Positions 1 through 64,000 of a DNA stretch of 64,000 nt are shown one piece after another. A program made the translations under genes and the position numbers. This stretch comes from Planctomycetota bacterium (GTDB lineage: Bacteria > Planctomycetota > Phycisphaerae > Phycisphaerales > UBA5793), in the NCBI GenBank assembly GCA_963205185.1, contig CAUJHZ010000067.1, positions 1 to 64,000 of the forward strand, read 5' to 3'. Numbering within the stretch: position 1 is the first letter of the stretch; each line of letters begins with the position of its first letter. The notes under the pieces were generated by a model. That model did not search any database and was not told where the DNA came from. It saw only the letters and a program-made list of their open reading frames with translations.

Positions 1-257
1 TTCGATTGCCGCGCGAGGTGCATCGTGAGCGCTGATTCGCGTAACGCCACGTCGAGGCCGCGGCTGCGCAGGCCGTAGATGACCTGATCATCGCTCCACT
101 GGCCCTGGTTGGGCACGAAGTAGACGCCGCGCAGGCCGAGGCTGAGCACCTCCTGAGCGCGCTGCGGCCCATCCATTGCCGCGGCGCCCGCGCCCAATGC
201 GGCCAGAGTCATCATCGCAATCACCGCCCGCTCAGCCAGCGTCGCGTCGTATCGCAT
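1..257 (-). CDS. N-terminus of a secreted protein, DUF7948-like (partial)
   Basis: Only the first 85 codons lie in the window; the gene runs off the left edge. The ATG at 257-255 follows a good ribosome site (AGAGGAGG about 5 bases upstream). Residues 1-27 form an Ala-rich export signal that probably ends near AAAMDGPQ. The mature part begins with a motif close to FVPNQGQWSDDQVIYGLRS, which resembles the opening of the DUF7948 domain found at the front of bacterial SBBP/beta-propeller-type secreted proteins (typical form F.EN.GQ.D..V.F..R). That family link is by memory of the motif, so function is unknown beyond an exported, probably large cell-envelope protein. Confidence 0.6.
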   Translation of the reverse strand, partial: MRYDATLAERAVIAMMTLAALGAGAAAMDGPQRAQEVLSLGLRGVYFVPNQGQWSDDQVIYGLRSRGLDVALRESALTMHLARQS

Positions 258-508
258 AGCGCCCTCCTCTGCCCACCCTGAACGGGCGGCCAGTTGAGTG
301 TACCACATCGCAGGTGGATCCGGGCGAGGAAATGCCCTTGATTCTCGTCAAGACCGGGGTCAGCGGATAGAAAGGGAGACAGCCACCGCCTGAGGATCGC
401 CCAGGCCGCATGCCATGCGCGCGTACCGGCCTTGCGCCCGTATGAGAACGCTGGGTAGCGGTTTGCTGTTTGAGGCCGCGGCGGCCGGCTCTTCGTATTG
501 CGCGTGTC

Positions 509-2860
509 TCAGGAGATCACGTGCTCGGTGGCCTGGCTGCCTTTGCTGATCTGGTCCCAGCGCGTCTGGTCCATCATGGGGCCGTCGAGGTCATCATCCT
601 CGAAGACCGACGCCGAGCGGCGCAACTTCAGGTACATCGGCAGGCCGAGCAGCAGCAGCGCGCTGACCGATGAGCCGAACGCGATGCCGGCGATCTGCAC
701 GCGGTTGTCCTTGGCCGGAAGGGCATCGACCGTGGCGGGCACGGCGAGGTTGGTCGTCGCGCCGTCGGTTCGGCGGCCGCGCTCGGCGTTGGAGGCGCTC
801 ACCAGCCCGATCGAATACGTCTCGAGCAGGCGCTGAACTTCGTCGCGGCCGGTCGCGGTGAGTTCGAGGTTGATCGTGCCCGGCTCAGGCGAACCGATGA
901 CGAGGTTGGCTTCGAGGAAGGTGCGGAGATTGGCCGGCTCGGCCAGGTCGGTGTAGCCGCGCTGCCGCAGCCGTTCGGCGATGCCGTTCACGACCGCATC
1001 GCTCATGAGCATCTGCTCGTGCACGGTCTGCCAGAGGTTGATCTGGTTGGCGGTGAGCGGGAAGCCGGGCTTGCCCTTGGCTTCGATGGTGGCGTGCGCG
1101 GTGTAGGCGGTGGGCCAGAAGGTCATCACGCCGAAGTAGCTGGCAGCGCCGAGAATCGAGATCGTGAGCACCATGAGAAAGAGGTTGGTCACCGCGCTCG
1201 AGCGGGCCCAGCGGCGGATCATGCGCTGCTCGGCGAGTTCGAGGTTGCGGCGGACATCCTGAAGGGTGCGGCGTTCATCGTCGAAGCCGCGCGCCTGGTG
1301 GGCCTGCTGCTTGACGACGTCGCGGGCTTTGTTGAGCCGCTGCGAACGATCGCGAATGGCCTTGCGCATGCGCTGCAGGCGCTGGCGGCGGAGCGCGGTG
1401 AAGCCATCATCGCCGGTGGCGGGCTGCCTGGCGGCCTGATTCTGCTTGATCGCTTTCTTGAGCTGAGCAATCTCCGCCTCGCGCTGGGCCGTCTCGGCGG
1501 TCGCGGTCTTGAGCGACTGCTGCATCGAGCGGATGTGGTTGCTCAGGTCTTCGATGGCCTGGTCGCGGCGGGCGAGTTCTTCGCTGCTTGCCTCGGCTGG
1601 GTTTGAGCCGCTCTGCGCCGCTGCCTGCAGTCGAGCTTCGAGTGACTTGACTTCTTCTTCGAGCGCTGCGATGCGCTGGTCGCGCTGCGCGAGTTCTTCG
1701 CCGGTGGTCGAATCACCCTGGTTTGACGCGGCGTCGGCGGCAGCCTGCACCTGGGCCTTGAGCGATTCGATCTCCTGCTCGAGGCCGGCGATGCGCTGAT
1801 CGCGCGCGGCGAGTTCGGCGGGATCAACGCCGGCGGATGCCCCCGCGACGGGCGCGGCGGCGAGTTGAGATTCGAGTTCGGCGATTCGGCGGTCGCGGTC
1901 TTCGAGCGCGGCCAGTGCCGCGGTTCCAGTCTGGATCTGCTCGGCCTGGGCGTCGAGGGCTTTGCCCAGTTCCATGAGTTTGCGCTTGGCGGCGTCGAGC
2001 TGCTCGCAGCGCGCTTTGAGGTCGGCATTGGCTTTGCGAAGCGCCGCCTCGAGTTCACTCGCCTTGCCCTGAGCCGCGTCGAGGTCGGCCTGGAGCGAAT
2101 CGGCGCGCAGCGCGGCCTGCTCGAGTTCCGCCTTGTGGGCCTGCTCGGTCCTGCTCGATTCGGCCCGCGCGGACTCGAGGTGCTCCTTGAGCGCGGTGAT
2201 CTGCTTGCGGGCTTCGTCGAGTTGGGCCTGCAACTGCTCGCCGCGCTCATCGCGCGACCTGGTGATCTCGTCGAGGCGCTGGTCCACGGCCTGCATCGCG
2301 GTGCGGTGCTCCTGCTCGCAGCGGTCGCGCTGCTCCTGCAGGCTCGCCAGCTGCTGCTTGAGCTGTTCGCGGCTGGCTTCAAGGGATTCAGCGTTGGCCC
2401 GATGCTCGGCCTGCGCTGCGGCGAGCTGCTCGCGCTCGCCGTTGACCGCCGTTCGCTGCTGCTCGACCGCCTCGCGCTCCTGTGCCAGCGCGGTGCGGTC
2501 GGCTTCGATGCTGTGTTTGACCTGATCGAGTTCGCGGCGTTCGGTGTCGGCGAGTTCGCACAGCGACTCGACGTGCTTCTCGCGCTCGTCGAGTTCTGCG
2601 GTGCGCTGCTGGAGGGCCGCGACGGCCTGCTGGAGTTCGCCGCCGCGCTGGTCGAGTTCGGCCTGGCGCTTGTCGAGGGCCGCCTGCTTCTGGTGGATCG
2701 AGTCCACGACGGCGCCGCTCTCCTTTGACACCTTGCGCAGGCGCTCGAGGCGACCTTCCACGTCGGCGATGATGTCGAGCACATCATCCGTGGACGAGTC
2801 GGCGGGCGCGGCGGAGTGGGTCGGAGAAGCGGCGTTCTCGACGTCGTGCGAATCGGTCAT
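509..2860 (-). CDS. Coiled-coil inner-membrane protein with a Wzz-like C-terminal domain
   Basis: A protein of 783 aa. Residues about 25-500 are almost continuous heptad-rich coiled coil (Glu, Gln, Ala, Leu). They include three tandem copies of a block of roughly 40 residues starting with ELAxRDQRIAxLEEE. After a basic linker come a membrane segment (about 558-582), a periplasmic segment of about 140 residues, and a second membrane segment (about 721-744) with a short acidic tail. Two membrane helices flanking a small alpha/beta region resembles polysaccharide co-polymerases (Wzz), but those lack a long cytoplasmic coiled coil, so this is only a likeness. ATG at 2860 is preferred over upstream GTG 2869 and ATG 2866 because GAGG sits 8 bases before it. 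It is divergent from mqnE. A structural or envelope-organising role is a guess. Confidence 0.75.
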   Translation of the reverse strand: MTDSHDVENAASPTHSAAPADSSTDDVLDIIADVEGRLERLRKVSKESGAVVDSIHQKQAALDKRQAELDQRGGELQQAVAALQQRTAELDEREKHVESLCELADTERRELDQVKHSIEADRTALAQEREAVEQQRTAVNGEREQLAAAQAEHRANAESLEASREQLKQQLASLQEQRDRCEQEHRTAMQAVDQRLDEITRSRDERGEQLQAQLDEARKQITALKEHLESARAESSRTEQAHKAELEQAALRADSLQADLDAAQGKASELEAALRKANADLKARCEQLDAAKRKLMELGKALDAQAEQIQTGTAALAALEDRDRRIAELESQLAAAPVAGASAGVDPAELAARDQRIAGLEQEIESLKAQVQAAADAASNQGDSTTGEELAQRDQRIAALEEEVKSLEARLQAAAQSGSNPAEASSEELARRDQAIEDLSNHIRSMQQSLKTATAETAQREAEIAQLKKAIKQNQAARQPATGDDGFTALRRQRLQRMRKAIRDRSQRLNKARDVVKQQAHQARGFDDERRTLQDVRRNLELAEQRMIRRWARSSAVTNLFLMVLTISILGAASYFGVMTFWPTAYTAHATIEAKGKPGFPLTANQINLWQTVHEQMLMSDAVVNGIAERLRQRGYTDLAEPANLRTFLEANLVIGSPEPGTINLELTATGRDEVQRLLETYSIGLVSASNAERGRRTDGATTNLAVPATVDALPAKDNRVQIAGIAFGSSVSALLLLGLPMYLKLRRSASVFEDDDLDGPMMDQTRWDQISKGSQATEHVIS

Positions 2861-3055
2861 GATCATCACCTCGAGGCTGCGGCGGCTGGTTCGAGCGCTC
2901 GGGGTCGTTATCGGCGTGAAGAGGGGCAGACTGAACCGCCCGCGGCTGGAAGGCGGGCGAGATTACGGCCTTTCCCGAAACGCCCGATGATTCGGCCGCT
3001 GCTAGGATTTCAGGCCCGATTCGGCCCTTCCCAGGTTGCGGAGAAGTTGCGGAAA

Positions 3056-4198
3056 ATGACGCCGACGCTCAAGGACATCGCAGCCAAGGTGGACGCCGGC
3101 CAGCGCCTGAGCCTCGAAGAAGGCATGGCCCTTTTTCGCACGAGCGATCTGTGGGAACTGTGCCGCCTGGCCAACCGCGTCCGCGAGCGGTTACACGGCC
3201 GGCGGGCGTACTACAACGTCAACCGCCACGTGAACTACACGAACATCTGCGCGCTGTCGTGCAAGTTCTGCTCGTTCTATCGCAAGAAGGATGACGACGG
3301 CGCGTACGAGTTCGACGTACAGGCGATCGCCGACGAGGCGGCGGCGGCCGAGGCGGCCGGCGCGACGGAGATTCACATCGTCGGCGGGCTGCACCCCTGG
3401 CAGCCGTTTTCGTATTACACCGACATGCTCCGCGCGATCCGCGAGCGCGCGCCGAAACTGCACATCAAGGCGTTCACTGCGGTGGAGATCGTGCACCTGG
3501 CGCGCATCGCCAAACGGCCGAACGACATTGCGGGCGTGCTGCGCGATCTGAAGGAGGCGGGCCTGGGCTCGCTGCCCGGCGGCGGGGCGGAGGTGTTCGA
3601 CGATCGCGTGCACGACGAGGCGTTCAAGGGCAAGATCCGCAGCGACAAGTGGCTGCAGGTCCACTGCGAAGCGCACAAACTCGGCATGAACACCAACGCG
3701 ACGATCCTCTACGGCCACATCGAGTCGCTCGAAGACCGCCTGCATCACATGGACCTGCTGCGCAGCGCGCAGGATGAGGCGATCGCGGCCGGGCCGGCGT
3801 CGGGGCGGTTTCAGACGATCATTCCGCTGCCGTTCATACCGGATGAAAGCGAACTGGAGCACCTGCCTGGGCCCAGCGGCGTGGAGAACCTGCGCATGCT
3901 CGCCGTGTGCCGGCTCATGCTCGACAACTTCGCGCACGTCAAGACGTTCTGGATCATGCAGACGCTGGAGATGGCGGAACTCATGCTGCAGGCGGGCGCG
4001 GATGACATCGACGGCACCGTGGTGTGGTACGACATCACCAAGGTCGGCGGCAGCGACACGCACCAGGAGACGGATGTGAAGCGCCTGGTTCGGGCCATCC
4101 GCGATGCAGGCTACGAACCGGTCGAGCGCGACACGCTCTATCGGCCCGTGTTGCGCGAAGGCGCGCAGTGGCGCGTGGCGGAGGCCGTGGGGGTTTGA
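3056..4198 (+). CDS. mqnE: Aminofutalosine synthase MqnE (radical SAM)
   Basis: 380 aa, the usual length for MqnE. It carries the radical-SAM cluster motif CALSCKFC with Cys65, Cys69 and Cys72, followed by SFYRKK, as in the futalosine-pathway enzymes. Other family signatures are HIVGGLHP, the SLPGGGAEVF segment and the TNATILYGH segment. The family joins the chorismate-derived enolpyruvyl ether made by MqnA to adenosine from SAM, giving aminofutalosine for menaquinone synthesis. The start at 3056 matches family length; an in-frame ATG further upstream would add about 23 atypical residues. No other mqn gene is nearby, so the pathway is dispersed. MqnC is the closest alternative, but the context around the CX3CX2C motif and the PGGGAE segment fit MqnE better. 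Confidence 0.9.
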   Translation: MTPTLKDIAAKVDAGQRLSLEEGMALFRTSDLWELCRLANRVRERLHGRRAYYNVNRHVNYTNICALSCKFCSFYRKKDDDGAYEFDVQAIADEAAAAEAAGATEIHIVGGLHPWQPFSYYTDMLRAIRERAPKLHIKAFTAVEIVHLARIAKRPNDIAGVLRDLKEAGLGSLPGGGAEVFDDRVHDEAFKGKIRSDKWLQVHCEAHKLGMNTNATILYGHIESLEDRLHHMDLLRSAQDEAIAAGPASGRFQTIIPLPFIPDESELEHLPGPSGVENLRMLAVCRLMLDNFAHVKTFWIMQTLEMAELMLQAGADDIDGTVVWYDITKVGGSDTHQETDVKRLVRAIRDAGYEPVERDTLYRPVLREGAQWRVAEAVGV

Positions 4199-4260
4199 AG
4201 CGGCGCGAAAGCGGGCGAAGCGCAATCGAAGATTTCATGCGAAGACGCAAGCGGCGTCAG

Positions 4261-5079
4261 TCACTGCCGCGCCAGATGCCACAGGATGATCCCTGCTGCG
4301 ACGGCGACGTTGAGCGAGTCGGTGCCCAGGTGCATGGGGATTGTGAGCCGGCGGTCGCAGACGTCGAGCCAGTAGCGATCGAGGCCCTGCGATTCGCTGC
4401 CAAAGAGGATGGCGGTGCGCTCGGCGCGCGTCGTGGCGGCGCTGAGGATTTCGGCGTCGGCGTCGGCGTCGGCGTCATTGGCGACGGTGGCGATCAGTTC
4501 GACGTTCCACCGCTGGCGCAGGGCGTTCAGATCGGCGCGGAGATCGGCCGAGCGCACGATGGGCAGGGTGAAGGCCGCGCCCATCGACACGCGCACCACG
4601 CGGCGGAAGAACGGGTCGCAGCAGCGCTGACCGAGGAGCATGCCGCCGGCGCCCAGCGCCGCAGCGATGCGCATCAGCGAGCCGAGATTCTCGGTGTTGT
4701 GCGTCTCCGGGCAAATGACCAGCGTCGTGCGGCCCGCGGCGTTGATGAGCGAGTCGAGCGACGGGTTGGCCGGCCGGCAGCCGCAGCCGATCACGCCCGA
4801 GTGGAACTTGAAGCCGAGGATGGCGTCGATGATCGAATCGGGCGCGACGTAGACGGGGCAGCGGCCGGCGGCGAGCGGCGCGATCTCGGCGACTTTTCGC
4901 GATGTCACGAGGACGGAGTGCGTCTGCAGCCGGCTGGCGAGCAGGCGGCGCACGAGGTGTTCGCCCTCGGCGATGAAGAGCGACTCATTCGCCGCGGCCA
5001 GTTCGCGGTCGCGCGTGTTCATGTAGGGCCAGAGGCGCGGATCATCGGGCGAATCGACGGCGATGACGTCGGCGGGCAT
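4261..5079 (-). CDS. SpoU/TrmH-family RNA 2'-O-methyltransferase
   Basis: 272 aa. It has an N-terminal RNA-binding region (FIAEGEHLVRRLLAS) and a knotted SPOUT domain with all three SpoU motifs: NTENLGSLMRIAAALG (motif 1), ILFGSESQGL (motif 2) and IPMHLGTDSLNVAVAAGI (motif 3). The family transfers methyl from SAM to ribose 2'-OH of tRNA or rRNA. The exact target (TrmH, RlmB or TsnR type) cannot be read here. The start at 5079 (MPADVIAVDS) was chosen because the frame further upstream would run into the divergent kinase gene; GAGG lies very close to this ATG, so the neighbouring GTG at 5082 is an alternative. The gene is convergent with mqnE. An Asp-Ala run between motifs 1 and 2 is coded by a 6-bp tandem repeat. 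Confidence 0.85.
   Translation of the reverse strand: MPADVIAVDSPDDPRLWPYMNTRDRELAAANESLFIAEGEHLVRRLLASRLQTHSVLVTSRKVAEIAPLAAGRCPVYVAPDSIIDAILGFKFHSGVIGCGCRPANPSLDSLINAAGRTTLVICPETHNTENLGSLMRIAAALGAGGMLLGQRCCDPFFRRVVRVSMGAAFTLPIVRSADLRADLNALRQRWNVELIATVANDADADADAEILSAATTRAERTAILFGSESQGLDRYWLDVCDRRLTIPMHLGTDSLNVAVAAGIILWHLARQ
4451..4474. repeat. Hexanucleotide tandem repeat (TCGGCG x4) inside the methyltransferase gene
   Basis: Four perfect copies of TCGGCG read as alternating Asp-Ala in the SpoU-type methyltransferase, in the linker before motif 2. The 6-base unit means copy-number changes would keep the frame. Confidence 0.8.
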
Positions 5080-5170
5080 CACCTCATCGTATCGCGCTGC
5101 GGGCCCATCCAAAGCCTCGGCTCGGCATGGCGTGCCTATGCTCCCTCTTTGGAAGACTGTGGAGATGGAC

Positions 5171-6082
5171 ATGCCCCTGGTGGTGACCGGTTCGATCGGC
5201 ATTGACACGATTCACACGCCCAGCAGCAGCGCGGCGGAAGTGCTCGGCGGGTCGTGCACCTACTTCGCCGCAGCGGCGAGTTTTTTTCATCCGGTGCGCC
5301 TGGTGGCCGCGGTGGGAGAGGACTTCGATCCGCGATTTCTCGAGACGATCCGCACGTTTCCCGGCGTGGATCTTCAGGGTCTCGAGACGCGGCGAGGCTC
5401 GGAGACGTTCCGCTGGACCGGCCGGTACCACCACAACATGAATGATCGCGACACGCTGGAGGTCGACCTGGGCGTGCTGGGCGAGGCGCCGCCACCCGTG
5501 CCCGAGTCGTTTCGCGATTCGCAGTTCGTCTTCCTGGCCAACGCGTTTCCGAAGAACCAGATGCAGTTCCTCGAGTCGTTTCCCAAGCGCCGCCTCGCCG
5601 TGGCCGACACGATGGATCTGTGGATCAGCACCGAGCGCGAGGCGCTCAACGAACTGCTCGACCGCATCGACGGCCTGGTGCTCAATGACAGCGAAGCGGA
5701 GATGCTCACCGAAATGAGCAATCCCGTCAAGGCGGCGCTGACGATTCGCGAGCGCTACAACCTCAAGTTCGTCGTGCTCAAGAAGGGCGAGCACGGCTGC
5801 CTGCTGGCGCACGAGGAAGGCATGGCGGTCCTGCCGGCGTATCCGGTCGAGTCGGTCGTCGATCCGACCGGCGCGGGCGACTGCTTCGCCGGCGGCATGA
5901 TGGGCTATCTCGCGTCGATCAACCGCACCGACTTCTCGTCGATCCAGCACGCGCTGACGCACGGCACGGTCATCTCGAGTTTTACCGTCGAGGCGTTCAG
6001 CCTGGAGCGATTGCGGCAGATCGGCATTGCCGACATCCATCGACGGATGATCCAGTTTGCCCGAGCGGTGCGCGTGGTGTGA
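5171..6082 (+). CDS. PfkB-family carbohydrate/nucleoside kinase
   Basis: 303 aa, typical for the ribokinase/PfkB family. It opens with VTGSIGIDTI, has a GGSCTYFAAAAS segment (the sugar-binding Gly-Gly region), NDSEAEML in the middle, and the anion-hole signature DPTGAGDCFAGG with catalytic Asp237. The family phosphorylates sugars or nucleosides with ATP; the substrate is not identifiable, although adenosine- or ribokinase-like activity is plausible. ATG 5171 was selected because GGAG lies 6 bases upstream; ATG 5165 would have no spacing. The start is about 90 bases from the divergent methyltransferase. The Nfu_N gene begins 3 bases after its stop, so the two are probably one transcript. Confidence 0.88.
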   Translation: MPLVVTGSIGIDTIHTPSSSAAEVLGGSCTYFAAAASFFHPVRLVAAVGEDFDPRFLETIRTFPGVDLQGLETRRGSETFRWTGRYHHNMNDRDTLEVDLGVLGEAPPPVPESFRDSQFVFLANAFPKNQMQFLESFPKRRLAVADTMDLWISTEREALNELLDRIDGLVLNDSEAEMLTEMSNPVKAALTIRERYNLKFVVLKKGEHGCLLAHEEGMAVLPAYPVESVVDPTGAGDCFAGGMMGYLASINRTDFSSIQHALTHGTVISSFTVEAFSLERLRQIGIADIHRRMIQFARAVRVV

Positions 6083-6085
6083 GCG

Positions 6086-6373
6086 ATGGGCTTCAAAGTT
6101 GTTGACATCGAGACCACGCCGAACCCCAACGCGCTGAAGTTCAACCTCGACCAGCCGATCAGCACGGGGACGCTGAGCTTTCTGAGCGCGGCCAGCGCGG
6201 CGGAGCATCCGCTCGCAGCGAGGCTGCTGGGCATCGACGGCGTGGTGACGCTCATGTTCCGCGGCGACTTCGTGACGGTGAACAAGCGGGCCGATGCCGA
6301 CTGGGGGCCCATCAAGGCGAAGGTGCGCCAGGCGCTGGCGGAGGCCGAGGCGCTGCCGGAGGCGGGGTTTTGA
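6086..6373 (+). CDS. Nfu/NifU N-terminal-domain (Nfu_N) protein
   Basis: 95 aa. It matches the Nfu_N domain that precedes the iron-sulfur scaffold in Nfu proteins: TTPNPNALKF near residue 10 and a later GIDGVVTLMF/GDFVTVNK block. The C-terminal NifU scaffold with its CxxC cluster-binding motif is absent, so this is a stand-alone domain. Such stand-alone proteins occur in many bacteria; a role in Fe-S protein maturation is inferred from the domain only. It starts 3 bases after the PfkB stop (TGAGCGATG) with no clear ribosome site, which suggests coupled translation. Confidence 0.82.
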   Translation: MGFKVVDIETTPNPNALKFNLDQPISTGTLSFLSAASAAEHPLAARLLGIDGVVTLMFRGDFVTVNKRADADWGPIKAKVRQALAEAEALPEAGF

Positions 6374-6409
6374 CGCAGCTTCGTGTCGCGCTCCCCTGCG
6401 GTCGCCGTG

Positions 6410-6426
6410 GCGAGCCTTCGGCTCGC
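6410..6426. terminator. Hairpin after the PfkB/Nfu_N pair
   Basis: Perfect inverted repeat GCGAGCC-TTC-GGCTCGC between the Nfu_N stop and thyX. There is no T-run, so termination is only possible, not shown. Confidence 0.3.
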
Positions 6427-6481
6427 GGCTGGGCGGGCGCGCCGCATCGCGCCTCATCCGTGCGATCTACAATGCGGCCGC

Positions 6482-7354
6482 ATGAGTGAAATCAAACGCA
6501 TCGAGTCTGAAACGCCGCTGGTCGATCTGATGAACGGCAGCGCGCGGTGGGAGATTCCCGTTCACGACCACGGCTTTGTGGCGCTGTGCGATGTCATGCC
6601 GCGCCTCGTGCCCGAGGGGCAGACGGCGGACTTCGCGATCGTGCAGGCGGCCCGGGTGTCGTACGGCCAGGGGACGAAGAAGGTGCAGGAAGATCGCGGG
6701 CTGGTGCGCTACCTGCTGCGGCACCGGCACACGACGCCCTTTGAGATGGTCGAGTTCAAGTTCCACATCGCCATGCCCATCTTCGTGGCGCGACAGTGGA
6801 TCCGGCATCGCACCGCCAACGTGAACGAGTATTCCGCGCGCTATTCCGTGATGCCCGATCGGTTCTACCGCCCCACGATCGAGAACGTGCGCCAGCAGTC
6901 CAGCGTGAACCGCCAGGGCGGAGAAGAGCCGATCGACGTCGGCACGGCGCAGCAGTTTCTCGACTATCTCACGCGGGCCGAGAGCCTGTACGGCGAGTAC
7001 GAGAAGTTGATTGAGAAAGGCGTATCGCGCGAACTGGCGCGCTGCGGCCTGCCGGTGAGCGTGTACACCGAGTGGTACTGGAAGTGCGATCTGCACAACA
7101 TCATGCACTTCCTCTCGCTGCGCATGGATCCGCACGCGCAGCAGGAGATCCGGGATTTCGCCAACGCGATGTACGCGCTCATCGAGCCGGTCTGCCCCGT
7201 TGCGATGGAAGCGTTTCGCGATTACCGGCTCAACGGCGTGTTTCTCACCGGCCTCGAACTCGAAGCGCTGCGCACAGGCGAGGCGCTGCGCACGGAAAAC
7301 AAGCGCGAGACCGCGGAGTGGGAAGCGAAGAAGAAGCGCCTGGGGCTGGGGTAG
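6482..7354 (+). CDS. thyX: Flavin-dependent thymidylate synthase ThyX
   Basis: 290 aa. It contains the ThyX signature RHRX7S at residues 108-118 (RHRTANVNEYS, followed by ARYS) and further conserved segments LLRHRHTTPFE and FLSLRMDPHAQQEIR. The enzyme makes dTMP from dUMP using methylene-tetrahydrofolate, FAD and NADPH, and releases tetrahydrofolate rather than dihydrofolate. The start at 6482 gives MSEIKRIE. The gene is convergent with a pteridine-reductase-like SDR, separated by a short palindromic repeat. No thyA or folA is visible in the window. Confidence 0.95.
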   Translation: MSEIKRIESETPLVDLMNGSARWEIPVHDHGFVALCDVMPRLVPEGQTADFAIVQAARVSYGQGTKKVQEDRGLVRYLLRHRHTTPFEMVEFKFHIAMPIFVARQWIRHRTANVNEYSARYSVMPDRFYRPTIENVRQQSSVNRQGGEEPIDVGTAQQFLDYLTRAESLYGEYEKLIEKGVSRELARCGLPVSVYTEWYWKCDLHNIMHFLSLRMDPHAQQEIRDFANAMYALIEPVCPVAMEAFRDYRLNGVFLTGLELEALRTGEALRTENKRETAEWEAKKKRLGLG

Positions 7355-7390
7355 ATGGGCAAGGGCGACGCCATGCCGCGCGTTGATATC

Positions 7391-7416
7391 GTCATTCCTG
7401 CGCAGGCAGGAATCCA
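7391..7416. repeat. REP-like palindromic repeat between thyX and the SDR gene
   Basis: The core is a perfect palindrome ATTCCTGC-GCAG-GCAGGAAT (7394-7413) inside GTCATTCCTGC...GGAATCCA. In translation it gives DSCLRRND on one strand and WIPACAGMT on the other, the well-known false peptides of a dispersed palindromic repeat family in many proteobacterial and other genomes. It sits between two convergent stop codons. Only one copy was noticed in this window. Confidence 0.65.
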
Positions 7417-7457
7417 CGAGCGGGCAACGACGCTCGACTCATCGACCGCCCGGCCCG

Positions 7458-8195
7458 TCACGTCAGAGAGCGGCCGCCATCGAGGCGGATGATTTCGCCG
7501 GTGATGTACGTGCCGCGCTGCGCGAGGTAGACGACGAGTTCGGCGACGTCTTCGGGTGTGCCTGATCGTTCGAGGGGAATGCGGGCTTCGTAGGATTCGA
7601 TCTCGTCGGGCGAGGCGTCCGGCGGCCAGGCGACGACACCGGGCGCGATGCCGACGACGCGCACCTTCGGCGCCATCTCGCGCGCCAGCGTCCCGACCAT
7701 CTCGGCGATCGCGGCCTTGCTCATTGAGTACGCCGCGTAGCGCTTGCGGGCGCGGCCGAGCGTCTGGGCGTCACACATGGCCACGACCAGCCCGCCCGCC
7801 TGCTCCAGCGGCGTTGCGAGCCCCTGGGTGAGCAGCAGCGGCGCCACGGCATTGATGCGCAGATGTGCTTCGGCATGCCGCGCGTCGATTTCACCCCAGA
7901 TCGTGCGCTCGTAGAGCGAAGCATTGTGCACGAGCACGTCGAGCCGCTCATGCGACCGGGCGAAGTGCGCGGCAAACGCTTCGACCGCCGGCAGATCATT
8001 GAGATCGAGCGATTCGACGGTGGCGGATGCGCCCAGGGTGCGGCAGTCGGCGGCGGTGCGCTCGGCCTGCTCGCGGCTCGTGAGGCAGGTGAGGACGATG
8101 TCATAACCCGCCCGCGCCAGGGCGAGGCAGACGGCGCGGCCGACGCGATGCGCGCCGCCGGTGATGAGGGCCGATCTGTTGGGCGCACCGCTCAC
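7458..8195 (-). CDS. Pteridine/dihydrofolate reductase-like SDR (PTR1/FolM type)
   Basis: 245 aa short-chain dehydrogenase. Instead of the usual TGxxxGxG it has TGGAHRVG (residues 12-19), the TGX3RXG form typical of pteridine reductases and FolM. It also has VHNAS, Asp142 (AMCDAQT) where most SDRs have the catalytic Ser, as in PTR1, and YSMSK with Tyr156 and Lys160. These enzymes reduce biopterin, monapterin or dihydrofolate with NADPH. The GTG start at 8195 is fixed by a GTGA overlap with the stop of the upstream membrane-protein gene, so the two are co-transcribed. It faces thyX tail to tail. A general 3-oxoacyl-ACP reductase role is less likely given the three PTR1-specific features. Confidence 0.82.
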   Translation of the reverse strand: MSGAPNRSALITGGAHRVGRAVCLALARAGYDIVLTCLTSREQAERTAADCRTLGASATVESLDLNDLPAVEAFAAHFARSHERLDVLVHNASLYERTIWGEIDARHAEAHLRINAVAPLLLTQGLATPLEQAGGLVVAMCDAQTLGRARKRYAAYSMSKAAIAEMVGTLAREMAPKVRVVGIAPGVVAWPPDASPDEIESYEARIPLERSGTPEDVAELVVYLAQRGTYITGEIIRLDGGRSLT

Positions 8196-8500
8196 GCTGA
8201 TGGCCCGCCGCTTTCGCCGCCGGCGCCGGGAATGTCGGGCGGCTTGTCGGGCCCGCTGTGGCCGCGCGGTTCGGCGATGCGCTTGCCGGCCTCGGTCCAC
8301 GGGTCGGCGAACTCCACGTGCTTGCGGGCCATCGGCTCATCGACGAGGCGCCGGCGGGCAAATCGCGTGAGCACGGCGACGCACACGGCCAGTACGATCA
8401 GCACGATCACCAGCAGCACGAGCATCGGCCCGGCCATGTTGAGCGCGTGGTCGGAGGGCGGACTGGAGGAGGAGGCGAGAGAAAGGAACCCTGAGCCCAT
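8192..8500 (-). CDS. Small single-pass membrane protein
   Basis: 102 aa. A Ser-rich N-terminus is followed by a strong hydrophobic segment (about residues 23-45), then FARRR as a positive-inside border and a Pro/Gly-rich cytoplasmic tail of about 55 residues. No family recognised. Its stop overlaps the GTG start of the pteridine-reductase-like gene (GTGA), which supports it being a real coding gene in a two-gene operon. It is divergent from the S41 protease gene. Confidence 0.6.
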   Translation of the reverse strand: MGSGFLSLASSSSPPSDHALNMAGPMLVLLVIVLIVLAVCVAVLTRFARRRLVDEPMARKHVEFADPWTEAGKRIAEPRGHSGPDKPPDIPGAGGESGGPSA

Positions 8501-8768
8501 TGCAGCAGTATAACCTCATGAGAAAGGCTGGAGGGCGGCCGATTTTCGGCCCCGGGCGCCGGGGCCGGCCGACGTGGGTGGTCCGCGAACCTCTCGAGGC
8601 CCGGCAGAATCGTTCCAGAAGGGCGGATTGTCGCTCTTGCGGCGCCGGCGTCGGGAATCGGCGGCAAGATCGCACGTCCCGCAAACCGATGACTCACCAC
8701 GTTCGCCCGGCGCCGCCGCCGGTATGATCTTCACGAACCGTTCGATAACAACTCACGACGAGGCACGC

Positions 8769-11054
8769 ATGACGCAGAGACACGCCGCGGCACTGACCCA
8801 CACACGATTCTTCCGCCCGGGCCGCCTGGTCGCGGTTGCTGCAGCGGCGGCCCTCGCGCTGGGTTCGGCGACGCCGGCGCGCGCGATGCAGGACACCGAA
8901 GTGCAGCCCGTGAGCGTCGCGGGCGGCGTCGAACTCGCAGCGCGGATGTGGGACGATTCGCTGCAGAAGGATCGCGAAGGTGTGTACACGATCCTGCGGT
9001 CCATCGGCGACGGCGGCGCCCCCGCCGAGGACGGCTCACATCTGACGGCCACGGTGGACACCTACCTCGCCTTTCTGCACGAGCAGGCGGGCGATCGGCT
9101 CAAGACCTTCAACGAGAGCATGGAAAAACTCGATGCGCACCTCAAGGAGGGCGATCTCCGCGAAGGGCTCGGCGATGCGCTCGCCGCGCACGAAGCAAGC
9201 CTCGAGCCGCATGAACTGCTCGCGCTCCAGCCGGATACGGGCCTGCCGTTCAAGGAAGCGGTGCTCGCCGATCCGCGCGTGATCGAGCTGGTCACTCGCG
9301 CGAGCAAGGCGGCGCACGATGCGGAGAGCAAGGGCGAGTGGATCGTCGCGCAGGATCTCTTTTACCGCCTGAACACGCTGATCGACCATCATTTCCAGAA
9401 GGATCTCGACCGCGTGTCGTATCGGCTGGGCCTGCTGCGGCTGTACGCGCCCGCGCGGCTCGACGAGCTGATGAACGCCCAGCTCGTGGCGATCGGCGAG
9501 AAGCCCCGGCCGCGCTGGGAACACCAGGAACTCGACACGTGGGATGTGCATCTCAACGGCGTGGATCGCGCGATGGTTAACGACGTGCTTTACATCGCCG
9601 CCAACAAGCACCTCTTGCAGCCGGGCTATCCGAGGCTGCTCGTGGGGGGTCTGGGGGCGCTCGAGACGCTCGTGACCACCACCGATCTCAAGGAAACCTT
9701 CCCCGGCCTGAGCGACGCAAGGGCGGTGCAGAAGTTCACGGCCTTCCTGCGCGAGGAAAGCGACTACTGGCAGCGCCAGGCCGCGGCGGACCGCTCGCGG
9801 GCCGCGCGCGTCATCGAGCGCGTCGAAGAGAAGAACAGTGAGACGGTCAAGCTGCCGCTGGAAGTGCTCTACCACGAATTCGGCGACGGGTGCATCTCGG
9901 TGCTCGACCCGTTTACCGACATCGTCTGGCCGGATGAACTGCAGGTGTTCCGCCGCCAGCTCGAAGGCTCATTCAGCGGCGTAGGAATTCAGATCATCAT
10001 CGACGAGAACAACCAGCTGACGATCGTCACGCCGCTCAAGGACTCGCCGGCGCACCGCGCGGGCATCCAGGCGGGCGATGACATCGTGGCGGTGGACGGC
10101 CGCTCGACGGTGGGCATCACGACCTCGCAGGCGATCGATCAGATCACGGGCCGCAAGGGAACGCCGGTGACGCTGACGGTCCGGCGCGAAGGCGTGGAAG
10201 AGCCGATCGACTATCGACTTGTGCGCGCCGACATCCCCATCGAGACCGTCAAGGGCTGGAAACTGCGCGACGGCAACGAGTGGGACTATTACATGAACCG
10301 CGAGCAGGGCATCGGCTACTTGCGCCTGACGGGCTTCATGCAGCAGACCGTGGATGACTTTGACATGGCCATCGCCGAGATGGGCGACGACCTGCAGGGC
10401 CTGGTCATCGATCTGCGCTACAACCCGGGCGGGCAACTGCAGGCGGTGATCGACCTGTGCAACCGCTTCGTGTCGCGCGGCGTGATCGTCTCGACCGAAG
10501 GACCCGGCAAGAAGGTCAACCGAGTGCACCGCGCCATGGCGCACCGCACCGCCGACCGGCTCACCGACATTCCCGTCGTTGTTCTCATCAACGAAGGCTC
10601 GGCCTCGGCCAGCGAGATCATGGCCGGTTGTCTGCGCGACCACCAGCGGGCGGTCGTCGTCGGCACGCGTTCGTACGGCAAGGGCAGTGTGCAGCAGATT
10701 TCCAACCAGGTGGACGGCGGCAACGCGCTGCTGCGCATCACGCTCGAGCACTATCTGCTGCCCAGCGGCGACATGATCCACCGCGAAGCCGAGTCCACGC
10801 AGTGGGGCGTGGAGCCGCACATCACCGTGCGCATGACGCCCAAGCAGATCGGCGATTCGCTGACGATTCTGCGCGATGTGGATGTGCTGCCCGACGCCGA
10901 AGCCCAACTCACGCCCGAGCAGACCGCTCAGCGCGACCCCAACCGCCTGCTCACGGAAGATCTCGATCTGCAGCTGCAGACGGCGCTGGTGCTGATCCAG
11001 TCGCGCCTCGAGACCGGCACGCACCTCGTGAACAAGGTGGGCAACCAGCAGTAG
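8769..11054 (+). CDS. Exported S41 (C-terminal-processing) peptidase with PDZ domain
   Basis: 761 aa. Signal peptide at residues 1-38 (a long Ala/Leu core ending SATPARA). A helical N-terminal region of about 350 residues precedes a PDZ domain (about 400-480, starting SGVGIQIIIDEN and ending VTLTVRREG) and the S41 catalytic domain. The latter shows GLVIDLRYNPGG, the nucleophile region NEGSASASE (608-616) and the general-base Lys638 in SYGKGSVQ. The family cleaves proteins near their C-termini in the periplasm (CtpA/Prc type). The start at 8769 follows GAGG at 6 bases and places the signal peptide at the N-terminus. The gene stands alone on its strand, followed by the fic operator region. Confidence 0.9.
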   Translation: MTQRHAAALTHTRFFRPGRLVAVAAAAALALGSATPARAMQDTEVQPVSVAGGVELAARMWDDSLQKDREGVYTILRSIGDGGAPAEDGSHLTATVDTYLAFLHEQAGDRLKTFNESMEKLDAHLKEGDLREGLGDALAAHEASLEPHELLALQPDTGLPFKEAVLADPRVIELVTRASKAAHDAESKGEWIVAQDLFYRLNTLIDHHFQKDLDRVSYRLGLLRLYAPARLDELMNAQLVAIGEKPRPRWEHQELDTWDVHLNGVDRAMVNDVLYIAANKHLLQPGYPRLLVGGLGALETLVTTTDLKETFPGLSDARAVQKFTAFLREESDYWQRQAAADRSRAARVIERVEEKNSETVKLPLEVLYHEFGDGCISVLDPFTDIVWPDELQVFRRQLEGSFSGVGIQIIIDENNQLTIVTPLKDSPAHRAGIQAGDDIVAVDGRSTVGITTSQAIDQITGRKGTPVTLTVRREGVEEPIDYRLVRADIPIETVKGWKLRDGNEWDYYMNREQGIGYLRLTGFMQQTVDDFDMAIAEMGDDLQGLVIDLRYNPGGQLQAVIDLCNRFVSRGVIVSTEGPGKKVNRVHRAMAHRTADRLTDIPVVVLINEGSASASEIMAGCLRDHQRAVVVGTRSYGKGSVQQISNQVDGGNALLRITLEHYLLPSGDMIHREAESTQWGVEPHITVRMTPKQIGDSLTILRDVDVLPDAEAQLTPEQTAQRDPNRLLTEDLDLQLQTALVLIQSRLETGTHLVNKVGNQQ

Positions 11055-11081
11055 GGGCCCGCGACGGTTCAAAAAGTGGGT

Positions 11082-11112
11082 ATGAGCGATAGAATTGCAG
11101 TCTATCGCTCAT
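11082..11112. promoter_or_regulatory. Palindromic operator 1 upstream of fic
   Basis: Perfect inverted repeat ATGAGCGATAGA, 7-base spacer, TCTATCGCTCAT. It is the distal of two tandem copies whose left arms are 44 bases apart, about four helical turns. Probable binding site for a dimeric regulator, perhaps the Fic protein itself. Confidence 0.75.
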
Positions 11113-11125
11113 GAATCGACCTAGG

Positions 11126-11156
11126 ATGAGCGATAGACGGCCGATCTCTCGCTCAT
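11126..11156. promoter_or_regulatory. Palindromic operator 2 overlapping the fic start codon
   Basis: Inverted repeat ATGAGCGATAGA, 7-base spacer, TCTCTCGCTCAT, with one mismatch to copy 1. The last two bases are the AT of the fic start codon (11155-11157), so a bound protein would cover the translation start and the 5' end of the message. Confidence 0.75.
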
Positions 11157-12321
11157 GCGCTGGAACTGGCAACAACCCGACTGGCCGGAGTTCCGCTGGC
11201 GCGCGTCTCGTCTCGCCCAGGCGGAGGAGCGCCTGCTGCTCGACGGCGGAAAGTTCATCGGCGCAGTAAGGCATCTCAGTGAAAGCGAGCGCGAGGTTCT
11301 TGCTGTCGAGGCGATGAGCGACGAGGCGCTCACCACTTCGCGCATCGAGGGCGAGATTCTCGATCGCGCCAGCGTCCAGTCGTCGATTCGGCGCGAACTC
11401 GGTCTGGCGGACTCTTCCGATGTGGCAGCGCGGCCCGCCGAGCGCGGCATCGGCGAGATGATGGTCGATCTGTTTCGCCATGCCGCAGAGCCGTTGTCGG
11501 AGGCGACGCTCTTTCGATGGCACCGCCTGATCATGCGAGGGCGCCCGGACCTGCGCGATGTCGGGCGCTACCGCACGCATGCCGAGCCGATGCAGGTCAT
11601 TTCAGGTCCAATCGGCCGTCGCCGCATTCACTTTGAAGCGCCACCTTCCGACGCCGTGGCGGGCGAGATGCGCCGGTTTGTGGATTGGTTCAACGAGAGT
11701 GCCCCGGGTGGACCGTCGCCGTTGCCGGCGCTGACGCGAGCGGGGATCGCTCATCTCTACTTCGAGAGCATTCATCCCTTCGAAGACGGCAACGGTCGCC
11801 TCGGCCGCGCCATTTCGGAGATGGCGCTGACTCAGGGCGTCGGCGGAGCCGCGCTGACAGCGCTGGCGGCGACGATTCTGGATCGGCGGCGCCTCTACTA
11901 CGACGCGCTGGAGCGCGCCAATCAGCACAACGAAATCACCGACTGGCTCGCCTGGTTCGCGGGCATCGCTCTGCAGTCGCAGCAGCGATTGCTCGCGCAA
12001 GTGGAGTTCCTCATCGACAAGACGCGGCTGCTCGAACGGCTAAGAGATTCCATGAATCCGCGGCAGCAGGCCGTGCTGCTCCGCATGCTGCGCGAAGGAC
12101 CCTCCGGGTTCAAAGGCGGCCTGAGCGCGGGCAACTACGTCAGCATCGCCAGAACCTCGGCCGCGACCGCGACGCGCGACTTGGCAGAACTGGTCGAACT
12201 CGGGGCGCTGACTCGCAGCGGCGAGCGGCGCCACACACGCTACCACCTGCCGATTCCGCTTCGGCCGACGCCCCCGATCACCATCGACAATTCCGGAAGG
12301 GTGATCGTCGGCTCTTCCTGA
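11155..12321 (+). CDS. Fic-family AMPylase-like protein with N-terminal DUF4172 and C-terminal winged helix
   Basis: 388 aa. The N-terminus WNWQQPDWPEFRW is typical of DUF4172. An inhibitory-helix motif [ST]xxxE[GN] is present as Thr61-SRI-Glu65-Gly66, so it is a class II (N-terminally inhibited) Fic. The Fic core motif is HPFEDGNGRLGR with His207 first, intact for nucleotide transfer. The C-terminal part (about 310-375) looks like a winged helix (RTSAATATRDLAELVELGAL). Fic enzymes usually attach AMP to hydroxyl groups of target proteins. Two tandem palindromes lie just upstream and overlap the ATG, so self-repression through the C-terminal domain is inferred. There is no clear ribosome site because operator sequence fills that position. 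It is convergent with trpC. Confidence 0.9.
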   Translation: MRWNWQQPDWPEFRWRASRLAQAEERLLLDGGKFIGAVRHLSESEREVLAVEAMSDEALTTSRIEGEILDRASVQSSIRRELGLADSSDVAARPAERGIGEMMVDLFRHAAEPLSEATLFRWHRLIMRGRPDLRDVGRYRTHAEPMQVISGPIGRRRIHFEAPPSDAVAGEMRRFVDWFNESAPGGPSPLPALTRAGIAHLYFESIHPFEDGNGRLGRAISEMALTQGVGGAALTALAATILDRRRLYYDALERANQHNEITDWLAWFAGIALQSQQRLLAQVEFLIDKTRLLERLRDSMNPRQQAVLLRMLREGPSGFKGGLSAGNYVSIARTSAATATRDLAELVELGALTRSGERRHTRYHLPIPLRPTPPITIDNSGRVIVGSS

Positions 12322-12339
12322 TCAGTGGGCGCCGCGGTG

Positions 12340-13170
12340 TCACTGCCCGAGCAGTGTTTCGAGCGCGGCGCCGGGGTCTTCCTGCTTCATCAGCTGCTCG
12401 CCGACGAGGACGATGCCCACGCCGGCTTTGCGCAGGCGCTCGATGTCGTCGTGGGTGCGGATGCCCGATTCGCTGATGAGAATGCGCTTGTCTTCGACCA
12501 TGTCGAGCAGGCGCAGCGTATGGCCGAGGTCGGTGGTCATGGTGCGCAGGTCACGGTTGTTGATGCCCAGCAGCGTGTAGCCGGGGTGCGGAAATCCGAT
12601 GTGGTGCCGGACGCGCAGCAGGCTCTCGACGTCGTGCACTTCGACGATCGACGTCATCTTGAGTTCGGTCGCGAGGATGAGCAGATCGACGAACTGGCCC
12701 TCGGTGAGAATGTCGGCGATGAGCAGCACGGCGTCTGCGGAGGCGGCGCGGCTTTCGTAGATCTGCCAGGCATCGATGATGAAATCTTTGCGCAGCACGG
12801 GCAGCGGCACGCGATTGCGGATGCGGCGGATGTAGTCGAGATCGCCGCCGAAGCCCTCGGCGTCGGTGAGGCATGAAATCGCCGCCGCCCCGGCGCGGTG
12901 GTAGGCTTTGGCAATGGGCGCCGGGTCGAAATCATCGCTGCGATACTCTTCGCGGAGCCACCCCGCCGACGGGCTCTTGCGCTTGATCTCGGCAATGACG
13001 GATACGGTGCGCGGCGGGCGATCGGCGGTGACGGCCTGGAAGAAGTTGCGCGGCGGCTCGGCTTCGGTCGCGCGGGCCCGCATCGACTCCAGCGAGACGG
13101 CGGCGCGGCCCCGCTCGACTTCGAGGCGTTTGCGTTCGACGATCTGGCTGAGCGCGTTGGGCATGTTCAT
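12340..13170 (-). CDS. trpC: Indole-3-glycerol phosphate synthase TrpC
   Basis: 276 aa, normal for a monofunctional TrpC. Conserved segments are VIAEIKRKSPSAGWL, ISCLTDAEGFGG, VLRKDFIIDAWQIYESRA, LLGINNRDL and ILISESGI, covering the (beta/alpha)8 barrel's catalytic Lys and Glu residues. It converts carboxyphenylaminodeoxyribulose phosphate to indole-3-glycerol phosphate in tryptophan synthesis. Two ATGs are possible (13170 and 13164). Either way its start overlaps or abuts the start of the divergent CPBP gene, so one of the two starts is probably further in. No other trp biosynthetic gene is adjacent. Confidence 0.92.
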   Translation of the reverse strand: MNMPNALSQIVERKRLEVERGRAAVSLESMRARATEAEPPRNFFQAVTADRPPRTVSVIAEIKRKSPSAGWLREEYRSDDFDPAPIAKAYHRAGAAAISCLTDAEGFGGDLDYIRRIRNRVPLPVLRKDFIIDAWQIYESRAASADAVLLIADILTEGQFVDLLILATELKMTSIVEVHDVESLLRVRHHIGFPHPGYTLLGINNRDLRTMTTDLGHTLRLLDMVEDKRILISESGIRTHDDIERLRKAGVGIVLVGEQLMKQEDPGAALETLLGQ

Positions 13171-14095
13171 GGCGGCGCCGGCTGTTATAGCGTCGCCGCC
13201 CGCAGGCGACCACGCCGCCGCAGCCGTGTCGAGCGGCGTGAACTGGATAGTACTGATCATCGGCCTGCTGGCGCTGGGAGGATTCGCCGCATTTCTGATG
13301 CGTCGGCCCCGCTGGCTGGAGCGAGTCGGCTGCCCGCGCCCGGTGTCGCCGCCGCGCCTGATCGTCGTGCTCACATGGCAGCTGCTCCTCGCGCCGGTCC
13401 TGGTGACGATCGTCGGGACGCTGGTGCTGGCGCCGGTCGCCGCGGATCAGGCGACGCTGCGCGACCTGGCGCAGCAGACGCTCGTAGCGCAGGCGCTGAC
13501 GCTGCCGCTGGCGGGCCTGTTCTTCTGGATGGGTCGGCTGGATGCGGAGCGCGCCTGGGTGCGGCAGGCGCTGGCGGGGCTGGGCCGCGCCGGCAGGCGC
13601 ACCGCTCCCAGCAGGGCCATTGGCGCGGGCGTCCTGGGCCTGGTCATCTGCTGGCCTGTCGTGGTGCTCACGAGCGAGGCGGCGGGGTACATCCGCGAAA
13701 TCATCACGGGCGAGCGATCGCCGCTCATCGCGCACAAGACGCTCGAACAGATTCAGGCGGCGGACCCGCGCGATCCGTGGCTTATCGCGATGGTCCTGGC
13801 GGTGGTGGTCATCGCGCCGCTCATCGAAGAGGTGATCTACCGCGGCGCGATGCTCGGCTGCCTGCGGGGGTTTTCGCGATCGCCGTGGACGGCGATCGTG
13901 CTCTCGGCGGCGCTGTTCGCGGCGATGCACATCGGCACCGCCGCGGGCGTGGCAATCCCCGGCCTGTTCGTGTTCGGCGTCGGCCTGGGCATCGTCTACG
14001 AGCGGACCGGCACCCTGCTGGCGCCGATGGTCATGCACGGCCTGTTCAATCTGGGCAACATCGCGCTGTTGCTGGCGCTGTCGCCGGGCGCGTAA
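13163..14095 (+). CDS. CPBP (Abi/CaaX-like) intramembrane metalloprotease
   Basis: 310 aa with about six to seven hydrophobic segments. The family motifs are intact: EExxxR (Glu222, Glu223, Arg227 in IEEVIYRG), FAAMHIGT with His256, and HGLFN with His292 and Asn296. These bind the catalytic zinc within the membrane. In bacteria the family is linked to peptide maturation, bacteriocin self-immunity and prenyl-protein processing, but no substrate is suggested here. The chosen ATG overlaps the trpC start on the other strand; GTG at 13238 (VNWIVLIIGLL, 285 aa) is a reasonable alternative that leaves room for promoters. Confidence 0.85.
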   Translation: MFMAAPAVIASPPAGDHAAAAVSSGVNWIVLIIGLLALGGFAAFLMRRPRWLERVGCPRPVSPPRLIVVLTWQLLLAPVLVTIVGTLVLAPVAADQATLRDLAQQTLVAQALTLPLAGLFFWMGRLDAERAWVRQALAGLGRAGRRTAPSRAIGAGVLGLVICWPVVVLTSEAAGYIREIITGERSPLIAHKTLEQIQAADPRDPWLIAMVLAVVVIAPLIEEVIYRGAMLGCLRGFSRSPWTAIVLSAALFAAMHIGTAAGVAIPGLFVFGVGLGIVYERTGTLLAPMVMHGLFNLGNIALLLALSPGA

Positions 14096-14301
14096 CGCCG
14101 CGCTTCTCACCGCGCCCGGCGTTCGCTGCGGGTAGCAGCCTCACCGAGCGTCCCTGCCGGCGCCTGGGCGGGGAATTTGCGTCAGAATCGCGCAATCCGA
14201 GACAGTTTGGCCCGGTTTTCGGGCATAAGGATGGCGGCGCGCTGCCCGGCGGGCAGAGCGAACGTGTGGTCTGGTGCGTGATTTCACACAAGGAGAGGCG
14301 C

Positions 14302-15141
14302 ATGAGAGGCTGTGTGAGCGGGTTGGCAGTGGCGGTCGGAGTGTTCGCCGCATTTGGCGCGGTTGCGGCTGCGGACACCATCACGTTTGAAGAACTCGGC
14401 CCGCAGCCGTGCGGCTTTGCCGACACGCACGCGCTGAGCAGCGAGTATGCAGCAGTGGGCGTGCTGTTCGCGGGGCCCGAGCCGGGTCAGGGCGGGGCCA
14501 TTCTTGACCAGTGCAGTAACTTCGGCATCGACGCCCGCAGCGGCGTGCACTTCCTTGCGTTCAACACGTCGGTCGGATATCCCCGCTGGCCTGAGACGGT
14601 CACCTTCACCGACGGCGCCGGGCGCGTTGAACTGTTCGCCTCCGCCGGTTTTCAAGCCGGCACGGTGACGGTGGACGCTTTCGACGCGGCCAATAACCTC
14701 GTGGAGACGCGGACGGTCAGCATGTCCATGGGGCTGTACTCGCAAGTGGAGGTGTTCGGCGACATCGATCACATCGTGATCTCGGCCAGCACGACGTTTC
14801 TCGTCATCGACGACCTGTCGTGGGATGTCAGCGGGCGCTACAACCTCAACGTGAGCGGCCTGTGCCCGGGGACGGTGACGGTGCGCTGGAGCGGCGCGAC
14901 GCCCGGCCGGCAGCAGGCGCTGGTGTTCGGGGCCAGCGAAGGTTCGACGACCATCCCCACCGGGCCATGTCAGGGGACGATGCTCGGCGTGCAGGGGCAA
15001 GTGCGGCTGATTGAGACGTTCGGCACCGGAAGCGGCGCGGGGACGATCAGCGGCCGCGCCGGCACCAGCGCCTGCGGGCACTACCTGCAACTGGTCGAGT
15101 CGGGTTCGTGCAACACCAGCAACGTGCGGCAGATACCATGA
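14302..15141 (+). CDS. Secreted protein, paralogue 1 of 3 with shared C-terminal domain
   Basis: 279 aa, signal peptide 1-24 (AAFGAVAA|ADTITF). The N-terminal part starts TITFEELGPQPCGFADT and ends with DHIVISASTTFLVIDDLSW, a jelly-roll-like module shared with paralogue 3. The C-terminal domain of about 95 residues runs from LNVSGLCPGTVTV to CNTSNVRQIP and is shared by all three. A strong ribosome site, AGGAGAGG, precedes the ATG. The final 80 bases of the domain (15058-15137) are identical to those of paralogue 2. No enzymatic motif is visible; an exported structural or carbohydrate-binding role is a guess. It is the first gene of the cluster, and paralogue 2 follows 77 bases later without a hairpin. 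Confidence 0.75.
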   Translation: MRGCVSGLAVAVGVFAAFGAVAAADTITFEELGPQPCGFADTHALSSEYAAVGVLFAGPEPGQGGAILDQCSNFGIDARSGVHFLAFNTSVGYPRWPETVTFTDGAGRVELFASAGFQAGTVTVDAFDAANNLVETRTVSMSMGLYSQVEVFGDIDHIVISASTTFLVIDDLSWDVSGRYNLNVSGLCPGTVTVRWSGATPGRQQALVFGASEGSTTIPTGPCQGTMLGVQGQVRLIETFGTGSGAGTISGRAGTSACGHYLQLVESGSCNTSNVRQIP

Positions 15142-15218
15142 ACGATGCGCGGGAAGCCGGCGAAGGTCGCCGGCGCGTCCCGCGCTTTCCGTGGCGTTCA
15201 GAATTGAAGGAGAAGGAA

Positions 15219-16163
15219 ATGAGAAGTTGGTATTGTGCGGTGGCCGGCCTTGCAGTAGCGCTGAGCGGTGCGGCGGTCCTGGGCCAAGACTACGTCTACA
15301 TCCCCAACGACAACGAGAACTCGCCCGGCGCGTCGAACAATGCGTTCCCGTTCAACGGCGGCTCGCCCATGCGCGTTCAACAGGTCTTTGCGGCAAGTCA
15401 GTTCGGCGGCCAGAGCGGCGCGATCACAGAGATCGCCTTTCGCGTCGACGAGAGTACCGGTGATCCATTCAGTTCCGGCAACATCGACACCGAAGTTCGG
15501 CTGTGCCACACTTCGGTGAATCCCACCGCAATGAGCACCACGTTCGCCAGTAACTACGGCAGCGACGTGACTCTTGTGTACGATGGCTTCCTCAGTCTGT
15601 CGAGCAGCGGCAGCGGCTTTGACATCGTGATCGGCATCGATGACTCCTTCATCTACGACGGGGTGAGCAACCTGCTCGTCGAGTACAAAGTCTTCAATGG
15701 CGCGGGCACCACGCAATTCGACGCCGCCGGCACCGCGGTTGGCGAAGGCGGCCTGTCCACGATCGATCGCCTCTGGGCCTTCGGGGCTGAGGCCACGACG
15801 GGTTCTTCCAATGGCGATGATGGCTACGTTACGCGGTTGACGATCGAGCCGGCCGGCGGATACGTCCTGACGGTGCGCGGCACGTGCCCGGGGACGCTGA
15901 CGATCGAATGGCGCGGCGCCACGCCTTCGCGACAGCAGGGGCTCGTATTCGGCAACAGCCAGGGAAGCACCATCATTCCCAACGGGCCATGTCAGGGGAC
16001 GATGCTCGGCGTGCAGGGACAGGTGCGCCTCGTCAACACCTTCAGCACCGGCAACGGCAGCGGATCGGTGAACGGCCCGGCCGGCACCAGCGCCTGCGGG
16101 CACTACCTGCAACTGGTCGAGTCGGGTTCGTGCAACACCAGCAACGTGCGGCAGATACCGTAA
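15219..16163 (+). CDS. Secreted protein, paralogue 2 of 3
   Basis: 314 aa, signal peptide 1-22 (LSGAAVLGQ|DYVYIP). Its N-terminal part differs from the other two: a beta-rich module of about 190 residues (VQQVFAASQF, ITEIAFRVDE, LLVEYKVFNG) resembling planctomycete proteins that describe a temporally or spatially variable coat, but no named family was recognised. The C-terminal domain (LTVRGTCPGTLTIEW to CNTSNVRQIP) is the shared one. GGAGAAGG precedes the ATG. A strong terminator follows the stop. The same C-terminal domain joined to two different N-terminal modules indicates domain shuffling. Confidence 0.75.
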   Translation: MRSWYCAVAGLAVALSGAAVLGQDYVYIPNDNENSPGASNNAFPFNGGSPMRVQQVFAASQFGGQSGAITEIAFRVDESTGDPFSSGNIDTEVRLCHTSVNPTAMSTTFASNYGSDVTLVYDGFLSLSSSGSGFDIVIGIDDSFIYDGVSNLLVEYKVFNGAGTTQFDAAGTAVGEGGLSTIDRLWAFGAEATTGSSNGDDGYVTRLTIEPAGGYVLTVRGTCPGTLTIEWRGATPSRQQGLVFGNSQGSTIIPNGPCQGTMLGVQGQVRLVNTFSTGNGSGSVNGPAGTSACGHYLQLVESGSCNTSNVRQIP

Positions 16164-16194
16164 TCGTTCGTCGAAGTGACGTGTGATCATCAAC

Positions 16195-16226
16195 AAAGGC
16201 CCGGGCAAGGCATTGCCTGGGCTTTT
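16195..16226 (+). terminator. Rho-independent terminator after paralogue 2
   Basis: Stem of 14 pairs, AAAGGCCCGGGCAA, loop GGCA, TTGCCTGGGCTTTT, with two G-U pairs. It is a near copy of the terminator at 17196-17227, so the duplicated unit includes the terminator. Confidence 0.85.
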
Positions 16227-16257
16227 GCTCATTTTCTCGCACCTTGGCACAGCGCCC

Positions 16258-16286
16258 TTGCATTTCGCGTGGAAATACGTCACAAT
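16258..16286 (+). promoter_or_regulatory. Candidate sigma-70-type promoter of paralogue 3
   Basis: TTGCAT (-35), 17-base spacer, CACAAT (-10), about 40 bases before the ATG and just after the preceding terminator. Each box matches consensus at four of six positions. Confidence 0.35.
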
Positions 16287-16326
16287 GCGGCGGAGTCAGA
16301 AGGCCTCGATGCAAAGGGGAACCGAG

Positions 16327-17169
16327 ATGAACTTTTCGAATCGTCTGCTGTCCATCGCCGCGGCCGGCGCGGCGCTCGCGGCGACGGTCGCCGGTCGCGC
16401 CGACACCATCACGTTTGATGAACTCGGCCCGCAGCCGTGCGACTTTGCCCAGACGATGCCGCTGACGGATGAGTACGCCGCGCTGGGCGTGGCGTTCGAG
16501 GGCCGCCAGCCGGGCGAAGGCGGGGCGATCCTCGACGGCTGCAGCGGCTTTGGCGCGCAGCCGCGCAGCGGCGACAGCTTTCTCGCGTTTGACATCTTCG
16601 GCAGTTACGCGACGCTGCCGGAGTTCGTCTCCTTCGCCGGCGGCGCGACCCGCGTCGAGTGCTATGCAACTTCGCCGATGAACGGGGCGTTCATCCTCAC
16701 GGCCTATGACGGCGACAACAACGTCGTGGACATGGCCGACGTCACGCTGCTGGCGGGAACCTGGTCGCGCATCGAAGTGACTGGCGCGATCGACCACATC
16801 CGCATGTCGTCGATCTCGTTTCTCGTCGCCGTCGATGATCTGTCGTGGGAGGCAGCCGGCGGCGGCTATCGGCTCGACGTGACGGGACAGTGTCCGGGAA
16901 CACTCACCGTCTCGTGGAGCGGCGCGACGCCGGCGCGTCAGCAGGGGCTGGTCTTCGGCGCCAGTCAGGGAAGCACGACCATTCCTGGCGGGCCCTGTCA
17001 GGGGACCATGCTCGGACTTCAACAGCAGGTGCAACTCGTGGCAGCGTTCTCAACCGGCCAGGGATCCGGCTCGGTGCGTGGTGAGGCGGGGCCGGCTGCG
17101 TGTGGGCACTACCTGCAACTGGTCGAGTCGGGTTCGTGCAACACGAGCAACGTGCGGCAGATTCCGTAA
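16327..17169 (+). CDS. Secreted protein, paralogue 3 of 3
   Basis: 280 aa, signal peptide 1-25 (ALAATVAGRA|DTITF). It is paralogous to the 14302 gene over its whole length: DTITFDELGPQPCDFAQT, GEGGAILDGCSGFG, DHIRMSSISFLVAVDDLSW, then the shared C-terminal domain (LDVTGQCPGTLTVSW to CNTSNVRQIP). The domain's Cys pattern (CPGT, GPCQGT, ACGHYLQ, SGSCNTSN) suggests two disulfides outside the cytoplasm. AAGGGGA precedes the start; a second ATG 18 bases upstream is possible. A perfect terminator follows. Function unknown. Confidence 0.75.
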   Translation: MNFSNRLLSIAAAGAALAATVAGRADTITFDELGPQPCDFAQTMPLTDEYAALGVAFEGRQPGEGGAILDGCSGFGAQPRSGDSFLAFDIFGSYATLPEFVSFAGGATRVECYATSPMNGAFILTAYDGDNNVVDMADVTLLAGTWSRIEVTGAIDHIRMSSISFLVAVDDLSWEAAGGGYRLDVTGQCPGTLTVSWSGATPARQQGLVFGASQGSTTIPGGPCQGTMLGLQQQVQLVAAFSTGQGSGSVRGEAGPAACGHYLQLVESGSCNTSNVRQIP

Positions 17170-17195
17170 CGAACACTTCCCAGCGCACGATCCTC

Positions 17196-17227
17196 AAAAG
17201 CCCAGGCAAGGCATTGCCTGGGCTTTT
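17196..17227 (+). terminator. Rho-independent terminator after paralogue 3
   Basis: Perfect 14-bp stem AAAAGCCCAGGCAA, loop GGCA, TTGCCTGGGCTTTT, followed by more T-rich sequence. Confidence 0.9.
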
Positions 17228-17275
17228 CTTTGCGTTCAGAAACCCTGCGACGCCGCCCATACACTTGCCGCGATC

Positions 17276-18346
17276 ATGACCAGCGACACACCATCCAGGC
17301 CGCGCATTCTCACCGGCGACACGCCGACCGGCCGCCTGCATCTGGGCCACTACGTCGGCAGCCTCGAACGGCGCCTGGCGATGCAGGAGACGCACGACTG
17401 CTACTTCCTCGTCGCCAACGTGCACGCGATGACGACGCGAAGCGACAAGCCCGACGAGATCCGCGCCGACACGCTCGAAGTGCTGCGCGACTGGCTGGCG
17501 GTGGGCATGGATCCGCAGCGCAGCACGATGTTCGTGCAGAGCGAGGTGCCGGCGATCGCCGAACTGACGTTCTTCTTTTCGATGCTGCTGGGCTTCGGCC
17601 GGGTGATGCGCAACCCGACGATCAAGGATGAGATCATCGTCAAGAACCTCGGCGACACCTATTCGTTCGGCTTCCTGCTCTACGCCGTGGGGCAGACGGC
17701 GGACATCCTCTCGTTCCGCCCTGAGGCGGTGCCGGTCGGCGAAGACCAGGTGGCGCACATCGAGATGACGCGCGAAGTGGCGCGGCGATTCAACCAGGTG
17801 TACTGCGGCGTGTCGGACCAGGTGCCCGATGAGGAGCACCTTGCAGCCGGCGGACTGTTCCCCATTCCGCGCGCCGACGTCGGCCGTGTGGGGCGGCTCG
17901 TGGGCACCGACGGCGTGAACAAGATGAGCAAGTCGCTGGGCAACGCGATCTACCTCTCCGACACCGCCAAGGAAGTGCAGAAGAAGGTCAATCGCATCTT
18001 CACCGGCCGGCAGAGCGCGACCGAGCCCGGCGATCCGAACAACGTGCTCTTCCAGTACCTCGACGCCTTTCACGGCGACAAGAGCCGCGTGGCGGAACTG
18101 CGCGAGCGGTATGCGGCGGGCAAGGTCGGCGACGGCGACGTGAAGAAGGAACTGGGCGAGTCGATCAACGCGCTGCTCGAACCCATTCGGCAGCGCCGGG
18201 CCCAGTACGAGGGGCAGGACCAGAAGATCCTGGAGATCATCCGCGCCGGCTGCGCCAAGGCCAATAACACGGCCGAGCAGACGCTCGCCGCCGCCAAGAA
18301 GGCAATGCGGATGCACTTCGGCGAGCGGTCGTTCTCTTATCGGTAA
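17276..18346 (+). CDS. trpS: Tryptophanyl-tRNA synthetase TrpS
   Basis: 356 aa class I synthetase. HIGH-type motif LHLGHYVG near residue 23 and KMSKS (in GVNKMSKSLGN) near residue 220; RILTGDTPTG is the usual N-terminal strand. It charges tRNA-Trp. The start at 17276 gives MTSDTPSRPRI; no good Shine-Dalgarno sequence is visible, and the gene begins about 50 bases after the preceding terminator. Tryptophan synthesis gene trpC lies about 4 kb away but is not in the same unit. Confidence 0.95.
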   Translation: MTSDTPSRPRILTGDTPTGRLHLGHYVGSLERRLAMQETHDCYFLVANVHAMTTRSDKPDEIRADTLEVLRDWLAVGMDPQRSTMFVQSEVPAIAELTFFFSMLLGFGRVMRNPTIKDEIIVKNLGDTYSFGFLLYAVGQTADILSFRPEAVPVGEDQVAHIEMTREVARRFNQVYCGVSDQVPDEEHLAAGGLFPIPRADVGRVGRLVGTDGVNKMSKSLGNAIYLSDTAKEVQKKVNRIFTGRQSATEPGDPNNVLFQYLDAFHGDKSRVAELRERYAAGKVGDGDVKKELGESINALLEPIRQRRAQYEGQDQKILEIIRAGCAKANNTAEQTLAAAKKAMRMHFGERSFSYR

Positions 18347-18451
18347 GACCCGCACAGACGGGACCGGTTGCCCGGACTCCCGCGCCTGGCGGGTGATGCC
18401 CGGCGGGCCCTGGGCCGATGAAAACAACGGATTTCCAGCGACTGCACCGCC

Positions 18452-19495
18452 ATGAACCGCCGCCCGACCCACGCGCGTCCTGCCGTTCGGCGCCTGCTTG
18501 CAGGCGGCGCGGTCATTGCATTGACAGCCGGGGCCGCTCTGGCGCAGAACGGCCTGCCGGTCTTCGAGACCCGCTACGAGTTGCGCTACGAGTTTCCGCA
18601 AGAGAGCCCTGAGGTCCTGCCCGGCTCGTTCCGCACTTCGATCACGGGGTCGGAGAAAATCCAGCGCGATGAGCGCGAGACCGTGATGCGCTACGACGGT
18701 TCGCTGGGCTTCACGCTGGCGGCGCGGCCGCTGACATCGAGCGACAACCTGCCGCAGGGCGCGGTGGACCTGTACGTGCGCCTCACCGACGTGGAGATGC
18801 GCTGCCGCGCGGGCCGGGGGTCGTACTCGATCATCGTGGATGACGAGGGACTGCGCGAGGTGCGGCCGATGTCGGGCGAGACGCGCTTCGGGCCGCACGA
18901 CCAGTACGTCGGCTCGCACACGGTTTCGAGCCTGCTGGCCAAGCCGAGCACGCTGCGGTTCTCCAACGGCGCGCTGCTGGCCGCCCCGGCCGAATCGTCG
19001 ATGCTCTCGACCCTCGAATGCTCGTGGATGTACACCGGCATTACTTCGATCCTGCCGCCGCTGCCGTCCAGGGGCATCGTGCCCGGGCAGACGTGGAAGG
19101 CGGGTATGCCGGTGCGCCTGTCGGTCTTCGGCCAGCCTCAGATCATCCGCTTCGATCTGAAGTTCGAGGAGTACGACGAGAGCACCCACATGGCGCGCGT
19201 GTCGTGGAAGACGAACCTCGTCAACACCTCCGTCATGCCTGCGGCGGGAATCCACCACGTCGGTCCGGATGCCGTCGCCACGGGGTCGATTTCGGGGGAG
19301 GTGCGTCTTCACGTGGACAGCGGCACGGTGCTGGGCAGCACGATGACTGTGGACCTGAACATCAGGCACATCAAGTCATCGAACACGACGGTGCGCTGCA
19401 ACCTGACCTACGCCCTCGAGAACCTCGATCTGACACAAATCGATCAGCCAGCGCTTACGACCGCCGGTCCGGAAGAGATGGGCGGGCAGCCCTGA
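18452..19495 (+). CDS. Secreted hypothetical protein
   Basis: 347 aa with an export signal (LLAGGAVIALTAGAALAQ, cleavage near residue 32). The mature protein is beta-rich with no recognised domain; FGQPQIIRFDLKFEEYDE and SGEVRLHVDSGTVLGSTMT suggest a lipoprotein-carrier or DUF-type beta fold of the kind seen in planctomycete exported proteins. It lies between trpS and glmS on the same strand, 105 and 167 bases apart. No function assigned. Confidence 0.65.
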   Translation: MNRRPTHARPAVRRLLAGGAVIALTAGAALAQNGLPVFETRYELRYEFPQESPEVLPGSFRTSITGSEKIQRDERETVMRYDGSLGFTLAARPLTSSDNLPQGAVDLYVRLTDVEMRCRAGRGSYSIIVDDEGLREVRPMSGETRFGPHDQYVGSHTVSSLLAKPSTLRFSNGALLAAPAESSMLSTLECSWMYTGITSILPPLPSRGIVPGQTWKAGMPVRLSVFGQPQIIRFDLKFEEYDESTHMARVSWKTNLVNTSVMPAAGIHHVGPDAVATGSISGEVRLHVDSGTVLGSTMTVDLNIRHIKSSNTTVRCNLTYALENLDLTQIDQPALTTAGPEEMGGQP

Positions 19496-19662
19496 GTCGA
19501 GGCGGGCCCGGTGCGGCCGATCGGCCGGCGAGGGCGTCGCGTACCATTTGGCGTCGGGCAAAGGAGGCTCGGATCGGGGGCCGGGCTCGACGGGGGAGCG
19601 CCAAGCGCTGCCGCCTGCGTGTCGGAGGGGCTTTGCAGGGCTCCGGAAAGGGACGGCCTGAC

Positions 19663-21513
<1,851 letters not shown>

Positions 21514-21624
21514 GCCCGCGAATGAGCGAAATGCCCGCATCCCCGAGCCGGCGGCGGCGCTACAACCGCCCGCGTCGGCCTACGCTATTGGCGTTTTCCA
21601 CGCCGCACGGGGAGCAGCAGTCCG

Positions 21625-22674
21625 TTGTACAGCCGGCTGATCCGAAACTGGGAGGTGCGCCTCGCGCACAGTTATGGTCGCGACCACGTGCCGCTGCCAT
21701 TTCGCGTGGGTGCGGACTGCTGGCGCGACGAGTTTCCCTCCATTGCCGGCCAGGACGATATCGAAGGCCTCATGGCCGTCGCGGATGAATGGGTCAGCGA
21801 CCCGGAGCGCTTCCTGCCGCGGATTCCGGGCGATGTTCCATTCACGGTGAAGGACGGCCTGATCGAGTATCCCAGCCGGGGCGTGACGAGCGAGGTGCGC
21901 AACCGCACCGGCTACATCGCTTACCGGCCGCTGCGCAAGGGCTGCCCGATGGTGCTCGCGGTGCCCGCATGGAACACGGAGCGCTGGAAACTCAAGACGC
22001 TGCTGCCCAGCGTACGGCAGTGCGGCTTTGGCGGCGCATCGCTGAGCCTGCCCTATCAGGATGAGCGCCAGCCCGAGACCTGGAAATACGCCCAGGCGCT
22101 CATCTGCTCGGACCTGGGCCGAACCATGCGCTCGATGCAGCAGAGCGTACTGGACACTATGGATGCGGTTGGCATATTGCGGCAGCTCGGGCACGAGCGC
22201 ATCGTGCTGGTGGGCTTCAGCGTCGGCTCGGCGGTGGTGAACATGCTCGATGCTTTTGATCCCCGGCCGACCGGGGTCATCTGCGTGCTGTGCGGGGACG
22301 ACTTTACCCAGTGCGTCATGCAGGGCATCTCGACGCGGCACGTGCGCAAGTCGATCGAACCCAACCTCGACATGGAGCGATTGCAGCGGGTCTGGAGGCC
22401 GCTCTCGGCGTCCACGTACGTGCACCGCCTGCGCGACATGCCGCGCCCGCTGCGCGTCATGCTCACCTCGCATTATGACTTCACGTTTCCGGTCGAAACC
22501 GGGCGCCGGCTGCGGGCGCAGTTCGAGCAGCACGAGGTGCCGCACGAGTGGCGCGAGATGGGCTGCGGGCATTACACGCTCTCTTGCGCTCCATTTTCGC
22601 TGCGGTTTCTGATGTGGCTCAAGACGAAACTGCGGCAGGCGGCGGCATTACCGGACGCGGCGGCGACCGTCTGA
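21625..22674 (+). CDS. Alpha/beta-hydrolase-fold protein
   Basis: 349 aa. Nucleophile elbow GFSVG with Ser199 in VLVGFSVGSAVVNML; the likely catalytic His is in GCGHYTLS near residue 316, and an Asp in the SHYDFTFP segment near 287 completes a possible triad. The N-terminal 90 residues are not part of the fold. No signal peptide, so cytoplasmic. The TTG start at 21625 is preceded by GGGGAG at about 10 bases; a GTG about ten codons further in would be an alternative. The substrate is unknown. Codon use and GC are like those of its neighbours. Confidence 0.72.
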   Translation: MYSRLIRNWEVRLAHSYGRDHVPLPFRVGADCWRDEFPSIAGQDDIEGLMAVADEWVSDPERFLPRIPGDVPFTVKDGLIEYPSRGVTSEVRNRTGYIAYRPLRKGCPMVLAVPAWNTERWKLKTLLPSVRQCGFGGASLSLPYQDERQPETWKYAQALICSDLGRTMRSMQQSVLDTMDAVGILRQLGHERIVLVGFSVGSAVVNMLDAFDPRPTGVICVLCGDDFTQCVMQGISTRHVRKSIEPNLDMERLQRVWRPLSASTYVHRLRDMPRPLRVMLTSHYDFTFPVETGRRLRAQFEQHEVPHEWREMGCGHYTLSCAPFSLRFLMWLKTKLRQAAALPDAAATV

Positions 22675-22820
22675 CGTCGGCGCGGCCTGGCGCGGCAGGG
22701 GGCGACCGCACACCCCAACTGGCGCTCAAGTACCTGCCTCGAACGCCGATACTTCGATGAGAGGCCCGCGCGCTCGGCCGCGCGGGCTGCGGCGGTCCAG
22801 CACGCCAAAGGGGATGCTCC

Positions 22821-23711
22821 TTGCCGGCCAACCGACTTCGCAACGAACAGTGGCGACGCAGCCTCGAACAGATCTTCGAGCGCGGCGGCGGGCTCGAAAT
22901 CTCGTTCCCGCGCGCTGCAGGCGCCGATGTCGCCGCCGACGACGAGGGCACGTCCAATCTCATCTGGCGCGTGCGCATCCTCAGCCTGTGCGATGATGAA
23001 ATCGTGCTCGAGCAACCCATGGCGCTCGGCGAGATCATGAACCTGGAAACGGGCGTTGAACTCGTGGTCGTGATGGCCGTCGGGCAGAACCGGTGGATGT
23101 TCACGACGCGCGTGCTCGGTTCGGCGGGCTTCTCGCCGGTGCCGGGGCGGTCAGGCAGCGCGTTCCGCGTGTCCGTGCCCGAGAGCGTCGAGCGCTGTCG
23201 GCGGCGGAGCTTCTATCGCGTATCGACGACGCAACTCGTGCTGCCCAAGGTCACCTGCTGGCCGCTGCTCAACCCCGACTCGGTCGTACTGGCCGAAAAG
23301 ACCAACGAGATGCGCGTGCTCGCCTCGCAGAATCCCGTCGAGGAAGCGACGTACGAGAACGTCGATGAACACCTGACGATGCCCGAAGTGGGGCCGCCGT
23401 TCAAGGCCACGCTGGCGAACATCGGCGGCGGGGGCATCGGCATCGTCGTCGAGCCCGGTGATGCGCAGGCGCTGACGCGGCACCGCGTGTTCTGGCTGAG
23501 CATTGCGCTGCCGCCTGAGATCGCCGTACCACTGGCGGTGACGGCCAAACTGGTGCACACGCACATCGATTCGAGCCAGAAGACCTACTGCGGCCTGGCG
23601 TTCGAGTTTGGGCACAACCGCAGCCACCAGAAGTTCATCGTGGACCAGATCCGCCGCTGCGTGACGATCCAGCAGCAAGCCCAATTGCGGCAACTGCGCA
23701 AGAGCGCGTAG
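22821..23711 (+). CDS. PilZ-like / YcgR-type flagellar-brake-like protein
   Basis: 296 aa with two beta-barrel-like halves. The first (about 45-120) resembles the YcgR N-terminal domain (LSLCDDEIVLEQP, GVELVVVMAVG, RWMFTTRVLG). The second resembles PilZ: RxxxR at Arg129-Arg133 (RSFYR), then a NIGGGG loop at 200-205 in place of the usual DxSxxG. The c-di-GMP-binding residues are therefore partly kept. No flagellar gene is nearby. The TTG start is supported by AAGGGGA 7 bases upstream, while the ATG at 22814 is out of frame. A c-di-GMP sensor is likely but not certain, since the Ser of the second motif is missing. Confidence 0.7.
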   Translation: MPANRLRNEQWRRSLEQIFERGGGLEISFPRAAGADVAADDEGTSNLIWRVRILSLCDDEIVLEQPMALGEIMNLETGVELVVVMAVGQNRWMFTTRVLGSAGFSPVPGRSGSAFRVSVPESVERCRRRSFYRVSTTQLVLPKVTCWPLLNPDSVVLAEKTNEMRVLASQNPVEEATYENVDEHLTMPEVGPPFKATLANIGGGGIGIVVEPGDAQALTRHRVFWLSIALPPEIAVPLAVTAKLVHTHIDSSQKTYCGLAFEFGHNRSHQKFIVDQIRRCVTIQQQAQLRQLRKSA

Positions 23712-23950
23712 GGCGGGCACCCGCGAGTTGGCGCGTGCCGTGGTCCAGAGGTCGGCTTTGCGACCGGCGGGCCACGCCGATGCGCGGTCCGCGCTGAGAG
23801 TGATTCGGCTGTGATCTGCGCGCCCGCGTGGCCGGCGCTCCCATAGCGTCGCTTGACCACGGCGCCCGGCGCCCGGCCGGCTCGCCCGACAATCACGCCC
23901 CGCGCTGGTGGCCGCTATCATCCCCGCCTGCCAGCGGAGGACTTCGCATC

Positions 23951-25348
<1,398 letters not shown>

Positions 25349-25407
25349 CCTCGGACGAAGATCCCCGTTCGCGTCATCAACTTGACGCAGGACCGTTTAA
25401 CGAAAAA

Positions 25408-25515
25408 GTGACATCGCGGCCAACTAAAGACGAGTGGAAGCGAATTGATTCCATTTTGGCAAAACCAACTCCTCCGAAGCCGAAGGGGCCAGACGAAGAG
25501 GACATCCCGTTTTGA
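25408..25515 (+). CDS. Small ORF ending in an SSB-like acidic tip (DEEDIPF)
   Basis: A 35-codon frame from GTG 25408; without a defined start the same frame continues back to CTG 25345, overlapping the asnS stop. The peptide is Lys/Pro-rich (KPTPPKPKGP) and ends DEEDIPF, nearly identical to the C-terminal protein-interaction tip of single-stranded-DNA-binding proteins (DDDIPF). No SSB OB-fold is present. It lies 27 bases before hicA on the same strand in AT-richer sequence, so it could be an associated small gene, a remnant, or noise. Start and reality are both uncertain. Confidence 0.3.
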   Translation: MTSRPTKDEWKRIDSILAKPTPPKPKGPDEEDIPF

Positions 25516-25542
25516 TACCTGCTTTCGGGCTGAGGTAAAAGA

Positions 25543-25737
25543 GTGAAACGGCGCGTATTGGAAGACCATCTCCGGGATCATGATTGTGAGCGTGTTCGCC
25601 ACGGACGTCGCCACGACGTCTGGCGCAATCCTGCGAATGGGAACGAGTCAACCGTTCCGCGCCATCGTGAAATCGCAAATCCCACCGCACGCGGAATCTG
25701 CAGACAACTTGGGATTCCAAAACCCAAAGGGATCTGA
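25543..25737 (+). CDS. hicA: HicA-family toxin (mRNA interferase-like)
   Basis: 64 aa, normal for HicA. The pattern DCERVRHGRRHDVWRNP, then TVPRHREI and GICRQLGIP, fits the HicA double-stranded-RNA-binding-like fold; His24 (RRHDVW) sits at the expected catalytic position. The GTG start is supported by GAGG 7 bases upstream. HicA toxins cleave mRNA and are neutralised by HicB. Here the HicB-like gene is on the opposite strand and the two stop codons sit back to back in TGATCA (25735-25740), an arrangement unlike the usual co-directional operon. The local GC content is lower than in flanking genes, suggesting transfer. Confidence 0.8.
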   Translation: MKRRVLEDHLRDHDCERVRHGRRHDVWRNPANGNESTVPRHREIANPTARGICRQLGIPKPKGI

Positions 25738-25965
25738 TCAGGCGCTCGCTCGACGGCGTCGGAGGGCTGCCGATTTCGCATCACGGTATCTGCGCAATTC
25801 GTCGAGAGCATCTCTTGCCATTTCGAACGCCTCTGCAATAGTTCGAGCCTGAGTCTGAAGACTCGGATCCATCGGAGAGGTTACCGTATACCAGCCCCGA
25901 CCTGCTTCTTCAAGCGTCAGGACCAGTTTGCCGTCGCTCACGTTGTAGCGCTTTGTTCTTGGCAT
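25738..25965 (-). CDS. HicB-like antitoxin domain protein
   Basis: 75 aa. Residues 12-55 match the small HicB fold (LVLTLEEAGRGWYTVTSP, then a QTQARTIAEAFEMARDAL helix), with a basic tail (RRRRASA) and no separate helix-turn-helix or ribbon DNA-binding domain. CCGGAG lies about 8 bases before the ATG. It is convergent with hicA with no bases between the stops. It may be the cognate antitoxin expressed from its own promoter or an unrelated HicB-like orphan. Confidence 0.65.
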   Translation of the reverse strand: MPRTKRYNVSDGKLVLTLEEAGRGWYTVTSPMDPSLQTQARTIAEAFEMARDALDELRRYRDAKSAALRRRRASA

Positions 25966-26071
25966 TCATCGCTCCGGACAAGATGATACGCCAGAAACGG
26001 CCGTGTTTTCCAGTGCAAATGGCATCACAATGCTGCGGTCCCCACTCCGTCCTATCGGACCAGGCTGGCCA

Positions 26072-26452
26072 TTACCGGTACTCCACCAGCTCCACTTCAA
26101 ATCCATCGGGGTCGATGAAGTACGCGCGGCGGCCGGGTTCGTAGTCGTCGATGAGCTCCGTCTCGATGCCGCGCTGGGCGAGCCAGGCGACTTTGGCGTC
26201 GAGGTCGTCGATGACGAAGCCGACGTGATTGAAGCCGACGCGGCCGTAATCGGGCTCGCCGAGGCGGCCGGACTTGGCGGGGTCGGCCTGGAAGAGGGCG
26301 AGATACGAGTGGTCGTCGCCGATGTGGATGGCGGGCGTCTCGGGCGAGCCTTGCTCGCGTCGCCAGCGGATCTTCAGGCCGAGCAGTTCGCCGTAGAACT
26401 TCGCTGTCGCTTCGAGGTCGGAGACGGTGAGGTTGACGTGTTCGAGCCACAT
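26072..26452 (-). CDS. VOC (glyoxalase/dioxygenase) superfamily protein
   Basis: 126 aa single VOC domain with two beta-alpha-beta-beta-beta modules: MWLEHVNLTVSDLEATAKFY...LGLKIRW and FNHVGFVIDDLDAKVAWL...YFIDPDGFEVELVEY. Metal-ligand candidates are His5, the His in FNHVGF and the Glu in VELVEY. The family includes glyoxalase I, fosfomycin-resistance and extradiol enzymes; the subtype is not clear. GGAGG precedes the ATG by 5 bases. It is divergent from a SufR-like regulator with a 115-base, AT-rich gap containing possible promoters. Confidence 0.85.
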   Translation of the reverse strand: MWLEHVNLTVSDLEATAKFYGELLGLKIRWRREQGSPETPAIHIGDDHSYLALFQADPAKSGRLGEPDYGRVGFNHVGFVIDDLDAKVAWLAQRGIETELIDDYEPGRRAYFIDPDGFEVELVEYR

Positions 26453-26567
26453 GGGAGCCTCCGGAATATAAAAAGGTGATGGTTTGCTAATTCAGCGTAC
26501 GCTCCCGGCAGAATAAGTCAAGCAACTCGTTTGCAAAATACATCGCGCGCCGCTACGATTGCCCGCC

Positions 26568-27257
26568 ATGCGCGCCGCCAGGTCCAAACGCCGCTCCGCA
26601 TCCGAACCAGCCGCCGAGGCCGAGACCATCTCAGCGGCGCGCCAGCGCGTGCTCGATTGCCTCAAGCGCCGCGGCCCGCTCGCCACGGCCGAGGTCGCCG
26701 CCAGCCTGGACATGACCAGCGTGGCAGCGCGGCAGCACCTTTCGGCCTTGGCCGACGCCGGGCTGGTGGCGTGCGCGACGCAGCCGCCCCAGGGTCGGGG
26801 CCGGCCCGCCGCGATGTGGGATCTCACGGAGCGCTCGCGCCAGGCCTTCCCGGATCGACACGCGGAACTGACCGTCGGCCTGCTCGAAGCCATGCGCCAG
26901 GCCGTCGGACCCGAGGGCGTGCACCGCATCGTGGAAGTGCGGGCCCGCGACCAGGCGCAGCAGTACGCGGCAGCGCTGCCGGGCGAATCGACGTCGTTGC
27001 GGCGGCGCGTCGAAGCGCTGGCGGCGATGCGCAGCGCCGAGGGCTACATGGCGGAGGTCCGCGAAGTCGGTCGCGGCGAATACCACCTCATCGAACACCA
27101 CTGCCCGATCTGTGACGCAGCGAAGACCTGCCTGGGCCTGTGCGATGCCGAACTGGAGGTGTTCCGCCGCTGCCTGGGCCGGGGCGTGCGGGTCGAGCGC
27201 ATCGAGCACATGCTCAGCCAGGGCCGGCGCTGCACGTATCGCATCATGCGCGCCTGA
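26568..27257 (+). CDS. SufR-like winged-helix regulator with a C-terminal Cys cluster
   Basis: 229 aa. An N-terminal winged helix (ISAARQRVLDCLKRRGPLAT, then TSVAARQHLSALADAGLV and a GRGRPAAMWDLT wing) is followed by a helical linker. The C-terminal region has Cys179, Cys182 (HHCPIC), Cys188, Cys192 (TCLGLC), Cys202 and Cys222, as in SufR and related regulators that sense Fe-S clusters. The ATG at 26568 is preferred over TTG 26559. No suf or isc genes are adjacent, so the target may be its own gene, the divergent VOC gene, or distant ones. Identification as an Fe-S or redox sensor is an inference from the Cys pattern. Confidence 0.78.
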   Translation: MRAARSKRRSASEPAAEAETISAARQRVLDCLKRRGPLATAEVAASLDMTSVAARQHLSALADAGLVACATQPPQGRGRPAAMWDLTERSRQAFPDRHAELTVGLLEAMRQAVGPEGVHRIVEVRARDQAQQYAAALPGESTSLRRRVEALAAMRSAEGYMAEVREVGRGEYHLIEHHCPICDAAKTCLGLCDAELEVFRRCLGRGVRVERIEHMLSQGRRCTYRIMRA

Positions 27258-27359
27258 AGCCGGTCGGACCGATCGAGGGAAAGCCCGAGTCGATTCAGGC
27301 GGGCGCGTCCCTACGATCCTCGCCTTGATCAGCCGGAAGCAAGCGGGAGAACGAAGATC

Positions 27360-28367
27360 ATGAGCCAGACCGTGTGTCTGCTGCCCGGCGACGGGATCGG
27401 CCCGGAAGTCACGGGCGCGGCGCGGCGGGTGATCGACGCAGCCGGCGCCGATCTCCAGTGGATCGAACTCGACGCCGGGGCCGGCGCGCTCGAGCGCACC
27501 GGGCACCTCCTGCCGCCGGCCACGCTCGATGCCATCGCCCGGCACTGTGTGGCGCTGAAAGGGCCGCTCACGACGCCAATTGGCACCGGCTTTGCCAGCG
27601 TCAACGTCCAGCTCCGCAAGACCTTCGATCTTTATGCAGCGGTGCGGCCGGTGCGGTCGATGCCGGGCATCCGGACGCGCTTTGAGAATGTCGAGATCGT
27701 CGTCATCCGCGAGAACACCGAAGGGCTCTATTCGGGCATTGAGCACGAGATCGTGCCCGGCGTGGTCGAGAGCCTCAAGATCGCCACGCGCAAAGGCTGC
27801 GAGCGCATCGCCCGCTTCGCGTTCAACTACGCGAAGGAGCGCGGGCGCAAGAAGGTGACGGTCTTTCACAAGGCCAACATCATGAAGATGTCCGACGGCC
27901 TGTTTATCGAGTGCGCCCGCCGGGTGCATGAAGAGATGGGCGAAGGCATCGAGTACCAGGAACTGATCATCGACAACGGCTGCATGCAGCTGGTCCAGAA
28001 CCCGGGACAGTTCGACGTGCTGCTGCTCGAGAATCTGTACGGCGACGTGATCAGCGACCTGTGCGCGGGGCTGGTGGGGGGCCTGGGCGTCGTGCCGGGC
28101 GCGAACTTCGGCGACTCGTGCGCCATCTTCGAGGCGGTGCACGGCAGCGCGCCGACCATCGCCGGGCAGAACATCGCCAACCCGCTGGCGGTGATCATGA
28201 GCGGCGTGATGATGCTGCGGCACCTGGGGCTGCGCGAGCCGGCCCGGCGCATCAAGGACGCCTACAACGCGGTGCTGACCGATGGCCGCGCCGAGGAACT
28301 CACACGCGACATCGGCGGCTCGGCGGGCACGACGGAATTCGCCGAGGCGATCATCCGGCGGCTGTGA
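27360..28367 (+). CDS. NAD-dependent isocitrate dehydrogenase (IDH3/IMDH superfamily)
   Basis: 335 aa. PGDGIGPEVT near the N-terminus, SVNVQLRKTFDLYAAVRPVRS (substrate-binding Arg residues), NTEGLYSGIEHE, KANIMKMSDGLF and HGSAPTIAGQNIANP. The NTEGLYSGIEHE form and the LRKTFDLYA segment match NAD-IDH rather than 3-isopropylmalate dehydrogenase. It oxidatively decarboxylates isocitrate to 2-oxoglutarate in the TCA cycle. Homoisocitrate dehydrogenase is the main alternative. It lies about 100 bases after the SufR-like gene on the same strand. Confidence 0.87.
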   Translation: MSQTVCLLPGDGIGPEVTGAARRVIDAAGADLQWIELDAGAGALERTGHLLPPATLDAIARHCVALKGPLTTPIGTGFASVNVQLRKTFDLYAAVRPVRSMPGIRTRFENVEIVVIRENTEGLYSGIEHEIVPGVVESLKIATRKGCERIARFAFNYAKERGRKKVTVFHKANIMKMSDGLFIECARRVHEEMGEGIEYQELIIDNGCMQLVQNPGQFDVLLLENLYGDVISDLCAGLVGGLGVVPGANFGDSCAIFEAVHGSAPTIAGQNIANPLAVIMSGVMMLRHLGLREPARRIKDAYNAVLTDGRAEELTRDIGGSAGTTEFAEAIIRRL

Positions 28368-28419
28368 GGCCGTGACCGCCTCTTCCGGGGCAATTCGGGG
28401 CGCCGACGGCGGTTTTCGC

Positions 28420-28447
28420 TTGAGTCGGACGGTTTTTCGTGTATCTT
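28420..28447 (+). promoter_or_regulatory. Candidate promoter of the cysteine dioxygenase gene
   Basis: TTGAGT, 16-base spacer, TATCTT, about 40 bases before the ATG. Confidence 0.3.
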
Positions 28448-28488
28448 CTATCGGTAAGTGCGTCCGCAACCCGCCCAAGGAGCATCGC

Positions 28489-29073
28489 ATGGCGTTGAAG
28501 ACGGCCACCGAAATCGAAGCCCTGACGCCGCTGTTTGAATTCCTCGACGGCTTGGCCGGGCGGGCCGGCATCGCCGAACTCGAACGCGCCATGCGGGCCG
28601 TGCACGTCACGCCAGCCGACGTGGCCGAGCACCTGCGGTACTGCGACGAGCACTACAAGCGAAATCTCATCCGCGAGGGCAAGTGGTACCAGGTGTTCGC
28701 GCTGTGCTGGAAGAGCGGGCAGCGCAGCCCGATCCACGATCACACGAACACGACCTGCGGCGTGCGCGTGCTGCAGGGGCGCGGCGTGGAGACGATCTAC
28801 GAGCCCTCGCCATGCGGGCAGATGATGGCGATGCGCTCGCACGAACTCAAGGTGGGCGACATCTGCGCCAGCCAGGACAGCGACACGCACCAGATTTCGA
28901 ATCTCCAGCCGGCGGGTCAGAACCTGGTGACGCTGCACATCTACTCGCCGCCGCTGCGCGAGTTCCACACCTACAGCGCCACCGACGGCACGGTCAGCCG
29001 CGTGCGCGACGTCGGCAACGGCTGCTGCGAGGTAGTGGAGACGATGGACATGGCGGAGTTCAGGAAGCAGTAG
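28489..29073 (+). CDS. Cysteine dioxygenase, type I
   Basis: 194 aa cupin. Fe(II) ligands His83 and His85 (SPIHDHTNTTCG) and His134 (SDTHQISN). Cys90 and Tyr152 (LHIYSPP) are at the positions that form the Cys-Tyr crosslink in type I enzymes. It oxidises L-cysteine to cysteine sulfinate. AAGGAG lies 7 bases before the ATG. Its stop overlaps the convergent zinc-ribbon gene by 14 bases. The preserved Cys-Tyr pair distinguishes it from 3-mercaptopropionate dioxygenases, which usually have Gly at the Cys position. Confidence 0.9.
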   Translation: MALKTATEIEALTPLFEFLDGLAGRAGIAELERAMRAVHVTPADVAEHLRYCDEHYKRNLIREGKWYQVFALCWKSGQRSPIHDHTNTTCGVRVLQGRGVETIYEPSPCGQMMAMRSHELKVGDICASQDSDTHQISNLQPAGQNLVTLHIYSPPLREFHTYSATDGTVSRVRDVGNGCCEVVETMDMAEFRKQ

Positions 29074-29524
29074 GACGTCGCTTGAGCCGGTCAGCGATGC
29101 TCGCGCCCAGTGACGCGGCTGCGAGCATGACGACGCCGTACGAAAGCCAGTAGACCGCATCGAATACGGCGAGCACGCCGAGCGTGCACGTCGGCCACGC
29201 GAATGCGGTGGCAAGCAGTCGCGGCTCCTTGGCTGTCAACAGCAGTCGTCCGATGAGTCCCGCGGCAGCGGAACTCAAAAGCCCTCCTAGCCCGATCGCA
29301 ATCACTGTGCCGAGATCTGTTCCGGATTCGACGGCGTTGAAGAGAAAAAAGCCCGGAACGCAGCCGGCGATCAATGCCAGAACATAGTACTGTACGTGGG
29401 TGCGCACCCTTTGCTTGCGCTCAAGCACAATCGCCTTGGTAGTCCACACCGGTAACCCGCACTCGGGGCAGCACTGATCCTCAGTGTGAGCTCGCAGATC
29501 GTAGTGGCAGCGGACGCAGAGCAT
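29060..29524 (-). CDS. Zinc-ribbon membrane protein
   Basis: 154 aa. The N-terminus CVRCHYDLRAHTEDQCCPECG is a Cys4 zinc ribbon of the CxYDLRG type common in planctomycetes, followed by about four hydrophobic segments (residues 45-65, 72-95, 106-124, 125-145). No enzymatic motif. It overlaps the 3' end of cysteine dioxygenase on the other strand. Function unknown. Confidence 0.7.
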   Translation of the reverse strand: MLCVRCHYDLRAHTEDQCCPECGLPVWTTKAIVLERKQRVRTHVQYYVLALIAGCVPGFFLFNAVESGTDLGTVIAIGLGGLLSSAAAGLIGRLLLTAKEPRLLATAFAWPTCTLGVLAVFDAVYWLSYGVVMLAAASLGASIADRLKRRPTAS

Positions 29525-29570
29525 CGACAGATGCTATCACACCGGTGGCACTGGGAACGACAGGTCTGGT

Positions 29571-29602
29571 CCATAGCCGTCGGCTTCCGCCGACGGCTAT
29601 GG
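29571..29602. terminator. 14-bp perfect hairpin between two minus-strand genes
   Basis: CCATAGCCGTCGGC, loop TTCC, GCCGACGGCTATGG, lying 3' of the VWA gene and 5' of the zinc-ribbon gene on the minus strand. No T-run, so it may act as a stabiliser rather than a classical terminator. Confidence 0.55.
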
Positions 29603-29618
29603 GCTTGTTCTTGATTGC

Positions 29619-31295
29619 TCAATCGCGACGCAAACTCGACGCATAGCGGCCGCCGATTTTTTCGGCACTGCGCACGAGGGTGATGAATTCGGCGCGGTAG
29701 CCGGCTTCGTCGAGGCCGCGCGCATCGCCGGCCAGTTCGAGTGCCAGGTCGAAGTCGGCATCACCGCGGGCGATCGAGTCGCGCAGGGTCATGCCAAACG
29801 TCGCCACAGCCGCGGCCCAGCGGAAGTCGTCTGAAGCCTGCCGCCAGTCGAGGTCGCTGTCGCGCACGGGAGCATCGAGGTAGCGGCTCGTCACGCCGTC
29901 GGGCTGCTTGTAGCGGAGTTTGACGGTGCACAGTTCACCGGATTCGAGGCCCTGCTGCGACGTGACGAACTCCGGCTCGCCCGCCGGCCGCTGGTAGCGC
30001 AGCGGATCGACGCCCCACGGCACCGGCCGGCCCGCCGGGACGATCTCGTAGAGAGCCGTCACGCGGTGCCCGGCGCCGATGTCGCCCGCGTCCTTGCGAT
30101 CGTCGTTGAAATCGCGGTCGGCCAGAGCGCGGTTCTCGTAGCCGATGAGTCGGTAGCCCGAGACGGTGGCGGGATTGAACTCGACCTGGATCTTTACGTC
30201 TTTGGCGACGGTTTCGAGGGTGCTGCCCGCCTGTTCGCAGAGCACGCGGCGGGCCTCGTGAAAGGTGTCGAGGTAGGCGTACACGCCGTTGCCGCGATCG
30301 GCGATGCTTTCCATCATGGCTTCGTTGAGGTTGCCGCGGCCGACGCCAAGTACGGTGAGGTAGATCTGGCTCTGGGCCTTGCAGGCGATGAGATCGAGCA
30401 GGACCTGGTCGCTGGTCATGCCGACGTTGAAGTCGCCGTCGGTCGCGAGCAGCACGCGGTTGATGCCGCCGGGAATGAAGTGGTGCTCGGCGACTTCGTA
30501 GGCGAGTTGGATGCCTGAAGCGCCGTTGGTGCTTCCGCGCGCGCACAGATCATCGATGGTGTGCAGGATGGAGCCGCGATGGGCTATGGCGGTCGAAGGC
30601 AGGGCGACGCCGCTGCGTCCGGCGTAGGTAACGATGGCCACGCGATCGTCATCGCGCAACTCATCCACGAGCAGGCGCATGCCCTTCTTGATGAGCGGCA
30701 GGCGGTCTTCAGGCTCCATCGAGCCGGACACGTCGAGCAGGAACACGAGATTGGCCGGCGGCCGCTGTGCCTGGTCGGCCTCGCGGGCCGCGAGGTGCAC
30801 GCGCATGAGGCGATGCTCGGGCGTCCACGGGCAGGAGGCCACTTCGGTGTGCACGGCGAACGGCTGGCCGTCGCTGGGCGGCGCATCGGCGTAGGAGAAG
30901 TAGTTGATCATCTCTTCAACGCGCACGGCGCTTTGGGGCGGCCGTTCGCCGTCGCTGATGAAGCGGCGGACATTGGAATATGAGCCCGTGTCGACATCCA
31001 CCGCGAAGGTGGACAGCGGCCGCTCGGTCACCCGGGCGAACGGCTGCTCGGCGACCCGCTCGTAGCGATCCCGGCCGGGCGTCGGCTGCCCATAGCGGTA
31101 ATCATGATGCGTTGAGGTGGGGCTCCATCGCGCATATGAATCGTGGATTCCCGAGGGCGTGTACGAGAGGCCGGGCGCCGGCCGGGACTCGGTTGCCGTG
31201 TACGTGTTGGTGCAGCCCGGCAGCAGGGCGGCCGTAGAAAAGCCCAGGCCCATCACCGCCGCCAACGTCAGCCTTCGATTTGGTGTGCCACTCAC
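29619..31295 (-). CDS. VWA-domain lipoprotein, YfbK-like
   Basis: 558 aa. Lipobox LLPGC with Cys28 as the lipidated residue. A YfbK-type N-terminal domain (STFAVDVDTGSYSNVRRFI, VRVEEMINYFSY) is followed by a von Willebrand A domain with MIDAS DVSGS (188-192), then the YfbK C-terminal extension. The GTG start at 31295 is supported by AAGGAG 7 bases upstream and gives a proper lipoprotein signal. VWA domains bind metal and partner proteins; the precise function is unknown. The gene is divergent from the histidine kinase gene with about 240 bases between. Confidence 0.85.
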   Translation of the reverse strand: MSGTPNRRLTLAAVMGLGFSTAALLPGCTNTYTATESRPAPGLSYTPSGIHDSYARWSPTSTHHDYRYGQPTPGRDRYERVAEQPFARVTERPLSTFAVDVDTGSYSNVRRFISDGERPPQSAVRVEEMINYFSYADAPPSDGQPFAVHTEVASCPWTPEHRLMRVHLAAREADQAQRPPANLVFLLDVSGSMEPEDRLPLIKKGMRLLVDELRDDDRVAIVTYAGRSGVALPSTAIAHRGSILHTIDDLCARGSTNGASGIQLAYEVAEHHFIPGGINRVLLATDGDFNVGMTSDQVLLDLIACKAQSQIYLTVLGVGRGNLNEAMMESIADRGNGVYAYLDTFHEARRVLCEQAGSTLETVAKDVKIQVEFNPATVSGYRLIGYENRALADRDFNDDRKDAGDIGAGHRVTALYEIVPAGRPVPWGVDPLRYQRPAGEPEFVTSQQGLESGELCTVKLRYKQPDGVTSRYLDAPVRDSDLDWRQASDDFRWAAAVATFGMTLRDSIARGDADFDLALELAGDARGLDEAGYRAEFITLVRSAEKIGGRYASSLRRD

Positions 31296-31536
31296 GCTCT
31301 GCTCCTTCCGGTGGGTGCGAAATGCATGGCGCCCGCCCCCTCGGGCGGTCTCCGCCATGAAGACGCGGGTCGCGGCGGGATATTCCCCGCAAGCGGGAGG
31401 TCCGCCGACGGGCTGGCGTGTTCGGGCCGGGATGGCGGAACCGGGCCAGCCGCCCCGATTCCCCCGAGCGGGGTAGAACCGGACCTGATCGCAGGCGAGA
31501 ATAGATCGTTCGTGCATACTTGGGGTCCACGCGCGG

Positions 31537-33747
31537 ATGGCAACACATCTTCGAGGCTCGCGGGTGCTGGTGCCGGCCACGGTATTTCTGGTGGTGGGCG
31601 GACTGTTTGCGGCGCTGTGGTGCGTCGTCAGCGAGCAGGATGCGCGGGAGATCCACCTGCGGAGCCAGCTGTCTTCCGAACAGGTGGCGGTGCGGATCAA
31701 GGAGAAGGTCGAAGTCTGCTTCAATGTGCTCCGGCAGTTCCGCGAGGACTGGGACCGGGGGCAGGTGAATTCGCGCGAGCAGTTTGAGCAGCAGTCGGAA
31801 GGGATCCTGGAGTTCTTTCCCGGGATCGTGGCGCTCGAACTGGTGGACGACACCGGCGCCGTCATCTGGACGATGCCGCAGGTCGATGAGGCCGGACCGC
31901 GACGGCGGCGCAACGTGGACCTTAACCCGACGGCGCGCGAGGCGTTTCGCCAGGCGGCTTTGAGCGATTCGATGTGCGTCACTCCGCTGCTCGATCTGAG
32001 CGACCGCCTGCAGGGAGTCGTCGCGTATCTGCCGATTCGCACTCAGCCCGACCGCCTCATCGGCGCCTCCATTCTCGCGCCGGCGCTGATCGAGAGTTCG
32101 CTTTCCGACGCGCTCAAGGGGTCCTTTCGCTGGGTCGTCTACGACGGAGAAGAGGTCTTGTATGACTCGATACCCGACGCAGGCGGCGGCGTGGGGGCGA
32201 TGTTCGCGTTCTCGCCGTCGTTCGCCGTTGCCGACCGGCAGTGGACCGTGGCGCTGACGCCGATGGATGGGGTGACGGGGGGCGTGCAGCAGATGGGCAC
32301 GCATCTCATTCTCGTGTTCGGCCTGCTGGCGGCGGTAGGGGTGACTCTTGTTTCCTCGCGTCTCATGTCGAGCCAGGAGCGGCTGCGCGACAACGAAGAG
32401 CGGCTGCGCGCCGTGGCCGAACACATCCCCGGCGTCGTGTACTCGTACGAATCGTCGCCGGGCCGGCCGCGCTCGCTCATCTACCTCGGCCCGGGGCTGG
32501 ACATGATTCTCGGGCCGCAGACGGCCGCGCGCGTGGAGGAGCGATTCGACACGCTGTTCGAACTGCTGCATCCGGATGATCAGCCGCACATCACCGAGGC
32601 CGCCGCCCGCGGCGCTGCCCGGGGTGAAACGGTGGATTGCGAGGCGCGGCTGCTGACCGACGACGGCACGTACCGCTGGATCCGCTCGCTCAGCCGGCCG
32701 CTGGTCGTGGATCGCGACCGGACGCGCTGGCACATCGTGCTCATCGACATTTCCGAGCACCGCCGCGCCCTCGATGCGCTGCGCGAGAGCGAGGAGCGCT
32801 ACCGGCTGCTGGTCGAGTCGAGCCCCGTGGGCGTGATGATTCACCGCGGGATGAAGTTCGAGTTCGTGAATCCGGCGGCGGCGCGGCTGCTGGGCTACGA
32901 CCGGGCTGAAGATCTCATCGGCCAGCACATCAACGTCACCATTCCCGCCGATTCCCGCGAGACGGTACGCGAGCGGATTCGTCAACTGGACGCTGACTAC
33001 GCCCCGCACCGGTATAGCGACGAGCGCCTGCTGCGGCGCGATGGCAACGAGATTGACGTCGAGGTGATCGCCAGCACGATCAACTTCGGCGGCGAGCCGG
33101 CCCGGCAGGTGCTGATCCTCGACACCACCGAACAGCGCCAGATCGAGCAGCGCCAGCGCCTGCTCATGCAGGAACTCGACCACCGCGTGAAGAACAACCT
33201 CGCGTCGGTGCTCGCCCTGCTCGATCAGACCGCCGCCAGCACGAGCGACATCAACGAGTTCCGCGCCCGGTTCGCGAATCGCATCAAGGCGATGGCGCGG
33301 ACGCACGAGATGCTCGCGCGGGCCAAGTGGAGCGGCGTGCGGATGATCGACACGATTCAGTTGTGCCTGGCGCCGCTCATCGTGGAGGGTTCGGACCGCA
33401 TTCGCGTCAGCGGCCCGTCGCTGCTCGTGCGGCCTCGCCCGGCGGTGCCGCTGGGCCTGGCGCTGCACGAACTGGCGACCAACGCGCTCAAGTACGGCTC
33501 GCTCTCGACTCCGGGCGGACGCATCGACATCTCCTGGACGCGCGACAACGGCAGCGTCTCCATCTGCTGGTCGGAGAGCGGGGGGCCGCCGGCGCAGAGC
33601 CCGGCCGAACTCGGCGTGGGGCTGCGTCTCGTGCGCGGGCTGGTCGAGTTTGAACTCGGCGGCAGCGCTGCCTTTGACTTCACCTCCGATGGTCTTGTGT
33701 GCACGCTGCGCATCGATTCCGCGGCCCTGACGCAAGAGCCCGCCTGA
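31537..33747 (+). CDS. PAS-domain sensor histidine kinase (HWE/HisKA_2 type)
   Basis: 736 aa. A membrane segment at 10-30, a periplasmic sensor region (about 31-245) and a second membrane segment (about 250-275) are followed by two PAS domains (about 290-410 and 420-530) and a HisKA_2/HWE kinase core. The phosphoacceptor is His549 in QELDHRVKNNLASVLALL. The ATPase part has HELATNALKYGSLS and a G-box-like GVGLRLVRGL. No response regulator is adjacent. A perfect inverted repeat covers its stop codon. The sensed signal is unknown. Confidence 0.88.
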   Translation: MATHLRGSRVLVPATVFLVVGGLFAALWCVVSEQDAREIHLRSQLSSEQVAVRIKEKVEVCFNVLRQFREDWDRGQVNSREQFEQQSEGILEFFPGIVALELVDDTGAVIWTMPQVDEAGPRRRRNVDLNPTAREAFRQAALSDSMCVTPLLDLSDRLQGVVAYLPIRTQPDRLIGASILAPALIESSLSDALKGSFRWVVYDGEEVLYDSIPDAGGGVGAMFAFSPSFAVADRQWTVALTPMDGVTGGVQQMGTHLILVFGLLAAVGVTLVSSRLMSSQERLRDNEERLRAVAEHIPGVVYSYESSPGRPRSLIYLGPGLDMILGPQTAARVEERFDTLFELLHPDDQPHITEAAARGAARGETVDCEARLLTDDGTYRWIRSLSRPLVVDRDRTRWHIVLIDISEHRRALDALRESEERYRLLVESSPVGVMIHRGMKFEFVNPAAARLLGYDRAEDLIGQHINVTIPADSRETVRERIRQLDADYAPHRYSDERLLRRDGNEIDVEVIASTINFGGEPARQVLILDTTEQRQIEQRQRLLMQELDHRVKNNLASVLALLDQTAASTSDINEFRARFANRIKAMARTHEMLARAKWSGVRMIDTIQLCLAPLIVEGSDRIRVSGPSLLVRPRPAVPLGLALHELATNALKYGSLSTPGGRIDISWTRDNGSVSICWSESGGPPAQSPAELGVGLRLVRGLVEFELGGSAAFDFTSDGLVCTLRIDSAALTQEPA

Positions 33748-33762
33748 CGATCAGGCGGGCTC
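33736..33762. terminator. Inverted repeat spanning the kinase stop codon
   Basis: GAGCCCGCCTGA, loop CGA, TCAGGCGGGCTC; the TGA is the stop of the histidine kinase gene. It lies between convergent genes and could work in both directions. No T-run. Confidence 0.55.
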
Positions 33763-33805
33763 GCGGTGCGGATGAGAAGTGCAGGATTGGGTGGAGCGAA
33801 GCAGA

Positions 33806-35179
33806 TCAGCGGAACGTGTAGCGGAGCACATTGCTCACTTCGCAATGGGCCGGATCGACCGCCTGGAGATACGCGGTGCGCCCGCGGGCGGCGCCGGGTA
33901 CGTTGACGCGAAGCGTGGCCTGCTGGTCGGCGTCGGCGATCGCGCTGCCGGTGAGGCGCGGCGCTGCGATGCCGAGATTCACGCCGGGGCAGCCGGGCAC
34001 GGCCTGCGAACCGGTCGTGAAGCCGACGACGAAGTAGATGCGGCTGCCGGGCTCGGCGCTGACGGCGATGAGTTCGTTGGTGGCGCCGGCGCCTTGGCCG
34101 CGCGGCCCGAGGATGGTCAGCGTTTCAGGAATGAGCAGCACCGTCTGTGAGCCGTACATGTTCGGGTCGTCGGTGGCGTCGGCGAGGATCACGCCGGATT
34201 CGTTGATGCCCTTGGCGCGGAGCACGTGCCACTGCGAGTAATCCTGTGCGAGCAGATCGCTCAGCCAGGTGACCTGCCCGTTTTCAAAGATCCATCCCTG
34301 CTTGGGCTCCTGGAAGGATTCGTAGTTCCCGACGACCTGGCCGTGGTCGTTGACGTCGTTGGAAATCGCGCTGGAGACGGAGGGGTCCCAGTTGCCGATG
34401 TCGGTGCGCACCCACTGGCCGTTGTCCTTCGTCCAGACGACGGCGGTGTCGAAGTAGGACACCAGCGGCCCGGCGCCGACGAACATGGTGCCCGAGTCGT
34501 TGATCGCCGTGGCGAGCAGGCCGTCGAGGTACGTCGGCGTCCAGCCTGATTGACCGGGCTCCCACACCGTCGTCGCGCCGAAGTAGCGATTGCTCTGGCC
34601 GACGATGATGCCGTTCTCACTGATGTCGGTTGCCTGGCCGTAGCCGAGATCGACGTACCGGCCGTCGGTGACGACGAAGGCGTTGCCGTTGGCGTGGCCG
34701 TTGGGCGGGTAGTAGAAGCCGACGACCTGACCGCGCTCGTTGAGACCCTGGGCGTAGGTGTAACTGTCGTGCGGGTCGATGAGCCAGTGATTGGTCTGGC
34801 CATCCCAGAGGAACGCTTGCGGCCAGATGACGCCCCACTCGTACATCCAGCCGGTGATGTGGGCCTTGTCGTTGATGGCGTGGCCCGACGTGTAAATGCC
34901 CTCGATCTCGGTCAGAATGGTGACCTCGCCGTCGGCGTAGTGAAACGGGCGAACCTGCTGGTTCATGAGCACGCCGCCGGTAACCTCGTTCGAGCCGTTG
35001 AGCCCCACGCCATCGAGGCCGGTGGCGCCATTGGGCAGCGGCAGGGGCACGACGCGATAGCGGCGATCGCCCGCCGAGGCGTCGGCGGCCAGAGCGGCGC
35101 TCAGGGCAAGGGCGGAAACGAGCATCAGAGGCTGATTTCGTTGAAAGCGGGCGCGGTAGTGGTCAGGCGTGGCGTTCAT
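33806..35179 (-). CDS. Secreted HAF-repeat protein with Cys-containing C-terminal domain
   Basis: 457 aa, signal peptide 1-36 (LALSAALAADASA). The central part is a beta-propeller-like array of HAF-type repeats, each with a G-x-VVG core: AINDKAHITG, GLNERGQVVGF, ISENGIIVGQS, AINDSGTMFVG, DVNDHGQVVGN and INESGVILA. The last 100 or so residues (SAEPGSRIYFVVGF to HCEVSNVLRYTF) resemble the C-terminal domain of the three paralogues at 14.3-17.2 kb, with the final CxxSNV conserved. GAGGAA precedes the ATG. An exported, possibly surface-attached protein; function unknown. Confidence 0.75.
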   Translation of the reverse strand: MNATPDHYRARFQRNQPLMLVSALALSAALAADASAGDRRYRVVPLPLPNGATGLDGVGLNGSNEVTGGVLMNQQVRPFHYADGEVTILTEIEGIYTSGHAINDKAHITGWMYEWGVIWPQAFLWDGQTNHWLIDPHDSYTYAQGLNERGQVVGFYYPPNGHANGNAFVVTDGRYVDLGYGQATDISENGIIVGQSNRYFGATTVWEPGQSGWTPTYLDGLLATAINDSGTMFVGAGPLVSYFDTAVVWTKDNGQWVRTDIGNWDPSVSSAISNDVNDHGQVVGNYESFQEPKQGWIFENGQVTWLSDLLAQDYSQWHVLRAKGINESGVILADATDDPNMYGSQTVLLIPETLTILGPRGQGAGATNELIAVSAEPGSRIYFVVGFTTGSQAVPGCPGVNLGIAAPRLTGSAIADADQQATLRVNVPGAARGRTAYLQAVDPAHCEVSNVLRYTFR

Positions 35180-35512
35180 CAGTGGGTTCCTCGCGGCGCC
35201 GCCGGCGGCGGGCCTCGTTCACTCGGGGATTGGCGACGGTCGGCGCGGTCGTGCCCGCGCGACCCCTTGACACTGCAGCGCACATGTCCCGGCGCCGGTT
35301 GATCATTGCACTGGCCACGCCGTTTTTCGTGGGTCTCCATCGCGGCGGCGCCCGCGCCCTGCCCGGGCGCCCCGGTCAGTCCTGCAAAAAGATAAGCAGG
35401 CCGCAACCGCAGATTGAGCGGTGCGGCGCCTCACCATCCTGCCTGTTCGTGCCGACCACTGCTGGAGTTCCGGAGTCCATTGATCGGTTCGGCGGAGAGT
35501 CCGGGAAGGGCA
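35180..35512. other. Intergenic region, no gene recognised
   Basis: 333 bases between the start of the HAF-repeat gene and the end of the ABC permease gene, both on the minus strand. It probably contains the HAF gene promoter. No RNA element, repeat or convincing small gene was seen on either strand. Confidence 0.4.
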
Positions 35513-37063
35513 TCATGCTCGGCGGGCCAGCCGCTCGACGAGTCGAATGAGCAGGCTGAGCGCCACGGCCATGATGGCGGCGGGAACGGCCCCCAGCAGC
35601 GTGAGGCGCGAGTCGTTGCGGGCCAGGCCGCGCGCGATGAAATCGCCCAGCCCGCCGGCGCCGATGTAGGTCGAGAGCGTGGCAATGCCGACGGTGAGCA
35701 CCGTGGCGGCGCGGATGCCGGCGATGATCACCGGGGCCGCCAGCGGCAGTTCGATCAGGCGCAGCCGCTGCCAGGAGGACATGCCAAGTCCGTCGGCCGC
35801 TTCGATCACCTGGCGAGGCACCTCGCGCAGCCCGGTGAATGTATTGAGCACGATGGGCAGCAGCGCGTAGAGCACCAGCGCCGTCACCGCCGGGGCCGTT
35901 CCCAGCAGGCCGTAGAGTGCAAAGAGAAACGCGAGCATGGCCAGGCTCGGGATGGTCTGCACGATTTCAGTCAGCGCGAGCACGACCCCGCGCGCGGCAG
36001 CCCTGCGGTGGATGAGAACGCCCAGCGGCACGCCGATGAGCATTGCGATGACCACGCCCAGCGCCGTGAGGACGGCGTGTTCGACAATCTTGCGCGCCAC
36101 CTCGCCGCGCCGCTCGACCGCCAGCGACAGCACGCCGCGTTCGTCGCCGGCGGCTGGCTCAAGCCGATCCTCCGGCGCGGCGACCGAGCCGAGCCGCAGA
36201 TCGATCCACTCACGCGCGACTTCGGCAGGCGAGCGCTTGAGCACATCCACGGCGTAGTTCATCCGGCGCATCGAATCGTCGTCGATCGTTCCCGCCAGCG
36301 TCGCAAGCACTTCGCGCACGCGAGGGTGCGCTGCGAGCACCTCGCTGCGAACAATCGGCGCGGCGTCATAAGGCGGAAAGAACGACTGATCATCTTCGAG
36401 CACCGTCAGGTTGTACTCGGCGATGCGCCCGTCGGTCGAAAACGCGCAAATCACATCAACCTGGCCCTGCGCCAGCGCGTCATACATGAGGCCGGGATCG
36501 AGATCCATCGTCCGCCCGAGCACAAAGCCATAGCGATCGGCCAGGCCGGGGTACCCGTCGGGCCGTTCCATGAATTCGGAGGTGAAGCCGGCGCGCAGCT
36601 CCGACGCATCCGCCGCCAGGTCGCTGATGGTGTTCCAGCCGTACTCTTGTGCATTGTCCGCTCGGACCGCGATCGCGTAGCTGTTGTTGAACCCGATGGG
36701 CGGCAGCCACTCGAGATCGAACTGCCGGCGATAGCCGGCGGCCACGGCGCGGTACGCGCGGTCGGGGTTGCTGATGACTTCGCGCTTGAGGATGTCGAGC
36801 AGGCCGGTGCCGGTGTATTCGACGTAGCAGTCGAGTTCGCCGCTCATGAGCGCGGTGTGGCAGATGTCGGTGCCGCTCAGGCCGAAGCGCCGTTGCACGC
36901 GAAGATCGGTGCCGCGCTCGAGCAACTGGGCGATGAGTTCGCCGAGGATTTCCTGCTCGGTGAAGTTCTTGGAGCCAATGCGGATGGTCTCGGTGCGCTG
37001 CGCTTGCGCTCCGGAGGCGATGGCGCACAGCGCGATGAGGATGCACAAGCATGATCGGGTCAC
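35513..37063 (-). CDS. ABC importer: substrate-binding protein fused to permease (OpuC/QAT family)
   Basis: 516 aa. Signal peptide 1-22, then a type F/OpuAC-like binding domain (IGSKNFTEQEILGELIAQLL, DICHTALMSGELDCYVEYTGTG) to about residue 290. A MetI-like permease with about five to six helices and the EAA-type loop EAADGLGMSSWQRLRLIELP follows. In the commonly described fusions of this family the permease comes first and the binding protein second; here the order is reversed. Substrates of the family are quaternary amines such as glycine betaine, choline or carnitine, and ergothioneine. The GTG start at 37063 overlaps the ATPase stop (GTGA), so the two are translationally coupled. Confidence 0.87.
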   Translation of the reverse strand: MTRSCLCILIALCAIASGAQAQRTETIRIGSKNFTEQEILGELIAQLLERGTDLRVQRRFGLSGTDICHTALMSGELDCYVEYTGTGLLDILKREVISNPDRAYRAVAAGYRRQFDLEWLPPIGFNNSYAIAVRADNAQEYGWNTISDLAADASELRAGFTSEFMERPDGYPGLADRYGFVLGRTMDLDPGLMYDALAQGQVDVICAFSTDGRIAEYNLTVLEDDQSFFPPYDAAPIVRSEVLAAHPRVREVLATLAGTIDDDSMRRMNYAVDVLKRSPAEVAREWIDLRLGSVAAPEDRLEPAAGDERGVLSLAVERRGEVARKIVEHAVLTALGVVIAMLIGVPLGVLIHRRAAARGVVLALTEIVQTIPSLAMLAFLFALYGLLGTAPAVTALVLYALLPIVLNTFTGLREVPRQVIEAADGLGMSSWQRLRLIELPLAAPVIIAGIRAATVLTVGIATLSTYIGAGGLGDFIARGLARNDSRLTLLGAVPAAIMAVALSLLIRLVERLARRA

Positions 37064-37818
37064 GTGGACGCCTCGATCAGCTGTGCCTGACGCCGGGCGT
37101 GCTCGAACAGGTCGGTGACAAACGGCGTGGCGGGTGCATGGAGCAGTTCGCCGGGCTCGCCGATCTGTTCGAGCCGGCCGGCGTTCATCACGCCGATGCG
37201 GTCGGCCAGGCGCAGCGCCTCGAAGAGGTCATGGGTGACGAAGATGATGGTCTTGTTGAGTGTCCGCCGCAGGTCGATCAGTTCGCGCTGCAACTGGTCG
37301 CGCGTGACGGCGTCGAGGGCGCCGAAGGGTTCATCCATGAGCAGGTACTTGGGATCGGCCGCCAGGGCGCGCGCGATGCCGATGCGCTGCTGCTGCCCGC
37401 CCGAGAGACGGCGCGGCAGTCGCTGGCCATAGGTTCTCGCCTCGAGGCCGACGAGTTCGAGCAGTTCCGCCGACCGCTGCCGCCGCTTCTCGAGGCTCCA
37501 GCCGAGCAGGCGCGGCACGATCTCGACGTTTTCCGCAGCGGTCATGTGCGGGAACAGCCCGATGTCCTGAAACACGTAGCCGATCGATCGGCGCAGTTCG
37601 AGCAGATCGACACTTTGCACCTCCCGGCCGTCCACTTCGATGCGGCCGCCCGTCGGCTCGACGAGGCGGTTGATCATCTTGAGCGTGGTCGTCTTGCCGC
37701 AGCCTGAAGCGCCCAGCAGCACGAGGGTCTCGCCTTCGTTGACTTCGAGGCTCACGTCGCGCACCGCGAATGTCCGGCCGGCGTCGAAAGATTTGGTGAG
37801 GTGTTCAATGCGAATCAC
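37060..37818 (-). CDS. ABC transporter ATP-binding protein (OpuC/ProV family, no CBS domains)
   Basis: 252 aa. Walker A GASGCGKTTT, Q-loop YVFQDIGLFPHMT, signature LSGGQQQRIGIARAL, Walker B YLLMDEPFGALDA and H-loop FVTHD. The proline/betaine-type pattern IGLFPHMTAAENV fits OpuCA/ProV, but the C-terminal CBS pair used for ionic-strength sensing is absent. GTG 37818 is chosen because GGAGG lies 9 bases upstream; a TTG 33 bases earlier lacks one. It is the first gene of a two-gene operon with the fused binding protein/permease. Confidence 0.88.
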   Translation of the reverse strand: MIRIEHLTKSFDAGRTFAVRDVSLEVNEGETLVLLGASGCGKTTTLKMINRLVEPTGGRIEVDGREVQSVDLLELRRSIGYVFQDIGLFPHMTAAENVEIVPRLLGWSLEKRRQRSAELLELVGLEARTYGQRLPRRLSGGQQQRIGIARALAADPKYLLMDEPFGALDAVTRDQLQRELIDLRRTLNKTIIFVTHDLFEALRLADRIGVMNAGRLEQIGEPGELLHAPATPFVTDLFEHARRQAQLIEAST

Positions 37819-38017
37819 TCGCGCGGTCCTCCGGGCGCGGTGGAATGACAAAGCAGTGATGTGGTTCAGGGAGTTTTAGGCGGCGATTCGCGCGGCAGAG
37901 GAAGAAATCCCAAACAGGTGATTCGCCCTGACGGCACGAATCGGCCAGGCGCGCTACAGATCATGCAGCCATGGGCGGCCGCATCGCCGGCCATCCCGAG
38001 ATGAAGGAGAGACTTCC

Positions 38018-38674
38018 ATGCTTCGCCATAACCTGCCCGGTCTCGCGATTCTGCTGGCGGCGCTGACGCTCACTGGCTGTCAGAAGGCCTACTACGGAAC
38101 GATGGAGGCGTTCGGCGTGCACAAGCGCGAGATCCTCGTCGATCGCGTCGAGGAGGCTCGCGATGACCAGGAAGAGGCGAAAGAGGAGTTCCAGACGGCG
38201 CTGGACAAGTTCACCTCCGTCGTGACGGTGCCGTCGAGCGAACTGCGGGCCAAGTACGATGAACTCAACGCGCAACTCAAACGATGCGACGGCAAGGCCG
38301 AGGATGTGCGCGATCGCATCGCCGCGATCGAAAGTGTCGCCGAGGCGCTCTTTACCGAGTGGGAAGCGGAACTCGAGCAGTATTCGAGCGCCGATCTTCG
38401 CCGGCGCAGCGAGGCGACGCTCGAACAGACGCGCGAACGCTACGACGACCTGATGGCCGCGATGAAACGCGCCGAGTCGAAGATGGAGCCGGTGCTCGTC
38501 GCATTCAACGACCAGGTGCTCTTTCTCAAGCACAACCTCAACGCGCAGGCGATCGCGTCGCTGCAGGGCGAAGTGGCCGGTATCGAGCAGGACGTGGCGG
38601 CGCTGATTGCAGAGATGACCGCGGCGATCGCCGAAGCGAACGAATTCATCAGCCAGATGAACGACGAGAGTTAG
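38018..38674 (+). CDS. DUF2959-family lipoprotein
   Basis: 218 aa. Lipobox LTGC with Cys near residue 21, then a helical protein (KAYYGTMEAFGVHKREILVDRVEEARDDQ is the family's N-terminal hallmark; only the first part is needed for recognition). Strong coiled-coil propensity between 40 and 160. Function unknown; periplasmic. AAGGAGAG lies about 8 bases before the ATG. It is convergent with the EF-hand gene, with a hairpin between. Confidence 0.85.
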   Translation: MLRHNLPGLAILLAALTLTGCQKAYYGTMEAFGVHKREILVDRVEEARDDQEEAKEEFQTALDKFTSVVTVPSSELRAKYDELNAQLKRCDGKAEDVRDRIAAIESVAEALFTEWEAELEQYSSADLRRRSEATLEQTRERYDDLMAAMKRAESKMEPVLVAFNDQVLFLKHNLNAQAIASLQGEVAGIEQDVAALIAEMTAAIAEANEFISQMNDES

Positions 38675-38688
38675 GCCCTGCGCAAAGA

Positions 38689-38718
38689 AGCGCGGCCCCG
38701 GGAAGCCGGAGCCGCGCT
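38689..38718. terminator. Bidirectional hairpin between convergent genes
   Basis: AGCGCGGC, inner CCGG-GAAG-CCGG, GCCGCGCT, between the DUF2959 stop and the EF-hand stop. No clear T-run. Confidence 0.5.
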
Positions 38719-38747
38719 GGATCGTGGGCTCAATTCGGCGATGGGTC

Positions 38748-39533
38748 TCAGCCGCCGCCGTTCCCGCCGCCGTCCTGGCCTCGCCCGCCGCGACCGCCGG
38801 GCGCCGGCGCCGGGCGCTCGTTCGCTTCTTCCTCTTCATTCTGGAACTGGTCGTGGCCTTCCTTCTGGACCGCGAGGAGTTTCTCCAGCGCTGCTTTCGA
38901 ACCGGCCGAATCGCCGGCGATGATGGTCTCTTCCAGAGCAATGGCGGCCTTGATGGCCTTGATGATGGCGAGGCGCACGTCGCGCGTGTACGCGGCGGTG
39001 TCGCTGCCGTACTTTTCCTTCGCCTGCGGCGCCATGTGCTCGGGGTCGATGAGTTGCTTGGCGCCGACGAGCGACGCCTCGATCACGCCGATGCGCGTGA
39101 GGTCATCCGCCTGCGTCTCGGCCGTGAAAGACGAACGGCGCAGGGCGCGAAGGGCCTGGCCGGCCTGGCGCATGTGACTGTCGAGCGTGGCGGGCGGACC
39201 GCCTTCCCCGCCGCGGGGCTGGCCGAACCCGGCGCCGCCGCGCGGCCGACTCTCGAAATAGGTCTTGAGTTCTTCGCGCGTCAGGAAGCCATCCTGGTCG
39301 GCGTCGGCGACGGGGAACATCTGCTCGACGAAGCGGCCGGGCATTTCATCGCGCGCGAGCTTGCCGTCACCGTTGGCGTCATTTTCCATCATGCGATCGA
39401 TGATGGCGTTCACGTCGAACGGCCGCTCGCCCGGCGGCGGACCGCCTTCGCGCCCGCCCTGGGCAAGTGCAGAGGTCGTCATGAGGGCGCCGGCGATGAC
39501 CGCCGCAAGCTTGGTTGCACTGAAAGTCCGCAT
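38748..39533 (-). CDS. Secreted EF-hand protein with Gly/Pro-rich ends
   Basis: 261 aa, signal peptide 1-24. Two canonical EF-hand loops: Asp52-Glu63 (DANGDGKLARDE) and Asp77-Glu88 (DADQDGFLTREE), both with Ca-binding residues intact. A helical region of about 110 residues follows, and the protein ends in a Gly-rich tail. AGGAGA precedes the ATG by about 8 bases. Proteins of this type are frequent in planctomycetes and presumably bind calcium outside the cytoplasm; the downstream partner is unknown. Confidence 0.83.
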   Translation of the reverse strand: MRTFSATKLAAVIAGALMTTSALAQGGREGGPPPGERPFDVNAIIDRMMENDANGDGKLARDEMPGRFVEQMFPVADADQDGFLTREELKTYFESRPRGGAGFGQPRGGEGGPPATLDSHMRQAGQALRALRRSSFTAETQADDLTRIGVIEASLVGAKQLIDPEHMAPQAKEKYGSDTAAYTRDVRLAIIKAIKAAIALEETIIAGDSAGSKAALEKLLAVQKEGHDQFQNEEEEANERPAPAPGGRGGRGQDGGGNGGG

Positions 39534-39674
39534 TGGATTTCTCCTCGTGGGTGCAAGGTGTGGTTGGCAAAGAATGCTCCGTCCGCACAACGGCGGGTAA
39601 GCAAGGCTATTGCCCCTGTTCGCGCCGGGGAACTGGTCCCCTGCCGCGATGCGGCGCCGCCGGTTGCGGACCCG

Positions 39675-41375
39675 TCACTCAGTCTGGTGGTGCGCATCGC
39701 CGTATTGCGGGTACCACATCGCTGCGTCTACGGCCTCTTCGATCGATTCATCGCGCAGCAGCCGGCCGAGGTCGAGACGCTTGGCCTCGCGCACCACGGC
39801 GACGGCAATGCGCTTTGAAACGTGGCGCAGGTCCCCCTGGTCGGGGTAGAGCGCGCCCGCCGCGAGCCGCTCGGCGGAGATGCAGTCGGCCAGCGCGCGG
39901 GCGGCGACGAGGAACATCGAGTCTGTAACCTGTCGCGCTTCGGCGATAATGCACCCCAACCCGAGGCCCGGGAAGATGAAGACGTTATTGCCCTGGCCGA
40001 TGACGTGCCGCCTGCCGTTGTACTCAACCGGGTTGAACGGGCTGCCCGTGGCGATGAGCGCCCGGCCCTCGGTCCAGCGAATCGCTTCTTCCGGCGTGCA
40101 CTCCGCCTTGGAGGTGGGATTCGAGAAGGGCATGATGATCGGCCGCTGCACGTGCTTGGCCATTTCGCGGATGACGTCTTCAGTGAAAACACCCGGCTCG
40201 GCGGTGGTGCCGATGAGGATCGTCGGCTTGACGCGCGCGACGACTTCGAGCAGTTCGAACGGCCCGTTGCCGCGCAGGTCGCACGCATCAAGGTCCTGCC
40301 GATCCCACGCGAAAGCCCGCTTGTGGGCATCGCGGATCATGCGCTCGGTGAAGATCAGGCCGCGACTGTCGAGGAACGCCTGGGCGCGGCGGATGGTGGT
40401 TTCGGTCGCACCTTCTTCGCGCATGGCGTCGCGGACGAGCCGGCCGATGCCAACGCCCGCAGCCCCGGCGCCGAGATAGACGATGCGCTGGTCGCACAGC
40501 CGCTCGCCGGTCTGGCGAAGCGCGGCGAGAATGCCGCCCGTCGCCACGGCCGCCGTGCCCTGGATGTCATCATTGAAACTCGTGATGCGCAGGTGATACC
40601 GATCGAGCACCTGGAACGCGGTGTTCTTGTGGAAGTCCTCCCATTGCAGCAGGGCGCGTGGGAAGACTTCGGCGACGGCCTCCACGAACGCCTCGATGAA
40701 CTCTTCGTAGGGCTGTCCGCGCAGCCGGCGGTGCCGCCAGCCGCGGTAGAACGGGTCGTTGAGCAGTTCGGCGTTGTCCGTGCCGACGTCGAGGCTGATG
40801 GGCAGGCACTGCGACGGGTGGATGCCGGCCGCGGCGGAGTAGAGCGAGAGTTTGCCCACGGGAATGCCCATGCCGCCCGCGCCCTGGTCGCCCAGGCCGA
40901 GGATGCGCTCGTTGTCGGTGGCGACGATGAGGCGGATGTTCCTGTCGGGCGAATTGCGCAGCACGTCGGGGATGCGGTCGATCTGCTCGGGCGTGATCCA
41001 CAGGCCGCGCGGCAGGCGCATGATGTGGCTGTAGCGCTGGCAGGCGAGGCCGACGACGGGCGTGTAGACGATGGGCATGAGTTCGGGAAGATTCTCGATG
41101 AGCAGCCGGTAGAAGAGCGTCTCGTTTCGCTCGCGCAGCGCATCGAGGCCGATGAACTTTTCGAGGTCATCGCGCTTGGCGCGAAGGTGCTCGAGTTCGA
41201 GCGTCACCTGCTCTTCAATGGTCTGCACGGCGGGCGGCAGCAGGCCTTCGAGCTGGAACTCGCGCCGCTCCTGCACGGTGAAGGCGCAGTCCTTGTTGGT
41301 GCGGGGGTTGCGGAGCAGCGCCTGGCCGGTGGCGGCGGGCGTGGCGTGACGACGCGGCATCTGGGCGAGTGACAT
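39675..41375 (-). CDS. NAD-dependent malic enzyme
   Basis: 566 aa, length of the large (MaeA/SfcA-type) enzyme. Substrate and cofactor segments: [91 protein letters not shown] and [15 protein letters not shown]. It oxidatively decarboxylates malate to pyruvate. The MSLAQM start at 41375 follows AAAGGAA. NAD versus NADP preference is inferred from overall likeness and is not proven. No neighbouring gene is related. Confidence 0.93.
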
Positions 41376-41612
41376 GGGTGGTTCCTTTCCACGGCGCGAA
41401 GAGTGCTCCCGGCTGGCAGCGGATGATCGCGCACGGTCAGTTAACACTTGCTCGGTTCGGCGGCGGGACCAGAGAGAATCGGACCCCGATTCTTCGCGAG
41501 CCCACGGCTGACCTGGTGCGTCAAATCGCCTGGCCGGTCGGGAAATGGCCCCAACTCCCGAGTGTATCCGGTATGATGCTCCCAGTGGCGCTCTGGACAG
41601 GGGACTGATACT

Positions 41613-42197
41613 GTGGACTCCGAACCGGCCGGTTCAGCGACGCTTTCCATTCTGCTCGACGAATCGCAGAGCGATTCGGAGCGGGTGGCGATGCTCCTGC
41701 CACTGGTCTACGACCAGCTGCGCGCCATCGCGCAGCGAGCCCTGTCCCAGGAGCGGCCGGACCACACGCTTCAGGCGACGGCCCTGGTCCATGAGGCGTA
41801 TCTGAGGCTGGTCGGCGACCGGGCCGTTCCCTGGTCGAGCAAAGCGCACTTCTACGTGGCTGCGGCAGAGGCGATGCGGCGGATCCTCGTCGATCATGCC
41901 CGCAGCAGGGGTCGCTCGAAGCGCGGCGGCGGTCGATCGAGGCTGACTCTGTCAGGTGTGGCCGACCTGGCTCAATGCGACGGGGTCGAAATCCTGGGGT
42001 TCGACCAAGTCTTTCGACGCTTGGACCAGGAGGTGCCTGAGGCGGCTGCGGTCGTCCGGCTCCGGTTCTATGCCGGTCTGACAATCGATCAGACGGCCGA
42101 AGCGCTGGGCGTGTCTTCTAACACGGTGGATCGCCGATGGGCCTTCGCGCGCGCCTGGCTCTTCCGGGCCCTGCAGGAGTTGCCGGGCGAAGATTGA
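41613..42197 (+). CDS. ECF sigma factor
   Basis: 194 aa RNA polymerase sigma-70 ECF type. Region 2 ([47 protein letters not shown]) and region 4 ([30 protein letters not shown]). The N-terminal pattern and VDHARSR block match the planctomycete class paired with large Ser/Thr kinases. The GTG start is supported by GGGGA about 9 bases upstream. The kinase gene begins 36 bases after the stop, so kinase and sigma factor are co-transcribed. Phosphorylation of the sigma factor by the kinase is known for some members of this class, and is inferred here. Confidence 0.9.
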
Positions 42198-42232
42198 CCG
42201 CGCGACAGGCGCGTGCGCAGCGGGGACGTTTC

Positions 42233-43549
42233 ATGTCACGCCAAATCGAGATCTTTGCCAAGGCTGCGGAATTCGAGGGCGCCCAGCGCACGGAGTACCT
42301 CGAGCGAGCGTGCGGCGATGATGATGCGTTGCGCCGCGAGGTCGATTCGCTCCTGCGAGCACACGATGCCGCCGGCACGTTTCTGGACGATCCTTCCCGC
42401 CACATGAGCCCCGACGAATCAGGTCAGCATGGCACCGGCTCCGGGCGCGGCTTCGGCCATGCGTCAGAGCAACCCGGTCAGATGGTCGGCCGCTACAGGC
42501 TGCTCGAGCAGATCGGCGAGGGCGGTTTCGGCAGCGTGTGGATGGCCGAGCAGAGCGAACCCGTCAAACGGCGGGTGGCGCTGAAGATCATCAAATCCGG
42601 CATGGATACGAAGCAGGTGATCGCCCGCTTCGAGGCCGAGCGCCAGGCTCTCGCGATGATGGATCATCCCAACATCGCCCGCGTTCTGGATGCCGGCGCA
42701 ACGCAGGGCGGCCGGCCGTTTTTTGTCATGGAGCTGATCAACGGCGTGCCGTTCCTCGAATACTGCGATACGCAACGTCTCGATACGAGGGCGCGGCTCG
42801 GCCTCTTTGTCAAGGTCTGCCATGCCATCCAGCACGCGCACCAGAAGGGCATCATCCACCGCGACATCAAGCCGAACAACGTGATGATCACGCTCCACGA
42901 CGGCGTGCCGGTGCCCAAGGTCATCGACTTTGGCATCGCGAAGGCGACCGACCAGCAACTTACTGACAAGACGCTCTTTACCCAGCACCAGCAGATGCTC
43001 GGCACGCCGGCGTACATGAGCCCGGAGCAGGCCGAGATGAGCGGCCTCGACATCGATACGCGCAGCGACATCTACAGCCTGGGTGTGTTGCTCTACGAAC
43101 TGCTTACGGGCACCACGCCGTTCAATTCGGAACAACTCATGAGCAAGGGTTACGCGGAGATGATGCGCATCATCCGCGAATCCGAGCCGGACCGGCCAAG
43201 CACGCGGCTGCACACGCTCGGCGATCGTGCCAGCAAGACGGCTCAGCAGCGGTGTGTCGATCCTCGCGAACTCTGTTCGGCGTTGCGCGGCGATCTCGAC
43301 TGGATCGTGATGAAATGCCTCGAGAAGGACCGATCCCGCCGCTACGACACGGCCAACGCCGTGGCGCTTGACATCCAGCACTACCTCGATGACGAACCGG
43401 TTTCGGCCGGGCCGCCGGGCGCGCGATATCGACTGGGCAAGTTTGTCAAGCGCAATCGCGCCGGAGTGATCGCGGCCGCCGCTGTGGTTTCTGTGCTCGT
43501 GCTGGGCATTGCCGGCACGACCGGTGGCATGCTGTGGGCGCTCGATTAG
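42233..43549 (+). CDS. Ser/Thr protein kinase, truncated by an in-frame TAG
   Basis: 438 aa as written. A short helical N-terminus (about 1-55) precedes the kinase domain: G-loop GEGGFG (95-100), Lys118 in VALK, catalytic HRDIKPNN (209-216, Asp211), DFG at 232-234, and [10 protein letters not shown] with the activation segment. A membrane segment lies at about 410-437. A TAG stop at 43547-43549 ends the frame immediately after this helix. In homologues the protein continues with a coiled coil and TPR repeats, and here exactly that continuation follows in the same frame. Kinase residues are all intact, so the truncated product could still be active. Confidence 0.88.
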
Positions 43550-43618
43550 AAAGCGCGAGCCGAGCAAGCCGAGCATGGGAAGGAACGCGAACTCAGCCGC
43601 GCCAAGGAGGTCAAGCGA

Positions 43619-44968
43619 TTGATCTCCGACATGCTCGGCAGCATCAATCCCGAGTTTGCCCGGGGCCAGGATACCACATTGCTCAAGGGGATCCTTGATG
43701 ACACCGCCAGGCGACTGGACCGAGGCGAAATTCAGGATGAGTTGATCGCTGCGGAGTTGCACCTTGTGATCGGTCAGGCTTACCTGGGGATCGGAATGTG
43801 GAGCCTGGCTGACGAGCACCTCCCGACCGCCTTGGAGATTCGCACGCGCATACTGGGTGAAGAGGACCCAGCCACGCTCGATGCAGTGCAAGCGTTCATT
43901 GCTCTGAGGGGCCAGCAGGGTCAGGGAGCGACACTGGAAGAGATGGCTCGGACAAACCTGGAGCGGCGACGGCGCGTGCTCGGCCGCGAACACCGCGATA
44001 CGCTCCGCTCAATGGCGGCGCTGGCGAGCGTGTACGGCACCGCCGGGAGCGTTGAACAGGCGGTTCCACTGGCGAGGGAAACGCTGGCTCTGCGAAAACG
44101 CGTGCTGGGGGATGACGACCCGGACACGCTCGAATCCATGGTACAGGTGGCCATCGCCGAAATCGTGAGCGGGCGAACCGATGAAGCCGCGACGCGCCTC
44201 CAGGAAGTACTGGATCGGCGCCTGGCCCTCCTCGGAGAGAACCATCCGGCGACGCTCATCGCGCAGGACTACCTGGCTCGACTGCGCGAACTGACGCACG
44301 AGTATGAGGAGGCTCTGGCGCTGCGAGTGAAGACCGTTGAGATCGCTCCCGGACTGATCGGCGAGGCGAATCCGCACACGCTCAACCTTCGATCTCAACT
44401 GGCGGCTCTCTATGTGAAGATGGGGCGCTACCAGGACGCTTGTTCGGTCTACGAGACCGACGTGAACGAGCGACGTCGGTTCGCCGGCGTATCACGACGG
44501 CCGCCTCTGTGGGCTGCCATGAAAGGGCTTGGCACGTGCTACGAGATGCTTGGAAGAGATGCAGCTGCCTCGGACGTGTATCGCGACTTGCTCGACCATC
44601 TGACCGTTGACGCAGATGACGACTCGGCGAGCCCGATGGAACTCGCCACCGTGGCATGGGTGCATCTGCGCCCGATCGACGAGATTCATAATCCCAGTCG
44701 GGCGTTGCGGTTCGCTGAGCGGGCCGTCGAACTGGTTCAGAGCCGCGGCGGCGCGCCGAGAAACCCGCAATTCCACCGCATGCTGGACACCCTCGCATCA
44801 GCCCAGCATCAGACAGGTGACACGATCACAGCGGTCGAAACCGAGCGGCTGGCCATTGCCAGTGTGCGAGATACGGTGCAACTGGAACTCCTTGGCGAGT
44901 ACCAGAGCCGTCTGGAAGCGTACGAAGCGGCGCTGGCGGACCCTGCGGCTGACGCAGACGATCGGTAA
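43619..44968 (+). CDS. TPR-repeat half of the interrupted kinase (same reading frame)
   Basis: 449 aa from a TTG at 43619, though the open frame starts directly after the TAG at 43550. It contains about six TPR units (QDELIAAELHLVIGQAYLGIG, DTLRSMAALASVYGTAGS, and the repeated VLGxDxPDTLESM pattern), matching the sensor half of planctomycete Ser/Thr kinase-TPR proteins. There is no good ribosome site or signal, which favours it being part of one 910-residue protein broken by a single nonsense codon rather than a separate gene. Codon use continues unchanged across the TAG. It could be made by readthrough, re-initiation or not at all. Confidence 0.6.
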   Translation: MISDMLGSINPEFARGQDTTLLKGILDDTARRLDRGEIQDELIAAELHLVIGQAYLGIGMWSLADEHLPTALEIRTRILGEEDPATLDAVQAFIALRGQQGQGATLEEMARTNLERRRRVLGREHRDTLRSMAALASVYGTAGSVEQAVPLARETLALRKRVLGDDDPDTLESMVQVAIAEIVSGRTDEAATRLQEVLDRRLALLGENHPATLIAQDYLARLRELTHEYEEALALRVKTVEIAPGLIGEANPHTLNLRSQLAALYVKMGRYQDACSVYETDVNERRRFAGVSRRPPLWAAMKGLGTCYEMLGRDAAASDVYRDLLDHLTVDADDDSASPMELATVAWVHLRPIDEIHNPSRALRFAERAVELVQSRGGAPRNPQFHRMLDTLASAQHQTGDTITAVETERLAIASVRDTVQLELLGEYQSRLEAYEAALADPAADADDR

Positions 44969-45141
44969 TCGTCTCGGCGCCGTCCATTCAACCCACCAAA
45001 TCGGAAATCCCAGAATCTGGGAAACGCGCTGGGGTCGTTCGGCCGCGTTTGACGCTTTGCGATCGTAGAGACGGCAGGCTCAACTGATTCTGTGGCGAAT
45101 CGAACTGCCCCTCGAGGGAGAGTCAAACAGAAGGGCAAATC

Positions 45142-45636
45142 ATGAAGTTCCAGTTCAAGAACGTACTGTGTGCCATCGTCCTCGCAGCGGTCGCGCTCGG
45201 CGCCGTCCAGCAGGCTCAGGCCGCCCGGCTCGTCGCAGCCGGCTACTCCTGGTCATATCGCGGCGAAGAACGCCGAACGGTCACCTTCGTCTGCATCAAC
45301 CATCCGGACCAGTCGATCCGCGGCTGGGCGGAGTTCGACTACACGGATCAGCCCAATCACGCGATGCTGATCACGTCGCAGGTCTCGCTCAAAGATGGCA
45401 CACTGTGCATGGCCGGTCCGATCATCGAGCATCCCGATCCCCTGATGATCGGCTGGACCGGCTTCTTCGGCGTGCGCGATCTCGGCGGCCGGGGCGCGAA
45501 TCTCGACAGCGTGACCTACCTGCTCATTGCTCCGCCCGAATACCCTGATGCGCAGGCCATCCTCGACTTCCTGGGCGGCTCGATCCCGGAGCAGCAGTTC
45601 GTGGGCATCGAAGGCGGCGACGTGAGAGTCTGGTAG
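45142..45636 (+). CDS. Secreted hypothetical protein
   Basis: 164 aa, signal peptide 1-27 (LAAVALGAVQQAQA). A compact beta-rich mature domain follows, with two Cys residues but no recognised family. It lies between the kinase TPR region and the TetR/WD40 operon. A 15-bp perfect hairpin follows the stop. Function unknown. Confidence 0.6.
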   Translation: MKFQFKNVLCAIVLAAVALGAVQQAQAARLVAAGYSWSYRGEERRTVTFVCINHPDQSIRGWAEFDYTDQPNHAMLITSQVSLKDGTLCMAGPIIEHPDPLMIGWTGFFGVRDLGGRGANLDSVTYLLIAPPEYPDAQAILDFLGGSIPEQQFVGIEGGDVRVW

Positions 45637-45681
45637 GCATGAGCCGCAGCTCAGTATTCGAGATGCAAGAAGATCAGTTTC

Positions 45682-45714
45682 CAACCGCCTCCGCGCTTCG
45701 CGCGGAGGCGGTTG
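45682..45714 (+). terminator. 15-bp perfect hairpin after the secreted-protein gene
   Basis: CAACCGCCTCCGCGC, loop TTC, GCGCGGAGGCGGTTG, followed by TCGTGG rather than a T-run. Strong intrinsic structure; probable terminator. Confidence 0.7.
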
Positions 45715-45787
45715 TCGTGGCCGGGGTGCCGATGCGCCAACGGCCTATGACGCTGTGGAAGGGGGAGGGGCCGGGACCTTGGTGGAC

Positions 45788-45816
45788 TTGACAGTGCCAG
45801 ATGGTTCCGGTATGCT
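45788..45816 (+). promoter_or_regulatory. Promoter of the tetR-WD40 operon
   Basis: TTGACA (45788-45793), 17-base spacer, TATGCT (45811-45816): a near-consensus sigma-70-type promoter. Confidence 0.85.
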
Positions 45817-45835
45817 TAGTTGGTCAACCAACTAA
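45816..45835. promoter_or_regulatory. TetR-type operator overlapping the -10 box
   Basis: Perfect 9-bp half-sites TTAGTTGGT and ACCAACTAA separated by CA. The left half begins in the last base of the -10 box and the right half ends 4 bases before the tetR start codon, so binding would block transcription start. Confidence 0.9.
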
Positions 45836-45839
45836 CTCG

Positions 45840-46511
45840 ATGGCCGAAACGCCTTCCAATTCGAAGCGAGACCGCCTGATCCAGGTCGCGATGGACCTCT
45901 TTGCGTTACAAGGCTATGGAAATACGGGTCTTGCGCAGATCGCCCGCGAAGCCGAAATGTTGCCCGGCTCGCTGTATCACTTCTTCCCCACCAAGGAAGA
46001 TTTGCTTGCCGCGACGCTCGAGACGCGCCTGCGACTCCTTCAACCCGAGGTGCTGGACCCCATCTGGAGTCGCATCGACGATCCCATCGAGCGTATCTTC
46101 GGCCTCCTCGATGGGTATCGGCGGATGCTTCGCATGACGGAATTCGGCCACGGATGCCCGATCGGCAACCTGGTCATCGAGCTGACCGAGACCAACCCCA
46201 ACATCCGTCCGCTGCTGGCGGCCAACTTCGACAACTGGATTCACGCCGTGCAGCAGTGCTTTACCGATGCGCGCCATCGGCTGCCGGAGGATGCGGATCC
46301 GGAGCAGCTCGCGCTGTTCGTACTTGTGACGATGGAAGGCGCGGTCATGCTGGCAAGAACCTATCGCAACTTCGACGCCTACGACACCGCCGTGGCATCG
46401 TTGCGCGATTACATCGAGCGGCTGCTGGCGGCGGGGACGGGCGATTGGCCCCGCTCGGTTGGGAAAGACGCATCAGGATCAAACTCGAATCGGCAAGGAG
46501 GGAAGTCGTGA
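45840..46511 (+). CDS. TetR/AcrR-family repressor
   Basis: 223 aa. N-terminal helix-turn-helix RDRLIQVAMDLFALQGYGNTG...LAQIAREAEMLPGSLYHFFPTKEDLLAA is the standard TetR domain. A ligand domain follows (MEGAVMLARTYRNFDAYDTA). The ATG at 45840 lies directly behind the operator, so no ribosome site separates them; the transcript leader would be very short. The stop overlaps the WD40 start (GTGA). It is expected to repress its own operon by binding the 45816-45835 site. The inducer is unknown. Stretches are described, not inferred from any hit. Confidence 0.9.
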   Translation: MAETPSNSKRDRLIQVAMDLFALQGYGNTGLAQIAREAEMLPGSLYHFFPTKEDLLAATLETRLRLLQPEVLDPIWSRIDDPIERIFGLLDGYRRMLRMTEFGHGCPIGNLVIELTETNPNIRPLLAANFDNWIHAVQQCFTDARHRLPEDADPEQLALFVLVTMEGAVMLARTYRNFDAYDTAVASLRDYIERLLAAGTGDWPRSVGKDASGSNSNRQGGKS

Positions 46512-48493
46512 GACATGTGGCGTCACTCATGGCCGCGTGCGCGGGAGTGCTGATGCTCTGCCAGGGGGTGCGTGGTCAGGCGCGGGCTTATCCAGCCCAG
46601 ATTGCGGCCGCCGAAAAGTCGCTTCAACTCGGCGACTCGCGGGAACTGCGCCGCTGGCTGAATGCGACCTCGCCGGAAGAGCGCGGCTGGGAGTGGGAGT
46701 ATCTCAACAGTGTCGCCGATACGACGCTGCGCAGGGTCGCCACTCCCGAATCTCCGATTCGCGTCGCGATGTCACCGCGCGGCGACGTGGTTGCAACAGT
46801 GGAGGGAGCACTGGTGCGACTGTGGTCGTGGCCCGCGCTGAAACCGCTGCGCGCGATCGAAGGTCATCGCGATGCGGTCTACCGCGCCGAATTCAACTCG
46901 ACCGGCGAGCGACTCGTCACCGTCTCGCGCGATGTGACATCGCAGACCTGGGATGTGGCCACGGGAAGTCCCATTGCGAGCATCGACCTGTCCAATCCGG
47001 CGTTTGCCGCAGCGACCTTCAGCCCCAATGGTGCTCACGTGGCGACGTGCGCCTGGGAGCGCGATGACACCGGCGTGCACGGGGTGGTCTGGATCTGGGA
47101 TGCGGCGAGCGGCGAGGTGCTGCACCGGCAGCGCATCGGCGTCAAGCCGCTCAGCGCCATTCACTACACGCCCGACGGCTCAAGGCTCCTGGTCGGCTCG
47201 TGGGACGGGCTGGTGCATGTGCTTGCGCCGGACGCGACAGAAATCACGCGTTTCACTTTGGCCGACGAAGACGTGTACAACGCGGTGAACGACATCGACA
47301 TCAGTCCCGATGGACGATACGTGGCTGCGGCGAGCAAGGACCGCACGATCAGCATCTTCGAGATCGAATCGGGCGAACCCATCGCGCGCCTGCGCGGGCA
47401 CCAGGGGTACGTCGAGGGCGTGGCCTTCTCGCACGATGGAAGGCGGCTGGCGAGCGCATCGGTCGATGCGTCGGTGCGTCTCTGGAACACGAGCGACTGG
47501 ACTCCCGCCACCGTGCTGCGCGGCGCGATGGACACCCTGCGCGGCGCCGCCTGGTCGCCGGAGGATGAGCAGGTGCTCGGCTGCTCGCTCGATGGTCATC
47601 TGCTGTTGTGGAGAGCGGATCAGAATGCGGCGAATCAACTGGCGATTGCGACCGGAGCATCGGGAACGTACTCATGCGTCATGACGCCCGATGGGAGCAC
47701 CATGGCCGTGGCCTGCTACGACGGCTGGGTGCGCCTCTTCGACACGCGCACGGCAGTGTTGCTCGACCAGTGGCAAGCGCACCCCGGTTCGACGTGTCAC
47801 GCCGCCCAGTTCAGCGCCGACGGTTCGCGGCTCGCAACATGTTCATGGGACAACCACGTGCGCATCTGGGAAGTCAAGACCCACGAGCAGATTGCGGCGC
47901 TGACTGCCGGCGACGGGGTCTACGACTGCGCCATCTCTCCGGACGGTAAGCGGGCGGCCGGGAGCGGTTCGGCGCTGGTCGTCTGGGACGTTGATTCGGC
48001 CGAGGTTCTCTTCACCGCGTCCGTAGCCGGGACGTCGCCAGCGCGGATCCGCTTCAGTTACGATGGCTCGATGATCGCATCGGGCTGGGATGACGGCGCC
48101 GCGCGCGTGCACGATGCAGTGACCGGCGAATTGATTGCCGAGTTTGATGATTCAGATGATCGCGTCGAAGCGGTCGGCTTCACTGACGATGACTCTCGAC
48201 TGATCACCGGCGACTCTGCAGGCGTGGTGCGCATTTGTCCCGCTCGCGGCGGCGAGACCATCTACGCCTGCGATACAGGCGGACGCGGCATCTACCAGGT
48301 CGAGGCGCATGGCAATCGCGTCGCGATCGCGGCAGACCAGTTATGGATCATGGATCTCGAGCGCGGTGACGTCGTACTCGGGCTCAACCCGCTGGCGGAC
48401 TCGATCTGGAACCTCGCGTGGAGCGCCGATGGCCGGCGCCTGGCGACGTGTCCTACGCAGGGCACGATCATCATTCTCGACGCGGGGCCGTAG
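46508..48493 (+). CDS. Exported WD40-repeat beta-propeller protein
   Basis: 661 aa. Signal peptide 1-24 (LMAACAGVLMLCQGVRG). It has about 12 WD40-type blades in two groups, with typical GH...D and WD motifs such as VRLWNTSD, VRIWEVKT and RLATCSWDNHVRIW. The N-terminal 60 residues resemble those of planctomycete WD40 proteins (RGWEWEYLNSVADTTLRRV). GTG 46508 is supported by AAGGAGG 8 bases upstream and by its GTGA overlap with tetR. A scaffold or binding role in the cell envelope, under TetR control, is inferred. It overlaps the convergent ATP-grasp gene by 23 bases. Confidence 0.87.
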   Translation: MRHVASLMAACAGVLMLCQGVRGQARAYPAQIAAAEKSLQLGDSRELRRWLNATSPEERGWEWEYLNSVADTTLRRVATPESPIRVAMSPRGDVVATVEGALVRLWSWPALKPLRAIEGHRDAVYRAEFNSTGERLVTVSRDVTSQTWDVATGSPIASIDLSNPAFAAATFSPNGAHVATCAWERDDTGVHGVVWIWDAASGEVLHRQRIGVKPLSAIHYTPDGSRLLVGSWDGLVHVLAPDATEITRFTLADEDVYNAVNDIDISPDGRYVAAASKDRTISIFEIESGEPIARLRGHQGYVEGVAFSHDGRRLASASVDASVRLWNTSDWTPATVLRGAMDTLRGAAWSPEDEQVLGCSLDGHLLLWRADQNAANQLAIATGASGTYSCVMTPDGSTMAVACYDGWVRLFDTRTAVLLDQWQAHPGSTCHAAQFSADGSRLATCSWDNHVRIWEVKTHEQIAALTAGDGVYDCAISPDGKRAAGSGSALVVWDVDSAEVLFTASVAGTSPARIRFSYDGSMIASGWDDGAARVHDAVTGELIAEFDDSDDRVEAVGFTDDDSRLITGDSAGVVRICPARGGETIYACDTGGRGIYQVEAHGNRVAIAADQLWIMDLERGDVVLGLNPLADSIWNLAWSADGRRLATCPTQGTIIILDAGP

Positions 48494-49364
48494 GTCGGTG
48501 CGCCCGGCGTTCAATGGCGTTGACCAACAGCCGTAGAGCCGCCGGCGAGTGGTTGAAGTGCAGCGACGGTTCGATGAGTTCGAGTTCGGAAAGCACCAGC
48601 GAGCCATCGGCGCGTTCGACGACATCGATTCGAGCGTACACGGCTTCGAGTTGCGCGGCACGCAACGAGCGGTGGGCGAAGGCGATGTGCCGCGACTCAA
48701 CCGTGCGCGGCTGGACGCACTCTTCTCCGCCCTCGAAGCGAGGCGCTTTGGCAATGGCGTGCGTGACCTGGCCGTCGATCCACACAATCGAGACTTCGCC
48801 GCCGCTTTCGACTTCCGGCAGATACGGCTGGATGAGCGTGTCACGCTGTGCGACTTGCTCGAGCAGAAACGCGTCTGCGTGGTCCAGTTCATCGATGCGG
48901 AATCGCCGCGTGTTCCACGAGGCTGCGGAAACGGCGGGTTTGATCACCACATCGCGCCAGCCGGATTGCCGTAGCGCGCTGCCGCACGACTGCATGTCGC
49001 ACCGCTGAATGAGGATTGTGGGAATGATCGGCACGCCCGCCTCGGCCAGTTGAAGCAGGTAGCGCTTGTGCATGTTCCACAGGACCGTGGCGAGAGGATT
49101 GCAGAGCACCGATCCCGACGCCGCGCGCCGAAGCCACGCTTTGAAGCGATCGGGCCGTCTGTAGTAGTCCCACGTGGCGCGCAACACGCAGACGTCAAAG
49201 GCTGCAGGATCGTGAGCCGGTTCGTCGCTGTCCCAATGCAGCACCTGCGCGTCGAACCCGGCTTCGCGCAGCGCAGCGAGCAGCGGCGCTTCGTCGAAGT
49301 CCGGCTCGGGCAAGGCCTGCATGCCAACGAGCGCAATGCGTCGAGGTGAACGGGTCCGGGGCAT
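48471..49364 (-). CDS. ATP-grasp-fold ligase-like protein (RimK/glutathione-synthetase superfamily)
   Basis: 297 aa. An N-terminal Rossmann-like half (IALVGMQALPEPDFDEAPLL, FDVCVLRATWDYY) precedes the ATP-grasp half: VVIKPAVSAASWNTRRF (nucleotide Lys), GGEVSIVWIDGQVTHAIAK and LELIEPSLHFNHSP (metal-binding Glu and Asn). ATP-grasp enzymes form amide bonds via acyl phosphates; homologues include cycloserine-type ligases. Substrate unknown. It overlaps the WD40 gene by 23 bases on the opposite strand. Confidence 0.8.
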   Translation of the reverse strand: MPRTRSPRRIALVGMQALPEPDFDEAPLLAALREAGFDAQVLHWDSDEPAHDPAAFDVCVLRATWDYYRRPDRFKAWLRRAASGSVLCNPLATVLWNMHKRYLLQLAEAGVPIIPTILIQRCDMQSCGSALRQSGWRDVVIKPAVSAASWNTRRFRIDELDHADAFLLEQVAQRDTLIQPYLPEVESGGEVSIVWIDGQVTHAIAKAPRFEGGEECVQPRTVESRHIAFAHRSLRAAQLEAVYARIDVVERADGSLVLSELELIEPSLHFNHSPAALRLLVNAIERRAHRPTAPRRE

Positions 49365-49379
49365 CGTGACGAGCCGGGA

Positions 49380-51431
49380 CTACTTGGCCGCTTCGAGCAC
49401 GACGCAGTCGAGGCCGAAATAGGCGTTCTCATCAACCCGCTGCGGGTTGCCGCCGACGACTTCGGCTCGCAGCGTCAGTTTGCCGCCGACGGGCCTGTGC
49501 ATGCCGAGATCGATCGGGCCGCTGGCCTTGCACACCCCCTGGGCGCCGCTGAAGAAGTCAACCGGCTCGCCGGCCTTCTCGCCATCGATCGAGAACTGCA
49601 CGATGCCGTAGTCCCAACTCTTCGTCGCGTGCAGCGTCACTCTGGCGGGAACGGGTGATGCACAGGGGATCTCGACCTCGATGTAATCGCCGACGCTGGT
49701 CGCGCGCACCCACAGGTGCGCATCATTGCTCCACGTTTCGCGGCCGAAGCCCTGCATCGCCTGCGGGCCGAAGGCGAGGTCAGGCGAATGGCCGCTCACT
49801 TTCATGTCTTCGCATTCGATGGCGCCGGCGATAGTGAACGGCGGGGGCAGTGGCGGCGGATGGAGCGCGCCCCGCGCCGCTTCGTCTGGCTGCGGCGGTC
49901 GATTGTGCGAAACGCCGGGCCGGGCGTAGAAGAAGGTCGTGGCGGCGTAACCCACGTTGCACTCTTTCCAGTGCCACACTTCCATGTCGAACTTCAGCGC
50001 GGTGCGGAACGGGATGGCGTCGAGCAGGCGCACGCGCGAGACGGACGTGTGGCCGTAGTTGCCCGGCCCGTCGCAGCGCGGCTGGGCGTGGAAGGGCCCG
50101 GCGAAGGGATCGGGGCAGCACCACGCGTAGCCGTAATAGTCTTCCGTGCCGGTTCCAAAGTGGGATGGAAACGACTCGCCATCCACGTAGATCTTTTCGT
50201 CGCCTTCACCCCACCATTCGATGACCGGGTTGGCTATGGCCAGCGAGTCGCCGACGTACACGCCTTTGCCGCTCAGGTCGATGTAATTCCAGTCCTGCAT
50301 CGGGCGCGTGGCGATCGGATCCTGCTGGCGCCAGGCGGCGTGGAAGTGCATCGAGCGGTTGTCCCAGATCCACCAAGTCGTCGAGACGGTCAACTGGGCC
50401 TCGATCTCCGCGTCGCCGAGGTATTCAAGGCTGATGGAGCCTTTCTTCTGATACGGCATGATCCAGCGGGATGTGAGCACCGCTGCGCCATCGGATTCCA
50501 CCGTGCGATACCAGTCGTGGAACGTGTTGACGCCGATGCCCGTGCCGAAGAAATCCCCCACGGGCGCCCAGACGGTCGGCTCGTCATCAAAGTTGGCTTT
50601 GATGATCAGTTGTCGCAGCGCATCGTCATAATCATCGGCCTTGATGCGGCAGGTGATCGTCTCCACCGCGGCCGGCCCGGGCGCGAGGGTGACTTCGAGC
50701 CCGGCAGTAGCCTGCAGCGTCCCCTGGGCGTGCAGGGTCGGGCCGCCGGTCTTTGTCGCGGCTGCAGCAAGGGCCCGCTGCACGGCGTCGAGGCGCTGCG
50801 CGGCCTGCGTCAGCTTTTCAGTGGAAAAGGACTCGACTTCGGTCCCCGGCTCGTAGGTGCGGTAGTTGACCTGGTAGTAGAAGCCGTTGCTGTCGCTCGT
50901 GATCTTGCAATGCTTCGCGTAGGGGATAGGGAGATAGAGATTCCATCCCCGGCTGCGCGTGGCTGAGAGGGGCTCGCCGATGGTGAGGCCGCCGACGGAC
51001 CACGTCCCACCGAGCAACTGGTCCATCGGCGCCTCCAGCGCCGGCGTCGCGCTGCCGTCGAGGTAGATGCGCAGCGTACCCTTGGGGTTGGCTGACCAGA
51101 GTCGCACGACGGCGCCGGGGCCGTCGGCGTCCATCATCACCCATTCGGTGCGATCGCCGTTGGTTTCCTGGCGGATGTACTGGTTCGCATCGCCGTTCGC
51201 GAACCATGTTTCGGCGTCGCTGGCGCTGGTGGACTTGCGGTCGTAACTGCTCGCCTGGCTGCACGTGTACCACGGCTCAGGCAGTTGCGCGATGGCCTTG
51301 CGGTCGATCATCTCGCGCAGCAGCGACTCGAGCGAGATCGGATCGGCGGCCCGTGCCGCCGGCGCGAACGCAGCCATGCAGCAGGCGACAAGAAGAATGA
51401 AGCACGCGGCGCGCGATTGGTGAGTTGACAT
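49380..51431 (-). CDS. DUF2961 (GH172-type) secreted protein
   Basis: 683 aa. Signal peptide 1-27 (ILLVACCMAAFAPAARA). DUF2961 core with FGTGTEDYYGYAWCCPDPF, RVRLLDAIPFRTALKFDMEVWHWKE and PSHFGTGTEDYYG-like segments; the C-terminal about 140 residues are a separate beta domain (EVEIPCASPVPARVTLHATK). DUF2961 contains glycoside hydrolase family 172 enzymes acting on alpha-linked fructan or arabinan. ATG 51431 follows GGAGG at 5 bases; a second ATG at 51446 is possible. It lies 70 bases downstream of the DUF58 gene on the same strand. Exact substrate unknown. Confidence 0.88.
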   Translation of the reverse strand: MSTHQSRAACFILLVACCMAAFAPAARAADPISLESLLREMIDRKAIAQLPEPWYTCSQASSYDRKSTSASDAETWFANGDANQYIRQETNGDRTEWVMMDADGPGAVVRLWSANPKGTLRIYLDGSATPALEAPMDQLLGGTWSVGGLTIGEPLSATRSRGWNLYLPIPYAKHCKITSDSNGFYYQVNYRTYEPGTEVESFSTEKLTQAAQRLDAVQRALAAAATKTGGPTLHAQGTLQATAGLEVTLAPGPAAVETITCRIKADDYDDALRQLIIKANFDDEPTVWAPVGDFFGTGIGVNTFHDWYRTVESDGAAVLTSRWIMPYQKKGSISLEYLGDAEIEAQLTVSTTWWIWDNRSMHFHAAWRQQDPIATRPMQDWNYIDLSGKGVYVGDSLAIANPVIEWWGEGDEKIYVDGESFPSHFGTGTEDYYGYAWCCPDPFAGPFHAQPRCDGPGNYGHTSVSRVRLLDAIPFRTALKFDMEVWHWKECNVGYAATTFFYARPGVSHNRPPQPDEAARGALHPPPLPPPFTIAGAIECEDMKVSGHSPDLAFGPQAMQGFGRETWSNDAHLWVRATSVGDYIEVEIPCASPVPARVTLHATKSWDYGIVQFSIDGEKAGEPVDFFSGAQGVCKASGPIDLGMHRPVGGKLTLRAEVVGGNPQRVDENAYFGLDCVVLEAAK

Positions 51432-51501
51432 GTGGACCTCCGGCATTCTGAGCGATCGAACTGCGATACGGTATCGCGCTCGATCCGCCGGGTCGTGCAG
51501 C

Positions 51502-53172
51502 TCAGGCGGATGCCGCGAGCACTTCATGGAGCAGAATCTCGGTAATGATGCGGTCGAGGTCCTCCCGCTGCTCGATATGGTGTACGCCGATACCCTGCGC
51601 AGCGAGGCGGCGATAGAAAACCTGGTGACGGGCCGCGTGATGCAGACGGTAGAGGTTGCGAAGCGCATCGAGCCGCGTGGAGAAGTTGCCCAGCGACTCG
51701 GGCAGGATGTAGCGCGAGCCGCGCATCGTCACCGGCTGGGGGCAGGCGACGTGAACGCTGCGATGGCCCGACGCCGCGAGGGTGAGGTATGACGCCACCT
51801 CTTCGCATGCTTCGCCGCCGGCGAACGCCGAAATGAACACGAGCATCTCGCGCCCCTTGGACTGGCGTAAACCAGTCGCGAGCGCTTCGATGGCCCGAGC
51901 GGCGCGCGGCGGAAGCGGGCCGTCACCCGATGCGCCGCAGCGGCGGCAGCCAGCCTCATCGGGCTGGACGATCGCGCGACACTTCGGACAGCGCCGCGGC
52001 ATGTTGGCGACCAGGTCCGGCGCAAACTGTGCCAGGAACTGGTTCATGCCGTTGCGCGGCGTCGCGTGATTGCCGAACTCATCCGCGAGCACCTGGTGCA
52101 GACTGCGGCCGGCCCAGAACTGGCGCGAGCGCCGCCACGCTCGACGGGCCATCGACTCAACAGATGGCTGTGTATGGTGATTCAACGAGGTGAGCAGCGC
52201 CTGGCGCGGCATTTCGACCAGGCGCCTCAGGAGCCGCTGCATTCCCATGGCGCCGCGCCCCATCGGCTGGCGCTGCACACTCCACTGGTCATAGAGTGAC
52301 ACATGCAGGAAAATATGTTCAGCCCGCGCGAGGTGCGCGAGTCGGGCAGCCAGGCTTACGGCATTGGCAAAGCCGCCGCTTTCGCGCGCGCCGAAGCACA
52401 TGTCGATCGACGCGTCGAAGATGATCCGGATTGTGAACTCGCGCGGCTCTTCGTACTCGCGCACCATCAGCCGGCCGCGCCTGGCTGTCGCTTTCCAATC
52501 CACTCGGCGGACGGTGTCTTCGGGTTGGTGCTCGCGCAGTTCACGAAAGTCCGAGCCGGCGCCTCGCGTCACGTGCCGGCGCGCCATGTCGCTCGTGCGG
52601 GAGCGGCGCTGGAGCAATGCGGAGTACAGTTGCGAGCCCGAGAGATAATCGGGCGCCACTGCGAATTCCTGGCGATCGCCGAGCAGTTGCGATTTCGAGA
52701 ACAGCCCGAGCAGGCTTCGCGTGCGGACGATGACGCCGGGAATGACATACGACCCGGCGTGTTCCATCGAGAACTCGAAGTCGAGATGGAGCGTCGAAGC
52801 TGCATGGAGCGATCCGCAGTACCCGCCGGGCTGCAGCAGGCTCACTCCCGCGGGCACGACCGGTACGACGAGGCAATCGAACACGGATCGCAGTGAATGC
52901 AGCTCAACGCCGAGGTGATATCGCCCACCGACGATTGCGGCGTCCTGCCGGGCGAGCGGCGCGATGGTCAATCTTACCGAGCCGATGCTTGCCTGCCGCA
53001 CGCGTCTCAGTTCCAGCACAACGCAATCGACGAGCATGTAGAGGACGGCAAACACGCCCCCGAGCAGCGCCGAGCGCAAAGCGAGGGCGGTCAGCACGGA
53101 GCCGGCAACGAGCACCGCCATCGCCAGCGCCAGTCGCCGGTCAGACCAGGATCGTGGACTGGATGGCTTCAT
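51502..53172 (-). CDS. DUF58 protein with an embedded zinc ribbon
   Basis: 556 aa. Two membrane segments near the N-terminus (13-32, 36-55) and the DUF58 core, with DFRELREHQPEDTVRRVDWKATARRGRL (the family signature) near 206-233 followed by a VWA-like fold (IIFDASIDMCF). An insertion around 395-412 carries Cys395, Cys398, Cys409 and Cys412 (CPKC...CRRC), a small zinc ribbon not usual in DUF58. It overlaps the MoxR stop by 32 bases. In such clusters DUF58 works with a MoxR ATPase and a transglutaminase. Confidence 0.87.
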   Translation of the reverse strand: MKPSSPRSWSDRRLALAMAVLVAGSVLTALALRSALLGGVFAVLYMLVDCVVLELRRVRQASIGSVRLTIAPLARQDAAIVGGRYHLGVELHSLRSVFDCLVVPVVPAGVSLLQPGGYCGSLHAASTLHLDFEFSMEHAGSYVIPGVIVRTRSLLGLFSKSQLLGDRQEFAVAPDYLSGSQLYSALLQRRSRTSDMARRHVTRGAGSDFRELREHQPEDTVRRVDWKATARRGRLMVREYEEPREFTIRIIFDASIDMCFGARESGGFANAVSLAARLAHLARAEHIFLHVSLYDQWSVQRQPMGRGAMGMQRLLRRLVEMPRQALLTSLNHHTQPSVESMARRAWRRSRQFWAGRSLHQVLADEFGNHATPRNGMNQFLAQFAPDLVANMPRRCPKCRAIVQPDEAGCRRCGASGDGPLPPRAARAIEALATGLRQSKGREMLVFISAFAGGEACEEVASYLTLAASGHRSVHVACPQPVTMRGSRYILPESLGNFSTRLDALRNLYRLHHAARHQVFYRRLAAQGIGVHHIEQREDLDRIITEILLHEVLAASA

Positions 53173-54100
53173 CGATCACCTGCCGGGCGGTCATGCCCGA
53201 GACTTCGGCCTGCGGCGTGAGCATGATGCGATGATTGGCCACGTGCATCGCCAGCGCCTTGATGTCATCGGGCAGCACGTGGCTGCGGCCTCTGAGCAGC
53301 GCCCGGGCGCGGCTGAGGTGAAGCAGATCGAGCCCGAGCCGTGGGCTGGCGCCGAGCACGACGTGCCGGTGCTCGCGCGTCGCCGCGCACAGCCGCACGA
53401 TCACGGAGAGTATTTCGTCGGAGATCGTCACGTGCGAGGCGACCCGTTGCGCGAGACGGATCTCTTCGGGGCGGCTTGCCGGTTCGATGGCGGGAAGGCT
53501 TTGCCGATGCGCCGCCAGCAGCTGCTTCTCTTCGTCCGAGGTGGGATAACCGGGCAGCAGGCGCATGGCGAAGCGGTCGAGCTGAGCCTGGGGCAGGGGA
53601 TAAGTGCCCTCATGCTCGACCGGATTCTGAGTTGCAAAGACGAAGAAGGGTGGCTCAAGCACGATCGAGTCTCCTTCGATCGTGACCTGGCGCTCCTGCA
53701 TGACTTCGAGCAAGGCTGACTGCGACTTGGCGGGCGCGCGATTGATTTCGTCGGCGAGGATGACGTGCGCGAAGATCGGGCCGCGATGGAGGCGAAACGT
53801 CCCCTCGCGCGGGTCAAAGACGTTTCCGCCGAGGATGTCGGTTGGCAGCAGGTCGGGCGTGAACTGTATGCGTCGAAAGCTGCAGCCCATTGCGCCCGCC
53901 AGGGTCGAAACCAGCAGCGTCTTGCCCACGCCGGGCACGCCTTCGACGAGCACATGCCGGTCGGCAAGGATGGCGCACATGAGCAGATCGATCTCCGTCT
54001 TCATGCCCACGACGCGCTGGGCGATGCGGGCCGAGATGCGCTGCGCCACATCCGCTGCCGATGCGAACTGATCAGGATTCGCCGCGTTCCGGTCGTTCAC
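53141..54100 (-). CDS. MoxR-family AAA+ ATPase
   Basis: 319 aa. Walker A GVPGVGKTLL, Walker B HVILADEIN (Asp-Glu), sensor 1 FVFATQNPVEHEGTYPLPQAQLDRF and sensor 2 region GASPRLG. The GTG start at 54100 is supported by GAGGA about 9 bases upstream; it overlaps the transglutaminase stop by 29 bases. MoxR ATPases act as chaperones for metal insertion or complex assembly, together with VWA/DUF58 proteins. It is the middle gene of the transglutaminase-MoxR-DUF58 unit. Confidence 0.92.
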   Translation of the reverse strand: MNDRNAANPDQFASAADVAQRISARIAQRVVGMKTEIDLLMCAILADRHVLVEGVPGVGKTLLVSTLAGAMGCSFRRIQFTPDLLPTDILGGNVFDPREGTFRLHRGPIFAHVILADEINRAPAKSQSALLEVMQERQVTIEGDSIVLEPPFFVFATQNPVEHEGTYPLPQAQLDRFAMRLLPGYPTSDEEKQLLAAHRQSLPAIEPASRPEEIRLAQRVASHVTISDEILSVIVRLCAATREHRHVVLGASPRLGLDLLHLSRARALLRGRSHVLPDDIKALAMHVANHRIMLTPQAEVSGMTARQVIDEAIQSTILV

Positions 54101-55943
54101 TCTGGCCCATCCTCTCGAGATGATGCATGATGCGGAGGCAATCCCAGTAGCAGCCATCGATCACGACCGGGTCGGTCCGGGCATGGATCGAGCGAAGATC
54201 GAATTCCATGATGTGAATCATGCACTCCGCAGCGCCCTGCGGGATGCGCAGCCGCTTGCACGCCGCTCGCAGGCCGTGAGGCGGCTGCGGTCGAAGATCG
54301 AGCCGGTCGATGAGCGTGATGCGCACAAGGCGAACAAGATCGGCCGTGACTTCCCACGAGACGCCGCTCCGCCGATCGCGCCAGGCACGATCGAGCGACC
54401 GGTCGAGCGGGACGGACGCGTGCACGAGGTGGGCCGCCACATCCGCGCGGCGCCGCGAGCCGATGAGCGCGAGCAGGAGTACGGCCAAGATGGACAGGCC
54501 GAAGATCGGCAATAGTGATGAGAGCGGGAAGTAGCGCGGGACGTAGCCGGCGCCGCCTCCGATGCCGGGTGCGCCTTCGGCTCTCTCGAGGCGGAACTCG
54601 ATGCGCCGCCAGTTGCCATCGGGCAGGCGGACTTCGCAGAACGAGTGCCGCTGGTTCTCCACCAGTCGCGTCTCGATGCCGACCGCGTTGGCGACGACGA
54701 AGAAGGCACGCGAGCGATGCCGGCACACGCCGCGGCGCTGCAGCGCGACGGTCAGGAACTCGTTGCGCTGCAGGCGCGACCGGTCGATGGGTCCGACGGT
54801 GAAGCCGGCGAAATACGACTGCAGGCGGCGCACCGTTCCGGCGTAGGACGACGCCGGCAAGTCGCCGATCGCCGCCACGACCCGCTGGGCATCGGCGGTG
54901 ACGTTCGACGGCAGCGGCGCCGCGGAAGGCTCGAACGGAACCTCCGGCAGCGCCGCAAACGAGTAATCCGGAGGCGCGACGATCGTGTAGCGCAGCCTCA
55001 CCTTTCCGCGGTGGTTGCTCGACACATAGAGGCCGTCGCCGCCGTCCTGCGCGAATGCGACCTGCACGTCGGGTGACGTGCGATACTTGACGATGACGCT
55101 GCCCGGCGCCGGTGATGGCAGCGGCACAGGCTCGGCTGAGCGGAACAGGACCTGGACGTCGGCGCGATACTCCCTGCCCCCTTTCGGCGCGGGGCCCAGC
55201 GGGCCGCCCTCGACCATCGGTGCAGGATGAAACTGATACTCCGAGTCAACGGTTGAGAACACATGCAGCCGATGCGTCCAGTAGAGCGGCGGATCGAACC
55301 CCTCATCCCGCCGTGCATACACGCCGTCGATCGAGGTCTCGAGATCCATGTCAGGCGATCGGCCGTAGTCGAGCGTGGCCGGGTCGAGCGTGGGATCAGG
55401 ATCGAATTCGCGGTAGACCGGCTGGCTGGGCATCGAAGACCAGCTTCCTGCAGCGGCCTTCGTGGCTCTGGCTTCGGTTGTATATGCGGCCGACCACTTC
55501 GCGCCAGTCGATGTGCGAAGCGAATCGAAGGAGAATGAGAATCCGCCGCTGCGGCTCAGCGCGTAGACGCCGCAGGCAATCGCGGCCACAACCAGCAGTG
55601 GCGCCAGAAGCGCGCGGTATCGAGACAACCATGCGCCAATGCGGCCAAAGCGATGAGAAGCAGACTCGGGCTCAGGTGGGTCGGGCAGCGCGGCCGCGAG
55701 CCGCTGGGCGAGAGTGGCGCCGTCGCGGCACTCGGCGTCGCTGCCGCCCTGGCCGTACACGCAGCGCTCAAGTAGGGCCGTGAGCCTTTGCAATTCGGCC
55801 GGCGTTGCAAACCCGCTCTGCTGCAGGCGATCGCGCAATTCCGCGGGCGTGAGGCCACCGGGGGGAACGATCCGCCCCAGTGCCGCCTTGTGGATGAGGC
55901 GCTGGTAGAGGTCAAAGAAGGTGTCCTGCTCCCGATCGGCCAC
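54072..55943 (-). CDS. Transglutaminase-like membrane protein
   Basis: 623 aa. A cytoplasmic N-terminal region (about 1-105), a membrane segment near 110-128 and a long extracellular part, then a transglutaminase-like core with Cys407 (RGVCRHRSRAFFV), His in NQRHSFCEV and Asp in RLPDGNWRRIE, forming the Cys-His-Asp triad. A second membrane segment (about 485-505) precedes a C-terminal tail. GTG 55943 is preferred over GTG 55949 because GGGAG lies 5 bases upstream. It is the first gene of the operon with MoxR and DUF58. Confidence 0.85.
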   Translation of the reverse strand: MADREQDTFFDLYQRLIHKAALGRIVPPGGLTPAELRDRLQQSGFATPAELQRLTALLERCVYGQGGSDAECRDGATLAQRLAAALPDPPEPESASHRFGRIGAWLSRYRALLAPLLVVAAIACGVYALSRSGGFSFSFDSLRTSTGAKWSAAYTTEARATKAAAGSWSSMPSQPVYREFDPDPTLDPATLDYGRSPDMDLETSIDGVYARRDEGFDPPLYWTHRLHVFSTVDSEYQFHPAPMVEGGPLGPAPKGGREYRADVQVLFRSAEPVPLPSPAPGSVIVKYRTSPDVQVAFAQDGGDGLYVSSNHRGKVRLRYTIVAPPDYSFAALPEVPFEPSAAPLPSNVTADAQRVVAAIGDLPASSYAGTVRRLQSYFAGFTVGPIDRSRLQRNEFLTVALQRRGVCRHRSRAFFVVANAVGIETRLVENQRHSFCEVRLPDGNWRRIEFRLERAEGAPGIGGGAGYVPRYFPLSSLLPIFGLSILAVLLLALIGSRRRADVAAHLVHASVPLDRSLDRAWRDRRSGVSWEVTADLVRLVRITLIDRLDLRPQPPHGLRAACKRLRIPQGAAECMIHIMEFDLRSIHARTDPVVIDGCYWDCLRIMHHLERMGQSERPERGES

Positions 55944-56041
55944 TGTCACTCCCGTGCCGCCGCCGCGGCCGACTTATCCTACGGAAAGCCGAGCGCGGCG
56001 AACAAGGTCACAGCGCCCCCGGCTTGCTCAGAAGGATGCTT

Positions 56042-57283
56042 ATGACAACGCACGGTTCGTTGGGAGCGTCGGGAGGTCGAGCCCGGTTGCCGCGGCAGGT
56101 CCTTCTGCTGGGCTGGGTGTCGTTCTTTGCCGACGTGTCGAGCGAGATGATGCAGCCGCTCATGCCGCTGTTTATCGTGGGTGTGCTCGGCGCGACCACC
56201 GTCGAACTCGGCGGGATTGAAGGCGCCGCGGCCGCCGTCGTCGCGCTGCTCACCGCGTGGGCCGGCGTCGCCAGCGATCGGCGCCGCAGGCGCGTACCGT
56301 TCGTGCGCGTCGGCTACGGCCTGCCGGTGCTCGGCAAGGCGCTGATCGCGCTGGCCGCGGCGTGGCCGATGGTGCTGGCCGGGCGACTGGTCGATCGTCT
56401 TGGAAAGGGGCTGCGCGGCAGCCCGCGCGATGCGCTCATCGCCGACGCCGTGGACGAAACCGCGCGCGGCCGGGCCTTCGGTTTCCACCGCGCCATGGAT
56501 ACCGCCGGGGCGATGGTCGGCGTGCTGCTCGCCGGCCTGCTCGTCTGGTGGTTGAATGATGGAGGGGGGGAGTCGGCGCCGGTTGCAGCGCTGCGCGATT
56601 CCGGTGGGGCGTTCCGAACCATCTTCGCCGTCGCCGCCGGCCTGGCGCTCGTCTCATTCGCCATTACATTTCTGGTGCGCGAAAGTTCTGCAGGTGGCGG
56701 TGATCCGGCGAAGCCGCAGGCGGCGGGACGCGCGACGGGCGCGATGTTGTCCGCTTCCTACTGGCGCACGGTGTCGCTGCTGCTCATCTTCGCACTGGGC
56801 AACTCGAGCGATGCGTTCCTGCTGCTGCGCGCCAGCGACGTCGGGCTCTCACCGCTGCAGGTAGTGCTGGTCTACGCGCTGTTCAACGTGACCTACGCGC
56901 TGATGAGTTATCCGGCCGGGGTCATCAGCGACCGGCTCGGCCGCTGGCGCCTCATCGCGCTGGGTTGGGCCATCTACGCCGGCTGCTATCTCGGCTTTGC
57001 GTGGACCGATGCGCGCTTCATCTGGCTCCTGCTGCCGGTCTACGGCGTGTACATGGCGCTGACCGACGGCGTGAGCAAGGCGCTGGTCGTTGATCACGCC
57101 CCAACCGAGCGGCGCGGCACGGCTCTGGGCGTCTATTACATGCTCACGGGATTCGCCACGCTGCTGGGCAACGTCGCCGTCGGCTGGGTCTGGCTCAAAT
57201 ACGGCCCCGCGCCGGCGCTGGACCTCGGCGCCGCCTGCGCCGCCCTGGCGCTGGGACTCATACCGGTCCTGCGGCCTCGCTGA
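56042..57283 (+). CDS. MFS transporter
   Basis: 413 aa with about 11-12 membrane helices. MFS motif A is GVASDRRRRRVPF (between helices 2 and 3) and a second such loop, PAGVISDRLGRWRL, opens the C-terminal half. DVSSEMMQPLMPLF near residue 32 matches the family of putative drug/metabolite exporters (DHA1-like). ATG 56042 is chosen because AAGGA lies 5 bases upstream; an upstream ATG at 56036 is close. Substrate unknown. Confidence 0.87.
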   Translation: MTTHGSLGASGGRARLPRQVLLLGWVSFFADVSSEMMQPLMPLFIVGVLGATTVELGGIEGAAAAVVALLTAWAGVASDRRRRRVPFVRVGYGLPVLGKALIALAAAWPMVLAGRLVDRLGKGLRGSPRDALIADAVDETARGRAFGFHRAMDTAGAMVGVLLAGLLVWWLNDGGGESAPVAALRDSGGAFRTIFAVAAGLALVSFAITFLVRESSAGGGDPAKPQAAGRATGAMLSASYWRTVSLLLIFALGNSSDAFLLLRASDVGLSPLQVVLVYALFNVTYALMSYPAGVISDRLGRWRLIALGWAIYAGCYLGFAWTDARFIWLLLPVYGVYMALTDGVSKALVVDHAPTERRGTALGVYYMLTGFATLLGNVAVGWVWLKYGPAPALDLGAACAALALGLIPVLRPR

Positions 57284-57411
57284 CATCGGGCGACGGCGGA
57301 CGGGGCGCCGGCCCGGCAGAGGCGGGCGAGCGGAATGCTCACGTCATCAGGCTTTGGCGATTCATACAATTTGCTTGATCGAGTTATTCCCACTTCAGTC
57401 GGGAGGATCAC

Positions 57412-58263
57412 ATGGGTATGAACCGCAGCACAACCGTGCCGCCGAGATGCTCCAGTCCTCTGCGTGGCCTTTGGCTGCTGAGCCTTGCTCTCGCGCTTTG
57501 CTGCTGCGCGACGGCAGCCCAAACTCGCGTTGCGCAGGACCCGCCGAAAGCGGAAGGCGCCTCGCGCGGCCGGATCCTGCTCGTGCTGACCAATCACGGG
57601 CAACTCGGCGACACGGGCAAGCGCACCGGCGCGTTTCTGGTTGAGGCGGCTGAGCCGTGGGTCGTGTTCACGCAGGCGGGCTTTGACGTGACCATCGCCA
57701 GCCCCAACGGGGGCGAAGCGCCGCTCGATCCCAAGAGTCTGCGCAAGATCAGCGCCGACAGCCAGGCGTTCCTCGACAAGTTCGCCTCCGACGGCGTGGT
57801 GAAGGACACGACGTCGCTGTCCGACATCGACCCGGCGGACTACGACGCGATCTTCTTCACCGGCGGGCACGGCACGATGTGGGACTTTCCCACCAGCAGC
57901 GCCGTGCGCGATGCGGCCCAGCGCATCTACGACCAGGGCGGCGTGCTCGCGGCGATCTGCCACGGCCCGGCCGCGTTCGTGCAACTCAAGGGCGATCAGG
58001 GCAAGCCCCTCGTGGCCGGCCGGAAGTTGACCGCTTTCACGGACGCGGAAGAAAACGCCGGCCGCCTGGCGGAGGTGATCCCGTTCATGCTCGAAACGCG
58101 GCTGCGCGAACTCGGAGCCGAATTCGACGCGGCGCCGAACTTCAAAGAGAACGTGGTCGTGGACGGCCGAATCATCACCGGCCAGAACCCCGCCTCCGCC
58201 CGCGGAGCGGCGAACGAAGTGGTCAAGGCGCTGGCGACGAATCAGCGCGACAACGATAATTAG
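57412..58263 (+). CDS. DJ-1/PfpI-family exported protein
   Basis: 283 aa with an N-terminal hydrophobic segment (GLWLLSLALALCCCATA), probably a signal peptide or lipoprotein-type export signal. The nucleophile elbow AICHGPAAF has Cys183 and His184; the FFTGGHGTMWDFP and TGQNPASARGAANEVV segments match the Hsp31/PfpI branch. Family members are glyoxalase-like (glutathione-independent) or chaperones. GGGAGG lies 5 bases before the ATG. An exported member of this family is unusual because DJ-1 proteins are mostly cytoplasmic. Confidence 0.88.
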   Translation: MGMNRSTTVPPRCSSPLRGLWLLSLALALCCCATAAQTRVAQDPPKAEGASRGRILLVLTNHGQLGDTGKRTGAFLVEAAEPWVVFTQAGFDVTIASPNGGEAPLDPKSLRKISADSQAFLDKFASDGVVKDTTSLSDIDPADYDAIFFTGGHGTMWDFPTSSAVRDAAQRIYDQGGVLAAICHGPAAFVQLKGDQGKPLVAGRKLTAFTDAEENAGRLAEVIPFMLETRLRELGAEFDAAPNFKENVVVDGRIITGQNPASARGAANEVVKALATNQRDNDN

Positions 58264-58284
58264 GGCCGCGAGGGCCGCCGCCGC

Positions 58285-59157
58285 TCAATTGCCCGCCGCG
58301 CTCGTGCGACCGCGGGCCGCTTCCCCCGTCGTCGCCGGCACGTCGCGCGGCGTGCCGGCGTAGAGGACGGCCAGGCCGATTAGGGCGAGGATGGTCATGT
58401 CGACGAACAGCAGCGGCGCGAAGACCGGGGCGCCGTAGATGAGCCGGGTCATCAGCGCCACATCGCGCTCGTCAAGGCCCGCGGCGACGTGAAGGTAGAA
58501 CCCGAGCAGGCCCACGAGCGCCCCGGCCACCATCACCAGCATGCACATGCCGATCTCGAAGCGCGTGAGACGCCGCACAAACGGGAGGATGAGAAACGCC
58601 ACTCCGAATGCGCCGGCGGCGACGGAGACCCATTCGACCTCGTAGAAGAAGCCGTTCTGCGCGTGATCGGTGACGCTGAAGGCGAAGTTGCCGATGTAGC
58701 CGCCCAGCGCCAGCAGGATGACCCACAGCGGCCAGTCGGGATCATCGGCATCGACCATGCGGTTCATGATGAGCAGCAGGCCCAGGCCGGTGTAGGCCAG
58801 CGGCGCGGCGAAGGGCGCCGAATAGACAAGGCTCTTGAGCGTGCGCGACTGGAAGAACGAACTCTCGAGGTGATACATCGCCCCGGCGATGCCCACGGCG
58901 ATGCACGCCCAGCCGACGAGGTGCCCCAGCACCGACCAGCCGAACATGCGGCCGCGCGCGTACATCCACAGCGCCGGCACGAGCAGCAGCGGCGCGCCCA
59001 AAGACAGTCCCAGCGGAATGTACTCCGCGTGATGGGCGAAGAAGTTCATCTGGTGCGCGAGATAGATGTCTGCCGCGAGCCCGGCGATATTGAGCAGCGC
59101 GAACAGTTCGACCCACACGCGGTGGTCGCGCAGCAGGCTACTGGTCCGGCGCTGCAT
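58285..59157 (-). CDS. Polytopic membrane protein, partner of the octaheme cytochrome
   Basis: 290 aa with about eight hydrophobic segments (for example VWVELFALLNIAGLAADIYLA and LGHLVGWACIAVGIAGAMYHL); contains no heme-binding CXXCH. It resembles no family I can name. Its start lies inside the 3' end of the octaheme cytochrome gene (20-base overlap) and GGAG sits 6 bases before the ATG, so the two are expressed together. An electron-transferring or anchoring subunit is inferred from position only. His residues within the helices could bind b-type heme, but this is not shown. Confidence 0.72.
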   Translation of the reverse strand: MQRRTSSLLRDHRVWVELFALLNIAGLAADIYLAHQMNFFAHHAEYIPLGLSLGAPLLLVPALWMYARGRMFGWSVLGHLVGWACIAVGIAGAMYHLESSFFQSRTLKSLVYSAPFAAPLAYTGLGLLLIMNRMVDADDPDWPLWVILLALGGYIGNFAFSVTDHAQNGFFYEVEWVSVAAGAFGVAFLILPFVRRLTRFEIGMCMLVMVAGALVGLLGFYLHVAAGLDERDVALMTRLIYGAPVFAPLLFVDMTILALIGLAVLYAGTPRDVPATTGEAARGRTSAAGN

Positions 59158-60379
59158 GTTCGCTCCGCAACTTCTTCGCCTCGTCTTCGATGCGCACGGC
59201 GTGTTCGAGAATGGGGTAGTTGCCGTGCCACTGCACGAAGTCGGCCCCGCCCATGAAGGCGCCGTGCTTGGCCGTGCGGCCGTAGTAGTGCCACAGGTCG
59301 AAATACTCAAACTCGATGGGATTGGTAAACGGCTCGCCGACGATGAGCCCTTCAGCCCGCAGCGCCTCCATCGTGGCCCGGACGGCGGCGATCTTCTTAT
59401 TGGTGGCCTCCACGACGGCGTCGCCCTGCTCGTACACGCGGTTCACGATGGTCTCGGTGTGGCAATGCATGCAGACGGCTTTCATCTCCTCGCGGGCCCG
59501 AGCCGCGCCCGGCCGCTCTTCGGTGATTTCGGCGAAGAGGTAATAGCCAAGCCGGTCCGAGGGGTCGTGGGTGACGGCCATGCCGTTGAGGCCGCTCATG
59601 TGGCAGGTGGCGCAGGTAGGCACGAACATGTCGCGCGTGGTGAGTTCATTGGGCGGGGCGCTGAGGTTGAGTTGATCGCGCTGGGCGTGGAACATCACGC
59701 CGTGCTTGCTCTCGGTGTAGATCTCGATCTGCGAGTGATCGGGCCCCATGTGGCACTGGCCGCAGGTGGAAGGCAGGCGGGCGACTTCGACGGATGACGT
59801 GTGGCGCGTGTGGCAGGCGGTGCAGGTGCCGATGGTGCCGTCCGCGTTGGGCTTGCCGACGGAATGGCACGAGGCACAGCCCGAGGCGATGGCCGCCTCG
59901 CCTTCGAGCGCCGCCAGGGCGTTGGGCGGGCGATCGACGGCGCCGGGATGGAATTTTTCGGCGTGGGCGATCTGCTCTGCAGTAAAGTCGCGCGCTCCGG
60001 ACACCGCCGCCCACGACGGCGCCGCGTGCCGGCTGCGCAGAAACTGCTGGTACTCCTGCTCGTGGCACGAGCGGCAGTTGGCGGCCGTCACATGCGGGTT
60101 GATCTCAAAGCCGTAGTGCTCCTGGGCACTCTGACCCTGCTGCGCGCTGTGGCAGTCGAGGCAGTTGACGTTCTTCTCCGCATGCACGCTCAGTTCGAAC
60201 TCGTGCACGATGGAGTACTGCGTGCGCGAGTGGCACTCGGCACACTTGCCCGTGGCGCGGACGAACTCGGGGCTGGGCTGCTTGGTCACCACGGCGGGAC
60301 GGAAGGAATTGATCATCACCACGAGGGTGATCAGCGTCGCGCCGATGATGACGGCCACGAAGACATTGGCGAACTTCAT
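59138..60379 (-). CDS. Octaheme cytochrome c, hydroxylamine-oxidoreductase-like
   Basis: 413 aa. N-terminal membrane anchor at 5-27, then eight CXXCH heme sites: Cys46, Cys73, Cys102, Cys168, Cys186, Cys206, Cys256, Cys303. The order, spacing and nearby motifs (HEQEYQQFLRSRHAA, GPDHSQIEIYTESKHG, CATCHMSGL followed by THDPSDR, YYGRTAKHGAFMGGADF...QWHG) match the octaheme HAO family. Heme 4 would be the catalytic site. The family oxidises hydroxylamine or hydrazine, or reduces nitrogen oxides, depending on the Tyr crosslink of heme P460; at the candidate Tyr position in GGADF the residue here is Phe. ATG 60379 follows GGAG at 6 bases. Confidence 0.9.
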   Translation of the reverse strand: MKFANVFVAVIIGATLITLVVMINSFRPAVVTKQPSPEFVRATGKCAECHSRTQYSIVHEFELSVHAEKNVNCLDCHSAQQGQSAQEHYGFEINPHVTAANCRSCHEQEYQQFLRSRHAAPSWAAVSGARDFTAEQIAHAEKFHPGAVDRPPNALAALEGEAAIASGCASCHSVGKPNADGTIGTCTACHTRHTSSVEVARLPSTCGQCHMGPDHSQIEIYTESKHGVMFHAQRDQLNLSAPPNELTTRDMFVPTCATCHMSGLNGMAVTHDPSDRLGYYLFAEITEERPGAARAREEMKAVCMHCHTETIVNRVYEQGDAVVEATNKKIAAVRATMEALRAEGLIVGEPFTNPIEFEYFDLWHYYGRTAKHGAFMGGADFVQWHGNYPILEHAVRIEDEAKKLRSEHAAPDQ

Positions 60380-60486
60380 CGATGGCTCCAAATGCCGAAT
60401 TCAGGTCATTCAATTCATCCTATTGCCCGGCGGGCGCGCGGGCCAACCGAAGTGAGCCCGACAGGCGGATACAGAGGTGACTTCAT

Positions 60487-61941
60487 TCAGCGCGGCGCGG
60501 TCGTGAAGCTGACCGCCACCGGATCGAGCGGCAATCCCCCGGCGCTTCGAAAGCCGCTGTAACCGATGCCGTTGATTGAGAACCGATACGTCCTGCCCGG
60601 CTCGAGGCGCACAGGCAGCACGAAGACGCGGCCATCCTGCTCGAAGTGCCCGCGCTCCGTGGAGGGCGGGGTGTCCGTCGGCCGGCCGACGATCGACATG
60701 CCGCCCGGGTTCATCGGCTTGTCGAACTCGATGACGATCGCTTCGAGGTCGGGGCTCACATCGCGCGCCCCGTCGGGCGGAGTGAGTCGCACGACGTGCG
60801 GCAGCTCTGCCATTCGATCGTCGATGCCTTCCGCCAACTCGTCGAAGAACGCGACGACGCGCGGCATGAATGATGCAAGCGTCGGGTATGTCTCGCGCGA
60901 CTGCTCGTACTCGGCGAGCAGTTCCGAGAGTTCGGGCGTCCAGAGGAAACCGCGAGCCACTTCATGGCGCAGCGCCGCCGCGGCCTCGCGCTCGCTGCCG
61001 TGCGCGATGAGGAAGCGGTGGGTGCAGGCGCGGACGAGCGATTCGTAGAGCATGGTCTGGGCGCTGCCGTAGGCCTGCTGCTTCATGAGCGACCGGCGGA
61101 ATGGGTAGATCTTCTCGGCCGCCGGCTGCATCTGCTCAAGATTGGCGTCGATGAGCGGATTGCAGAAGGAGTGGCAGAACTCGTGCGTGATGGTGCCGGC
61201 GTCTTCAGCGCTGAAGATGGGCAATCCGGTCTCATCGAAGCGGCTGGCGCCGATGATGGGCAGGATTTCGAGGCGGCCGTCGGGATAGACGACCTTCACC
61301 CCGTAGTTGCCGCCGCCGTTGAGCAGGCCGACGATGCCGGTGAACGAAGCGCCGGCCGAGGCGCCAAAGAAGCCGTCGATCCACTGCCGGTAGGGCCGGC
61401 GGGCGATCTCGGCTTCGAGCTTCTGTGCTGCCGCGTCGTAGAAGTCGCGATGAGCGTCGAAGAACTCGAACGCCTTGCTGTCATCCGCGAACTGCTGCAG
61501 CGCTGCGAGGAACTCCGCCGCCGCCTGCGGCGACCAGCGCGATTCGAGTTGGAGTTTCGGATCGTCGAAGGGAATCTTCGGCTCCAGTTGCGGGCCGCCC
61601 TTGAGATGCACGGCGTACGACGCGACGGCGTCGTAACTGATGCCGCGCTCAGCGCGCAATTTCGCGGCGAGCTGAATCGTGGGGTGGTCCTTGAAGGGCG
61701 CGAAATGCGCATCCACCTCCTGCACATACGGTGCCGTGTCCGGGGCCATGTGGTATTCGCGCGCGCCCACCAGGCGAAAGACCATCGACATGAGTTCGAC
61801 GCGCTCATCGACGCGCACGGGCACGGACATCTCACCCGGCTGTTGAGACAGCGATCGCGACGCGGCTGCGAGGAGCAGGCCCAACGCGACGATCGCCATC
61901 CCGCGGGTGCGACTCGCGCCGCCGATTCGGTTCGTGTGCAT
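60487..61941 (-). CDS. DUF4932-type exported metalloprotease-like protein with Ig-like domain
   Basis: 484 aa. Export signal in the first 32 residues (AIVALGLLLAAASRSLSQ). The DUF4932 core contains HEFCH at 253-257 (THEFCHSF), a HExxH-like zinc motif. The C-terminal about 110 residues (PPDGARDVSPDLEAIVIEFDKPMNP) are an SbsA-like Ig domain. DUF4932 proteins are of unknown function; a hydrolase is plausible because of the motif. Located just upstream of the octaheme cytochrome gene on the same strand, 107 bases away, but with no visible functional tie. Confidence 0.85.
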   Translation of the reverse strand: MHTNRIGGASRTRGMAIVALGLLLAAASRSLSQQPGEMSVPVRVDERVELMSMVFRLVGAREYHMAPDTAPYVQEVDAHFAPFKDHPTIQLAAKLRAERGISYDAVASYAVHLKGGPQLEPKIPFDDPKLQLESRWSPQAAAEFLAALQQFADDSKAFEFFDAHRDFYDAAAQKLEAEIARRPYRQWIDGFFGASAGASFTGIVGLLNGGGNYGVKVVYPDGRLEILPIIGASRFDETGLPIFSAEDAGTITHEFCHSFCNPLIDANLEQMQPAAEKIYPFRRSLMKQQAYGSAQTMLYESLVRACTHRFLIAHGSEREAAAALRHEVARGFLWTPELSELLAEYEQSRETYPTLASFMPRVVAFFDELAEGIDDRMAELPHVVRLTPPDGARDVSPDLEAIVIEFDKPMNPGGMSIVGRPTDTPPSTERGHFEQDGRVFVLPVRLEPGRTYRFSINGIGYSGFRSAGGLPLDPVAVSFTTAPR

Positions 61942-62116
61942 GATGGGCCACTTGTAGCGGGCGGCGCCGCGGGTGTCAATCCGGGCCGCCGCCGGGTCTC
62001 GCGGTCAGGCCGCTGAGCCCGCCGCCGTGACGGTGCGCCGGCCGCTTGCGAAGCGTCGGCGGCCGCGACGGGCCCCCCGTGGGGATTTCCCCGAAATCCT
62101 GAAATACGCCGCGAAG

Positions 62117-62157
62117 TTGTACAATAAACTTGACAGAATGTCGAATAAACTGTACAC
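62117..62157. promoter_or_regulatory. Repeats around the promoter of the XRE-membrane protein pair
   Basis: TGTACA sites at 62118-62123 and 62151-62156, and direct repeats GTACAATAAACT (62119-62130) and GTCGAATAAACT (62140-62151) 21 bases (two helical turns) apart. They embed the -35 and -10 boxes; likely the binding site of the XRE protein. Confidence 0.6.
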
Positions 62158-62158
62158 T
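62130..62158 (+). promoter_or_regulatory. Promoter giving a leaderless or very short-leader transcript
   Basis: TTGACA (62130-62135), 17-base spacer, TACACT (62153-62158). The start codon is at 62166, about 7 bases after the -10 box, so transcription would begin at or next to the ATG. Confidence 0.8.
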
Positions 62159-62165
62159 AGCGAGG

Positions 62166-62393
62166 ATGAAGCCTCGGCACGACATCCAGAATGCCGTTCG
62201 CCAGCACCGGCTGATGAGCGGCCTGACCCAGGAGGACCTGGCGGACCGGGTGGGGGTCACCCGCCAGACGATCCTCTCGATCGAGAAAGGCAAGTACACC
62301 CCTTCGGTGGCCCTTGCTCTGTCACTGGCTCAGGTGCTGGGCGCGACGGTCGAGGCGCTCTTCCAGTTGAAGGACGGTGATGAACATGAGTGA
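62166..62393 (+). CDS. XRE-family small regulator
   Basis: 75 aa. Helix-turn-helix LTQEDLADRVGVTRQTILSIEKGKYTPSVALALSLAQVL, the usual Cro/C1 fold with a short C-terminal tail. Frequent in front of membrane proteins of the DUF2178/DUF3796 type. The ATG is 7 bases after a strong -10 box (see promoter). The membrane gene start is nested in its 3' end. It is expected to repress its own operon through the repeats at 62117-62157. Confidence 0.85.
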   Translation: MKPRHDIQNAVRQHRLMSGLTQEDLADRVGVTRQTILSIEKGKYTPSVALALSLAQVLGATVEALFQLKDGDEHE

Positions 62394-63156
62394 GCCGCGA
62401 TCCACATTTCGATGGCCCTTCCCGGTGGCGACGCTCATTGGCGGCGCGCTCGTCGCTGCGGGGTTCTTCCTGACCGGCGTGAGTTGGTGGTTCTTTCTGC
62501 TGGCGGCCGCAGGGGCCCTGGGCCCGGGACTGCTTCGCGAACTCGGCTTGCTGAACGATCGCGATGAGTTTCAGCGCCGGGCCGATCATCGCGCCGGCTA
62601 CTTCGCGTTCCTCGTCACCGGGTTCGTTGCATTCGTGATGGTGGCCTTCATCCGCTCGGGCGGCGTATTCGAACACCCGGAGCGGCTGCCGAGCTTCCTG
62701 CTCGCGCTGCTGTGGTTCACCTGGTTCTTCAGTTCGCTCTTGTCGTACTGGGGCGCAGCGCGCACAGCCGCACGCACTCTCTATGCATTCGGCGCGGTCT
62801 GGCTAGTCTTCACGATCCTGAGCAACGTGGGCAATGAGTGGACTGGTTGGGCGGCGCTGTTGCTGCATCCACTGCTGACGGTGCCGTTCTTCGTCCTGGG
62901 CTGGCTGGCGACGCGCAAGGAGCGCATCGCCGGCTGGCTGCTGGTGGCGGCGTCGATTGGCCTCTTTGCGTTCCTTCGGCTACCAGCGCTACTGAAAGCA
63001 GGCAGTATCGCCCCGCTCATCGATGACGGCGCCATGCTGCTGTTCATCGGCCCGCTGCTGGCCAGCGGCATGGCGCTGCTCAGTGCAGATCAAGGCGCGA
63101 GCGAAGACGAGTTCGATGACGATGCCGCGCCCGGCAGCGGCGCCACACCTGATTGA
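62380..63156 (+). CDS. Membrane protein co-expressed with the XRE regulator
   Basis: 258 aa with about six to seven hydrophobic segments (for example LIGGALVAAGFFLTGVSWWFF and LLLHPLLTVPFFVLGWLA) and an acidic C-terminus (EDEFDDDAAP). No family recognised beyond likeness to XRE-associated membrane proteins. ATG 62380 has AAGGA five bases upstream and overlaps the regulator gene by 14 bases; ATG 62386 is a second possibility. Gene pairing suggests that the regulator controls, or responds to, this protein. Confidence 0.75.
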   Translation: MNMSEPRSTFRWPFPVATLIGGALVAAGFFLTGVSWWFFLLAAAGALGPGLLRELGLLNDRDEFQRRADHRAGYFAFLVTGFVAFVMVAFIRSGGVFEHPERLPSFLLALLWFTWFFSSLLSYWGAARTAARTLYAFGAVWLVFTILSNVGNEWTGWAALLLHPLLTVPFFVLGWLATRKERIAGWLLVAASIGLFAFLRLPALLKAGSIAPLIDDGAMLLFIGPLLASGMALLSADQGASEDEFDDDAAPGSGATPD

Positions 63157-63209
63157 GTCACCATCAACACGCGCCCGGCGCATGGCCGGTCGCCAGACAG
63201 GAGGACACC

Positions 63210-63764
63210 ATGAAACCGATACTGACCATCATCTGCTGCTGCGCTGCAGCCTGCCTCGTCGGACTGGGATCGGCATCAACGCAAACACCATCCGCCGCCG
63301 CCGCCCCGGCCACCGCAGCCAAGACGCGCATCGGCATCTTCGATACGCGCGGCGTGGCGCTCGCGTATGGCCGCTCCAAAAGAGCCGACTGCATGCTCGC
63401 CCGGGTCAACGAACTGACCAGGGCGCACGATGACGCCAAGGCGGCCGGCGACGAGAAGCGCCTGCAGGAACTCGAGTCGCAGGGCGTGGCGATGCAGGAT
63501 CAGATCCACCGCCAGGTTTTCAGCGGCGCGCCGATTCCGGAAGTGCTCGCACTGATCAAAGAGGACATGCCCGGGATCGCCAGGCAGGCGAACGTCTCGC
63601 TCATCGCAGGGGAGGTGCTCTACCACGGCGAAGACGTTGAACTTGTCGACGTGACGCTCGAAATGTGTGCGCCATTCGAACCCGACGCCGCGACTCTCAA
63701 GATGATCAAGGATCTGATGACCAGGCCGATCGTTCCGGAGTCGGAACTGCGCACCGATCGCTGA
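63210..63764 (+). CDS. Small secreted protein, weak OmpH/Skp likeness
   Basis: 184 aa. Signal peptide 1-25 (LTIICCCAAACLVGLGSAST). The mature part starts TRIGIFDTRGVALAYGRS, comparable to the N-terminal strand of OmpH/Skp-like periplasmic chaperones, and continues with a helical segment (VNELTRAHDDAKAAGDEKRL). The similarity is weak. AGGAGG precedes the ATG by about 7 bases. A hairpin follows the gene. Function unknown. Confidence 0.65.
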   Translation: MKPILTIICCCAAACLVGLGSASTQTPSAAAAPATAAKTRIGIFDTRGVALAYGRSKRADCMLARVNELTRAHDDAKAAGDEKRLQELESQGVAMQDQIHRQVFSGAPIPEVLALIKEDMPGIARQANVSLIAGEVLYHGEDVELVDVTLEMCAPFEPDAATLKMIKDLMTRPIVPESELRTDR

Positions 63765-63782
63765 GCGGGCGACGAGTCACAA

Positions 63783-63814
63783 CAGCGCCCGCGGCGGCAT
63801 CTCCGCGGGCGCTG
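63783..63814. terminator. Hairpin between convergent genes at the right end
   Basis: CAGCGCCCGCGG, loop CGGCATCT, CCGCGGGCGCTG: 12-bp perfect stem. Between the small secreted protein stop and the stop of the oxidoreductase-like gene; likely bidirectional terminator. No T-run. Confidence 0.6.
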
Positions 63815-63834
63815 GTCTATCCGGCCGTCGCGTT

Positions 63835-64000
63835 TCAACTGACCCGGATCGGCTCAAATCCCTTGCGATACTCGCGCCGCACGATCGTCTTGTTCGCTTG
63901 CGCGTGGTTCGTGAACGTGAGTGTCGCACGGTCCCAGTTCAGCACCTGGCCCGGATACATGCACGCCTTGACGGCGAGCAGCCCCGGCTCGGTGCAGCGC
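63835..64000 (-). CDS. C-terminal end of a Gfo/Idh/MocA-type oxidoreductase-like protein (partial)
   Basis: Only the last 54 residues or so are in the window. The readable end (LLAVKACMYPGQVLNWD, then TNHAQANKTIVRREYRKGFE) matches the C-termini of planctomycete Gfo/Idh/MocA-family dehydrogenases, which usually end in MYPG-VLxWD and REYRxGWE-like motifs. The NAD-binding N-terminus lies outside the window. Identification rests on this short tail. Confidence 0.55.
   Translation of the reverse strand, partial: RCTEPGLLAVKACMYPGQVLNWDRATLTFTNHAQANKTIVRREYRKGFEPIRVS

Follow-up and report, generated by a model that had tools for sequence, protein, structure and literature searches.

A conserved pair of an anchored HAO-like octaheme cytochrome and an eight-helix membrane protein, a candidate quinone-linked redox complex in Planctomycetota and other phyla

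What might an HAO-like octaheme cytochrome and a polytopic membrane protein of no recognizable family do together, when their genes overlap in the genome of a planctomycete of the order Phycisphaerales? The question is raised by a locus in the window analyzed here, by which we mean the whole stretch of 64,000 nucleotides from contig CAUJHZ010000067.1, where the following features are found:

59138..60379, (-): octaheme c-type cytochrome of the HAO fold, 413 aa, eight CXXCH (PF13447; AF2 model compared with 4qo5)
58285..59157, (-): polytopic membrane partner, 290 aa, eight transmembrane helices, duplicated four-helix module (AF2, hhalign)
59138..59157, (-): 20-base overlap of the two genes

For the octaheme protein, the initial annotation had proposed membership in the HAO family from eight CXXCH sites and the motifs GPDHSQ and THDPSDR, and the motif count, domain match, and fold all support this. 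The eight sites lie at residues 46, 73, 102, 168, 186, 206, 256, and 303 of what is the sole multi-CXXCH ORF within the window, and shuffled copies of the protein contain a mean of 0.04 CXXCH. Both GPDHSQ (212-217) and THDPSDR (270-276) are conserved, and the protein matches Pfam Multi-haem_cyto (PF13447) at 6e-28. The AF2 model (mean pLDDT 84) was compared with structures 4qo5, 6h5l, 1fgj, 4n4j, and 6hif; its best structural match is the Ignicoccus octaheme cytochrome IhOCC, 4qo5 (Foldseek E 4.5e-15; VIA Z 26.7, rmsd 2.5, 348 residues aligned), followed in Foldseek and VIA by HAOr, HAO (NeHAO), HOX, and HDH, with MccA and OcwA ranking lower. IhOCC, from Ignicoccus hospitalis, is the closest solved protein in both fold and C-terminal motif, although it differs in being archaeal and about 520 aa long, and it shares about 32% identity in the structural alignment. 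The protein thus combines eight c-heme motifs in HAO order, the HAO fold, and the D-H pair. Two other octaheme families were considered and rejected. The score against octaheme tetrathionate reductase (OTR, TIGR04315) is 15.5 bits versus a curated cut-off of 375 bits. The octaheme nitrite reductase ONR of the TvNiR type carries its active-site heme in a CXXCK motif among its eight hemes, whereas all eight motifs here are CXXCH, and the fold match reaches Z 10 versus 21-27.

For the active site, the relevant features are as follows:

59735..59740, (-): active-site pair D214-H215, aligned with D267-H268 of NeHAO (1fgj)
59216..59269, (-): C-terminal KHGAFMGGADFVQWHGNY motif, containing Q383 at the cross-link Tyr site
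59231-59233, (-): Q383, at the site of the cross-link Tyr in oxidative HAO (alignment)

The D214-H215 pair is invariant across 51 octaheme orthologues. The initial annotation had rightly noticed the lack of a cross-link Tyr but had placed the site at GGADF, which is two residues off; in the alignment, the Tyr of NeHAO WTY467, HDH ATY, and HOX QTY falls on Q383 (ADFV-Q-WHG), two past F381, which is itself invariant in close orthologues and Tyr in divergent ones. Position 383 is Gln in 50 of the 51 orthologues and His in the other, and Gln also occupies it in all four divergent pairs (L084, L137, L138, and L152). Judged by this alignment, the equivalent of NeHAO Y467 is almost certainly absent, and its replacement by Q383 would leave the enzyme without the P460 signature. 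The comparison with HAO, hydrazine dehydrogenase, and reductive Hao that had been suggested at the outset therefore yields an HAO fold lacking the Tyr that marks P460 oxidative HAO, HDH, and HOX, and this combination is the one described for reductive HAO: HAO-like enzymes without the Tyr are regarded as reductive, and the oxidative forms are inferred to descend from a reductive enzyme bearing His at the cross-link site (PMC12758564, PMC2628731). One such enzyme, HAOr, produces NO from nitrite (PMC12485887). Partnerless HAO-like clades (L168-L172; L154, L155, L160, and L161) were also seen to have Gln (TQWHG) or Trp (AWWHG) at this site, so that the residue replacing Tyr differs between clades.

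The octaheme protein also appears to be held at the membrane by its own N-terminus, as had been proposed from the start in place of a cleavable signal:

60305..60373, (-): N-terminal transmembrane anchor of the octaheme protein, residues 3-25 (AF2 helix; no consistent signal-peptidase site)

This hydrophobic helix is conserved in all orthologues (the Kyte-Doolittle 19-window minimum over 51 of them is 2.23) and is followed by an invariant R27-P28, while an AxA cleavage site is found in only 4 of the 51. Among partnerless HAO-like proteins, the N-terminal hydrophobic stretch mostly ends in a cleavable-type motif, and three (L164-L166) look anchored.

The partner gene, with GGAG directly upstream of its ATG, encodes a protein that is indeed polytopic, free of CXXCH, and unassignable, as the initial annotation had it: there is no Pfam or NCBIfam match, and when the protein and its 50-member alignment were compared with PDB sequences, Pfam, and NCBIfam, only chance matches were returned. 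Membership in NrfD/PsrC was rejected at the sequence level, as the Pfam families listed when 50 partner homologues were searched do not include NrfD. The AF2 model shows eight membrane helices at a mean pLDDT of 89.7, but it has no confident match to any PDB fold, including the NrfD/PsrC type; Foldseek returned no PDB match with E <0.2, which does not amount to a new fold. The comparison with the 8-helix protein 3dby, which we take to be a DUF2935-like protein, gives a borderline match, VIA Z 13.3 with 228 residues aligned, rmsd 4.6, and 8% identity, which is at chance level for helical bundles. The internal organization of the protein is clearer. Homology between its two halves is supported by hhalign (E 5.8e-14), with H35 pairing with H165, E45 with E175, and H96 with H223, and the partner is thus a tandem duplication of a 4-helix module. 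The K/R count places the N-terminus inside under the positive-inside rule (11.8 vs 3.6), and the four invariant His are accordingly predicted to end helices 1, 3, 5, and 7 on the periplasmic side:

59053..59055, (-): H35, invariant, end of helix 1, predicted periplasmic side
58870..58872, (-): H96, invariant, end of helix 3, in GxxGxxxH
58663..58665, (-): H165, invariant, end of helix 5
58489..58491, (-): H223, invariant, end of helix 7, in GxxGxxxH

It is clear from our results that the two genes are conserved as a pair. A genome-contig scan recovered 80 octaheme orthologue loci (56-75% identity), of which 34 are from Acidobacteriota, 21 from Poribacteria, 16 from Planctomycetota, and 4 from Zixibacteria, with one each from KSB1, Neomarinimicrobiota, Bacteroidota, Myxococcota, and Oligoflexales, and in all 80, spanning about nine phyla, the partner gene is immediately downstream. 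The initial annotation had named absence of the partner beside orthologues as the observation that would count against the pair, and no such locus was found among the 80. In an independent sample of 150 genomes from the window's own class, 6/6 full-length partners adjoin 6/6 HAO genes of the pair clade, and in 151 genomes of an acidobacterial class, the partner occurs with the HAO gene in 5/5 cases, one pair being split by contig ends. The distance matrices of the two proteins correlate at r=0.81, as against at most 0.07 in 500 permutations, and HAO-like loci from other clades have the partner in 0/20. Conservation of the pair is thus, for practical purposes, certain. A tree of 47 proteins places the close pair-associated HAOs in one group (100/98), and with the divergent pairs L084, L137, L138, and L152 included, the pair-associated HAOs group weakly (90/53). 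No other gene family recurs at more than 8 of the 80 loci, and no conserved neighbor there points to a substrate. A literature search found no paper naming the pair, with subscription journals mostly beyond its reach.

The partner is not confined to this setting. When genomes were sampled across whole phyla (297 of Acidobacteriota and 294 of Planctomycetota), 21 full-length partner loci were found to adjoin an HAO-like octaheme gene, and the rest comprise four partner-homologue loci beside a GMC gene set, two orphans, and two half-length genes. The GMC-associated genes encode distant homologues (hhalign E 7e-12 over 223 columns) in operons of four acidobacterial genomes:

L120:5871-6818, L121:5924-6901, L122:5306-6262, and L123:5957-6907: distant 8-helix four-His homologues in GMC operons
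L085:3920-4390, L086:3905-4369, L087:3679-4167, L088:4032-4547, and L142:1393-1845: half-length partner relatives

In these operons, the homologue is accompanied by a thiamine-diphosphate (ThDP) enzyme, an enolase-superfamily enzyme, Gluconate_2-dh3 (PF13618), and a GMC oxidoreductase (PF05199, PF00732), as identified by Pfam on representative members. The distant homologues are thus encoded among genes of the gluconate 2-dehydrogenase type; the classical enzyme of that type uses a c-type cytochrome subunit, whereas no CXXCH or c-type cytochrome gene occurs in the 8-helix operon regions. All four His are invariant across both partner subfamilies, but E45 and E175 are not. That the protein keeps its four His beside two periplasmic redox enzymes unrelated to each other is most readily understood if it transfers electrons at the membrane, with quinone as its natural redox partner, and we consider the role of membrane electron-transfer module quite probable. 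The GMC oxidoreductase and gluconate dehydrogenase subunit 3 context also makes coupling of the pair to quinone more likely, and we rate this link as rather likely. Since the GxxGxxxH preceding H96 and H223 resembles heme-packing helices, the partner possibly binds heme b, although its His pairs could bind metal instead. Whether the 8-helix four-His protein represents an unrecognized class of quinone-reactive membrane subunit, recruited independently by octaheme HAO-like enzymes and GMC-type dehydrogenases and present in at least nine phyla, is in our estimation an evenly balanced question. The orphan full-length homologues come from two Acidobacteriota (L139:1423-2463 and L140:1420-2454) and have neither HAO nor GMC genes adjacent. 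The half-length relatives (about 155 aa, 4-helix) stand alone without an HAO gene nearby, and they are possibly of the unduplicated ancestor type.

The gene content of pair-bearing genomes bears on what the pair might be for. When 50 of them were searched for NirK, NarG, NrfA, and NapA, NirK exceeded its cut-off in 3, NarG in 1, and NrfA and NapA in none, with four weaker NapA-like matches below the cut-off. At least one genome is included twice (G023 = G460), which makes the count of distinct genomes slightly smaller than 50, and since many are MAGs, an absence carries limited weight. This near-absence argues against a link to ordinary nitrate or nitrite respiration, in that the pair does not accompany usual denitrification or ammonification genes, and it leaves the organism's own nitrite supply not evident. 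The initial annotation had suggested a reducing enzyme, and although the missing Tyr agrees with this, the scarcity of NarG, NrfA, and NirK leaves a role as nitrogen-oxide reductase no more than a proposal. The pair could be the sole nitrite, NO, or hydroxylamine reductase, serving in scavenging, or it could be something else; a scavenging role of this sort has been suggested for Phycisphaerae (PMC11266412).

Taken as a whole, the data are best explained if the pair forms a redox complex of two subunits that stands alone at the outer face of the cytoplasmic membrane, is linked to quinone, and is more likely reductive on nitrogen oxides, and we regard the chances of this complete picture as about equal either way. 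The HAO-like octaheme subunit would be tethered through its own N-terminal helix, and electrons would be exchanged between its c-hemes and the 8-helix subunit, which in turn would exchange them with the quinone pool. The cofactors would probably sit on the four periplasmic-side His, the simplest arrangement being one bis-His b-heme per 4-helix half. Given the missing P460 cross-link residue, electrons would more likely flow from quinol to nitrite, nitric oxide, or hydroxylamine, a reduction that would serve scavenging or detoxification and not a full respiration of nitrate.

The reductive direction on nitrogen oxides by itself is close to a coin toss. Against it, the GMC operon would send electrons into quinone, which is opposite to what quinol-driven reduction calls for. 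The octaheme protein may instead oxidize hydroxylamine or another small reductant without P460, with the 8-helix protein feeding the quinone pool. The company that the homologous module keeps with oxidizing systems (GMC oxidoreductase and gluconate dehydrogenase subunit 3) fits such oxidation, as do the lack of the common nitrate and nitrite reductases in pair-bearing genomes and the presence of several carriers in aerobic genera, namely Singulisphaera and Minicystis, with cultured carriers in Singulisphaera sp. GP187 and Minicystis rosea. However, Gln stands in place of the Tyr found in every oxidative HAO, HDH, and HOX examined, and since Tyr-less enzymes have been described as reductive (PMC12758564, PMC2628731), we find this oxidative reading rather unlikely.

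The scarcity of nitrogen-respiration genes, together with the lack of any conserved nitrogen gene nearby, would equally suit a substrate other than a nitrogen oxide, such as sulfite, tetrathionate, or an extracellular acceptor, with the HAO fold put to another reaction, and the related multiheme folds among the lower matches, MccA and OcwA, do act on sulfite or metals. The invariance of the HAO active-site D-H pair (D267-H268) and the fact that the nearest folds are all HAO-type make this improbable. More doubtful still is that the 8-helix protein has no redox function and acts on the octaheme protein only as a passive anchor, as a chaperone, or in its maturation. In favor of this, it matches no known cofactor-binding family, but four His that are invariant in two subfamilies with unrelated partners, and glycine-flanked like heme-packing helices, speak for a cofactor role, and a pure anchor is unneeded for an octaheme protein that has its own.

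Among known systems, the quinone-linked complex proposed here most resembles the hydroxylamine:ubiquinone redox module (HURM), for example that of Nautilia profundicola (reverse HAO with cM552, NrfH-type), in which a Tyr-less HAO-like octaheme protein is likewise proposed to reach quinone through a membrane partner (PMC2628731). That partner is a tetraheme c-type cytochrome of the NapC/NrfH family, whereas the one here has eight helices and neither CXXCH nor a Pfam or NCBIfam match, and the octaheme protein, unlike that of HURM, bears its own anchor. Judged by its working principle, the pair would amount to a version of HURM that is new in having the NapC/NrfH-type cytochrome replaced, and we do not count it among members for which the cM552 partner is the defining feature. 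The anammox proteins HAOr (Kustc0458/0457) and Kuste4574 are also HAO-like without the Tyr cross-link, and Kuste4574 is membrane-associated, but HAOr is soluble with Kustc0457 as redox partner, Kuste4574 belongs to a Rieske/cytochrome b complex, and an 8-helix four-His partner is not described there (PMC12485887). The planctomycete itself encodes a second HAO-like octaheme protein, 39% identical, on contig C7 (L083:5126-9703), where the operon runs from a tetraheme anchor protein through a ferredoxin-like FeS protein and an NrfD-like protein to the HAO-like octaheme protein. Both octaheme proteins lack the cross-link Tyr, but that of L083 has His at the site, a cleavable-type signal, and no 8-helix partner, and its operon gives this genome another, distinct membrane route for an enzyme of this kind.

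To our knowledge, only a few families are known to provide membrane routes between quinone and periplasmic redox enzymes (NapC/NrfH, NrfD, and cytochrome b types). Should the 8-helix protein prove quinone-reactive, it would add one more such module, serving two unrelated enzyme classes. In Phycisphaerae, octaheme genes retrieved by a Hao HMM currently receive the annotation of a putative nitrite reductase (Onr) (PMC11266412), and the pair can be used as a marker separating the present clade from genes so labeled. If the proposed complex is real, many soil, sponge-associated, and planctomycete bacteria without NirK, NrfA, or NarG would possess a membrane-coupled HAO-like enzyme.
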